Positions 1-40,109 of a stretch of DNA of 40,109 nt are shown piece by piece. Every line of letters starts with the position of its first letter. Positions within the stretch are counted from its first letter, which is position 1. Position numbers and translations under genes: made by a program. Below the pieces are notes generated by a model, which was not told the DNA's origin, did no database searches, and worked only from the letters and a program-made list of their open reading frames with translations. Source of the stretch: Lachnospiraceae bacterium (lineage in GTDB: Bacteria; Bacillota; Clostridia; Lachnospirales; Lachnospiraceae); contig FZRB01000027.1 in NCBI GenBank assembly GCA_900199595.1, positions 1-40,109 on the forward strand, read 5' to 3'.

Positions 1-38
1 CTCTTACCTTTTGATACATCAATACCTACTGCGTTCAT
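1..38 (-). CDS. IS110-family transposase, N-terminal fragment cut by the window edge
   Basis: Read on the minus strand from an ATG at 38, the sequence gives MNAVGIDVSKGK and then runs off the window. This is the signature start of IS110-family DEDD transposases (VGIDVSK, carrying the first catalytic Asp). An AAGGAG ribosome binding site lies just upstream on the same strand, at about 48-54. Only 12-13 codons are visible, so whether the gene is intact cannot be judged. The identification rests on the short motif plus the good ribosome binding site. Confidence 0.75.
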   Translation of the reverse strand, partial: MNAVGIDVSKGK

Positions 39-59
39 ATATTTGTCACTCCTTAAAAA

Positions 60-245
60 TATAGTGCAATGGATATATACCAGTTTTACTCATTGCCTAT
101 TCAATCTACTGTGGTGTGACACGAATGCACCTAATGGTGAAACAACCTGCATAAAACGAACGCTGCTAATGAGGAGCTGGTTATCAGTCTATGTTACGGA
201 CGCGAGGTCCAAGGAAGGAAGCCGATATACCTATTGCCCCATCAT
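60..245 (-). ncRNA. Candidate IS110 bridge RNA region (left non-coding end)
   Basis: This AT-moderate stretch lies directly upstream of the IS110 transposase start and has no convincing ORF. On the minus strand a TATAAT (244-249 on plus) is followed by a G-rich putative start and several short hairpins: GGAC/GTCC around 199-211, CACC/GGTG around 128-141, and a GTGT/ACAC palindrome at 113-121. In IS110-subgroup elements such as IS621 the bridge RNA that selects target and donor is encoded in this non-coding left end, transcribed in the same direction as the recombinase. Boundaries are approximate. The call rests on position and structure, not on a covariance match. Confidence 0.4.
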
Positions 246-271
246 TATACAGCTTAAGCAATAAGATAGAT

Positions 272-290
272 AACATCTTAACTGGATGTT
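272..290. repeat. Short inverted repeat near the presumed IS110 left boundary
   Basis: AACATC and GATGTT form a perfect 6-bp inverted repeat with a 7-base spacer. It sits just beyond the putative bridge RNA promoter and may lie at or near the element boundary. It could equally be chance in AT-rich DNA. Confidence 0.25.
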
Positions 291-476
291 AAGAATATTA
301 ACTATAAAATCATTGTAGTAGGAAGCAGATATTATGTACGAGAAATATTAAAATCCTTGCCTGCGAAGGAGAGGTTGGAACTTGAGGCAAAAGTTCCTCA
401 GGTCACCAGGAGAAGCACCTGCACATTATCTACACTAATTAACCTGAATGCGGAGCTTATGTCTATTGTGGCATAA
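282..476 (+). pseudogene. Unassigned open frame lacking a proper start, probable gene remnant
   Basis: A frame stays open for about 64 codons and ends at a TAA at 474-476. It has no ATG and no ribosome binding site, and a stop at 279-281 closes it upstream. The translation includes YKIIVVGSRYYVREILKSL followed by a Glu/Lys-rich stretch. I do not recognise a family. It lies between the IS110 left end and the IS605-like right end, so it could be the 3' end of a gene interrupted by mobile elements, or a degraded part of one of them. Confidence 0.25.
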
Positions 477-504
477 AGTATCTGAGTTTGGGTTGTATCT
501 GTAG

Positions 505-588
505 TAATGTAGTTCCTGTCTTCTAAAGAGACTACGTGTAGAAATACATTTATGGGAAGCACGCGACTTCAGTCGTGTGAGGTTTCAC
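505..588 (+). mobile_element. IS200/IS605-type right end (omegaRNA-like 3' end), solitary
   Basis: A 9-bp hairpin (CACGCGACT at 560-568, TC loop, AGTCGTGTG at 571-579, one G-T wobble) is preceded by GGGAAG and followed by AGGTTTCAC ending at 588. The arrangement GGGAAG - hairpin - AGGTTTCAC is the characteristic subterminal hairpin and end of IS605/IS1341-type elements carrying TnpB, where it also forms the 3' end of the omegaRNA. Short nested complementary segments at 509-535 may be part of the scaffold. No tnpA or tnpB gene is present in the window, so this is a remnant or an internally deleted element. Confidence 0.6.
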
Positions 589-681
589 AAATTACTTGAA
601 ATGCAGGAAGTAATTGACAAGAATGGTTTTGTAGAAGGTACTATTCACAGATACCTTATAGTGACAAAGAAGAAAGGCTAA
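589..681 (+). pseudogene. Coding-tail remnant abutting the IS605-like end
   Basis: Immediately after the mobile-element end a frame encodes about 30 residues (HKLLEMQEVIDKNGFVEGTI followed by a basic tail) and stops at 681. An ATG at 601 would give a 26-residue peptide, but no clear ribosome binding site precedes it. It looks like the 3' end of a gene whose 5' part lies on the other side of the insertion or has been lost. No family is recognised. If the element is a true IS605 derivative, the first 16 or so bases here would be the guide segment of its omegaRNA. Confidence 0.3.
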
Positions 682-705
682 TAATGATGGAGCGGTAAGT
701 ATATT

Positions 706-743
706 GGTCAGTGGAGAATGAAACTCTGCTGACCATTTTTTTG
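706..743 (+). terminator. Rho-independent terminator before tetR
   Basis: GGTCAG-TG-GAG (706-716) can pair with CTC-TG-CTGACC (724-734) around an AATGAAA loop, with one internal mismatch, followed by a run of seven T residues. It would insulate the TetR gene from transcription out of the mobile-element debris. Confidence 0.7.
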
Positions 744-744
744 A

Positions 745-792
745 TTGACAAGCTAATGAATATTAGCTATAATATGGCTAATATTCATTAGC
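745..792 (+). promoter_or_regulatory. tetR promoter embedded in a perfect double palindromic operator
   Basis: A near-ideal sigma-A promoter is present: TTGACA at 745-750, a 17-base spacer and TATAAT at 768-773. The 16-base element GCTAATGAATATTAGC (752-767) fills all but the first base of the spacer. Its exact reverse complement, GCTAATATTCATTAGC (777-792), follows the -10 box after 9 bases. Each arm is itself a dyad (GCTAAT - 4 bases - ATTAGC). Two dyads flanking the -10 box upstream of a TetR gene are best explained as autoregulatory operators, since a bound repressor would occlude RNA polymerase. Confidence 0.85.
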
Positions 793-806
793 GAAATGGA
801 GGGACC

Positions 807-1394
807 ATGTCTACTAAAGAGAAAATATTGGATGCGGCATTAACGTTATTTGCAGAGAATGGATACGATGGAACAAGTGTGGAGCAGATTGCAAATGTTG
901 TTGGGATAAAAGCCCCTTCACTTTATAAACATTACAAGGGCAAAGAGGATATTCTGAATGCGTTGATTGATTCCGCGGAAGCGCGATATGAGGAAATGTT
1001 TGGATCTGAGAATAATATCGGGAAAGTACCACGGAGCCGGGAAGAGTTCATAAATGTGACGATGGAAAGGATTTCCTTCACAATGCGAGATCCCATAATC
1101 CGCAAGACGCGGATGCTCCTTGTTCAGGAACAGTTCAGAAATGAAAGGATTTCTGAGGTTACGACCAGGCATCAGCTGGACGGAATACAGAGGATGTTTG
1201 CAAAGATCATCAAAGGTATGATGGATGAGGGTATCGTCAAAAATGATGATCCGGAGCTGCTTGCGGTAGAACTTACCGCACCGGCTGTTCTGCAGATTGC
1301 AAGGTCAGACAGGCAACCGCAATATGAGGAAGAATGCATGGAATACATCGAAAAGCATTTACGGCATTTTTGTAAGGTATATATGAAAAAGTGA
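807..1394 (+). CDS. TetR/AcrR-family transcriptional regulator
   Basis: A 195-residue protein with the usual TetR length and layout. The N-terminal HTH occupies residues 3-50 (KILDAALTLFAENGYDGTSV, then EQIANVVGIKAPSLYKHYKG with the typical SLYKHYKGKEDI recognition-helix end). An all-helical ligand-binding and dimerisation domain follows. The ATG at 807 has a GGAGGG ribosome binding site 6 bases upstream and is preceded by a promoter with two inverted-repeat operators, so autorepression is very likely. The ligand is not predictable. Downstream are GNAT acetyltransferases rather than an efflux pump, so the regulon may be local (resistance or detoxification) or lie outside the window. A long hairpin follows the stop directly. 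Confidence 0.92.
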   Translation: MSTKEKILDAALTLFAENGYDGTSVEQIANVVGIKAPSLYKHYKGKEDILNALIDSAEARYEEMFGSENNIGKVPRSREEFINVTMERISFTMRDPIIRKTRMLLVQEQFRNERISEVTTRHQLDGIQRMFAKIIKGMMDEGIVKNDDPELLAVELTAPAVLQIARSDRQPQYEEECMEYIEKHLRHFCKVYMKK

Positions 1395-1440
1395 GCAAAG
1401 GTGTTGATTTCGTGCTTGCACGAAAAATCAACACTTTTGC
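1395..1440 (+). terminator. Long hairpin directly after tetR
   Basis: GCAAAGGTGTTGATTTCGTG (1395-1414) plus one more C pairs with 1418-1440 over about 20 bp around a TT loop, with a two-base bulge on the right arm. It begins at the base after the tetR stop. There is no good T-run after it, only CTTTTGC inside the right arm. It may act as a weak terminator or an mRNA 3'-end stabiliser, and as DNA it is also a near-perfect inverted repeat. Confidence 0.5.
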
Positions 1441-1487
1441 GAGCGAAAACACGGAGCCGGTAGGCGACGTGGGAGAGGATTGATCGT

Positions 1488-2447
1488 ATGGATAATAATG
1501 AAGGTTTTATTGTACGCAGATTATCACAAAATGAGATCCCTGCGGCATTAGAGCTTGCCTGGAAAGTGTTTTCAGAATATGAGTCACCGGATTATGCTCC
1601 AGAGGGAACGGAAGAGTTTCGCAAGTGTCTTCACGATGAAGAATATCTGGCAGGAATAGAGTATTATGGAGCATTTGATGGTGAAAAGCTGATCGGAACA
1701 ATCGGTATCAGGGCAGATAAAAAGCATATCTGCTTCTTCTTTGTTGATGGAAATTATCACAGGAAGGGTATTGGAACCGGAATGTTCCGCTATCTGCTTA
1801 AGGATTATTCCGGCAAAACAATAACGCTTAATTCTTCACCATATGGTGTGCCGTTCTATAGGGCGATAGGCTTCGTGCCTACTGATGAAGAAAAGACGGT
1901 CAACGGAATCCGATTCACACCTATGGAATACAAGGCGGAAGTAGTTCTCGAAACTGAAAGACTGTTGCTTCGGGAAATGAACATGGGAGACTATGATGCA
2001 TTGTATAAGATCCTTGCGGATTCTGACATTATGCGGAACTATCCGTACACCTTTGATGAAAGAAGAGTTCGGGGCTGGATAGAGCGCAACATGGAGCGAT
2101 ACTTGAGGGATGGCTTCGGACTTTGGGCAGTATGCCTGAAGGATAACGGTGAAATGATCGGCGACTGTGGGCTGACATTACAAAACATAGAAGGAGAAAT
2201 GCTTCCTGAGATTGGATATCACATTCGCAGAGACTGTCAGCGTAAGGGTTACGCGAAGGAAGCGGCAAAAGCAGTAATGGACTGGGCGTTTAGGAATACA
2301 GACTATCCGGCATTTTATTCTTACTGCAAATATACGAATGAAGCCTCTATAAGGACAGCTGAGGCTATCGGGATGCAATTTGACAGGGAATATCCTGATG
2401 AAGTAAATGGAATAACACATGTTTCGGTGATACTTAGGAGGACTTGA
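1488..2447 (+). CDS. Tandem GNAT N-acetyltransferase (two GNAT domains)
   Basis: A 319-residue protein with two acetyltransferase units. Residues about 8-145 form a single-substrate GNAT with an acetyl-CoA loop (HRKGIGTGMFRYL) and the C-terminal PFYRAIGFVPTDEE segment. Residues about 152-315 resemble RimJ/RimL-type GNATs, which begin LETERLLLREM and contain the CoA-binding QRKGYAKEAAKAVMDWAF. Each half is close to full domain length, so this looks like a genuine fusion rather than a read-through. The substrate is unknown; amine antibiotics, small amines or protein N-termini are family possibilities. It ends two bases before the next gene and shares its transcript. Confidence 0.85.
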   Translation: MDNNEGFIVRRLSQNEIPAALELAWKVFSEYESPDYAPEGTEEFRKCLHDEEYLAGIEYYGAFDGEKLIGTIGIRADKKHICFFFVDGNYHRKGIGTGMFRYLLKDYSGKTITLNSSPYGVPFYRAIGFVPTDEEKTVNGIRFTPMEYKAEVVLETERLLLREMNMGDYDALYKILADSDIMRNYPYTFDERRVRGWIERNMERYLRDGFGLWAVCLKDNGEMIGDCGLTLQNIEGEMLPEIGYHIRRDCQRKGYAKEAAKAVMDWAFRNTDYPAFYSYCKYTNEASIRTAEAIGMQFDREYPDEVNGITHVSVILRRT

Positions 2448-2449
2448 TT

Positions 2450-2794
2450 ATGAATGATTACATCGCATATTGCGGTCTGGACTGTGAGACTTGCGAAGCT
2501 CGTCTGGCTACGGTTAATAACGATGATGAGCTGCGGATAAAGGTATCGAAGGAATGGTCTGAGCTTAATGGAGTGGAGATCACGCCGGGAATGATCAACT
2601 GCTCCGGCTGCCGTATTCCGGGAGTAAAGACAGTGTACTGCGATTCTTTATGTCCGATCAGACAGTGCGCGAGAGAAAAACAGATGGAGACCTGCGGTGG
2701 CTGTCCAGAAATGAAGTCGTGCGAAAAGGTAGGAGCAATTATTGGGAACAATCCTGATGCACTTGGCAGGCTTGAAAACGCAGGAAGGGTATGA
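2450..2794 (+). CDS. DUF3795 cysteine-rich protein
   Basis: A 114-residue protein rich in Cys, with the DUF3795 pattern: an N-terminal YCGLDCETCEA, then NCSGCR, CDSLCPIRQCA, ETCGGCPEM and SCEK. The paired Cys motifs suggest metal or Fe-S binding, but no biochemical role is established for the family. The ATG at 2450 is preferred over an upstream TTG at 2444, because AGGAGG at 2436-2441 is then spaced 8 bases away. DUF3795 genes often travel with GNATs in Clostridia, as here. The stop overlaps the next ATG (ATGA). Confidence 0.85.
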   Translation: MNDYIAYCGLDCETCEARLATVNNDDELRIKVSKEWSELNGVEITPGMINCSGCRIPGVKTVYCDSLCPIRQCAREKQMETCGGCPEMKSCEKVGAIIGNNPDALGRLENAGRV

Positions 2795-2955
2795 TGGCAA
2801 ATGTAATAACAGGTTTAAGAATCCTTGTGAGTGCGGTACTTGTGTTTTGCCCGGTGTTTTCTCCGATTTTCTATGTGCTGTATCTGATCGCTGATTTTAT
2901 ATTTGTGGCCGTTTGCCTGCAGATGAAGAAAAGAGAAAAACATAAAGGACATTGA
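2791..2955 (+). pseudogene. CDP-alcohol phosphatidyltransferase remnant
   Basis: An overlapping ATGATGG start gives about 53 residues. It begins ANVITGLRILVSAVLVFCPV, the typical N-terminus of CDP-alcohol phosphatidyltransferases (PgsA/PssA-like), followed by a second hydrophobic stretch and a basic tail. The family hallmark, DGxxAR...GxxxD, is absent because the reading goes from the first membrane segment straight to LIADFIFVAVCLQMKKREK. Family members are normally about 180-200 residues, so an internal deletion appears to have joined the N-terminus to a C-terminal membrane helix. It cannot be a working transferase. It may persist as a small membrane peptide because it is translationally coupled to its neighbours. 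Confidence 0.65.
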
Positions 2956-2958
2956 GGT

Positions 2959-3492
2959 ATGGAAATAAGAGTTGAGAGACTAACTGAAGATAACTTTAAT
3001 TCCCATTCACTGGATAACTTTATTAGGCATCAGGTTGTCACGGAGTGCCTAAGAAATGTGGATGGAAACTGGATTCTTCTGCCTATTTCATTTGTGGAAG
3101 AATGGAGTCTTGATAAGTGCAGAGAAGAAGCGTCGGCAATAGCAAATAATCTATATGGGGACATGATAGATTATGGGGCATTTGAAGAGACGGATTTGAT
3201 AGGATATATCACGGTTGGTACGGAAAGATTAGGAACAAAAGGACAGTATGTCCAGCTTGTTTCATTTCAGGTATCCGAACCATTCCGGGGTATGGGAGTT
3301 GGAAGAAGGCTTTTTGAGAAAGCGGCGGGGGCGGCAAAGGGACGTGGTGCAAAAAAGCTATACATTTCCGCTCATTCATCAAAAGAATCTCAGGCTGCGT
3401 ATAAGGCATTGGGATGTGTACATGCCGAGGAGATAATACCTTGGATTGCAGATGAGGAGCCATTTGATGTACAGATGGAATATGTGTTATAA
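2959..3492 (+). CDS. GNAT-family N-acetyltransferase
   Basis: A 177-residue single-domain GNAT. The acetyl-CoA binding motif A is VSEPFRGMGVGRRLFEKAAG (about residues 105-124), preceded by a beta strand carrying VQLVSFQV and followed by KLYISAHSSKESQAAYKALG, the usual motif-B helix. An AAAGGA 9 bases before the ATG serves as ribosome binding site. It starts 3 bases after the phosphatidyltransferase remnant and probably belongs to the same transcript. The substrate is unknown. Confidence 0.88.
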   Translation: MEIRVERLTEDNFNSHSLDNFIRHQVVTECLRNVDGNWILLPISFVEEWSLDKCREEASAIANNLYGDMIDYGAFEETDLIGYITVGTERLGTKGQYVQLVSFQVSEPFRGMGVGRRLFEKAAGAAKGRGAKKLYISAHSSKESQAAYKALGCVHAEEIIPWIADEEPFDVQMEYVL

Positions 3493-3822
3493 AACTGATT
3501 TTACTAAAACTGGAGGAGAGAAAACCGGAGAGGAGCTTTGCTGATCATGGTCACAAAGGAAATGTTAAGCACCTCGGGCTGGGGCAGGCACGGGAAAGAG
3601 GTCTTGACAGGTGGCCTTGATACGATAATTAAGGAAAGCCCTGAAAGAAAAGAAAAATGGTATGTAGAACGAACTGTAGAAAAGAGCCTGATTACCTCAC
3701 TTTGTGCGGTTTCTTTCAATAAAACGTTGTAATGAATGTTGAGTTTCCTGGTATAGAAAATCATCAGTAAAAACAACCGGTTAGTTACTAAAGAACAATA
3801 TGTATAACAAGGAGAATATTAA
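3493..3822. other. Gap with one doubtful 61-64 codon ORF
   Basis: The interval holds a plus-strand ORF (TTG 3538 or ATG 3547 to 3732) preceded by GGAGAGGAG. Its product begins MVTKEMLSTSGWGRHGKEVL, has a Lys/Glu-rich middle and resembles nothing I recognise. Other frames contain short stretches interrupted by stops, so the region may be a decayed gene. An AAGGAG site near 3809-3815 belongs to the next gene. No clear terminator or hairpin is visible. Confidence 0.35.
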
Positions 3823-4263
3823 ATGGAAGAAGGAAAATCTGTTTGGATTAAAGAGGATAAATCAATAATTAAGGCAATCAATGTAGTAGCTGCTGTTATT
3901 CGTCATGGAGATAAGATATTTGCAACTCAAAGAGGCTATGGGGATTATAAAGATAAATGGGAATTTCCCGGAGGCAAGATTGAAGTTGGAGAGGATCCTA
4001 AAGAAGCTCTTGTCAGAGAGATAAAGGAAGAGCTGGATACTGAAATAAAGGTAGGAGAGTTTATAAAAACAGTAGAGACCGATTATCCTACATTTCACAT
4101 CACAATGCATGTTTATTGGTGCGATATAGTGAGGGGAGAACTCACATTATTAGAGCATGAAGCTGCAAAGTGGGTGGAGATAAATGACAAACTTCCGTAT
4201 GCAGTAGACTGGCTCCCTGCTGATCTGGAAGTGGTGCTTGAAATGCTTAAATCAAATATGTAG
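3823..4263 (+). CDS. Nudix hydrolase, MutT-like (deoxy)nucleoside triphosphate pyrophosphohydrolase
   Basis: A 146-residue protein with the Nudix box GGKIEVGEDPKEALVREIKE followed by ELDTEI, at about residues 49-74. The metal-binding REIKEEL core is intact. The terminal Gly of the consensus is Asp, which many MutT-like proteins tolerate. WEFPGGK just before the box and the strand-rich end are typical of the 8-oxo-dGTP/(d)CTP pyrophosphatase branch. Its likely role is sanitising oxidised nucleotides or house-cleaning in the cytoplasm. An AAGGAG ribosome binding site precedes the ATG. A 40-codon ORF follows 9 bases later. Confidence 0.9.
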   Translation: MEEGKSVWIKEDKSIIKAINVVAAVIRHGDKIFATQRGYGDYKDKWEFPGGKIEVGEDPKEALVREIKEELDTEIKVGEFIKTVETDYPTFHITMHVYWCDIVRGELTLLEHEAAKWVEINDKLPYAVDWLPADLEVVLEMLKSNM

Positions 4264-4272
4264 TGGATAACT

Positions 4273-4395
4273 ATGTTTTATAATGAAGAATACAAAGAAG
4301 GAAACAGTAATGTACAGACAGGTTACTGGTCATATACAGCACTTGAAAAGCAGAAGAAAGAGAAAGAAGCTAAGAAGAACGAGGTGGTTGCTTAA
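4273..4395 (+). CDS. Small hypothetical protein, 40 residues
   Basis: ATG 4273 to TAA 4393-4395 encodes MFYNEEYKEGNSNVQTGYWS, then YTALEKQKKE and a Lys/Glu-rich end. Tyr-rich and then highly charged, it shows no membrane segment or known motif. It lies 9 bases after the Nudix gene. The upstream GTGGAT is a poor ribosome binding site, so it depends on coupling if it is translated at all. It could be the tail of a lost larger gene. Confidence 0.35.
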   Translation: MFYNEEYKEGNSNVQTGYWSYTALEKQKKEKEAKKNEVVA

Positions 4396-4436
4396 TAATA
4401 AATATATAAGTGAATAAATTGGAGAAAATAAAGTGC

Positions 4437-4465
4437 TTGACAGTCGATATTGATTGTGGTAATTT
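4437..4465 (+). promoter_or_regulatory. Promoter of the T-box leader
   Basis: TTGACA at 4437-4442 matches the -35 consensus exactly. After 17 bases comes TAATTT (4460-4465), a moderate -10. Transcription would begin near 4472, about 50 bases before the T-box stem I. Confidence 0.6.
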
Positions 4466-4489
4466 ATTTTACGATTAATTTTATAAACA

Positions 4490-4790
4490 TCAAATGCGTT
4501 GATGGGGAATAGTAAGTGTAGAGGATGCCTGCTGCAAACGTGGTGATGCAGTGAAGAGAACTGTCGGGTGGTGCAAGACAGAGGATAGTCACACCGAACT
4601 CGCCCTTGAGCAGATCGGGTGAAATAACAGTAGTCCGATTCGGAGCCCTACCGTTACAGAGGGAAGATATGAGTACTGTATAATCAGTTCCGTGTCGATG
4701 AGTGCGTGTGATGATTCACACGAAGTAGAGTGGTACCGCGTGATTCACGTCTCTACAAACCGTTGGTTTGTGGAGACGTTTTATTTTTTC
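4490..4790 (+). ncRNA. T-box riboswitch, probable leucine specifier (CUC)
   Basis: A complete T-box leader. The invariant T-box sequence AGAGTGGTACCGCG lies at 4727-4740. The stem I side includes AGTA near 4511, GGGTGGTGCAAG near 4566-4577, and GAACTCGCCCTTGAGC at 4596-4611. The GAA corresponds to the S-turn, and the following CTC (4599-4601), trailed by a purine, is the best specifier candidate. CTC is a leucine codon, matching the LeuA-like gene downstream. GTAGAG at 4725-4730 can pair with CTCTAC (4751-4756) as antiterminator. The competing terminator is a 13-bp hairpin (4749-4777) followed by a U-rich run. Uncharged tRNA-Leu would favour read-through. Confidence 0.9.
4749..4789 (+). terminator. 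T-box conditional terminator
   Basis: GTCTCTACAAACC and GGTTTGTGGAGAC form a 13-bp stem with one G-T wobble around a GTT loop, followed by GTTTTATTTTTT. Its 5' arm overlaps the antiterminator partner, as expected for a transcriptional T-box switch. Confidence 0.9.
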
Positions 4791-4825
4791 CTATCGTGTT
4801 ATAATATTTTTAGAGGAGAAGTCAA

Positions 4826-6220
4826 ATGAGAAAAATTGATTATTCAGACAAGACGTTGAAGAATTCACGTATCGGGCTTAGCTTTCGTGAGAAAGTTGAG
4901 ATTGCAAGGTATCTTGATCGTCTAGAAATCGAAGCTATTGAGTTACCGGTAATAGAAAATCTACAGGTTGATAGTCTGTTGGTTAAGTCCATTGCGGCAG
5001 CTCTTTCTAATGCTGTACTTACTATAGATGTCGGTTGGACAGAAGAAGGAATAGATATTGCGTGGGCTGCAATAGAGAATGCGCTGAAGAAGCGCCTGCA
5101 GGTCGTTGTTCCCGTAAGTGCAGTACAGATGGAATATAAGGTTCATAAGAAGCCGCCTGTAGTTCTTACATTAATAGAAACTCTTGTAAAGAAATGCAAG
5201 ACTCTGTGTGATGATGTGGAATTTGTGGCAGAAGATGCGACAAGAGCCGAAAGAGAATATCTTAAGGAAGCAATAGAGACAGCAATCAATGCAGGAGCAA
5301 CCAAGATTACGGTAAATGATGATGCGGGAACTATGATGCCTCCTGAGTCTGCTGAATTTATCGGATATGTTAAGGAAATCGTAAACGGAAGAGCTGCTCT
5401 CGGAGCGGGAACTTCCAATTCACTTGGTATGGCTGATATTTGCGCTGTTGAATCTGTAATTGCAGGAGCTGACAGACTTAGTGTTGCGGTTTATGGAGAT
5501 TCGGCAGATATTCAGGGAGTTACAAGGATACTTCTTGGATGTTCTGAAAAATGCGGAGCCCAGCCAAATGTAAAGAATACGGAATTGCAGCGTAATTGTG
5601 ATTTTATCTGCCGTATGAATAATACTGATTATGATAAAAGAACTCCGTTTGATGCAGGAGTAAGAGCCAAGGATGAGTTTAATATCGGAGAGCTTGGAGT
5701 AGGCGATGACATCAGTGTTGTGGCTGAAGCGGTGAATAAGCTTGGTTATGACCTTTCCGAGGAAGATATGAAAAATGTTTACGAGAAGGTAAACAGGGAA
5801 GCTGCAAAGAAGAATATAACAGCAAGAGATCTGGATGCTATAGTTGCCAGTACAGCACTTCAGGTACCGCCGACATATGAACTTGCAAGCTATGTAATTA
5901 ATTCGGGAAATATAATATCTGCAACAGCCAATATTTCACTGAAGTATAATGGTGAAGTATTATCCGGAGTGAGCATAGGAGACGGACCTATAGATGCTGC
6001 ATTTCTTGCAATGGAAGGAATTATCGGACATCATTATGAACTGGATGATTTTCAGATAGATGCTGTAACTGAAGGTAGAGAAGCATTGGGTGAAGCACTG
6101 ATACGTCTTCGCGCCGATAACGGAAGATTATATTCGGGAAGAGGAATATCAACGGATATAATCGGAGCAAGTATCAGAGGTTATATCAATGCGCTCAACA
6201 AGATCGTATATGAACAGTAA
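4826..6220 (+). CDS. Isopropylmalate-synthase-like protein with LeuA regulatory domain, catalytic site degenerate
   Basis: A 464-residue protein aligning end to end with 2-isopropylmalate synthase: TIM barrel residues 1-280, linker, and LeuA allosteric/dimer domain at about 350-464 (keeping YSGRGISTDIIGASIRGYIN). Active-site positions are lost. TLRDG at the N-terminus is TLKNS (residues 10-14), so catalytic Arg and metal-ligand Asp are gone. The HxHND metal motif is replaced by GTSNS (about 195-199), and no HESGIH-type motif is seen. VAEDATRAE and the downstream Asp are retained. It is probably not a working synthase; a leucine-sensing or scaffold role, or a different chemistry, are alternatives. 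RBS AGAGGAGA. First gene after the Leu T-box. Confidence 0.8.
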   Translation: MRKIDYSDKTLKNSRIGLSFREKVEIARYLDRLEIEAIELPVIENLQVDSLLVKSIAAALSNAVLTIDVGWTEEGIDIAWAAIENALKKRLQVVVPVSAVQMEYKVHKKPPVVLTLIETLVKKCKTLCDDVEFVAEDATRAEREYLKEAIETAINAGATKITVNDDAGTMMPPESAEFIGYVKEIVNGRAALGAGTSNSLGMADICAVESVIAGADRLSVAVYGDSADIQGVTRILLGCSEKCGAQPNVKNTELQRNCDFICRMNNTDYDKRTPFDAGVRAKDEFNIGELGVGDDISVVAEAVNKLGYDLSEEDMKNVYEKVNREAAKKNITARDLDAIVASTALQVPPTYELASYVINSGNIISATANISLKYNGEVLSGVSIGDGPIDAAFLAMEGIIGHHYELDDFQIDAVTEGREALGEALIRLRADNGRLYSGRGISTDIIGASIRGYINALNKIVYEQ

Positions 6221-6239
6221 TAAGATTCGGAGGTAATAT

Positions 6240-8726
6240 ATGAGACTTTCATTTTCTACGCACGGCTGGTGCGATAAAGAGTGGGATATTCTGGTTGAGT
6301 CAGCTGCGATCAACGGTATTTCAGGTATTGAAATAGCAAGTGACCAATGTGATGTTTATTCACAAGACGGAGGTCCATTCCATAAATATAATATTACGGC
6401 AACTATCAGAGATTTAAGAGAAAAGGGTATTGCTGTGGCAGTGCTTAACTCGGGATGCGATATGGCATCCGCTGCCCTTTCCGTAAAGGCTGAGGAGGAA
6501 ATCATTTCCAGAATAAAGCTTGCACAGTCCCTTTCGGTAAAGTATGTTATTTTATTCGGTGCTAAGGGTGGAAGCGTTGATATTTCCAGGAACGTGATAA
6601 GTAAGGTTCTTCCCGAAGCGAGAAAAAGGGGTATAACCCTTCTGGTAAAAACCAGCGGAATGTATTCAAATACAGCACTTCTGAAGGAGCTGCTTGATGG
6701 ATTTGCTTGTGATGATCTCGGAGCCAGCTGGAACATATATGCTCCGTATCGTGAGTTTAATGAAGATCCTCAGACAACTATCCAGAATCTGGGTGCATAT
6801 GTAAGACATGTACATGTATGTGATTCCAAGGAATCCCATGGTGACTTAAAGCATGCACTTGTAGGTGAGGGAGATCTGCCTATACCTGAGATGATGACAG
6901 CTCTTGCTTCTATAAATTATGATGGTTTCATGTCACTCAGATGGGATCCTTTATGGATTCCGGGACTTGATGATCTTGATGTTATTCTGACACATTATGC
7001 TGCAACAATGAGCAGATACGGAAATACTGCCAGAAAGAAATCATATCTTTATGACAACAGAAGTCATACAGGAAATTATATATGGAAACATGATGATCTT
7101 ATAGACCTGACCTTCGGTCAGCTGCTTGATAAGGTGGTTGAGGAGTTTCCGGATCAGATAGCATTTAAGTATACAACACTGGATTATACCAAGACCTATA
7201 AGCAGTTCAGGGATGATGTTGATAAATTTGCCAAGACTCTACTTTCACTTGGGGTAAGACCGGGAAAGCAGGTTGCCATATGGGCAACTAATGTGCCTCA
7301 GTGGTTTATTACCTTCTGGGCAGTAACCAAGATAGGCGCTGTACTTGTTTCTGTTAATACTGCATATAAGATACATGAGATAGAATATCTGTTAAAGCAG
7401 AGTGATACTCATACACTGGTAATGATAGACGGTTGGAGAGATTCAGACTACCTTGCTACCATGAAGGAGCTTTGTCCTGAGATGAATGATATTAAACCGG
7501 GTGAACAGCTTCATTCCAAGAGACTGCCTTTCCTTCGTAATATCATTACAGTAGACTGCAGACTTCCGGGATGTCTGACCTGGGAGGAGTCGCTGCTTAG
7601 AGCAGAAAGTGTTCCAAATGAGGAACTTCAGAGGTATGCAGCAGCCGTTGATAAAAATGATGTCTGCAACATGCAGTACACCAGTGGCACCACCGGATTT
7701 CCAAAGGGTGTAATGCTTACCCATTATAATGTAGTAAATAACGGTAAATATATTGGAGATCATATGGATCTGTCTACTGCTGACCGTATGATGATACAGG
7801 TTCCTATGTTCCATTGCTTCGGAATGGTTCTTTCAATGACAGCGGGCATGACCCACGGAACAACTATATATCCGCTTCCGTATTTTTCACCAAAGCCTGC
7901 CCTTGAGTGCGTTCATAAGGAGAGAATTACGACCTTTAACGGTGTTCCGACCATGTTTATAGCAATGAACCAGCATCCTGATTTTGAAAAGACTGATTTT
8001 TCATCTGTCAGAACCGGTATCATGGCAGGTTCCAACTGTCCTGCAGAACTTATGAAGCAGGTTTCCGAGATAATGAATATGAAAGAAATAGTAAGTGTTT
8101 ACGGTCAGACCGAGTCAAGTCCGGGAGATACCATGAGCAGTTACTATGATCCGCTTGATGTTCGTACTGATACGGTAGGTTCAGCATTTGCAAATGTGGA
8201 ATGCAAGATCATAGATCCTGAAACAGGAGAGGATTGTCCTGTAGGTGTTGACGGAGAATTCGTAGCAAGAGGTTATAATATCATGAAGGGATATTATAAG
8301 ATGCCAAAAGCAACGGCAGAAACCATTGATAAGGACGGATGGCTTCATACCGGAGATCTTGCAAAGATGGACGAGAACGGAAATTACTATATCACAGGAC
8401 GTCTTAAGGATATGATAATCCGAGGCGGTGAAAATATCTATCCTAAGGAAATAGAAGAATTCATTTATACTCATCCGGGTGTAAAGGATGTACAGGTTAT
8501 CGGTGTTCCGGACAAGAGAATGGGTGAGGAGATAATGGCCTGCATAATCTTAAAAGAAGATGCGACCGTTACTGTTGAGGAAATGAAGGAATTCATAACA
8601 GCCTCTATTGCTCGTCACAAGGTTCCGAGATATATTGAGTTCATGGATGAATTCCCAATGAATGCAGCAGGAAAGATTCTAAAATATAAAATGAGAGAAG
8701 ATGCAGCAAAGCGCTTAGGTCTTTGA
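6240..8726 (+). CDS. Fusion: sugar-isomerase-like TIM barrel + AMP-forming acyl-CoA synthetase
   Basis: An 828-residue two-part protein. Residues 1-260 match the xylose-isomerase/AP-endonuclease-2 fold (STHGW start, GIEIAS with Glu31, HVHVCD at 190-195, GEGDLPI). The usual metal ligands are altered: Lys137 replaces the strand-end Glu, Asn165 and Tyr170 the D...H pair, and Arg234 the final Glu. Residues 285-828 form a complete adenylating enzyme with YTSGTTGFPKG (about 479-489), YGQTE, GWLHTGDLAKMDENG, GRLKDMIIRGGENIYP and catalytic Lys812 in NAAGKILK. The ligase resembles short/medium-chain fatty acyl-CoA synthetases and should make an acyl-CoA from acid, ATP and CoA. It starts 19 bases after the LeuA-like gene, so it is co-transcribed. 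Confidence 0.88.
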   Translation: MRLSFSTHGWCDKEWDILVESAAINGISGIEIASDQCDVYSQDGGPFHKYNITATIRDLREKGIAVAVLNSGCDMASAALSVKAEEEIISRIKLAQSLSVKYVILFGAKGGSVDISRNVISKVLPEARKRGITLLVKTSGMYSNTALLKELLDGFACDDLGASWNIYAPYREFNEDPQTTIQNLGAYVRHVHVCDSKESHGDLKHALVGEGDLPIPEMMTALASINYDGFMSLRWDPLWIPGLDDLDVILTHYAATMSRYGNTARKKSYLYDNRSHTGNYIWKHDDLIDLTFGQLLDKVVEEFPDQIAFKYTTLDYTKTYKQFRDDVDKFAKTLLSLGVRPGKQVAIWATNVPQWFITFWAVTKIGAVLVSVNTAYKIHEIEYLLKQSDTHTLVMIDGWRDSDYLATMKELCPEMNDIKPGEQLHSKRLPFLRNIITVDCRLPGCLTWEESLLRAESVPNEELQRYAAAVDKNDVCNMQYTSGTTGFPKGVMLTHYNVVNNGKYIGDHMDLSTADRMMIQVPMFHCFGMVLSMTAGMTHGTTIYPLPYFSPKPALECVHKERITTFNGVPTMFIAMNQHPDFEKTDFSSVRTGIMAGSNCPAELMKQVSEIMNMKEIVSVYGQTESSPGDTMSSYYDPLDVRTDTVGSAFANVECKIIDPETGEDCPVGVDGEFVARGYNIMKGYYKMPKATAETIDKDGWLHTGDLAKMDENGNYYITGRLKDMIIRGGENIYPKEIEEFIYTHPGVKDVQVIGVPDKRMGEEIMACIILKEDATVTVEEMKEFITASIARHKVPRYIEFMDEFPMNAAGKILKYKMREDAAKRLGL

Positions 8727-8761
8727 TGTAAAATATTTGGAATAGAAAGAAGGGAAGATAA

Positions 8762-11700
8762 ATGTCTTTTAATGAATTTAAACCGGGTGAGATGGTTACT
8801 ATGGATGGAAATGAGGCAGCAGCTTTTGTTGCATATCATTTCTCAGAGATAGCTGCAATATATCCTATAACTCCGTCGAGCCCTATGGCAGAATATACAG
8901 ATGAATGGTCTGCTAAAGGAAAACTGAACCGTTACGGACAGACTGTAAGTCTTGTTGAAATGCAGTCTGAAGCAGGTGCCATTGGTGCTGTTCACGGAGC
9001 AGTAACATCAGGCGCGTTTGCTACAAGCTTTACAAGTTCACAGGGTCTTATGCTTATGATACCTGTGCTTCATAGAATTTCAGGAGAGAGACTCCCTGCA
9101 GTACTTCATGTTGCTGCAAGAACAGTAGGAACTCACGGAATGAGTATTTTCGGAGATCATTCCGATGTAATGAACTGTCGTCAGACCGGATTTGCTCAGC
9201 TTTGTTCATCTTCTGTTCAGGAGGTTATGGACATAGCAGCTGTTGCGCATCTTGCTGCAGTGAAGTCAAGCATACCGTTTATGCACTTCTTTGATGGATT
9301 CCGTACCAGTCATGAGCTGGCAAAGGTTGAAGTTATAGATTATAAGAAACTTGACAGCCTGGTTGATGAGGACGCTGTAAGACGTTTCAGAGAGAATGCT
9401 CTTAATCCGGAGCATCCTATGCTTAGAAATACAGTACAGAACGGAGATGTATATTTCCAGACTAGAGAAGCAAATAATACGGATTATGCAAATCTTCCGA
9501 ATGTTGTTGAATCTTATCTTGAAGGTATCTCAAAGATAACAGGAAGAGAGTATCACACATTTAATTATTACGGAGCACCTGATGCAGACAGAGTTATAGT
9601 AGCTATGGGTTCGGTTGCAGGCGCAATATGTGAGACTGTTGATGCCCTTAATGCGGCAGGAGAGAAGGTCGGATTCGTAAATGTACATCTGTATCGTCCG
9701 TTCTCAATTGAGCATTTCCTTAATGCAATGCCGAAGACTGTTAAGAAGATTGCAGTACTCGATCGTTGTAAGGAAATGGGAAGTGCAGGAGAGCCTCTTT
9801 ACCAGGATGTCTGCACAGCTTATACAAATAAAGAGTCTGATGTTGTAATTGTAGGTGGCAGATATGGTCTTTCATCCAAGGATACAAGACCTGACCATAT
9901 AGCTGCTGTATATACAAATCTCAATCAGGATGAGCCTAAGAATTCATTTACAATCGGTATTGAGGATGATGTAACTCATCTCAGCCTTCCTATCGTGAAG
10001 GGCGCTGTAAAGAGACCAAAGCATATAACAGCATGTAAATTCTGGGGACTCGGAAGTGACGGTACAGTAGGTGCCAACAAGAACTCGGTTGATATCATTA
10101 ATTCGGCAACAAATAAATATGCTCAGGCATATTTTGAATATGATGCAAAGAAATCCTTCGGTGTTACAAAGTCACATCTTAAGTTTTCGGATAAGCCTAT
10201 TAAGGGAAGTTATCTTGTTCATTCAGCAGATTTCGTTGCCTGCTCAACTCAGCAGTTCATACTTGATTATGACATAGTGGATGATATCAAGGAGGGCGGA
10301 AGCTTCCTTCTTAATACAGGATGGACTCCTGAAGAGCTGAATGTGATGCTTCCTGCTAAGGTTCGTCGTTACCTCGCTGAAAAGGATATTAACTTTTATA
10401 CGATAGATGCTACAGCTATAGCTCAGGAGCTGGAGCTGGGCACACATACAAATGTCATACTTCAGGCAGCATTCTTTGCTATAGCAGGTATAATACCGAT
10501 AGAGGAAGCTGCAGAGTATCTGAAGGATGCTGTTAAGAAAACATATTTCAAAAAGGGTGAAACAATAGTCGGAAGAAATATTGCCGCTATTGAAAAAGGA
10601 CTCAGTGGATTCAGTAAGGTAGAAATACCGGCAGACTGGAAAAATGCAGCAGATGATGAGACTGAAAAGAAAGATGACCGTCCGGATGTTGTTAAGAATA
10701 TTCTGGAACCGCTTAATAAGCAGAAGGGTGATGAACTTCCGGTATCCGCATTTATCGACAGACAGAATGGTGCCATTGAAATGGGACTTACAGCATTTGA
10801 GAAAAGAAATATTGCTGTTCAGGTTCCTGTATGGGATGCGACTAAATGTGTACAGTGTAACAGATGTTCAATGGTATGCTCACATGCAGTTTTAAGACCA
10901 TACCTTTTAAATGAGGAAGAAGCCAAGGCTGCTCCTGAAGAAGTTGTTATGGTCGATGCAAAGGGTAAGGGCGTTGAAGATATGAAATATACACTTCAGT
11001 GCAGTACCGCAGACTGTACCGGCTGCCAGAGCTGTGTAAACAACTGTCCTACCGGTGCACTTACTATGCAGCCTGTTCCTGAGGTTGATCTTACATCATG
11101 GAATTACTGTCTTGGTCTTGATGATAAACCGGACTTCTTTGATCCATATTCAGTTAAGGGAAGCCAGTTCAGACGTCCGTTATTAGAGTTCTCGGCTGCA
11201 TGTGCAGGTTGTGGTGAGACAGTATATGCAAAACTCATGACACAGCTTTTCGGAGATCGTTGTTACTGGGCAAACGGAACAGGATGTTCACAGGCATGGG
11301 GAGCACCAATGCCGGGAATTCCTTATACAGTAAATAAAAAAGGCCATGGCGTTGCATGGGGCAACAGCTTGTTTGAGAATAATGCCGAGTATAGTCTTGG
11401 TATGTATCTCGCAATAAAGCAGCAAAGAGAAACAGAGAAGCTTCGTACTGAAAAACTTCTTGAAGTAACAGAAAATGAGGTGCTTAAAGAAGCAGCTAAT
11501 AACTGGATCAGTCTCTATGATGATTTTGATGCTTCCGTAAAGGCAAGCAATGACTATCTTGTTGCTTTGGAGGATTCTCTTAAGCAGGGATGCTCTAAAG
11601 AAGAATCAGATATCATTAATGAGATTCTTAAGGCAAAGGATCAGCTTACCAAGAAAACCTTCTGGATGTATGGTGGAGACGGCTGGGCATATGATATCGG

Positions 11701-12292
11701 CTTCGGAGGTCTTGACCATGTAATAGCATCGGGAGAAGATATAAATGTATTCGTTATTGATACAGAAGTTTATTCCAATACCGGAGGACAGTCCAGTAAG
11801 GCTACACCTCTGGGCGCAGTTGCAAAGTTTGCATCCAGCGGTAAGAAATCGCCAAAGAAGGATCTTGGATCGATGCTTATGACCTACGGAAATGTATATG
11901 TAGCGCAGGTTGCCATGGGTGCAAGTCCGGAGCAGCTCCTTAAGGCATTTAAAGAGGCAATGGCTCACAAGGGACCATCTGTAATCGTTGCATACACACC
12001 ATGTACCGCACATGGAATGAAGTGTGGTATGGGCGGAGCTCAGCAGGAGATGAAGAGAGCGGTTCAGGCAGGCTACTGGCTGCTTTGGAGATACAATCCG
12101 GAAACCGGCGAAATGCATCTTGATTCTAAGGAACCGGATACACCGCTAGAGGAATTCCTTGATGGTGAAGTTCGTTATAATCTTCTTAAGAGAACATTCC
12201 CGGAGAATGCAAAAGAACTTTTCGAAAAGAGTACAGATAGAGCAAAAGAAAGATACGAGAAATTCCTTGGAATGTCTACGGATCATAAATAA
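8762..12292 (+). CDS. nifJ: Pyruvate:ferredoxin (flavodoxin) oxidoreductase, homodimeric type
   Basis: A 1176-residue full-length PFOR with all domains fused. The pyruvate-binding domain has YPITPSSPM (34-42) and ARTVGTHGMSIFGDHSDV. The gamma domain follows. Two 4Fe-4S motifs are present: CVQCNRCSMVC starting at Cys696 and CTGCQSCVNNC starting at Cys752. The TPP domain has CAGCGE, a proximal cluster Cys and GDGWAYDIGFGGLDH...NTGGQSSK. The enzyme interconverts 2-oxoacid plus CoA with acyl-CoA, CO2 and reduced ferredoxin. The residues are canonical for pyruvate, but other 2-oxoacids cannot be excluded. The 35-base gap from the acyl-CoA ligase gene has a GAAGGGAAG ribosome binding site and no terminator, so it probably falls under the T-box. 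A strong terminator follows. Confidence 0.95.
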   Translation: MSFNEFKPGEMVTMDGNEAAAFVAYHFSEIAAIYPITPSSPMAEYTDEWSAKGKLNRYGQTVSLVEMQSEAGAIGAVHGAVTSGAFATSFTSSQGLMLMIPVLHRISGERLPAVLHVAARTVGTHGMSIFGDHSDVMNCRQTGFAQLCSSSVQEVMDIAAVAHLAAVKSSIPFMHFFDGFRTSHELAKVEVIDYKKLDSLVDEDAVRRFRENALNPEHPMLRNTVQNGDVYFQTREANNTDYANLPNVVESYLEGISKITGREYHTFNYYGAPDADRVIVAMGSVAGAICETVDALNAAGEKVGFVNVHLYRPFSIEHFLNAMPKTVKKIAVLDRCKEMGSAGEPLYQDVCTAYTNKESDVVIVGGRYGLSSKDTRPDHIAAVYTNLNQDEPKNSFTIGIEDDVTHLSLPIVKGAVKRPKHITACKFWGLGSDGTVGANKNSVDIINSATNKYAQAYFEYDAKKSFGVTKSHLKFSDKPIKGSYLVHSADFVACSTQQFILDYDIVDDIKEGGSFLLNTGWTPEELNVMLPAKVRRYLAEKDINFYTIDATAIAQELELGTHTNVILQAAFFAIAGIIPIEEAAEYLKDAVKKTYFKKGETIVGRNIAAIEKGLSGFSKVEIPADWKNAADDETEKKDDRPDVVKNILEPLNKQKGDELPVSAFIDRQNGAIEMGLTAFEKRNIAVQVPVWDATKCVQCNRCSMVCSHAVLRPYLLNEEEAKAAPEEVVMVDAKGKGVEDMKYTLQCSTADCTGCQSCVNNCPTGALTMQPVPEVDLTSWNYCLGLDDKPDFFDPYSVKGSQFRRPLLEFSAACAGCGETVYAKLMTQLFGDRCYWANGTGCSQAWGAPMPGIPYTVNKKGHGVAWGNSLFENNAEYSLGMYLAIKQQRETEKLRTEKLLEVTENEVLKEAANNWISLYDDFDASVKASNDYLVALEDSLKQGCSKEESDIINEILKAKDQLTKKTFWMYGGDGWAYDIGFGGLDHVIASGEDINVFVIDTEVYSNTGGQSSKATPLGAVAKFASSGKKSPKKDLGSMLMTYGNVYVAQVAMGASPEQLLKAFKEAMAHKGPSVIVAYTPCTAHGMKCGMGGAQQEMKRAVQAGYWLLWRYNPETGEMHLDSKEPDTPLEEFLDGEVRYNLLKRTFPENAKELFEKSTDRAKERYEKFLGMSTDHK

Positions 12293-12301
12293 AAAGAAAA
12301 G

Positions 12302-12333
12302 CCCCGGCGGAGTGGATGCTCCTCCGGGGTTTA
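12302..12333 (+). terminator. Rho-independent terminator after nifJ
   Basis: CCCCGG-C-GGAG (12302-12312) pairs with CTCC-T-CCGGGG (12319-12329) around a short loop, followed by TTT. It is GC-rich and stable although the T-run is short. It closes the metabolic operon. Confidence 0.85.
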
Positions 12334-12401
12334 AAACACTAATAATTATACATTTATCACTGTGATAGAAGCAGACTATGGTATATCAAGCAGGATAATT
12401 C

Positions 12402-12416
12402 TTAAGGACTCCTTAA
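12402..12416. repeat. Small palindrome in the intergenic region
   Basis: TTAAGG-ACT-CCTTAA is a perfect 6-bp dyad upstream of the lipoprotein gene. It may be an operator, but nothing nearby identifies a cognate regulator. Confidence 0.3.
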
Positions 12417-12489
12417 TATGTATGGTTATATAATCATTTACAGGATGACAAGTATGACATTTTTATGTGAATGAAAGGAATTCTTACAA

Positions 12490-12891
12490 ATGAAAAAATC
12501 AATGAAAAGATTAATGATGATGTTGTCGGTATTATTTATATTTGGACTTGCCGGATGTGGAAAGTATCAGTCTCATTATAAAGCGGTGATGCATGTACAG
12601 ACTAATACTTCCGATTCGGGGACCCTGAGCTTTAGTGAATTTGAGGGGACGGAATCATTTAAAATTAAATGTACAGATTCGGGGCAGAAGTTAAAGTATT
12701 CGGGTAAACTGGACAAGGGAAATGCTACTGTATATTATGATAATGGTGGTAAAAAAACGGAGCTTTTCAAGGTGAGTGCTGGTGAGGAAATCAATTCAAC
12801 CCTTGAAGGACTTGAAAAGGGAGATTTATATATCATATTTGAAACTGATGAAAAGTGTGAAGAAGGCAGCTTCAGTTTTGAAATTCTTTAA
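12490..12891 (+). CDS. Small lipoprotein of unknown function
   Basis: A 133-residue protein with a basic N-terminus (MKKSMKRLMMM), a hydrophobic core and lipobox LAGC (Cys23), so it should be lipidated and anchored to the outer face of the membrane. The mature part is Ser/Thr/Lys/Gly-rich and predicted to be beta-stranded (LSFSEFEGTESFKIKC, LKYSGKLDKGNATVYYDNGG), with two further Cys. No domain is recognised. A GAAAGGAA ribosome binding site precedes the ATG. The 3' end overlaps the end of the minus-strand gene by 20 bases. Confidence 0.75.
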   Translation: MKKSMKRLMMMLSVLFIFGLAGCGKYQSHYKAVMHVQTNTSDSGTLSFSEFEGTESFKIKCTDSGQKLKYSGKLDKGNATVYYDNGGKKTELFKVSAGEEINSTLEGLEKGDLYIIFETDEKCEEGSFSFEIL

Positions 12892-13435
12892 GGTCTTTCA
12901 CGATTTGAATTATATAAAATACACTCGGAATACACATGACAATCCATTTAAGGTCTAGCAGTGAATTTGCTGTGTCAGTTCTTTTGGTCTGTGAAAGAGT
13001 GATGTAGAAGTTTTCAAATACTGCATCACCAAAATTCTTAATCATTTCTGCATAGTTGAGAGTGGCGACATTGAACATTAGTGTAACATTTATGAAAAGT
13101 CCGATCATGAACACGATGTATGTCCACATATCAGGGTTTTTACAGAGTGTAAGCTTACTGAGTACAAGTGTACCAAATGAAAACAGTACCATATACATGC
13201 CGCTTCCAATGGTTGAGAAAGCCAGGAAGCTGCCATGGCTATTAACTGCATTCAGCAGAATAAAAACAAGTAATTTCTCATATAGTGCTGTGAGAAGAAT
13301 GAAATAAATGCATCCAAAGAAAACTGCCGGGGGCCAGTTCACAGCGTTCTTTTCTGCTCTATAACCATTCTTCAGGTCAAAAACGATTACAAGAAATCCT
13401 GTATATATAATAAATATAAGGATGTAGTGTAACAT
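12872..13435 (-). CDS. Multi-pass membrane protein of unknown function
   Basis: A 187-residue, strongly hydrophobic protein with about five predicted membrane helices: residues 3-20, 36-62, 72-92, 103-126 and 164-182. Charged loops contain EKNAVNWPP and a final KDLKEFQN. The ATG at 13435 has GAGGAG upstream on the minus strand. No conserved motif is recognised. The gene is convergent with the lipoprotein gene on its left and divergent from the lipoprotein on its right. A function in membrane transport or as an immunity-like protein would be guesswork. Confidence 0.7.
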   Translation of the reverse strand: MLHYILIFIIYTGFLVIVFDLKNGYRAEKNAVNWPPAVFFGCIYFILLTALYEKLLVFILLNAVNSHGSFLAFSTIGSGMYMVLFSFGTLVLSKLTLCKNPDMWTYIVFMIGLFINVTLMFNVATLNYAEMIKNFGDAVFENFYITLSQTKRTDTANSLLDLKWIVMCIPSVFYIIQIVKDLKEFQN

Positions 13436-13585
13436 TTTTTTCTCCTCTCATTTAGTCTCTTTTATTATACCCATTCATAACAGAATTGTCATATAAGAAT
13501 CTTTGTTGTATCATTCAATCATCAAGAAAAACAAATAGAAAGTGAATGGGCTGTTGTAAAGTATAGTGGGGTAGGAGAAGTAGTA

Positions 13586-13966
13586 ATGAAAAAAGTAATA
13601 CTGTTGCTTGTGGTAAGTTTGATAATGCTCTTTACGCTGTGTTCGTGCACGATAAAATCGGATAAAAAAATGAGCCAGAAGGAACTGGACAACATGAAGG
13701 CAGAATATGAAGAATACTTGAAGGAAAAATATCCGAATGAGACATTTACCGTAGAATTATGGGAAGAATATGGAAAGGATGTGGGCGGTGCTGGTCTACC
13801 GGATTATGAAGGATATCTCTTTCATTCTGTAATTACAGATTCCAAGGGAAATCATTTCAAAATTTTTGAAACAGGAACGTTAAGTGAAAAATATAATGAC
13901 GATTATCAGAAAGTGTTGGATGGAACAATAAAGTACGATGATAGGGGAGAAAGAGTCTTTGATTGA
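13586..13966 (+). CDS. Small lipoprotein of unknown function
   Basis: A 126-residue protein with a signal peptide and lipobox CSC (Cys21 in TLCSCTIKSDKK). The mature part has a helical KELDNMKAEYEEYLKEKYPN followed by a short alpha-beta region (FTVELWEEYGKD, YLFHSVITDSKGNHFKIFET) reminiscent of small PepSY/DUF-type exoproteins, but no family is assigned. GGAGAAG precedes the ATG. It lies 71 bases upstream of the beta-propeller gene and may be co-transcribed. Confidence 0.75.
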   Translation: MKKVILLLVVSLIMLFTLCSCTIKSDKKMSQKELDNMKAEYEEYLKEKYPNETFTVELWEEYGKDVGGAGLPDYEGYLFHSVITDSKGNHFKIFETGTLSEKYNDDYQKVLDGTIKYDDRGERVFD

Positions 13967-14037
13967 TTAATGCAACATTTATGGAGGGATAATACACTAT
14001 ACAGGTATAACTATATTTTTTTGAAGGGGTTATTTGT

Positions 14038-16050
14038 ATGAAAAAGGAAAATAAGAAAAAGATAGCCTTACCAATAGTGCTTGGTGTTGCGGGACTTTTG
14101 TTCTTAATAATTATTTGCGGGGCTATTTTTCTTGTACGCAGAATTAAAGATGGAGCCGGGGATAGTAACGATATAAATAATAAATACAAATCTGGGGTTT
14201 CATACGAGTCAGAGGATTCATACAAACCTGAGGATTCATACAAACCTGAGGATTCATACAAGTCAGAGGTTTCATACAAAGATGAAACCTATACGAATAT
14301 ATATAATTTTATTAAGGATTACGAGGATTATCTCTATGAACAGACTAAGGTGGGGTATGAAGCTGAGGATCTTTCGGAATCTTCAAGTGGTGCAGCTGCA
14401 AATATACCTGCATTTACTGATACAAACGTTCGTACTGAAGGTGTTATTGAACCTGATGTGGTAAAAACAGATGGGAAATATATATATCGTACTAGTACCG
14501 ATGGCAGGACTCTTTTTACTTATAGAGTAAAGGACGGAGAGATTGAAAAGCTTTCTGAGAAGAAAGTTCTGGAGGACTATTATTATTTTAAAGATCTTTG
14601 TATTTACGGAGATAAGATTATTGCATTTGGTACTTACAACGCTCCCACCGGTAACTATGGATTAACTAACGATGAATTAGCCTGTTCATATAACCCATAT
14701 AGTAAGACCTTTATTACATTTATTGATATAAGCGATAAGTCGGAACCTGTAGTTGAAAAGACCATATATCAGAGTGGCGATTATTGCTCGTCTCGAATGA
14801 TGGATGGCGTTATATATACTTTTTCTTTGTATAGAGTAGAACCTGATATTTTAGAGCAGAAAAAACTTGAAACATATATTCCTGCAGTCGATGGTGAGAT
14901 TCTTCGTCCTGAGGATCTTGTTGCTTATAAAAAATCCAATTACAATTATCTAGTCGTATCATCTGTTAGTGCCGATGACCAATCGGTTGTTGATAAGCTG
15001 GCTGTGTTTGGTGGATCTTTTGCTCCATATGTCAGTGAAAATGCAATTTATGATACCATATGGACATGGGTAAGTAATGCTGATACAACACTTGTAAAGA
15101 TAACTATGGATGCTGGAAAGCTGGACTTCGCCTGTGACGGAACGTTTCCAGGAGAACTTTTAAATGATTACAGTATTGATGAATACGAAGGAAATCTCCG
15201 ACTGGTTACTTCATACTTTGATGATAAGGGTGAGCGACGTAATGCTCTCTTTATTCTTGATGAAAATCTGGATAAAGTCAGTACGATAAAGAAACTTGCT
15301 CCTGAGGAAACAATAAGGTCCGCAAGATTCATGGGTAACATTGCCTACTTTGTAACCTATAGAGTTCAGGAATATTTCTATGATCCTCTATTTGCAGTTG
15401 ATCTCTCAGATCCTGAGAATCCGAAGATAACAGACTATATGAAGCTTCCCGGTTTTTCGGGATATCTGCATCCTTATGGTGAGAATAAGCTTCTGGGTAT
15501 CGGATATGATACAGATGAGGAGACAGGTAGTATGAACTGCGTAAAGTTCTCCATGTTTGATACAACAGATCCATTTGATATAAAGGAAGAGGCAACCTGC
15601 AACTTCAGACCATGCCAGAGTATAAATGTGCTGGGAGACAGAAATTCCTTTATGTATAATCCTGCTGATGGTACATTTGGAACTGGTGCTATAATCAGTA
15701 GAGGTACCATTTATTACGCGGAAAAGAATAATGATTCAGATGATTGGTACACTCCTGAAAAAAATACGCATACAAATGATGATGGTGTGCTGATACAGGA
15801 TGAAGGACCGACTCTTCCTGAAGATGCCAGATTTAATGATTATGGGTTTTCATATCTTGTTATGGACTATGATGAGGGAAAGGGATTTACTGTTAAACTT
15901 AACTATGACCTGGGTAAAAATACCAGTCCTAACGAATTAATAAGATCGCGTGGAATCGTAATAGGTGATTACATCTACATTGTTGATCCACATAATGGTG
16001 TTGAGTCCTTCGATACCGATAATTACGAACTGGTCGATGCATCCAGATGA
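14038..16050 (+). CDS. Membrane-anchored beta-propeller domain protein (Beta_propel family)
   Basis: A 670-residue protein. Residues 1-8 are basic and 9-31 form a membrane helix that probably leaves the rest outside the cell. Residues about 50-82 are a low-complexity SYKPED-type repeat encoded by 18-bp tandem repeats. From about residue 120 a long beta-propeller region begins TNVRTEGVIEPDVVKTDGKY and continues through repeated blades (TFITFIDISDKSEPVVEKTI, LFAVDLSDPENPKI, KFSMFDTTDPFDIKEE). This matches the secreted C-terminal beta-propeller family common in Clostridia and archaea, whose role is unknown. AAGGGG precedes the ATG. The carbonic anhydrase gene follows after 21 bases. Confidence 0.88.
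   Translation: MKKENKKKIALPIVLGVAGLLFLIIICGAIFLVRRIKDGAGDSNDINNKYKSGVSYESEDSYKPEDSYKPEDSYKSEVSYKDETYTNIYNFIKDYEDYLYEQTKVGYEAEDLSESSSGAAANIPAFTDTNVRTEGVIEPDVVKTDGKYIYRTSTDGRTLFTYRVKDGEIEKLSEKKVLEDYYYFKDLCIYGDKIIAFGTYNAPTGNYGLTNDELACSYNPYSKTFITFIDISDKSEPVVEKTIYQSGDYCSSRMMDGVIYTFSLYRVEPDILEQKKLETYIPAVDGEILRPEDLVAYKKSNYNYLVVSSVSADDQSVVDKLAVFGGSFAPYVSENAIYDTIWTWVSNADTTLVKITMDAGKLDFACDGTFPGELLNDYSIDEYEGNLRLVTSYFDDKGERRNALFILDENLDKVSTIKKLAPEETIRSARFMGNIAYFVTYRVQEYFYDPLFAVDLSDPENPKITDYMKLPGFSGYLHPYGENKLLGIGYDTDEETGSMNCVKFSMFDTTDPFDIKEEATCNFRPCQSINVLGDRNSFMYNPADGTFGTGAIISRGTIYYAEKNNDSDDWYTPEKNTHTNDDGVLIQDEGPTLPEDARFNDYGFSYLVMDYDEGKGFTVKLNYDLGKNTSPNELIRSRGIVIGDYIYIVDPHNGVESFDTDNYELVDASR
14185..14274 (+). 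repeat. Five 18-bp tandem repeats inside the beta-propeller gene
   Basis: Units of 18 bases start at 14185, 14203, 14221, 14239 and 14257, of the type TACAAACCTGAGGATTCA; the third and fourth are identical. They encode six-residue repeats of the YKPEDS/YKSEVS kind forming a stalk between membrane helix and propeller. The unit is in-frame, so slippage would change stalk length without frameshift. Confidence 0.9.
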
Positions 16051-16071
16051 TTTTTAGTGGAGGAAAAATAA

Positions 16072-16638
16072 ATGAATAAAGAAAACGAAAAAGTACTGGA
16101 ACGGTTAATTCAGGGAAATGAGATATATGTTAAGAATAATCAGAACGCAGGAGATGTATCCCTTGAAGCAAGGCAGCGTACTGCAAAGGAGGGGCAGCAT
16201 CCATATGCGATAGTGATCACCTGTTCTGATTCAAGAGTGATTCCAGATGCTATCTTTTCTGCAGGAATAGGAGATCTTTTTGTGATACGTGTTGCGGGAA
16301 ATGTTCTGGATAATCATCAGCTTGGAAGTGTAGAGTACGCATTTTCCCACTTGGATGCAAATCTGATTGTAATGCTGGGGCATACAAAATGCGGAGCGAT
16401 ATCTGCGGCACAGAATAGTCATGGAACAACTGACAAGTTTATTAAATATATTATCGAAGATATAACTGAAGCAATAGGTGATGAAACAGATGATTATAAG
16501 GCAACCGTTCTAAATGTTAAGCATGGTGTGAATATAATCAGAAATGCTTTCCATGATCATCCGGATATAGAAGATGGCGAACTGGATGTTCTGGGAGCGG
16601 TATACGATATAGAAACTGGTGAGGTGAAGATAATATAA
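16072..16638 (+). CDS. Beta-class carbonic anhydrase
   Basis: A 188-residue protein with the beta-carbonic anhydrase zinc site: Cys51-x-Asp53-x-Arg55 in CSDSR and His104-x-x-Cys107 in GHTKCGA. It is near the usual length for the short prokaryotic class. It interconverts CO2 and bicarbonate in the cytoplasm, supplying bicarbonate for carboxylases or CO2 for PFOR-type reductive reactions. TGGAGGAAA precedes the ATG. Its stop overlaps the next start by one base (TAATG), so the downstream 77-residue protein is translationally coupled. Confidence 0.95.
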   Translation: MNKENEKVLERLIQGNEIYVKNNQNAGDVSLEARQRTAKEGQHPYAIVITCSDSRVIPDAIFSAGIGDLFVIRVAGNVLDNHQLGSVEYAFSHLDANLIVMLGHTKCGAISAAQNSHGTTDKFIKYIIEDITEAIGDETDDYKATVLNVKHGVNIIRNAFHDHPDIEDGELDVLGAVYDIETGEVKII

Positions 16639-16871
16639 TGAATCCAATGGAAATGATGAAACTGGCCGGCAGGCTGGGGATATTTAATCAGCAGCATCCT
16701 AAGTTTGGTAAATTCCTGAAAGCTGTAGCGGCAAAGGGGTTGACTGAAGGGTCTGTTATGGAGGTCAAGTTTAAGGCTACTGACGGGAAGGAATATGTTG
16801 CGAATATCAAGATGACACCGGAAGATATTGAGACAATCGATATGATCCGCAGCATGGGACAGACTTCATAA
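16638..16871 (+). CDS. Small hypothetical protein coupled to carbonic anhydrase
   Basis: A 77-residue soluble protein starting MNPMEMMKLAGRLGIFNQQH, with a helical N-terminus (PKFGKFLKAVAAKGL) and a C-terminal part (EVKFKATDGKEYVANIKMTP then EDIETIDMIRSMG) likely to be a beta hairpin plus helix. No known motif. The start codon overlaps the carbonic anhydrase stop. The arrangement suggests co-expression, but a functional link is not demonstrated. Confidence 0.7.
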   Translation: MNPMEMMKLAGRLGIFNQQHPKFGKFLKAVAAKGLTEGSVMEVKFKATDGKEYVANIKMTPEDIETIDMIRSMGQTS

Positions 16872-16979
16872 ATATAAGACGCCTTTTGCCTTCTGACTGG
16901 TTTTATGATATATTAAAAGTGACGTTTATTATCTGTTTTTGGACAGAAGGATTCATCCCTTCAGCTCAGGAGATCATTT

Positions 16980-19628
16980 ATGAAGAGTATGAGAGCCAAA
17001 ATGACAATAATGATAGTTTTGGTAGTGCTTGGAAGCTCTATTTTATTGTCTTTTATCAGCTATCAGAGAGCAAAGAGCAGTCTTATAGTCCAATTAGAGA
17101 ATAATTATGGTGTTGCAGCGCAGAAATATGCTCTGGAGCTTACTTCCTGGGTTAGTACAAATGCAACTATTATTGATACTATGGCAGCAGAAATAGCTGT
17201 TAATGAAATATCACTTAAAGATTATGATGCTTTTCATAATTATCTGAAGCATAGTAATGAACTCCTGAATAAAAACGGTTACGTTTACGATGTCTATTTT
17301 ACCTATCCAAATAATACTATGGTATGTGCTTCTGATTTTATTGCCGATGGTTCGGTTGATTTCGTGCATGAAAGGGAGTGGTACACCACTTCAGCACTGA
17401 CAGGAGAGCTTTTCTTTTCTACTCCATATCTTGATTCGGATACCAAAAGAACTATAATTACCATTTCGAAAGCGGTCTATAAAGATGACGAACTGCTGGG
17501 AGTACTGGCAGCTGATATTTTCGTTGACGTTTTGGTTAACATAATTAATGATGCTGACGTCGAGGAAAACAGCTATGCCTTTCTGGTAGATCAGAATATG
17601 AAAATGCTTGTTCATCCGAATAAGGCATATGATTATGATGACAGTCCTTTGGATGTAATGGGTATTGCAAATGCTCCTTATGGAGATTTGGTAGAAGGTA
17701 TTAGAACCGGCTCTGATGAGATGGTATTTGTTGAGGATTATGACGGAGTCAAAAGAGGGATCGTAACCTCTCAGATGACAAATACAGGATGGTATGTATG
17801 TATTGCAACCAGTGAAGCAGTTATTGAAAAAGGTGTAGTTTCAATGACGCGAGGTTTTGTAATCGCTACTGTTGTCGCTATAGTGATAGGTGTTGCCATG
17901 GCAATGTTTCTTGCCAGTGTTCTGGATAAGCTGAGCAGGCAGGAACAGGATTATAAACAGCAGATGCTAAAGCTTGAGAAACAGGCTGCAGATGAAGCAA
18001 ATGCTGCCAAAAGTCAGTTTCTTGCTGATATGTCTCATGAAATACGTACGCCGATCAATGCCATCATTGGTATGAATGAGATGATTCTTCGTGAGGCAGA
18101 CAGTACAGATATCAGAGGTTATTCTCAGAATATTAAACAGTCCGGCCATAATCTGTTGCAGCTGATAAATGGAATACTTGATTTTTCAAAGATCGAAGAT
18201 GGAAAAATGGAAATTGTTCCTGTCCGTTACAGTGTAAGTTCGTTGATTAATTATTTGATAAATTCTATATCAGAACGTGCAAAAGCAAAGAATATTGAGC
18301 TTATTATTAATGTTGATCCAAATCTTCCTTCAGAACTCTATGGAGATGATACCCGTATTAATCAGATAGTAATGAATCTGCTTACCAATGCAGTAAAATA
18401 TACCGAAAAGGGTTCAGTTACTCTTGGCATAGAAGGCAGAAAGATTAAAGATGATAATAGTGAGATCCTGCTTTATTTTGAAGTTAAGGATACAGGTATT
18501 GGAATCAAAGAAAGTGATCTTCCGCGTCTTTTCGAATCATTTGAAAGACTCGATGTTGTAAGAAATCGTAATATAGAAGGGACAGGTCTTGGTATGACCA
18601 TATCCAGAAAGCTTCTCAGTCTTATGAATAGTGAGTTGAAGGTTGAAAGTGAGTATGGTGTCGGAAGTACATTTTCGTTTGAATTATGGCAGAAAATTGA
18701 AAATGACAAACCTCTGGGAGATTACAGCAAGAAAGATAATTCAGATAATAATAATTACTATTACAAGGAATCCTTCCGTGCACCGAATGCACGTATACTT
18801 GTGGTAGATGATACAGAAATAAATATTATGGTTGTTACAAATCTGCTTAAGAAGACCGAAATAAAAATTGATACAGCTCTGAACGGTCCGGATTCCATAA
18901 GTCTTGCAAGTAAGAATGATTATGATATGATTTTTATGGATCAGCGTATGCCCGGAATGGATGGAACTGAGGCCATGAAGCTGATAAGAGCACTGGATAA
19001 TAAGATGAACCAGAATACTCCGATCATATGTCTTACGGCTGATGTAATAAGAGGTGCAAAGGATAGGTATCTGGAGGTTGGTTTTAATGATTATCTGACA
19101 AAGCCTGTTGATGGAAAAGAACTGGAGAAGATGATAAGGGATTATCTTCCTGAGGATAAGCTTGAAATAGAGACAAACCTTGTTGAGGATGGTTCAGGTG
19201 TTGAGAGGATTAATAAATCTTTGTTTGACGCTCTCAAGGAATTCAATGTTGATATTGAAGCAGGTATGAAATTGTGTGAGAATGATGAGGATATGTATAT
19301 AACGCTTCTTGACTCCTTTGCCAGAGAAGAAAAAAACAAGTCCCAGAATATACAGAATAGTTATAATTCCTATGACTGGAAGAATTATGGTATATTTGTA
19401 CATTCATTAAAGAGTTCTTCAGCAACTATAGGAGCTATCAGATTATCTAAAATGGCTGCTGAGTTGGAGGCGGCTGCAAAAAAAGAAGATAAAACAACTA
19501 TTATGAATAACCATAAACAGGTTATCGAACTTTATACCAGACTGGCTGATGCTATCAGAACTAAAATCGCTATCAATGATTCTGATGAGCTGGGTGATGA
19601 TGAGATTCTTGAGTTTTTACCTGAATAA
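16980..19628 (+). CDS. Hybrid sensor histidine kinase (dCache - HisKA - HATPase - REC - HPt)
   Basis: An 882-residue membrane kinase. TM1 is about residues 8-27. An extracytoplasmic double-Cache sensor spans about 35-285 (YFTYPNNTMVCASDF, REWYTTSALTGELFFSTPYL, GVLAADIFVDVL). TM2 is about 296-318, followed by a coiled coil. HisKA has His353 in SHEIRTPINA. The HATPase shows NQIVMNLLTNAVKYT, DTGIGI and GTGLGM. The receiver (about 600-720) has DD, phospho-acceptor Asp654 in MDQRMPG and LTKPVD. A C-terminal HPt carries His808 in VHSLKSSS. All phosphorelay residues are intact, so the protein holds a full relay lacking only a final response regulator. CAGGAG precedes the ATG. The ligand is unknown. 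Confidence 0.93.
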   Translation: MKSMRAKMTIMIVLVVLGSSILLSFISYQRAKSSLIVQLENNYGVAAQKYALELTSWVSTNATIIDTMAAEIAVNEISLKDYDAFHNYLKHSNELLNKNGYVYDVYFTYPNNTMVCASDFIADGSVDFVHEREWYTTSALTGELFFSTPYLDSDTKRTIITISKAVYKDDELLGVLAADIFVDVLVNIINDADVEENSYAFLVDQNMKMLVHPNKAYDYDDSPLDVMGIANAPYGDLVEGIRTGSDEMVFVEDYDGVKRGIVTSQMTNTGWYVCIATSEAVIEKGVVSMTRGFVIATVVAIVIGVAMAMFLASVLDKLSRQEQDYKQQMLKLEKQAADEANAAKSQFLADMSHEIRTPINAIIGMNEMILREADSTDIRGYSQNIKQSGHNLLQLINGILDFSKIEDGKMEIVPVRYSVSSLINYLINSISERAKAKNIELIINVDPNLPSELYGDDTRINQIVMNLLTNAVKYTEKGSVTLGIEGRKIKDDNSEILLYFEVKDTGIGIKESDLPRLFESFERLDVVRNRNIEGTGLGMTISRKLLSLMNSELKVESEYGVGSTFSFELWQKIENDKPLGDYSKKDNSDNNNYYYKESFRAPNARILVVDDTEINIMVVTNLLKKTEIKIDTALNGPDSISLASKNDYDMIFMDQRMPGMDGTEAMKLIRALDNKMNQNTPIICLTADVIRGAKDRYLEVGFNDYLTKPVDGKELEKMIRDYLPEDKLEIETNLVEDGSGVERINKSLFDALKEFNVDIEAGMKLCENDEDMYITLLDSFAREEKNKSQNIQNSYNSYDWKNYGIFVHSLKSSSATIGAIRLSKMAAELEAAAKKEDKTTIMNNHKQVIELYTRLADAIRTKIAINDSDELGDDEILEFLPE

Positions 19629-19656
19629 AAATTGATGATTAATTTGAGAAAAAACT

Positions 19657-21903
19657 ATGGGAAGCTTTAGGTTAAGAGATAAAACAGAATACAGCGTTAT
19701 AGTAAAAGCAGCGAGGAGTCCTGAGGGATTCTTTGCTGTTTTTCTTGCTGTTACGGAGATTATTTTTTCGCTGTTTAAGTTTAGTTTTAATATAGTTTTT
19801 TTGGGAAACAAGGTGTTCTTTGCAGTTATTGTCGGTTTCTTCCTTGGTATGATCGCAAGTCTGATTCCACCTAAAATTTCACGGATAATATCGATTGTTC
19901 TATCATCATTATATGTTATTTATCTTCTGATACAGCTGATCTACAGCAGCGTTTTCAAGAACTATTGGTCACTTTCTGCAACCGGAGGCTTCGCAAATCA
20001 GGCATTTGATTACAAAAAAACTATTCTTTTAAGTATAGGAAAAGAGATAATACCTTTTCTTCTGATCATTATCTTATTGGCGCTTAATATATTTTGCATA
20101 TTGTTCTGGATAGATTATTCGATTCATAAATGGGAAATGTATCTCCTCCACGTATTTATTATGGGTGCCGGAATTACATATTTCATTATTGCAGTGAGCC
20201 TTCAGGGTGAAGATAAGAATTCTCCAAAGAGTCTTATCAGGACATATTCTTCTGTTGAATTATCCGTTCAGAAGCTGGGACTTGTGGAAACAATGATGAG
20301 AGATGGGGTATATCTGATTTTTGAAAAGGATAAAACTCTAGCAGGAACAGCGGATACGGGATTCGAGTACGAGGCTGTAGTTCCGGTGGAAGATAGTGAG
20401 AAAGGGTATTACTATATGGTGCCTGCTGATGAGGAATCAGATGCTGATAAGGAACAAAATAAAAACAAAGATGAAAAAGATAATATAGATAAATCAGAAA
20501 AAGAAAATGAATCTGCAGGAAAAAAAGAAGCTGCTAAAAATGATAAAGCAGTAGGATCTGTAAAAGATAATAAAAAAGAAAAGTCTCAGAATAAAAAGGA
20601 TTCTACAGAATCTCAGGAACAGGAAGCTTATAAACCTCAGAAGCTGGATATCAATCTGTCTATGATGAACAGTATTACAACAAACAGTTCAGTTATAGAA
20701 CTGACTAATTATATAGCTTCGACTCAGCCTACATTTACAAATAAATATACCGGAATGTTTGAAGGCTATAATCTTATCTTTATTACTGCGGAAGGCTTTG
20801 ATGGTTATGTGATAGATAAAGACCTCACTCCGGAGCTATATAAGATGAGTCGTAACGGTTTTTATTTCACGAACTTTTATACGCCGTTATGGTATGGTTC
20901 GACTCTTGGAGGAGAATACGCCAATCTTACCGGACTCATGCCTAAAGGCAGTGGCGATCTGAGTATGCAGAAGGTGGGAGAACAAAAGGGGACTATGCCT
21001 TTCTGTCTTGGAAATGAGTTAAAGGAAAAAGGCTACTATGTATGCGCATTTCATAATAATGAATATGATTATTATGATAGAGATATATCCAGACCTTGTA
21101 TCGGCTATGATAATTATATCGGTGTTTATAATGGTCTGGAATATGAGCAGGATGAAAATGGTACCTTTGTCTGGCCACAGTCAGATCTTTTTATGGAACA
21201 GCATACATTTTCAAAATACTGTAATTCGTCGCCTTTCCATGTTTATTATCTGACAGTAAGCGGACATTTGAATTATGATTTCTATGGAAATGCCATGTCA
21301 GAGAAAAACAGGGATAAAGTAAGAGAACTTCCTTATTCTGAAAAAACCAGAGCATATATAGCCTGCCAGCTGGAATTTGAATATATGCTTGAGGCTCTAA
21401 ATAAGGATCTTACGAAAAAAGGGATAGCGGACAAGACTCTGATAGTTATCTGCGGCGATCATGTACCATATAATGATATGGAAATAGTTGATGAGCTTGC
21501 AGGAACCACCCTGGACAGCTTTGACAGATACAGGAATACACTGATCATTTACAGTGCATCAATGGACAGACCTGTGAGAGTCGACAAGCCATGCAGTTCA
21601 CTGGATATCCTCCCGACAGTATTGAATCTTATGGGACTGGAGTTTGATTCCAGAATGCTTGTGGGCAGAGATATCTTTTCGGATGAACAGGCGCTAGTTA
21701 TAATGCAGGATGGAAGCTTTATTACTGATAAATACAGATATAATGCTCTTACAGGAGAAATAAGTAATAATGGTGATTATAATGTAAGTGATGTAGAACT
21801 AAGTAGTAAATTATCCATTGTTTCCAACCGATTTCGTATGGCAGATGCTATATGTGATTTGGATTATTACAGCTATATCGTTAGGCTGAAAAAAGAAAAA
21901 TAA
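19657..21903 (+). CDS. LTA-synthase-like membrane sulfatase (phosphoglycerol transferase family)
   Basis: A 748-residue protein. Five predicted membrane helices fill residues about 22-185. A Lys/Asp/Glu-rich disordered insert of roughly 75 residues (about 260-330) precedes an extracellular alkaline-phosphatase-type domain. LIFITAEGFDGY supplies the first metal-binding acidic residue, Thr416 in YGSTLGGEYANLTG sits at the nucleophile position of LtaS-like enzymes, and VICGDHVPYND is the late metal site. It is expected to act outside the membrane, transferring phosphoglycerol from phosphatidylglycerol to a wall polymer or glycolipid. It starts 28 bases after the kinase gene and is probably co-transcribed. 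The ribosome binding site is weak. Confidence 0.88.
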   Translation: MGSFRLRDKTEYSVIVKAARSPEGFFAVFLAVTEIIFSLFKFSFNIVFLGNKVFFAVIVGFFLGMIASLIPPKISRIISIVLSSLYVIYLLIQLIYSSVFKNYWSLSATGGFANQAFDYKKTILLSIGKEIIPFLLIIILLALNIFCILFWIDYSIHKWEMYLLHVFIMGAGITYFIIAVSLQGEDKNSPKSLIRTYSSVELSVQKLGLVETMMRDGVYLIFEKDKTLAGTADTGFEYEAVVPVEDSEKGYYYMVPADEESDADKEQNKNKDEKDNIDKSEKENESAGKKEAAKNDKAVGSVKDNKKEKSQNKKDSTESQEQEAYKPQKLDINLSMMNSITTNSSVIELTNYIASTQPTFTNKYTGMFEGYNLIFITAEGFDGYVIDKDLTPELYKMSRNGFYFTNFYTPLWYGSTLGGEYANLTGLMPKGSGDLSMQKVGEQKGTMPFCLGNELKEKGYYVCAFHNNEYDYYDRDISRPCIGYDNYIGVYNGLEYEQDENGTFVWPQSDLFMEQHTFSKYCNSSPFHVYYLTVSGHLNYDFYGNAMSEKNRDKVRELPYSEKTRAYIACQLEFEYMLEALNKDLTKKGIADKTLIVICGDHVPYNDMEIVDELAGTTLDSFDRYRNTLIIYSASMDRPVRVDKPCSSLDILPTVLNLMGLEFDSRMLVGRDIFSDEQALVIMQDGSFITDKYRYNALTGEISNNGDYNVSDVELSSKLSIVSNRFRMADAICDLDYYSYIVRLKKEK

Positions 21904-21929
21904 AAAATTTAAAAAAATTATATTTTTTT

Positions 21930-21960
21930 TGAAACCTTTTATTCGTATGCCGGGTACTAT
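21930..21960 (+). promoter_or_regulatory. ECF-sigma-type promoter of the vWA lipoprotein gene
   Basis: TGAAACC (21930-21936) is the typical ECF -35 element. After a 16-17 base spacing comes GGTACTAT (21953-21960), resembling the CGTACTA/CGTATA-type -10. No sigma-A boxes are evident nearby. An ECF sigma factor is encoded in the same cluster, so positive autoregulation is the simplest reading. Confidence 0.6.
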
Positions 21961-22010
21961 TAGTAGAAAGGCAAAAATCACAAAAGATTTTCGAATAGGA
22001 GGTTTTTATT

Positions 22011-23816
22011 ATGAAGAAAAATTATTTTAAGAAATCTATGGGAATAATACTTGCAGCAGGTCTTATGATGACATCACTTTCAGGATGCGGTAGTAAGGAA
22101 GCGGTTTCAACTGATCATTCATCAAATGATACATATGAAGCAACTGAAACATCTGATGATGTTTCTTACGATGATGTATATGAAGAGAGCTGTGCAGAGG
22201 ATACAGATTCATCTTATGAAAGTTATAATTCATCATCAGCAGCTGTGGCAGAGGCAGAGGATTCATCAAACTATGGAGCTCCAGCATATAAATCAGAAAA
22301 GTCAGATGAGTTAGCAGGTTATTATAGAGATGATTATGAGTCATACAATATGTGGGATTCAAGAGAATACAGTCATGTTGCAGAAAATGATTTTATATCT
22401 ACAGCTAAGGAAAATGTTTCAACATTTTCAGCTGATGTCGATACTGCTTCATATTCAAATATAAGAAGCTATATCAATGATGGAAATTATATACCTGAGG
22501 ATGCAGTCAGAATCGAGGAAATGATCAACTATTTCCACTATGATTATAAGGAGCCTAAAAAGGGAGAACCATTTTCAGTAAATATGGAAGTTGACAGATG
22601 TCCATGGAATGAAGATCATCAGCTGGTAATGATCGGTCTTAAGGCAAAGGCTATAGAAAACAGAGACAGAAAGCCGACCAACTTTGTATTTCTTATAGAT
22701 ACTTCAGGTTCTATGGATGAGCCTAATAAGCTTCCACTTGTAAAATGTGCATTTGTCAAGCTTCTCAGTGAACTTGATGAAAATGATACAGTATCCATAG
22801 TTACTTATGCAGGAAGTGATGAGGTTGTTCTTGAGGGAGAAAGTGGAGAGAATACAGACAGGATAGCAAATGCATTGGAGAATCTTGAGGCTTACGGAAG
22901 TACAAATGGATCAGCAGGAATTAATACAGCATATAATATAGCAGAGAAGTATTTCAGAAGAAACGGAAATAACCGCGTTATCCTCGCAACTGATGGAGAT
23001 CTGAATGTTGGTGTTACAAGTGAGGATGGACTTACAAAACTGATCACCGAGAAGAAGGAATCAGGAATATTCCTCAGCGTACTCGGATTTGGAAATAATA
23101 ATCTGAAGGACAATAAGCTGGAAGCACTTGCAGATAACGGAAATGGAAACTATGCATATATAGACAGTGTTTATGAGGCGAAAAGAGTTCTTGTTGAGGA
23201 AATGGGTTCTACTCTTGAAACAGTTGCTAAGGATGTTAAGCTGCAGACTACATTTGACGAAAGTGTTGTAGAAAAATACAGATTGATCGGTTATGAAAAC
23301 AGAATGCTTGCAAAGGAAGACTTTGATGATGATACAGTAGACGGCGGCGAAATAGGTTCAGGACATGAGGTGACAGCATTATATGAGATAGTTCCGACTA
23401 AGGATGCAGCAGATAACTACTATTCAGAGAACCATATACTTGATCTTTCTATAAGATATAAGGAACCAAAGGAAGATGAATCAAAACTTCTTAAATATGC
23501 ATGTACATATACAGATGAAGGCTTTGATAATGATGCAAGTGATAATATGCTCTGGGCTGAGTCAGTAGCCTGCTTCGGCATGATACTTAAGAACGGTGAA
23601 TACAGCGGACGTAGCACGATCAAACTGGCAAAGGAACTTGCTTCCAGAACAAATTATACATCTGATGCATTAAGAGTTGAATATTTCTCACTTCTTGAAA
23701 TGGCAGATTATATGTATGAAGGAATAAGCTATAACTACTATGATGATTATGATTACGTATACAAGGATTATTCCAACGATACAGATGTTGATATAAATGT
23801 TATAGAAGCAGATTAA
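22011..23816 (+). CDS. von Willebrand factor A domain lipoprotein (YfbK-like)
   Basis: A 601-residue surface protein. Signal peptide with lipobox LSGC (Cys26). Residues 30-115 are a Ser/Tyr/Asp/Glu-rich stalk. Then comes the vWF_A N-terminal region (NVSTFSADVDTASYSNIRSY, IRIEEMINYFHYDY-like). The VWA domain at about 224-385 has a complete MIDAS (Asp230-Thr-Ser232-Gly-Ser234, Thr in ATDGDLN). A DUF3520-like C-terminal region completes the YfbK architecture (EVTALYEIVP, LDLSIRYKEP, AESVACFGMILKNGEY). It should bind divalent metal and a protein or wall ligand outside the cell. AGGAGG ribosome binding site. It heads the cluster with the ECF sigma and anti-sigma genes behind an ECF-type promoter. 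Confidence 0.92.
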   Translation: MKKNYFKKSMGIILAAGLMMTSLSGCGSKEAVSTDHSSNDTYEATETSDDVSYDDVYEESCAEDTDSSYESYNSSSAAVAEAEDSSNYGAPAYKSEKSDELAGYYRDDYESYNMWDSREYSHVAENDFISTAKENVSTFSADVDTASYSNIRSYINDGNYIPEDAVRIEEMINYFHYDYKEPKKGEPFSVNMEVDRCPWNEDHQLVMIGLKAKAIENRDRKPTNFVFLIDTSGSMDEPNKLPLVKCAFVKLLSELDENDTVSIVTYAGSDEVVLEGESGENTDRIANALENLEAYGSTNGSAGINTAYNIAEKYFRRNGNNRVILATDGDLNVGVTSEDGLTKLITEKKESGIFLSVLGFGNNNLKDNKLEALADNGNGNYAYIDSVYEAKRVLVEEMGSTLETVAKDVKLQTTFDESVVEKYRLIGYENRMLAKEDFDDDTVDGGEIGSGHEVTALYEIVPTKDAADNYYSENHILDLSIRYKEPKEDESKLLKYACTYTDEGFDNDASDNMLWAESVACFGMILKNGEYSGRSTIKLAKELASRTNYTSDALRVEYFSLLEMADYMYEGISYNYYDDYDYVYKDYSNDTDVDINVIEAD

Positions 23817-23854
23817 TACATGCGGACACTTTACAAGACCATACAGATGTTATA

Positions 23855-23924
23855 TCATGACATAAATGTCATAGGTCGACATGCTTTACTGCTTGCAGTT
23901 AAAGCAAGTTGACCATATGTCATG
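23855..23924. repeat. Nested inverted repeats upstream of the ECF sigma gene
   Basis: TCATGACATA (23855-23864) and GGTCGACATGCTTTACT (23874-23890) pair imperfectly with the right arm 23896-23924, which reads AGTTAAAGCAAGTTGACC then ATATGTCATGA. The 9-base segment 23865-23873 is left out. Within the left arm, ATGACAT-AA-ATGTCAT is itself a perfect dyad. The right arm is followed by A residues, so it is not a plus-strand intrinsic terminator. Possible roles are an operator, an attenuating mRNA fold between the lipoprotein and sigma genes, or an RNase processing site. Confidence 0.6.
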
Positions 23925-23949
23925 AAAAAATAATTAAAGGATAAATAGT

Positions 23950-24498
23950 ATGGGTGAAACAGGTTTTTCTGTGAATGTGGACGAGGCTGTCCGTAGATAC
24001 GCAGATATGGTTTACCGGCTGGCCCTATCGAACACAAATGTAGCTCAGGATGCTGAGGATGTGTTCCAGGAGGTTTTCATACGGCTGGTCCGGTACAAGG
24101 ATAAAATAGAAAATGAAGAACACCTGAGAGCCTGGCTTATTAGAGTAACGATCAACGAGGCCAGGCGACTGGAGGGGAGTGGCTGGAAAAAGAATGTGAG
24201 TCTGGATATTCCGGATGAGGTTCAAGAGGAGATAAACTCTGATCAGGAGGGAGAGGCCAGTCCCGAAGAAACGTTTCTTGCTGATGAAAAACGAGGGAGC
24301 ATCCTGAAAAAAGTACAGGAGCTCCCTCAGAAATATAGAGAAGTAATACATTTGTATTACTATGAGGAAATGAAAATAACGGAAATTGCCGATATTCTGG
24401 AAACAAATGAAGCAACTGTAAAAACCAGACTTAGGCGAGCGAAGGAAATACTCGAAAAAACTTTGAAAGGGGGTATATATGATTATGGAAAAATATAA
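23950..24498 (+). CDS. ECF-subfamily RNA polymerase sigma factor
   Basis: A 182-residue sigma-70 family protein with region 2 (YADMVYRLALSNTNVAQDAE, DVFQEVFIRLVRY, LRAWLIRVTINEARR) and region 4 (LPQKYREVIHLYYYEEMKIT then EIADILETNEATVKTRLRRA), separated by an acidic linker and lacking region 3, as in ECF sigmas. It would direct transcription of a small envelope-stress or surface regulon, probably including the cluster's own ECF-type promoter at 21930. TTAAAGGA precedes the start. Its last 20 bases overlap the anti-sigma gene, giving tight stoichiometric coupling. Confidence 0.95.
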   Translation: MGETGFSVNVDEAVRRYADMVYRLALSNTNVAQDAEDVFQEVFIRLVRYKDKIENEEHLRAWLIRVTINEARRLEGSGWKKNVSLDIPDEVQEEINSDQEGEASPEETFLADEKRGSILKKVQELPQKYREVIHLYYYEEMKITEIADILETNEATVKTRLRRAKEILEKTLKGGIYDYGKI

Positions 24499-25540
24499 AG
24501 AAGAATTGAATAGCATACATGCCCCTGAGGATCTTATTCTCAGAACCCTCAGCAGAGTTCACGAAGAAGAAGAAAAAATCAAGGCAGAAGAAGATAATAA
24601 AATAACAGATATTTCAGATAACTACATTTACAGAAACAATGCAGATAATTCTGATAATACTGAATATATAGATAATACAGAAAAAATAAGCGTATTCAAA
24701 AAATATAACAAAATAATTAAAATGTGCTCTACATTAGTTGCTGCAGCAATAGTTCTTATAATAGCAATTAATATCAGATCACTCAAAAAGAATAATTATG
24801 AAACTACAAACTACTCGGATTCTGCAGATTACGCGGCAGAAGAGGCTGCTTACAGTGATGAAGCAGAAGAGGCTGATGCAGATGAAGCTGACTACAGTGA
24901 TGATGCAGATGAAGCTGTTTACAACAAAAAAGCGGATGAAACTGATCATACATATGAAAGCTCCAATGCCAGCGCTGCTGCCGATGAGACTGCTGAATCT
25001 GCCGAAACTACTGAATCAGCAGCATCTGAATCTGAGGGGGCTTCCTCCGATATCTACTATAATGAGATGGCTGATGAAGTAACGGAAGACAGAGCTGAAG
25101 AATCAAGTGACAGAGCTGATGAATCAGCCAACATAGCTGAAGAACCGGTAATGGAAGAAATGTCGATCTATGATTATTCATCTTATCTGGGACTTGATCT
25201 TGGAACAATGCTCGCTCCTTATTCAGTTGACAGTCAGTATATATATGCCAAGACTTCTGAAGATAAAACTGAATTAGCGGATGATTATTGCAGATTTGCA
25301 ATAAAGAAGGATTCGGGCGATGCTACGCTCACGATATCTAAAACAAGACAGCTGGGTGTGGAAAGTCTGAAAAAGGGAGTTCCTTCAAGTGTTAATGGCA
25401 GAGAGGTTTATGTGGGACAGGCAGACAATGGAAATGTATTTTATGCGTTAATTAATCTGGATGGAGTAAATGCTCTGCTTAATACTAAGAATATTTCCCG
25501 GTATGAGTTTGAAGAAATGCTTAAGAATTTTACCAGATAG
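24479..25540 (+). CDS. Membrane anti-sigma factor with long acidic extracytoplasmic linker
   Basis: A 353-residue protein. The cytoplasmic N-terminus (YKEELNSIHAPEDLILRTLS then RVHEEEEKIK) resembles the sigma-binding segment of clostridial anti-sigma factors. A single membrane helix spans about residues 81-100 (MCSTLVAAAIVLIIAINI). Residues 105-235 are an unusual Ala/Asp/Glu/Ser-rich region (e.g. AEEAAYSDEAEEADADEADY). A folded C-terminal domain of about 110 residues begins near MSIYDYSSYLGLDLG. It should hold the sigma factor at the membrane until an envelope signal arrives. GAAAGGGGG precedes ATG 24479; a second in-frame ATG lies two codons later. No zinc HxxxCxxC anti-sigma motif is present. 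Confidence 0.85.
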   Translation: MIMEKYKEELNSIHAPEDLILRTLSRVHEEEEKIKAEEDNKITDISDNYIYRNNADNSDNTEYIDNTEKISVFKKYNKIIKMCSTLVAAAIVLIIAINIRSLKKNNYETTNYSDSADYAAEEAAYSDEAEEADADEADYSDDADEAVYNKKADETDHTYESSNASAAADETAESAETTESAASESEGASSDIYYNEMADEVTEDRAEESSDRADESANIAEEPVMEEMSIYDYSSYLGLDLGTMLAPYSVDSQYIYAKTSEDKTELADDYCRFAIKKDSGDATLTISKTRQLGVESLKKGVPSSVNGREVYVGQADNGNVFYALINLDGVNALLNTKNISRYEFEEMLKNFTR

Positions 25541-25572
25541 AGTATGACGTAAAACAAGGAAAACTGATAAAT

Positions 25573-26292
25573 ATGAGAAAAATACTGATAACAAATGATG
25601 ATGGGATAGAATCAGAAGGACTTCTGAGACTTGTAAATGTTGCAAAGGACTACGGTGAGATATGGATAGTTGCACCTGATGATCAGAGAAGTGCCTGCTC
25701 ACATTCTATAACAGTTCATGGTACTATAGACATTTATCCATATGATTATAAAGTAGACGGAGTGAATGCATTTGTCTGCAGCGGTACACCGGGAGACTGT
25801 GTGAGAGTCGGAAGTTTAAGCGTTATGCCCTATAGGCCGGATGTGGTACTGTCCGGAATTAATAAGGGATATAATGCGGCTACAGATATTCAGTATTCAG
25901 GAACCTGCGGCGCTGCATTTGAAGCATCCTTTCAGGGGTATCTGGGAATTGCCATCTCAGAGGGCTTCAGAGGTGTTCATGAAGTGACTGATAAATACTT
26001 AAGAGAGCTTCTGGAAGAAGTTATCGATAAGAAGCTGGACTTAGGACAGATATGGAATATTAATTTCCCGGAATGTCCGTTAACGGAGTTCAGAGGAATA
26101 CTCAGGGACAGGACACCTTCTCATGGAAAATTCTATGATGACAGCTATAAGGTGATAGAAGAACTTCCGGGTGATGGAAAGAGATACGTTATAGATGGAA
26201 GAGAGGTCAGAGAATCGGAAGAGGGAAGTGACCTTAGAGCTCTTTTTGATAACTGTATATCAATTGGAGTTGTAGATAATGTAGCACTATAG
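25573..26292 (+). CDS. surE: 5'/3'-nucleotidase SurE
   Basis: A 239-residue SurE with the metal-binding TNDDG (Asn8, Asp9, Asp10) at the N-terminus, APDDQRSACSHSIT, CSGTPGDCVR, and VVLSGINKGYNAATDIQYSG with the catalytic-site Asn. It dephosphorylates 5'- and 3'-nucleoside monophosphates (and exopolyphosphate in some species) in a metal-dependent manner and belongs to the stationary-phase survival set. Length is near the family norm. It is followed after 26 bases by a dehydrogenase gene and is probably co-transcribed with it. Confidence 0.95.
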   Translation: MRKILITNDDGIESEGLLRLVNVAKDYGEIWIVAPDDQRSACSHSITVHGTIDIYPYDYKVDGVNAFVCSGTPGDCVRVGSLSVMPYRPDVVLSGINKGYNAATDIQYSGTCGAAFEASFQGYLGIAISEGFRGVHEVTDKYLRELLEEVIDKKLDLGQIWNINFPECPLTEFRGILRDRTPSHGKFYDDSYKVIEELPGDGKRYVIDGREVRESEEGSDLRALFDNCISIGVVDNVAL

Positions 26293-26318
26293 ACTGATAG
26301 TAATAAAAGGGAGAAAAT

Positions 26319-27278
26319 ATGAAGGCTGTATATCTTGAAGAGGGAGCAGTTAACAGAGGGGATATAACTCTTGAACCTATTACCTCACTTATCGAAACAA
26401 AAGTATATAATAATACAACTGAAAGTGATAAGTATGAACATATAGGGGATGCGGAGATCGTTTTTTCTAATAAGGTGATTTTTGACGAGGAGACCTTTGA
26501 GAAACTTCCAAATCTTAAATATATAGGAGTCTGTGCAACCGGATATAATGTCATAGATCTAGAGGCTGCCAGAAGACATGGTGTCACTGTTACAAATGTA
26601 CCGGCATACAGCACGGAATCAGTGGCTCAGCTGACCTGGGGTTTTATATTGGAATGTGCAGATAATATAAGTCAGCATAACAGCAGCGTGTTAAATGGTG
26701 ACTGGGTAAGATCAGAAACTTTCTGCTATTGGCTGAGTCCTGTAATGGAGCTTGCGGGAAAGACCATAGGAATAATCGGATATGGAAATATAGGAAGAAG
26801 AGTAGCAGAGATAGCCCTGGCCTTCAGGATGAAGGTGCTGGTATATACTCCTCATCCAAAGTACGAAGAGGAAAATGAGAATTTCAGTTTTGTCAGCCTG
26901 GATGAACTGATGAAAAACTCTGACATTATCACTCTTCATTGTCCTATGAATAAAGAAACAGAAAAAATCATATGCAGAGAAAATATCTCCCATATGAAGG
27001 ATGGTGTAATTATAATAAATGTTTCAAGAGGCGGTCTTGTAAATGAAAAGGACCTGGCAGAAGCTCTCAGCAGCGGAAAGGTATCCGCCGCCGCAGCAGA
27101 TGTGGTATCAGTAGAACCAATGAAAGTGTATAACCCGCTTCTGACAGCTCCCCATATGCGAATGACTCCGCATATGGCATGGGCTAGTGTAGAAGCGAGA
27201 AAACGTCTTATAGATACGGTAGCGGAGAATCTTAAGGCATATCTGGCTGGGGAACATAAAAATGTAATCTGTCAATGA
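26319..27278 (+). CDS. D-isomer-specific 2-hydroxyacid dehydrogenase
   Basis: A 319-residue NAD(P)-dependent enzyme. The Rossmann motif GYGNIG spans Gly154 to Gly159. Catalytic residues are Arg237 in NVSRGG, Glu266 in SVEPM and His285 in TPHMAW. The fold is bilobal: catalytic 1-100 and 290-319, nucleotide-binding 101-289. It reduces 2-oxoacids to D-2-hydroxyacids or the reverse. The sequence pattern (NYKI-less start, NVPAYSTESVAQLTWGFIL) is closest to the hydroxypyruvate/glycerate dehydrogenase group, but substrate cannot be fixed by eye. GGGAGAAAAT precedes the ATG. Its last 47 bases overlap the 3' end of the minus-strand sensor gene. Confidence 0.92.
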   Translation: MKAVYLEEGAVNRGDITLEPITSLIETKVYNNTTESDKYEHIGDAEIVFSNKVIFDEETFEKLPNLKYIGVCATGYNVIDLEAARRHGVTVTNVPAYSTESVAQLTWGFILECADNISQHNSSVLNGDWVRSETFCYWLSPVMELAGKTIGIIGYGNIGRRVAEIALAFRMKVLVYTPHPKYEEENENFSFVSLDELMKNSDIITLHCPMNKETEKIICRENISHMKDGVIIINVSRGGLVNEKDLAEALSSGKVSAAAADVVSVEPMKVYNPLLTAPHMRMTPHMAWASVEARKRLIDTVAENLKAYLAGEHKNVICQ

Positions 27279-29031
27279 TCCGTGCAACCAGTGCATACTG
27301 GTTAGCCAGAAATTCTCCACTTTTGTAAGTGATATCGGTCAGATCATACAATATACTTCCGTATAATGTCTCGCGGAAATAAAGAGGCATCAGAACCATA
27401 TTGTATTTATTGTCGGTTATATACTCGTTATCAAACAGATTATCTGCAGAGATAATCTGTTTTTCATATGGCAAAGTCATTATCTGTCCATCCGTCATAG
27501 CAGTTTTTAAGCGGATGGTATCAGGTAATCTGAAATCTTCACCGTTACGGTGTGACACAGGCTTATCATATATATACAGGTATGCATTATTAACTCCGAA
27601 ATAATTTAGATTCTTAAAGATTTCTTCATAATGCTCATCCTTGTATTCATTAAATGCGAGAGCATCCTCAACAAGATGCTTAAGCGTAAAGAGAGATTCA
27701 TCTTTTATATTATCAAACTCCTCATCATTTGAATGAAGAATACCGGCTATTTTTCCCATTATAGATGAATAAGTCTCATATGCCTGACATTTTCTTGCAT
27801 AGCCGTCAAATCTGTTCATAGCAGCTATTTTTACTCTGTCTATATAAGCCAGCAGAACACTTATATCAGTATATTTCAGTGCTCCCTTCATGAAGAATTC
27901 GTCAACCTTTTTCTTTACAAAACCTACACGTTCAAGATTGTATTCATTATCATTTATATAATCGATAAGAATTGTCATTACAGTTTTAAAGGTAATGATT
28001 ATTTCAGGATCGCTATTTTTGTTGAAGCTATCATATTTAAAGAAAATGCGATAGAAGTATTCTTCGAGATACTGCTTATCGAGAATTCTTTGATCTACAT
28101 TTTCCTTGTCAAGAAGAGAACCGAAGGAATCTCTTAGAATAAAACGGGTAGGAATAGTCATTTCGCCTACATCCCAGCCCTCAAGAAGCATTCTGGCCAT
28201 GCTGAAGACACGGCTTCCCAGATGGGTTGCATCTGCATCGACAGTAGTAAGAGATGGTGTGATAATTCCGGCGTTTGTAGAATTATCAAACCCCATTACC
28301 TTGATCTCTTTACCCGGAGTAAGCCCCCGGTCCTTCATGACTCCGTAAAGACCTATTGCTATATCGTCGTTAGCGCAGAATATTGCTTCAGCATCCGGAT
28401 TCATATCCAGTATCTTTTCGTAGTCCTCTCTGCATACAGAAGAAAGATTCGTGGTTACTACATTTTTAGGCTCTATCTTAAGTCTGTAATAATCTGCAGT
28501 TTCTAAAAATGCCTCATATCTTTCGCTTGCATCCTCATTATGATCAGGAGCCTTCAGCATACAGATGTTATTAATTCCAAGATCCTTAACCAGGTAAGTG
28601 ATTCCTTCTTTGATTCCTGTTTTATTATCAAAAATCACACCCGGATAACCGTCCATTTTTGCGGCGGCCAAAATAATAGGGATGTTCTTGGAACTAAGCT
28701 CATCCATGAAGGCTTTGAGCTTTTCTCCTGTGGTCAGACAGCCGATGCAGTCTGCGGCCACAATAAGAACATCCAGATTGTTTTCTGTAATATTTTTTAT
28801 ATTTGTTTTATATTGATACTCAAAAAGATCAGGAATATCCTTCATTTCTCTGTCAATATATTTGACAGGTATAGTGACGATATTCACATCATCCCTTGTA
28901 GCTTCCGAAAAGATTCCCCTGCACAGCTGTTCTATGAATTCATCCATAATACCGCTGACAACAAAACCTATAGTTCTCCTACGTCCCACACTATTCACCC
29001 CTTGATATAAATACTTCAAACTGCTAATCAT
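27232..29031 (-). CDS. LacI-like substrate-binding sensor protein without visible output domain
   Basis: A 599-residue cytoplasmic protein (no signal peptide). Residues about 18-310 form a LacI/periplasmic-binding-protein type-1 ligand domain: RRTIGFVVSGIMDEFIEQLC, DAEAIFCANDDIAIGLYGVM, KVMGFDNSTNAGIITPSLTT. Helical and GAF-like regions follow to the end. There is no HTH at the N-terminus, unlike LacI repressors. In related Lachnospiraceae and Clostridia proteins this arrangement usually continues into a GGDEF domain, but here it stops after FLANQYALVARIIDRLHFY. It either lost its output domain or works through a partner. It is convergent with, and overlaps, the dehydrogenase gene. Confidence 0.8.
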   Translation of the reverse strand: MISSLKYLYQGVNSVGRRRTIGFVVSGIMDEFIEQLCRGIFSEATRDDVNIVTIPVKYIDREMKDIPDLFEYQYKTNIKNITENNLDVLIVAADCIGCLTTGEKLKAFMDELSSKNIPIILAAAKMDGYPGVIFDNKTGIKEGITYLVKDLGINNICMLKAPDHNEDASERYEAFLETADYYRLKIEPKNVVTTNLSSVCREDYEKILDMNPDAEAIFCANDDIAIGLYGVMKDRGLTPGKEIKVMGFDNSTNAGIITPSLTTVDADATHLGSRVFSMARMLLEGWDVGEMTIPTRFILRDSFGSLLDKENVDQRILDKQYLEEYFYRIFFKYDSFNKNSDPEIIITFKTVMTILIDYINDNEYNLERVGFVKKKVDEFFMKGALKYTDISVLLAYIDRVKIAAMNRFDGYARKCQAYETYSSIMGKIAGILHSNDEEFDNIKDESLFTLKHLVEDALAFNEYKDEHYEEIFKNLNYFGVNNAYLYIYDKPVSHRNGEDFRLPDTIRLKTAMTDGQIMTLPYEKQIISADNLFDNEYITDNKYNMVLMPLYFRETLYGSILYDLTDITYKSGEFLANQYALVARIIDRLHFYVPQPDMP

Positions 29032-29126
29032 AGCAATCTACCAATAATTATAACATTATGGGGTTGTAATTACCATTTAAAAATCTTATCATAGGGAAGT
29101 ATTATATATAAAAGAGGTTTAAATAT
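29032..29126. promoter_or_regulatory. Divergent promoter region between sensor and Sel1-like genes
   Basis: The 95-base AT-rich region must hold promoters for both directions. It contains the palindrome GTAATTAC near 29067-29074 and TATATATAAAA close to the plus-strand start. Individual -35/-10 boxes cannot be assigned with confidence. Confidence 0.35.
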
Positions 29127-30191
29127 ATGGAAAAGTTCTATTGTAACAGTGATTATGAAGAGTACCTGAAGGAATATGAGTCTCGTATCTTCGGGAGACT
29201 TGGTGTATCTTCGCCCAGTTCGGAAAGAGAAATCATATGTATGGCTGAGACAGGAAATACGGTTGCCTGTAAACTGTATGCAGATATGATCTTTTATAAG
29301 AAGATTCTGAGAAAAAACTGTTATTCAGATGCCTTCGAATTATATCTTAAGTCTGCAGGTATTTCAGTAGATGAAGAGGGAGAATGGAACTGCAGTGGAA
29401 ATTCATATCCGTTATCATTCTGGATAATAGGATATTATCTGGTAAATTATAAAAGAGAAACCTTATTAAAAAACTGTGAGGATATACGGATTATTGATAA
29501 TATGACTCTGTCAGAAAGAATCATAACAGCTCTTAGTCTTTCTGAGGTTTGTATAGAATATGTGGATGCTCCGGGCGCTGTAAATCTTATTGGAAGAATT
29601 CTCTACGAAATAGCAGATAACGATGAGCTTTATGAAGAACTGAAAGAGGATGTATCTGATATTCTTGAGGGACGTTTCTTTGATAAAATAGCTTTCGAGG
29701 TCGGTGAACTTAGATCAGCTGAAGATTGTAAGTCTGCAGCAGAAGGTTTTCTTGTAAAGGCAGCTGAAGAGGGATATGTATATGCCTGCAACAGTCTTGC
29801 GGCAAGAGAGGCTGACAGAATTGTTAAGCTTTCAGAAGATGATAAAACGATGCTTGATGAATATATATTAAATTACATTTGTTTCCTGAAACTTGCTGCT
29901 GACAGATTTGAACCCTATGCAGCAAACAGGCTTGGTCTGTTTTATATGACCGGGGAGATAACCTCGGGAGATAAGAAAAAAAGATTTAAAGAATATATGG
30001 ACAGATCAAAGGCAAAGGAGTATTTTATTAAGGCAACAAATTATCCGGATGCAAATGCAGCCTGGGGATATTTCAATCTTATAAAGTACTTTTATAATGA
30101 TTACGTTAATAATATTGAGCTTATGAATGAACATATGGATTATATAAATGAATTGAATCCAAAGGTTTATGATATAGCGATGGACTTATAG
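29127..30191 (+). CDS. Sel1/TPR-like helical repeat protein
   Basis: A 354-residue soluble protein made of helical pairs resembling degenerate Sel1-like repeats: AETGNTVACKLYADMIFYKK, AEEGYVYACNSLAAREADRI, FEPYAANRLGLFYMTGE and AKEYFIKATNYPDANAAWGY. These proteins normally scaffold protein-protein interactions. There is no signal peptide or membrane helix. It lies 37 bases upstream of the LCP gene and is likely in the same transcript, so it may support wall-polymer assembly. AAAAGAGG precedes the ATG. Confidence 0.7.
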   Translation: MEKFYCNSDYEEYLKEYESRIFGRLGVSSPSSEREIICMAETGNTVACKLYADMIFYKKILRKNCYSDAFELYLKSAGISVDEEGEWNCSGNSYPLSFWIIGYYLVNYKRETLLKNCEDIRIIDNMTLSERIITALSLSEVCIEYVDAPGAVNLIGRILYEIADNDELYEELKEDVSDILEGRFFDKIAFEVGELRSAEDCKSAAEGFLVKAAEEGYVYACNSLAAREADRIVKLSEDDKTMLDEYILNYICFLKLAADRFEPYAANRLGLFYMTGEITSGDKKKRFKEYMDRSKAKEYFIKATNYPDANAAWGYFNLIKYFYNDYVNNIELMNEHMDYINELNPKVYDIAMDL

Positions 30192-30228
30192 ATTCTGAGT
30201 AATGAATCTGTGAGAGAAAGGGACAGTA

Positions 30229-31497
30229 ATGAATTATAACGATGCGGAAAAAGATCTTGAGCTGATCAGAAGAGAAAAGCAAAAAAGAGCAAGAGAGCTT
30301 GAACTTCTGGAGCGGGAAGAACAGAGAAGACTTCAGGAGATCGAAAGAGGCAGAAACAGAAAGAGGACTTATGATCCTGATCAGCTGGTAAGTGATGAAC
30401 GCTACACCAAAAGCTTTGATGAAGACTATGAAGAATATGATGATGATGATGATGAGTACGATGAGAGCTATGAAGAGGCTGAAGAAAGAGAAGTTCGTCG
30501 CGAGAGACGTGAGAAGGAAAGTGTAAAACAGGAAAAAAAGAGAATTAAGCAGGCTAAAAGGGAGCTGGATAAAAAGAATAAGAAGCACCATTTTTTCAGA
30601 AATTTTATAATTATTATTCTTGTATTGCTTATGATCTTCGTGGCAGCTCTCTGGAATATTACCAGACGTTTTGAACATATAGATACTGAAGTGTCAAAAA
30701 GAGCCATGTCTATGAAGGGCTCTGTGGTAAATATCTTACTTATAGGTCAGGATGCAAGAGACGGTGAGAGCGGACAGAGATCTGACAGTATGATACTTCT
30801 TTCGGTAAATACAAAAAAGAATACAGTGGCTATGACTTCCATAATGAGAGATACATACGTAGAAATACCCGGCTACGGTGGTGACAGGATCAATGCCGCT
30901 TATGCATATGGTGGAATAGATCTTCTGGATCAGACCATCGAAGAAAACTTCGATGTTACTATTGACGGAAATGCAATGGTCGACTTTGACGGCTTCCTGG
31001 AGGCTATGACAGCAGTAGGAAGCATGAAAATGACACTTACAGCTGAAGAAGCAGAATATATGAATGAGAATCCGGGCTTCGGTTCAAATAATGATGCTTC
31101 TGATGAGGTCTGGGACCTGAAGGAAGGAGAGAATACACTTACTCCAAGTCAGCTTCTGGCATACTCCAGAATAAGATATGTCGGTAATTCAGACTGGGAC
31201 AGAACAGAGAGACAGAGAAGAGTTATATCAGGAGCGGTATCTAAGGTTAAGCACGGACATCTGTTAAGTGGATATGAGATGGCATATAAAGCGGCTCCGA
31301 GTATTACAACAGACGTGAAAACCCTGGGTATGCTGAGAATCGCATTTGGTATAATCACAGGCGGAGATATGAAGAGTCATATAATTCCTGTTGAAGATAC
31401 TTATTATGGCGACAACATAAGTGGAATGGATGTACTTGTACCGGATATTGAGAAAAACAGAGAATACCTGCAGAAATACATAAACGGTGAAGAATAA
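30229..31497 (+). CDS. LytR-CpsA-Psr (LCP) family wall-polymer transferase
   Basis: A 422-residue protein. Residues 1-120 are a highly charged cytoplasmic region: a predicted coiled coil (ELIRREKQKRARELELLERE) and an Asp/Glu/Tyr stretch at 64-86. A membrane helix spans 125-143. The external LCP domain (about 165-345) has NILLIGQDARDGESGQRSDS, the catalytic Arg/Asp set (RSDSM, MRDTYVEIPG, DRINAAYAYGG) and LLAYSRIRY...DWDRTERQRR, which contacts the polyprenyl pyrophosphate. It attaches glycopolymers to peptidoglycan. GAAAGGGA precedes the start. The long acidic/basic cytoplasmic tail is unusual for an LCP protein. A strong terminator follows. Confidence 0.93.
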   Translation: MNYNDAEKDLELIRREKQKRARELELLEREEQRRLQEIERGRNRKRTYDPDQLVSDERYTKSFDEDYEEYDDDDDEYDESYEEAEEREVRRERREKESVKQEKKRIKQAKRELDKKNKKHHFFRNFIIIILVLLMIFVAALWNITRRFEHIDTEVSKRAMSMKGSVVNILLIGQDARDGESGQRSDSMILLSVNTKKNTVAMTSIMRDTYVEIPGYGGDRINAAYAYGGIDLLDQTIEENFDVTIDGNAMVDFDGFLEAMTAVGSMKMTLTAEEAEYMNENPGFGSNNDASDEVWDLKEGENTLTPSQLLAYSRIRYVGNSDWDRTERQRRVISGAVSKVKHGHLLSGYEMAYKAAPSITTDVKTLGMLRIAFGIITGGDMKSHIIPVEDTYYGDNISGMDVLVPDIEKNREYLQKYINGEE

Positions 31498-31498
31498 G

Positions 31499-31540
31499 AA
31501 AAAGATGACACTTGAACCAGGTTCAAAGTGTCATCTTTTT
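31499..31540. terminator. Bidirectional-looking terminator after the LCP gene
   Basis: AAAAAGATGACACTTGAACC pairs with GGTTCAAAGTGTCATCTTTTT over nearly the whole length (about 20 bp with one bulge) around a tight loop. A-run on the left and T-run on the right mean it can terminate in either direction. Confidence 0.92.
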
Positions 31541-31656
31541 GTAACGATAAAGTAATACTTTTGTGATTTATTAATACCATATATTATGTTAATATATCTT
31601 TTGTGCCATTTGGGGGTTAGGGCATATATTATTCTTACGCGGGGGGTGAAGGATAT

Positions 31657-31842
31657 ATGAAGAAGATCGTAAAAAATATGGCTCAGTGCAAAAAATGCGG
31701 TGATGTTATTGAATCAAAGAAAAGAGTGGGAGTAGTAAGATGCTCCTGTAAAAGTATAGGTGTTGAAGGTGGAACCTATTACATAAAGAGAACTGGGAAC
31801 AAAGAAGATATAATCGAACTCAGTGAATATGAGGAGATATGA
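31657..31842 (+). CDS. Small Cys-rich (zinc-ribbon-like) protein
   Basis: A 61-residue protein with Cys11-x2-Cys14 and Cys29-x-Cys31, spaced as in a small zinc ribbon (AQCKKCGDVIESKKRVGVVR then CSCKSIGVEGG). The C-terminus is acidic. Similar small proteins exist across Firmicutes as uncharacterised families. A GGGGGGTGAAGG ribosome binding site precedes ATG 31657. The 116-base leader after the upstream terminator is AT-rich with a G-rich 3' end; no known riboswitch class is recognised in it. Confidence 0.7.
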   Translation: MKKIVKNMAQCKKCGDVIESKKRVGVVRCSCKSIGVEGGTYYIKRTGNKEDIIELSEYEEI

Positions 31843-31843
31843 T

Positions 31844-31861
31844 GTTACTGTGAACAGTAAC
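31844..31861 (+). repeat. Hairpin in the 36-base gap before the GH25 gene
   Basis: GTTACTGT-GA-ACAGTAAC is a perfect 8-bp inverted repeat just after the stop of the small Cys-rich protein and before the ribosome binding site of the muramidase gene. There is no T-run, so it is more likely an mRNA stabiliser or an operator than a terminator. Confidence 0.6.
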
Positions 31862-31878
31862 GATCTGACAGGTGTTTT

Positions 31879-33090
31879 ATGAAGAGGATATTAATTACAA
31901 TAATAGTAATTATGTTTGTTGCCGGATTGATACTTACGCTCGTTACAATAGTATCTTCAAAAGATAAAAACAAGAAAGAATCCAAGGCTGACAATCTGGT
32001 CGAGTATGTGACGGTAGATATGACTACAGAGGCTACAGAAGAGCAGACAACTGAGGACCTGGTGCTTTCATCCTATGATGATCTGATGAAGGATGTGGAC
32101 CCCCTGAGTGATGCTTCTGTTATAGATTCGGTTACAGCAAATACAAATGCAACGTCACTTGACAGATACACAGTTAATCAGAATACAAATGATACCAAGG
32201 CTCCTGTTTTTCTGATCAATACAAAGTCAGTTTCTATTCCGAGAGGAACGGAATTTGATGTTCATTCTTTTGTTGGTTATGGTGATGATGTTGACAGAGA
32301 TGTTGAGTTAACAATAGATGGTACTGTAAATACTTCTGAGGTTGGAAGATATAGTATCACCATCAATCTTAAAGATGATGCAGGTCATGTGACTTCATCA
32401 GATATGACTGTAAATGTTAATGATTCAGATATAGTGGCTGATGATGATGCACCCCTTCCTCCGGGAACAGAGTCGTTTTCATCCTTTGAATCCGGCTATA
32501 GAAAAGAAGGCACAAAGCTCGGAATTGATGTATCCCGCTGGCAGGGAGATATTGATTTTAATAAGGTCAAGGCTGCCGGATGTGATTTTGTCATTATGCG
32601 CATTGGTGGCTATGATGACAAAGAACACTATATTGACAGATGCTATCAGAATAATATTAAAAATGCGAAAGCAGCAGGTCTTAAGGTTGGAATATACTGG
32701 CATTCAGAGGAAAGCACTCCGGAAGAAGTAAAAGCCAGTGTAAGGTATATGCTGGATGTCCTTGATGGTGAGAAACTTGATTTTCCTATAGCATATGACT
32801 GGGAGGATTTTGTTGGTTTTGAAGATTACAAGATGAATCTTCAGGACCTTAATGACTGCTTTGAGGTATTTTGTGATGAGGTTGAGGCGGCAGGTTATGA
32901 GGCGTGTCTCTACAGCAGTCTGAATTTCCTGGAAAATGTATGGGTTAACTCCAGAGATCATAAGGTCTGGCTGGCACATTATACAAGTCAGACAGACTAT
33001 ACCGGAAAGTATTATATGTGGCAGCATAGCAGTTCCGGAATGATAGACGGTGCCAGTTCGGCAGTGGATTTTAATGTTTTGTATGAATAG
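31879..33090 (+). CDS. GH25 muramidase with N-terminal anchor and Ig-like domain
   Basis: A 403-residue protein. Residues 5-27 form a signal anchor. About 35-100 are Thr/Asp-rich linker. About 110-185 form a bacterial Ig-like (DUF5011-type) domain (APVFLINTKSVSIPRGTEFD ... GRYSITINLKDDAGHVTSSD). Residues about 212-403 are a glycoside hydrolase family 25 lysozyme domain starting KLGIDVSRWQGDIDFNKVKA, with the catalytic acidic cluster YDWEDF and the C-terminal WQHSSSGMIDG...VDFNVLYE. It cleaves the MurNAc-GlcNAc bond of peptidoglycan outside the membrane. Ribosome binding site ACAGGTG is moderate. Confidence 0.93.
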   Translation: MKRILITIIVIMFVAGLILTLVTIVSSKDKNKKESKADNLVEYVTVDMTTEATEEQTTEDLVLSSYDDLMKDVDPLSDASVIDSVTANTNATSLDRYTVNQNTNDTKAPVFLINTKSVSIPRGTEFDVHSFVGYGDDVDRDVELTIDGTVNTSEVGRYSITINLKDDAGHVTSSDMTVNVNDSDIVADDDAPLPPGTESFSSFESGYRKEGTKLGIDVSRWQGDIDFNKVKAAGCDFVIMRIGGYDDKEHYIDRCYQNNIKNAKAAGLKVGIYWHSEESTPEEVKASVRYMLDVLDGEKLDFPIAYDWEDFVGFEDYKMNLQDLNDCFEVFCDEVEAAGYEACLYSSLNFLENVWVNSRDHKVWLAHYTSQTDYTGKYYMWQHSSSGMIDGASSAVDFNVLYE

Positions 33091-33114
33091 ATATAATGAA
33101 AGAAGGTTTTTAAA

Positions 33115-33963
33115 ATGTCATTAGGATTAGTTCTCGAAGGCGGTGGAATGAGAGGTATATATACCTCGGGAGTATTAGATGAAATGATGCTGAGAGGCGT
33201 TAAGGTTGATGGACTTTTGGGAGTATCTGCCGGCATAATCCATGGCATATCATATGTTTCAGAACAATATGCGCGTAACATCAGATATTTTGTAAAGTTC
33301 AGAAGTGATAAGAGATTTATGAGCATTAACTCATTTCTGAAAAGTGGGGATATATGTGAAGAGGATTACTGCTATCATCAGATTCCGGATACGCTTGCTC
33401 CCCTTGATTACGAAAAGTTCAGAGCAAATTCAGAAAGCATGAAGGTTTATTCTGTTGCAACAAATCTTGAGACAGGAAAAGCCGAATATCTGAGAATTAC
33501 TGATGTTAAAGAACAGATGGATGCAGTCAGGGCATCTGCATCACTACCGCTTGTATCAAGGATAGTTGAATATGACGGAAAGAAACTTCTTGATGGCGGG
33601 TCGGCAGACAGTATACCTCTTGAGGCATCGGAAAAGCTTGGTTTTGATAAGAATATAGTTGTTCTTACCAGACCTGAGGGGTTCGTAAAAAAACCTGACA
33701 GATCCATGCCGGTGATGAAAAGGGTATATTCCGATTATCCTGAATATCTGAAAACTTGTGAGAACAGATATATAGATTACAACCATGAGCTGGAATACGT
33801 GAGAAAGGCTGAGGAAAATGGAACAGCTTTTGTAATTAAGCCCAGCAGAACTATTAAGATCTCACGTTCGGAAAGCGACATTGAAAAAATAAAAAGAATG
33901 TACAAGCTCGGAAGATTTGATGCTCAGAACTGTATGGATGAATTGATCGAATTCATTTCATAG
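33115..33963 (+). CDS. Patatin-like phospholipase
   Basis: A 282-residue cytoplasmic patatin-like hydrolase. The oxyanion loop is LEGGGMRGIYTSGVLDEMM near the N-terminus. The nucleophile Ser is in GVSAG (about residue 40) and the dyad Asp in DGGSADSIPLE (about 162). Length and layout match the bacterial YjjU/RssA-like group. It deacylates lipids or lysophospholipids. AAGAAGG precedes the ATG. It is 24 bases after the GH25 gene, and the MBOAT gene begins 37 bases later, so the envelope genes probably form one operon. Confidence 0.92.
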   Translation: MSLGLVLEGGGMRGIYTSGVLDEMMLRGVKVDGLLGVSAGIIHGISYVSEQYARNIRYFVKFRSDKRFMSINSFLKSGDICEEDYCYHQIPDTLAPLDYEKFRANSESMKVYSVATNLETGKAEYLRITDVKEQMDAVRASASLPLVSRIVEYDGKKLLDGGSADSIPLEASEKLGFDKNIVVLTRPEGFVKKPDRSMPVMKRVYSDYPEYLKTCENRYIDYNHELEYVRKAEENGTAFVIKPSRTIKISRSESDIEKIKRMYKLGRFDAQNCMDELIEFIS

Positions 33964-34000
33964 TTTTCTTAAATTGAAATTATAAATCAGGATATCGAAA

Positions 34001-35422
34001 ATGGTTTTTTCAAGTATAGAGTTTCTTTTTAGATTTTTACCTATATTTATTCTTTTATATTTCATATGTAAGGAACCCTACAGAATATATGTTATTCTTG
34101 TTGGGAGCCTTATTTTCTATGCTTACGGGGAACCTCTCTATATATTTCTTATGATTGCATCCATACTCATAAATCACTTTATTGCTGAGAGTATGTATAG
34201 GAGAAGACAGGGCGCAGAAAGTCCGGCAGATGCAAAAAAAAGAAACAGAGGGCTCCTTGCTTTATCGTGTATTTTTAATCTCGGTGTATTATTTATCTTT
34301 AAATATCTTGGTTTCTTCTGTTCCATAGTAAATGATATTTCCGGAGCAGAAGTAATTAAGGCGCCTGAACTTACACTTCCTTTAGGAATCAGCTTTTATA
34401 CATTTCAGATCATGTCCTATGTAATAGATGTATACAGAGGAAAATATAAAGTGAGCAGAAGTGTTATCAGTTTTGCTACTTATGTATCCATGTTTCCACA
34501 GCTTATTGCAGGTCCTATAGTCAACTACAGTGAAGTCGAACATGATATGAAAGACAGAAGGGTTAATCCTAAGAATATAGAAAATGGTGTAATTCTTTTT
34601 GTGACAGGATTGATTTATAAGGTTCTTCTTGCAAACAATATATCATCCCTCTGGCATGATGTAGAAACCATTGGTGTTCATGGAATAAATGTTTTATCAG
34701 CCTGGCTGGGTTCATGGGGCTTTTCGTTCCAGATTTATTTTGATTTCTGGGGCTATTCACTTATGGCTATCGGTCTTGCCAGGATAATGAATTTCAGGAT
34801 TCCTCAGAATTTCAAAGAACCTTACAGTGCACTTTCTGCTACAGAATTCTGGAGAAGATGGCACATTACCCTCGGAAGATGGTTCAGAGAGTATCTGTAT
34901 ATTCCTTTGGGAGGAAACAGAAAAGGACCTGTCAGACTGGTAATAAATATATTTGTTGTCTGGTTTTTAACAGGACTCTGGCATGGTGCCAGTTGGAACT
35001 TTATCATATGGGGACTTTTCTTCTTTGTTCTGCTGGTACTGGAAAAATTCCTGTATCTGGATAAGCTTGAGAAGAATAAGATAGCCGGACATATATATAT
35101 GCTGTTTATTATACCTCTCAGCTGGACTATATTTGCTATTACAGACATAAAAACGCTGGGAATGTATATCAGAAAAATGTTTCTGATTCCGGTCGCAGGT
35201 GGTGCAAATGTATCTACTATGCCGAAATTCCTGTCACTTTTCGGAAAATACTGGTGGATGCTGCTTATATGTGCATTCTTTGCAACTCCGATTCCTATGA
35301 AGCTTATAAAACAATACAGAAACAATATAATTTTCAAACTCATATTGCTCGTAGGCTTCTGGCTGTCGGTATATCAGCTTACCCAGGGATTTGACAATCC
35401 GTTCCTTTATTTCAGATTTTAA
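34001..35422 (+). CDS. MBOAT-family O-acyltransferase (AlgI/DltB/PatA-like)
   Basis: A 473-residue polytopic membrane protein with about 10-12 membrane helices. MBOAT hallmarks are SFYTFQIMSYVIDVYRGKY, EFWRRWHITLGRWFREYLYI, PLGGNRKGP and the catalytic His in WFLTGLWHGASWNFIIWG. Such enzymes pass acyl (usually acetyl) groups across the membrane to wall polysaccharides. An SGNH-fold protein encoded 21 bases downstream is the expected partner that transfers the acetyl group to the polymer. The ribosome binding site (AGGA) is modest. Confidence 0.95.
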   Translation: MVFSSIEFLFRFLPIFILLYFICKEPYRIYVILVGSLIFYAYGEPLYIFLMIASILINHFIAESMYRRRQGAESPADAKKRNRGLLALSCIFNLGVLFIFKYLGFFCSIVNDISGAEVIKAPELTLPLGISFYTFQIMSYVIDVYRGKYKVSRSVISFATYVSMFPQLIAGPIVNYSEVEHDMKDRRVNPKNIENGVILFVTGLIYKVLLANNISSLWHDVETIGVHGINVLSAWLGSWGFSFQIYFDFWGYSLMAIGLARIMNFRIPQNFKEPYSALSATEFWRRWHITLGRWFREYLYIPLGGNRKGPVRLVINIFVVWFLTGLWHGASWNFIIWGLFFFVLLVLEKFLYLDKLEKNKIAGHIYMLFIIPLSWTIFAITDIKTLGMYIRKMFLIPVAGGANVSTMPKFLSLFGKYWWMLLICAFFATPIPMKLIKQYRNNIIFKLILLVGFWLSVYQLTQGFDNPFLYFRF

Positions 35423-35443
35423 GACTTAGGAAAGAAAAACTAT

Positions 35444-36481
35444 ATGGCTTCTAAAAGAAAAAGAAAATCGAATAAGAAGAAGCAGAGCATAATCATGACT
35501 ATGCCACTTACCCTCTGCCTAATAGCGTCTGTTATTGGCTTTACAGTGTTTGGTTTTGTAAGATTTATAAATGCAAAGGGTGCTTACAAATATAACTGGA
35601 AGACACCTTTTGTTGTTGCGGCATTTACTGAAGGATCGGTTGCGAAAGAGGTTACTACAGAAGCTGCTCAAGCTGTTGAGACTACTACAGAGTCTGATAA
35701 TAAAATTGATACAGCCACAAAGTCCGAAGCAGATCAGGATCCAAATGCAGAGATTATCGAGAAGTATGAGAAGATTAAGGAACGTACTTTAAGACCTATG
35801 ATTTACGAGGAAGTTCCGTTTTTCACTCCTAAATCAGCATACTATGTATATACCGGAAAGAAGCCGCTTACTACGGTTTATCCATATATAGAAGCAGATG
35901 ATTCCTATTTTACAGATACACTGTTTATAGGGGATTCCAGAATAGAAGGTCTGGCAGATTTTGGAAATATAGAAAATGCTGAATTTATATATAAGGAAGG
36001 TATCTCTGTTTATAATATACTTGATGAGGTTCTTGTATATGATGGAGAAAGTGCATATTTCAGTGATATAATCGGCAGAAAAAAATATAAACAGGTTTAT
36101 ATAATGCTTGGTGTCAATGAGCTTGGCAAAGGCTATGCAGATGAGTATGCTGAAAAATATAATGAACTGATCGAATACATTCATAGGATACAGAAGGATG
36201 CTATTGTTATTGTTCTGGGTAATATGTATGTGACAAAGGAATACTCCGAATCAAGTGAAGTATTTAATAATGATAATATTAATGCCAGAAATTCATTAGT
36301 GGCAGGTTATATAGATGGAAAGGATACCATGTACCTGGATATCAATCCTGCATTTGTAGATAAGGAAGGCTATCTAGATCAGAAATATACCAATGATGGA
36401 ATACATCTTTCGGCAGAGTATTATGAGCTGTGGGTGGATTTTTTGAAAAAACATGCATTGGAAAGTGAAGTTTTTAAATAA
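35444..36481 (+). CDS. Membrane-anchored SGNH/GDSL-type hydrolase, probable acetyltransferase partner
   Basis: A 345-residue protein. It has a very basic N-terminus (KRKRKSNKKKQ), a membrane helix at residues 18-38, a Thr/Ala/Glu linker to about 100, and then an SGNH-like domain. Block I is LFIGDSRIEGL (Ser in GDS), a central block is IMLGVNELG, and block V is NDGIHLSAEYY with Asp/His of the triad. It should act outside the cell. Paired with the MBOAT protein, it fits an O-acetylation system for peptidoglycan or secondary wall polymers; simple esterase activity is the alternative. Confidence 0.88.
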   Translation: MASKRKRKSNKKKQSIIMTMPLTLCLIASVIGFTVFGFVRFINAKGAYKYNWKTPFVVAAFTEGSVAKEVTTEAAQAVETTTESDNKIDTATKSEADQDPNAEIIEKYEKIKERTLRPMIYEEVPFFTPKSAYYVYTGKKPLTTVYPYIEADDSYFTDTLFIGDSRIEGLADFGNIENAEFIYKEGISVYNILDEVLVYDGESAYFSDIIGRKKYKQVYIMLGVNELGKGYADEYAEKYNELIEYIHRIQKDAIVIVLGNMYVTKEYSESSEVFNNDNINARNSLVAGYIDGKDTMYLDINPAFVDKEGYLDQKYTNDGIHLSAEYYELWVDFLKKHALESEVFK

Positions 36482-36489
36482 AAAAGTAC

Positions 36490-36518
36490 TTGATTTATAT
36501 AAACACTTGTGCTAGTAT
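36490..36518 (+). promoter_or_regulatory. Promoter of rpmE
   Basis: TTGATT (36490-36495), a 17-base spacer and TAGTAT (36513-36518) give a good sigma-A promoter directly after the SGNH gene stop. Transcription would start near 36525, leaving a leader of about 215 bases before rpmE. Confidence 0.65.
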
Positions 36519-36549
36519 TCGAGTGTTGCTGGTGTGTGATCGAGACGTT

Positions 36550-36685
36550 TACTGCAATTCGCAGATAATCGTCATTACATTCGGAAAGTCGCACTTCGTG
36601 CTTTTCCATCTGCTTGCGCAGATGCTTTCCTCATGGTGTTGACGATTACCTGTTCCAGGTTAGTATATATGTTATATACTATCTG
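36550..36685 (+). ncRNA. Highly structured rpmE leader, candidate ribosomal-protein L31 autoregulatory element
   Basis: The leader folds convincingly by eye. TAATCGTCA (36566-36574) and TGACGATTA (36640-36648) close a multi-branch structure. It encloses GGAAA-GTC-GCAC-TTC-GTGC-T-TTTCC (36583-36607) and ATCTGC-TTGC-GCAGAT (36608-36623). Flanking hairpins are CTGC/GCAG (36552-36564), CCTG/CAGG (36649-36659) and AGTATATA/TATATACT (36662-36680). Ribosomal-protein leaders, including several L31 classes, are known in Firmicutes. Whether this matches a published L31 class cannot be told without a covariance search. Confidence 0.6.
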
Positions 36686-36739
36686 TGAACCTTAATACGT
36701 TGTGTCACACATACGTTACATAGAAAAGGAGAAAATATT

Positions 36740-36949
36740 ATGAGAGAAGGAATACATCCGGATTATTATCAGGCAAAGGTTGTATGTAACTGTGGTAATG
36801 AGTTCGTTACAGGTTCAACCAAGGAAGATATCCATGTAGAAATTTGCTCAAAATGCCATTCTTTCTATACAGGTCAGCAGAAGAGTGTTAAGGCTCGTGG
36901 ACGTATAGATAAGTTCAACAAGAAGTATGGCGTTAAGACAGAAAACTAG
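36740..36949 (+). CDS. rpmE: 50S ribosomal protein L31, zinc-binding type
   Basis: A 69-residue bL31. It starts [20 protein letters not shown] and carries the C+ zinc motif: Cys16 and Cys18 in CNC, Cys36 and Cys39 in CSKC. The zinc-containing form is normally the growth-phase L31 and is replaced by a Cys-less paralogue under zinc limitation in some bacteria; no such paralogue is in this window. AAAAGGAG precedes the ATG. It has its own promoter, leader and downstream terminator, so it is monocistronic. Confidence 0.97.
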
Positions 36950-36971
36950 TACATATTTTTAACGTGCAATT

Positions 36972-37017
36972 AAACGGCAGGTGAGGTTTTGTATTTAACC
37001 TTCTCTGCCGTTTTCGT
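36972..37017 (+). terminator. Terminator after rpmE
   Basis: AACGGCAG-GT-GAGGTT pairs with AACCTT-CT-CTGCCGTT around a TTGTATTT loop, followed by TTTTCGT. The stem ends shortly before the ATG of the DUF1385 gene. Confidence 0.85.
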
Positions 37018-37039
37018 ATTAAAAAACGGTGTTATATTC

Positions 37040-38002
37040 ATGAAGAGAACATACATAGGTGGGCAGGCTGTGCTCGAGGGTGTAATGATGAAGGGACCTG
37101 ATTCATATGCGCTTGCGGTCAGAAAGCCTGATAAAGAAATAGAAGTAAAGGTAACTGAATATAAATCTATAGGAGAAAAATATAAAGGACTCAGTATTCC
37201 GTTTGTAAGAGGTGTTGTGAATTTTATAGAGTCTCTTTATATAGGAATGAAAACCCTGATGGATTCCTCTGAATATCTGGAGGATGAGGAGACAGGAAAG
37301 AAAGACAAAGCAGAGGTAGAAAAAAAGGATTCTGGTCCACAGCCGGAACAGAAGAAATCCGGTGAAGATAGTGCTTATCTGATAGGAACACTGATAGTTT
37401 CTCTTATCATAGCTATTGGTATATTCATGCTGCTTCCGGCGTTTATTGCCAATTTCCTTTATAAATTCACTGATAACAGTCTGGTGATAAATATATTTGA
37501 AGGGGTATTAAGACTCCTGATTTTTATCGGATATGTTGCTGCTATATCATTTATGGAGGATATCAAAAGAACCTTCATGTATCATGGTGCAGAACATAAA
37601 ACGATAAACTGTCTTGAAGCAGGAGATGACCTTACTGTTGAAAATGTAAAGAAACACACACGTTTTCACAAAAGATGCGGAACCAGCTTCGTATTTATTG
37701 TAATGATAATCAGTATATTTGTATTTATGTTTGTTCCTACAAAGGTTATGTGGATAAGACTCTTGTCCAGAATTATTCTTATTCCGGTAATAGCAGGCTT
37801 GTCCTATGAATTTATCAGATACGCAGGCAAGCATGAAAATGTTTTCTCAAAGGTTCTCAGCGCACCTGGTTTGTGGGTGCAGAGGCTTACAACTAAAGAA
37901 CCTGATGACTCGATGATCGAGGTAGCGATAAAGTCGGTTGAAGGAGTGGTAGACTGGCATAGTTATGTTGAATGTGTAAGAAATAACAGCTTTGAAAAAT
38001 AG
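37040..38002 (+). CDS. DUF1385 (YqhQ-like) membrane protein
   Basis: A 320-residue protein starting MKRTYIGGQAVLEGVMMKGP, the classic N-terminus of the DUF1385 family. The upstream TTG in the same frame (36989) lies inside the rpmE terminator and is not the start. Membrane helices are near residues 112-145, 155-178 and 212-255. A conserved HGAEHKTINCLEAG and the following TRFHKRCGTSF carry His/Cys residues that suggest metal binding. The biochemical function is unknown. The gene is conserved immediately upstream of prmC-prfA in many Clostridia. The ribosome binding site is weak. Confidence 0.93.
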   Translation: MKRTYIGGQAVLEGVMMKGPDSYALAVRKPDKEIEVKVTEYKSIGEKYKGLSIPFVRGVVNFIESLYIGMKTLMDSSEYLEDEETGKKDKAEVEKKDSGPQPEQKKSGEDSAYLIGTLIVSLIIAIGIFMLLPAFIANFLYKFTDNSLVINIFEGVLRLLIFIGYVAAISFMEDIKRTFMYHGAEHKTINCLEAGDDLTVENVKKHTRFHKRCGTSFVFIVMIISIFVFMFVPTKVMWIRLLSRIILIPVIAGLSYEFIRYAGKHENVFSKVLSAPGLWVQRLTTKEPDDSMIEVAIKSVEGVVDWHSYVECVRNNSFEK

Positions 38003-38017
38003 TTCAGAGGTAAATAG

Positions 38018-38926
38018 TTGGTTGAATCAGATATAAAATATGGCGAAAAAACAATAGGTGGTCTTATTATCAAAGGATCGAAGATCTTAAGTGATGCCGG
38101 AATTGAGAATGCAAAAGCTGAAGCAAGGCTTATGATGGCAGAGTATACTCAAAAGGATATGGCTTCGTTGTATGCCGGACTGAAGGATGTGCTGGATGAT
38201 TTTACAGCGATGAGATATATGAAGAGTATCAAAAAACGGGCTAAGCATTATCCTTTTCAATATATAATCGGATATACCTATTTTATGGATTATAAATTTA
38301 TATGCAGAGAAAAGGTTCTGATTCCGAGGTTCGATACTGAGAATCTTGTGCTTCATGCTCTGGAACTGTCGCCCGGAAAGGACATAAGAGTTCTGGATAT
38401 GTGTACCGGGTCGGGATGTATAGGGATATCTTATAATCTGATTCGAAATAAAGAAGGATATAATGATGAGATATATCTTACAGACATTTCAGATGATGCT
38501 TTAAGACTTGCTGAAGATAATAGAAAAAAGCTTAGAGCTGATGTAAAGGTTCTGAAAAGTGATCTTTTTGAAGCGTTTGAGCCTCTTGCAGCTGAAAATG
38601 GTGAGATTCCTGAAAATGACAGATTTGACCTGATCATAAGTAATCCTCCATATATAAGGACTAAGGCAATTAATAATCTTATTAAGGATGTCAGAGATTT
38701 TGAACCCAGACTTGCTCTTGATGGATCAATGGATGGTTTGGATTTTTATAGAAGAATAATCAAGGATGCAAGGCGATTCCTGAAGGAAGATGGAAGACTT
38801 GCCTTCGAAATAGGTAGCGATCAGTATATGGCTGTAAGCGACCTTATGAAGAAAGAAGGCTTTAAACATATAAAGAAATTAAAAGATATGAGTGGACTTG
38901 ACAGAGTTGTGTCAGGAGTATTGTAG
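38018..38926 (+). CDS. prmC: Peptide chain release factor N5-glutamine methyltransferase
   Basis: A 302-residue SAM-dependent methyltransferase. It has an N-terminal helical RF-binding domain and then the Rossmann fold with VLDMCTGSGCIGIS (SAM-binding, about residues 126-139) and the catalytic NPPY in ISNPPYIR. It methylates the Gln of the GGQ motif of RF1/RF2. The start is a TTG at 38018, with AGAGG 8 bases upstream; the first in-frame ATG lies some 40 codons inside the domain. The target, prfA, is encoded 23 bases downstream. Confidence 0.96.
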   Translation: MVESDIKYGEKTIGGLIIKGSKILSDAGIENAKAEARLMMAEYTQKDMASLYAGLKDVLDDFTAMRYMKSIKKRAKHYPFQYIIGYTYFMDYKFICREKVLIPRFDTENLVLHALELSPGKDIRVLDMCTGSGCIGISYNLIRNKEGYNDEIYLTDISDDALRLAEDNRKKLRADVKVLKSDLFEAFEPLAAENGEIPENDRFDLIISNPPYIRTKAINNLIKDVRDFEPRLALDGSMDGLDFYRRIIKDARRFLKEDGRLAFEIGSDQYMAVSDLMKKEGFKHIKKLKDMSGLDRVVSGVL

Positions 38927-38949
38927 TATTTGAAAGAGAGGAAATGTAA

Positions 38950-40026
38950 ATGTTTGATAAACTGGAAGAGCTGGTTGCAAAGCTGGAAGATATAATGAAA
39001 CAGCTTTCTGATCCCAATGTTGTAAATGATCAGGAAAGATTTAAGAAGCTTATGAAAGAGCAGAGTGATCTGACTCCTGTAGTTGAAAAGTATAAGGAAT
39101 ACAAAGCTGCTAAACAGAATGAAGAGGAAAGTCTTCTTATATTAGATGAAGAGTCTGATGAAGAAATGAAGGAGCTGGCTAAGGAAGAACTGGCTGAATC
39201 AAAGAAGGCTATCGAGAGATGCGAGAATGAGCTTAAGATACTTCTTCTTCCTAAGGATGCAAATGATGATAAGAACGTTGTTGTAGAGATTCGTGCAGGA
39301 GTAGGTGGAGAAGAGGCTGCGCTTTTTGCATATGAGCTCTATCGTATGTATCAGCATTATGCAGAGAAGAAAAGATGGAAGTCTGAGCTTATATCTATAG
39401 ATGATACCGGAATCGGTGGTATTAAGGACGTTACCTTTATGATCAAAGGTAAGGGTGCTTATTCAAAGCTCAAATATGAGAGTGGAGTTCATCGTGTACA
39501 GAGAGTACCGGAGACAGAATCAGGTGGACGTATTCATACATCAGCTGCATCTGTTGCTATTATGCCTGAGGCTGAGGATGTTGATATACAAATAGAAGAA
39601 AAAGATATTCGTATCGATGTTATGCGTGCATCCGGAAATGGTGGTCAGTGCGTAAATACAACTGATTCTGCAGTAAGACTTACTCACTATCCTACGGGAA
39701 TAGTTATCTACAGTCAGACAGAGAAGTCACAGATACAGAATAAGGCGAAGGCATTTGCCCTTCTTAAAACAAAACTCTATGATCTGGAAATGCAGAAGGC
39801 ACATGATGCAGAATCAGAAGCAAGAAGAAGCCAAATAGGTTCCGGAGACCGTTCTGAGAAGGTTCGTACATATAACTTCCCTCAGAGCCGTGTAACAGAT
39901 CACCGTATAAAGCTTACTTCCTACAGATTAAATGAAACACTTAACGGTGACCTTGATGAATTCATTGATGCTCTCACTGCAGCAGATCAGGCGGCAAAGC
40001 TTGCTAAAATGGAAGGTGAAGAGTAA
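38950..40026 (+). CDS. prfA: Peptide chain release factor 1
   Basis: A 358-residue RF1. The codon-recognition PxT motif is PET in [14 protein letters not shown], normal for Firmicutes RF1. The peptidyl-tRNA hydrolysis motif GGQ is in [20 protein letters not shown]. The C-terminal [20 protein letters not shown] and TDHRI are diagnostic. It terminates translation at UAA and UAG. AGAGAGGAAA precedes the ATG. It is last in the DUF1385-prmC-prfA operon. The remaining 83 bases of the window are AT-rich with no recognisable feature. Confidence 0.98.
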
Positions 40027-40109
40027 GCAAATTTTTCAAGTAGAAAAAATGTCAAAAATAAGAAGATTTTTTATGCAAAAATACAACATAAAAAATTGAA
40101 AATTGTTAT

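Follow-up and report, generated by a model that had tools for sequence, protein, structure and literature searches.

What is produced by an operon in which one leucine T-box precedes a LeuA-like protein (LeuAx), an acyl-CoA ligase fusion and a PFOR-type 2-oxoacid:ferredoxin oxidoreductase? The operon lies in a DNA stretch of 40,109 nt from a gut bacterium of the Lachnospiraceae (contig FZRB01000027.1), referred to as the window. Reports from the 1960s onward describe the formation of leucine, valine and isoleucine by rumen bacteria out of branched short-chain acids, which serve ruminococci as growth factors (work cited in the consulted parts of PMC7356843). An earlier note on this DNA had proposed a T-box-controlled conversion of isovalerate to 2-oxoisocaproate for leucine synthesis. 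Comparative genomics lends good support to this interpretation, with enzyme roles predicted from sequence. We estimate a probability of about 0.8 that the operon serves as a cassette for leucine biosynthesis replacing leuABC(D), with the isovalerate route as proposed and LeuAx as a probable sensor. The features of the locus are listed in Table 1.

Table 1. Features of the proposed leucine cassette in the window.
Feature	Position	Strand	Remarks
Likely promoter	4437..4465	+	TTGACA 4437-4442, 17 nt, TAATTT 4460-4465; read by eye
T-box leader	4490..4757	+	Rfam RF00230, 112.8 bits
Specifier codon CUC (leucine)	4599..4601	+	context GAA-CUC-G
UGGU of antiterminator bulge	4731..4734	+	
Leader terminator hairpin, then T-rich tail	4747..4779	+	terminator scan and fold z -5.2
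LeuAx (LeuA-like protein)	4826..6220	+	464 aa
TIM barrel/acyl-CoA ligase fusion	6240..8726	+	828 aa; proposed isovaleryl-CoA ligase
PFOR-type 2-oxoacid:ferredoxin oxidoreductase	8762..12292	+	1176 aa; operon-specific clade; proposed 2-oxoisocaproate synthase
End-of-operon hairpin	12299..12332	+	-25.1 kcal/mol, z -4.9; weak U-tract

The leader matched RF00230 over the full length of the model (positions 1-219), with a score above the gathering score of 93 (E 2.4e-24). The CUC specifier, the UGGU bulge and the competing terminator hairpin were all present, and in the Rfam alignments the specifier occupied the same position as in other T-boxes. This confirmed the complete T-box with a probable CUC leucine specifier that had been described before. 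The three closely spaced genes were confirmed as well (gaps of 19 bp between LeuAx and fusion and 35 bp between fusion and PFOR). The single terminator behind them was supported in part: the hairpin at the end of the operon is strong, but its tail is just UUUAAAA, and it was not listed by the terminator scan. The likely promoter was not among the 24 sites of a computational promoter scan, which showed no excess over the shuffle mean of 22.1. A genome of the same genus (G160) has a leuA T-box whose leucine specifier, also CUC, is found at the corresponding position. With this leuA leader the window leader shares 66% identity, compared to 47-49% with three other cassette leaders. While the T-box of G160 governs leuA, that of the window precedes a cassette standing in for leuA.

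The host genome, rated 100% complete, contains IlvC; no other LeuA, no LeuB and no LeuC were found in it. Across 299 genomes of the family, LeuAx and LeuB were nearly mutually exclusive, with LeuB present in 2 of 16 LeuAx carriers versus 266 of the 283 genomes that lack LeuAx (Fisher p 7e-14). Both the missing genes of the host and this exclusion favor the leucine route of the earlier note. LeuB was also present in 4 of 48 further carriers, which were picked mainly by length and gene content, with completeness not given, from the genomes of the best 80 of at least 522 related loci, ranked by similarity; two of these 80 loci (L123, L145) resemble, in length and organism title, contigs of the family genomes G298 and G096. 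LeuC was searched in the 16 family carriers and in G160. Two of the 16 also have LeuA, LeuB and LeuC, which counts against the cassette as a replacement. Of the carriers in which no LeuB exceeded the cut-off, 15 gave weaker matches of 130-264 bits, namely 3 of 14 family genomes and 12 of the 44 remaining ones. Nine such matches from seven genomes were scanned, leaving out eight genomes (G285, G308, G315, G321, G327, G343, G345, G346). Seven scored best as isocitrate or homoisocitrate dehydrogenase, and those of G234 and G342 passed both the tartrate dehydrogenase model and a second isopropylmalate dehydrogenase model.

LeuAx has the barrel (HMGL-like in Pfam) and the LeuA_dimer domain in common with the 2-isopropylmalate synthase LeuA. 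The LeuA_dimer domain (PF08502) scored 107.6 bits against a cut-off of 24.9 and retains the G-D-G-P and STD motifs. Compared to reference LeuA, the metal site is gone and the segment from the HxH position to the regulatory domain is 36 residues shorter. The metal-binding Asp and the HxH motif, which we take to be the metal ligands of LeuA, were both found in 0 of 92 LeuAx proteins (full-length and de-duplicated from the loci collected, leaving out the partial copies of G175 and G187), and 3 of them have His at just one of the two positions. Apart from the lost metal site, the barrel has conserved positions. The best score with curated NCBIfam LeuA models was 263.2 bits, below the cut-off of 532. 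The predicted model of LeuAx (pLDDT 86.4, pTM 0.59) retrieved methylthioalkylmalate synthase and LeuA structures first; the fit was good for the barrel (3ewb, rmsd 1.9) and poor for the entire chain. By its sequence LeuAx is a probable pseudoenzyme, a property that the earlier note had not foreseen. Since the metal site is lost but the leucine-binding domain is kept, LeuAx probably acts as a leucine sensor. A role as active isopropylmalate synthase was dropped in view of the missing metal ligands and of a host without LeuB or LeuC.

The second protein consists of a xylose-isomerase-like TIM barrel (residues ~1-275) and an AMP-forming acyl-CoA ligase (~286-828). Pfam scores were 310.1 bits for AMP-binding, 64.9 bits for AMP-binding_C and 63.4 bits for AP_endonuc_2 in the barrel (cut-off 31.1). 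The ligase stayed under the cut-off of all of the best 25 of 110 NCBIfam models and did not reach the cut-off of 832 for fatty acid CoA ligase PRK12583 (690.2 bits). Acidic residues and a His are presumably metal-binding in AP_endonuc_2 barrels. Among 78 fusions the candidate residues D165, H192 and E234 were present in 64, 75 and 68, respectively, while the window copy has N165 and R234. The view of the barrel as simply a dead isomerase was dropped, as most fusions keep these residues, though the window copy lacks two. The domains thus supported the previous labels of the three genes as LeuA-like protein, ligase fusion and PFOR, with two corrections: the "isomerase" is a TIM-barrel domain of putative isomerase activity, and the LeuA-like protein has no catalytic metal site. 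The predicted fusion model was moderately confident (pLDDT 74.5), and no conclusion rests on it. A comparison of gene order, as suggested in the earlier note, revealed a conserved pair, with the fusion barrel immediately after LeuAx in 77 of 77 evaluable loci (from the best 80 of at least 522).

The PFOR of the operon passed the pyruvate:ferredoxin oxidoreductase model TIGR02176 with 1675.4 bits (cut-off 911.35). It is a full-length homolog of the enzymes from Moorella and Desulfovibrio africanus and shares their carboxylate-binding residues, as do the other operon PFORs. In contrast to those enzymes, the operon PFORs form a separate clade (100/100) in a tree of 24 sequences, from which four identical copies, one full PFOR without locus (G081 C5) and partial sequences had been left out. 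The side-chain pocket is also altered. In D. africanus PFOR, Leu121, Ala219, Ile843 and Asn996 belong to the pocket for the pyruvate side chain (PMC5020499); at these four positions the window enzyme has Met, Val, Ala and Asn. The changes Ala219 to Val and Ile843 to Ala, at residues 225 and 845 of the window enzyme, occurred in 14 of 14 operon copies, three of which are near relatives (window, L081, L082). Their effects are opposed, the first narrowing the pocket at one point and the second widening it at another. The main objection raised before, that the PFOR residues look canonical for pyruvate, held for carboxylate binding and failed for the side-chain pocket, and appears weakened on these grounds.

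Many bacteria of rumen and gut contain related cassettes, and some of these include versions for valine and isoleucine. In the stretches examined at the best 80 of at least 522 loci, PFOR was seen at 10 loci, VOR-type subunits were seen at 32 and the two never together; neither was seen in 38 stretches, many of them incomplete. Many relatives have a three-subunit VOR-type enzyme in place of PFOR, beside further acyl-CoA ligases. The VOR alpha subunits scanned (3 of 3) exceeded the cut-off of 399 of the VorB model NF005507, with 471, 540 and 537 bits. The extra ligases carry T-boxes with Ile (AUC) and Val (GUA/GUC) specifiers, in agreement with Rfam alignments. This and the exchange of PFOR for a VOR-type enzyme add support to the pathway reading. 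Specifiers were counted by a blind pick based on stem pairing after identical leaders had been dropped. For LeuAx, 54 of 68 leaders were resolved, with 52 Leu and 2 Gly specifiers; the Gly picks (L086, L091) lie in the distal loop, and the Rfam alignments of these two leaders give CUC and CUG. All 27 leaders of lig2 had Ile specifiers. For lig3, 21 of 23 were resolved, with Val in 17, Gly in 3 and Pro in 1, and the four non-Val picks seem to lie outside stem I. The best NCBIfam match of all six Ile/Val-type ligases scanned (from G211, L130 and L142) was MbcS (NF047394), with 409-431 bits well below its cut-off of 850. The leucine ligase of the window belongs to another subfamily. According to the consulted parts of PMC10026030, 2-methylbutyrate and isobutyrate are the preferred substrates of MbcS from Staphylococcus aureus, and isovalerate is a poor one. 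Two ligase copies scanned in G211 have added HTH and cupin domains. Among the 48 further carriers, IlvC over the cut-off was found in 0 of 21 genomes with two extra ligases at the locus and in 9 of 27 others. In Erysipelotrichaceae NK3D112 a single locus combines LeuAx, the Ile and Val ligases and VOR, and neither LeuB nor IlvC exceeded the cut-off. In 20 of the 77 evaluable loci, no T-box core was found within 320 nt of LeuAx; one of these loci is that of a 92% relative (L082), where this region shows just a promoter-like sequence. Missing T-boxes in some cassettes and the score of the PFOR as pyruvate oxidoreductase were counted against the cassette reading.

In the proposed pathway, uncharged tRNA(Leu) would allow read-through of transcription at the T-box leader. 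The ligase part of the fusion would convert isovalerate to isovaleryl-CoA, which the operon PFOR would carboxylate reductively with CO2 and reduced ferredoxin to 2-oxoisocaproate, and an aminotransferase would then form leucine. LeuAx would have no catalytic function; it would probably sense leucine through the LeuA_dimer domain and feed back on the ligase. The relatives fit a scheme with one ligase per branched-chain amino acid, activating isovalerate, 2-methylbutyrate and isobutyrate prior to reductive carboxylation. A wider model, for and against which we see about even odds, holds that a catalytically dead LeuA was kept as leucine-sensing feedback subunit of an unrelated isovaleryl-CoA ligase, coupled through the fused TIM barrel. 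This LeuA would belong to an anaerobic system built of modules. Every branched-chain amino acid would be served by a separate T-box and a separate acyl-CoA ligase, the latter with a sensing module of its own, namely LeuAx together with the barrel in the case of Leu and HTH-cupin in the cases of Ile and Val. The 2-oxoacid:ferredoxin oxidoreductase would be either shared between the amino acids or dedicated to one of them, and the system would replace leuABCD and in many genomes also ilvC.

The operon could instead serve ordinary leucine synthesis, if the ligase activated acetate, the PFOR formed pyruvate and LeuAx were an active isopropylmalate synthase. The TIGR02176 score and the LeuA-like first protein would agree with this. 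We nevertheless consider it extremely improbable, since the host has no detectable LeuB or LeuC, all 92 LeuAx proteins lack HxH and the metal Asp, and a second PFOR is present in the host genome for pyruvate. The opposite direction, oxidation of leucine-derived 2-oxoisocaproate to isovaleryl-CoA and isovalerate for energy, is conceivable in that 2-oxoacid:ferredoxin oxidoreductase reactions are reversible. AMP-forming ligases, however, run towards acyl-CoA, a T-box implies induction upon leucine shortage, and LeuA, LeuB and LeuC are missing, so that we give hardly any credence to a catabolic role.

It is also highly unlikely that the ligase mainly supplies isovaleryl-CoA to prime branched-chain fatty acids, with the PFOR being incidental. 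MbcS of S. aureus sets a precedent for other acids (PMC10026030, parts consulted), but such a function leaves the oxidoreductases, the matching Leu/Ile/Val specifiers and the missing LeuB unexplained. A possible but more doubtful variant accepts the pathway, but has LeuAx assist the ligase or the PFOR structurally or in catalysis instead of sensing leucine. Its constant position next to the fusion and the conservation of the barrel are in line with this, whereas the strong LeuA_dimer match with both motifs kept argues for sensing.

No description of the cassette was found in the literature searched, and the consulted parts of PMC10794557 contained nothing on it. The carboxylation of isovalerate, isobutyrate and 2-methylbutyrate in the rumen, reported by Allison and co-workers, comprises the same conversions as proposed here in the same type of habitat (consulted parts of PMC7356843). 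To this chemistry the window adds proposed genes, their regulation and a feedback candidate, as known here from sequence. Rumen branched-chain-acid physiology thereby receives a concrete proposed gene set, whose substrates can be assigned from the specifiers of the RNA leaders. If the cassette functions as proposed, leucine auxotrophy assigned to genomes may in fact be prototrophy that depends on isovalerate, pyruvate may not be the substrate of a second "pyruvate" oxidoreductase, and the annotation of this "LeuA" as a synthase would have to be corrected. Two carrier records, Erysipelotrichaceae NK3D112 and Bittarella massiliensis GD6, are not marked as MAGs, which makes the pathway testable in strains.

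The earlier note had described a T-box leader followed by three closely spaced genes, and this was confirmed by the match to the Rfam T-box model and by intergenic gaps of 19 and 35 bp (Table). The first gene encodes a LeuA-like protein of 464 aa with HMGL-like and LeuA_dimer domains (LeuAx), the second an 828 aa protein in which a xylose-isomerase-like barrel is fused to an AMP-forming acyl-CoA ligase, and the third a PFOR of 1176 aa. Comparative genomics supported the proposed role of the operon in leucine synthesis from isovalerate. The pathway itself is old: PMC7356843, citing Allison and colleagues, names direct carboxylation of isovalerate as a possible source of leucine, and 2-methylbutyrate and isobutyrate as the rumen precursors of isoleucine and valine. 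No description of this gene set was found among the open-licence papers listed by literature searches. To our knowledge the gene set is new, as are the non-catalytic LeuA and the T-box logic that spans three amino acids. A carbonic anhydrase gene (Pro_CA) is located at 16072-16638 of the window, roughly 4 kb beyond the end of the operon; a link to CO2 supply is speculative.

Table. Coordinates of features in the window and at related loci
Feature	Position	Remark
T-box leader, complete	4490-4757	RF00230, 112.8 bits
Specifier CUC	4599-4601	in T-box leader
UGGU	4731-4734	in T-box leader
Terminator hairpin of leader	4747-4779	
Strong hairpin with weak U-tract, after operon	12299-12332	from folding; absent from the list of the terminator scan
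HTH-cupin acyl-CoA ligase fusions	L062:984-5596	N-terminal HTH, cupin
Dual-model dehydrogenase L188	G342:C35:33396-34436	
Dual-model dehydrogenase L190	G234:C19:5382-6401	

The metal-binding Asp and the HxH motif were present in none of 92 full-length LeuAx proteins; a lone His remained in three, and the Arg beside the metal-site position was kept in 25. The GDGP and STD motifs of the regulatory domain were retained almost throughout, and the first structural matches of the AlphaFold model were LeuA and related structures. The simplest reading is that LeuAx is a pseudoenzyme retained for leucine sensing. Since its pairing with the ligase was constant, the ligase suggests itself as the target of this sensing.

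A query of 14 aligned LeuAx proteins had at least 522 matches elsewhere, and 80 of these loci were retained. Judged by their titles, these were mostly Clostridia MAGs, many of them ruminant-derived, and the remainder included some Erysipelotrichaceae, two Bacteroidales, one Eggerthellaceae and one Caccocola. LeuAx was found immediately 5' of the barrel in all 77 evaluable loci, and barrel and ligase formed a single reading frame in all 78 complete fusions collected. PFOR adjoined the fusion in 7 of 16 family carriers. Within the stretches covered, 10 of the 80 loci had a PFOR, 32 had subunits of a three-subunit, VOR-type 2-oxoacid oxidoreductase, none had both and 38 had neither. Three VOR alpha subunits that were scanned passed the VorB model NF005507 (cut-off 399) with 471, 540 and 537 bits. 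The LeuAx proteins of the two Bacteroidales MAGs (L144, L146) showed 46-48% identity, and the operon-type PFOR of L146 was nested within the Clostridia clade, a pattern suggestive of horizontal transfer.

In the host genome (3.49 Mb, completeness rating 100%), the LeuA profile matched only the LeuA-like gene of the operon, and the LeuB profile gave a single weak match (31 bits). The sole aconitase-family match was a frame of 779 aa, and therefore no LeuC-sized protein was found. IlvC was present (442.6 bits), as was a second PFOR elsewhere in the genome. A split-subunit 2-oxoacid oxidoreductase, possibly a 2-oxoglutarate enzyme, lies near aconitase (C11:42302-49492, L010-L012), likewise in G160, a genome of the same genus that has LeuA, LeuB and LeuC and lacks LeuAx. 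Three further T-box matches in the host genome, all below the gathering score, precede pheS, an ACT-domain gene with trpE (leader at C12:125248-125533, L006) and, very weakly, aspS, the gene names being read from sequence.

Of 299 family genomes, 16 carried LeuAx, their scores clearly separated from the matches below, and 13 of these carriers had no other LeuA_dimer protein. LeuB over the cut-off was absent in 14 of the 16 and present in 266 of 283 non-carriers (Fisher p 7e-14). Since 17 non-carriers also have no LeuB, its loss by itself is not specific to the cassette. Because two carriers (G226, G175) have LeuAx alongside LeuA, LeuB and LeuC, both routes can coexist; a third (G211) has an additional LeuA and lacks both LeuB and any protein of LeuC size. 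Among 48 further carriers, which we chose from the 80 named loci, four had LeuB over the cut-off. Weaker matches (130-264 bits) were seen in 3 of the 14 family and 12 of the 44 further carriers without LeuB over the cut-off; of nine such proteins scanned, seven matched best as isocitrate or homoisocitrate dehydrogenase. The other two, from G234 and G342 (Table), each passed one model for tartrate dehydrogenase and another, second one for isopropylmalate dehydrogenase, and may be either enzyme.

At least one additional AMP-ligase, of two types (lig2, lig3), was present in 38 of the 80 loci. T-box specifiers, read blindly, were Ile (AUC) for all 27 lig2 leaders. Of 23 lig3 leaders, 21 were resolved, and 17 of these gave Val (GUA or GUC); of 68 LeuAx leaders, 54 were resolved, and 52 of these gave Leu (CUC or CUG). 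The six discordant picks lay outside the specifier loop on our reading, and Rfam alignments of 15 leaders gave identical assignments. Six lig2/lig3 copies scanned had MbcS as best match, at 409-431 bits and thus below the cut-off of 850. According to PMC10026030, MbcS of S. aureus is selective for 2-methylbutyrate and isobutyrate and poor on isovalerate. This matches both the Ile and Val T-boxes on its relatives and the occurrence of a PRK12583-like ligase, from another subfamily, under the Leu T-box. The lig2/lig3 copies of G211 combine HTH, cupin and AMP-binding domains; the HTH-cupin ligase fusion is possibly another way to couple a sensing module to a ligase, or a self-regulating enzyme. 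IlvC over the cut-off was found in none of 21 genomes with two extra ligases at the locus and in 9 of 27 others, plus one fragment. All seven family PFOR carriers had IlvC (five whole, two fragments), as did one of the other nine carriers; of eight named PFOR-type genomes tested, just two had it, plus one fragment. Some carriers had neither IlvC nor visible extra ligases, and incomplete MAGs may inflate such absences.

The main objection of the earlier note was that the PFOR residues look canonical for pyruvate. In the D. africanus enzyme, as described in PMC5020499, Thr31 and Arg114 recognise the carboxylate of pyruvate, its methyl group lies among Leu121, Ala219, Ile843, Asn996 and Met1202, and mutations at positions matching 843 and 996 altered specificity in a relative. 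A tree of 24 PFORs placed the 14 operon PFORs in one group (support 100/100), with the other ten, including the host paralogue, outside it. Operon PFORs kept Thr31 (13/13 with the position), Arg114 (14/14) and Asn996. They had Val at 219 (14/14; Ala in 8/10 others), Ala at 843 (14/14; Ile in 9/10 others, Ala in one) and Met at 121 (11/14; Leu in 10/10 others). The objection therefore stands as far as carboxylate binding is concerned but does not extend to the side-chain pocket; the substrate taken by this changed pocket is one that we infer.

The leader in the window shared 66% identity with the leuA leader of G160, compared with 47-49% for three other cassette leaders. This suggests that the cassette was placed under the control of a resident leuA T-box. 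T-box control appears not to be universal among cassettes: a pattern search found no T-box core within 320 nt in 20 of 77 evaluable loci, and an Rfam search (E 0.01) of four of these found none upstream of LeuAx. Several of these 20 loci carry VOR genes upstream of LeuAx in the same orientation. At L082 (5738-5846), where a 92% relative of the window cassette has no T-box, a promoter-like TTGACA-17-TATTAT precedes LeuAx. Other riboswitches also occur near cassettes, for THF at L106:6597-6697 and for lysine at L086:3075-3243.
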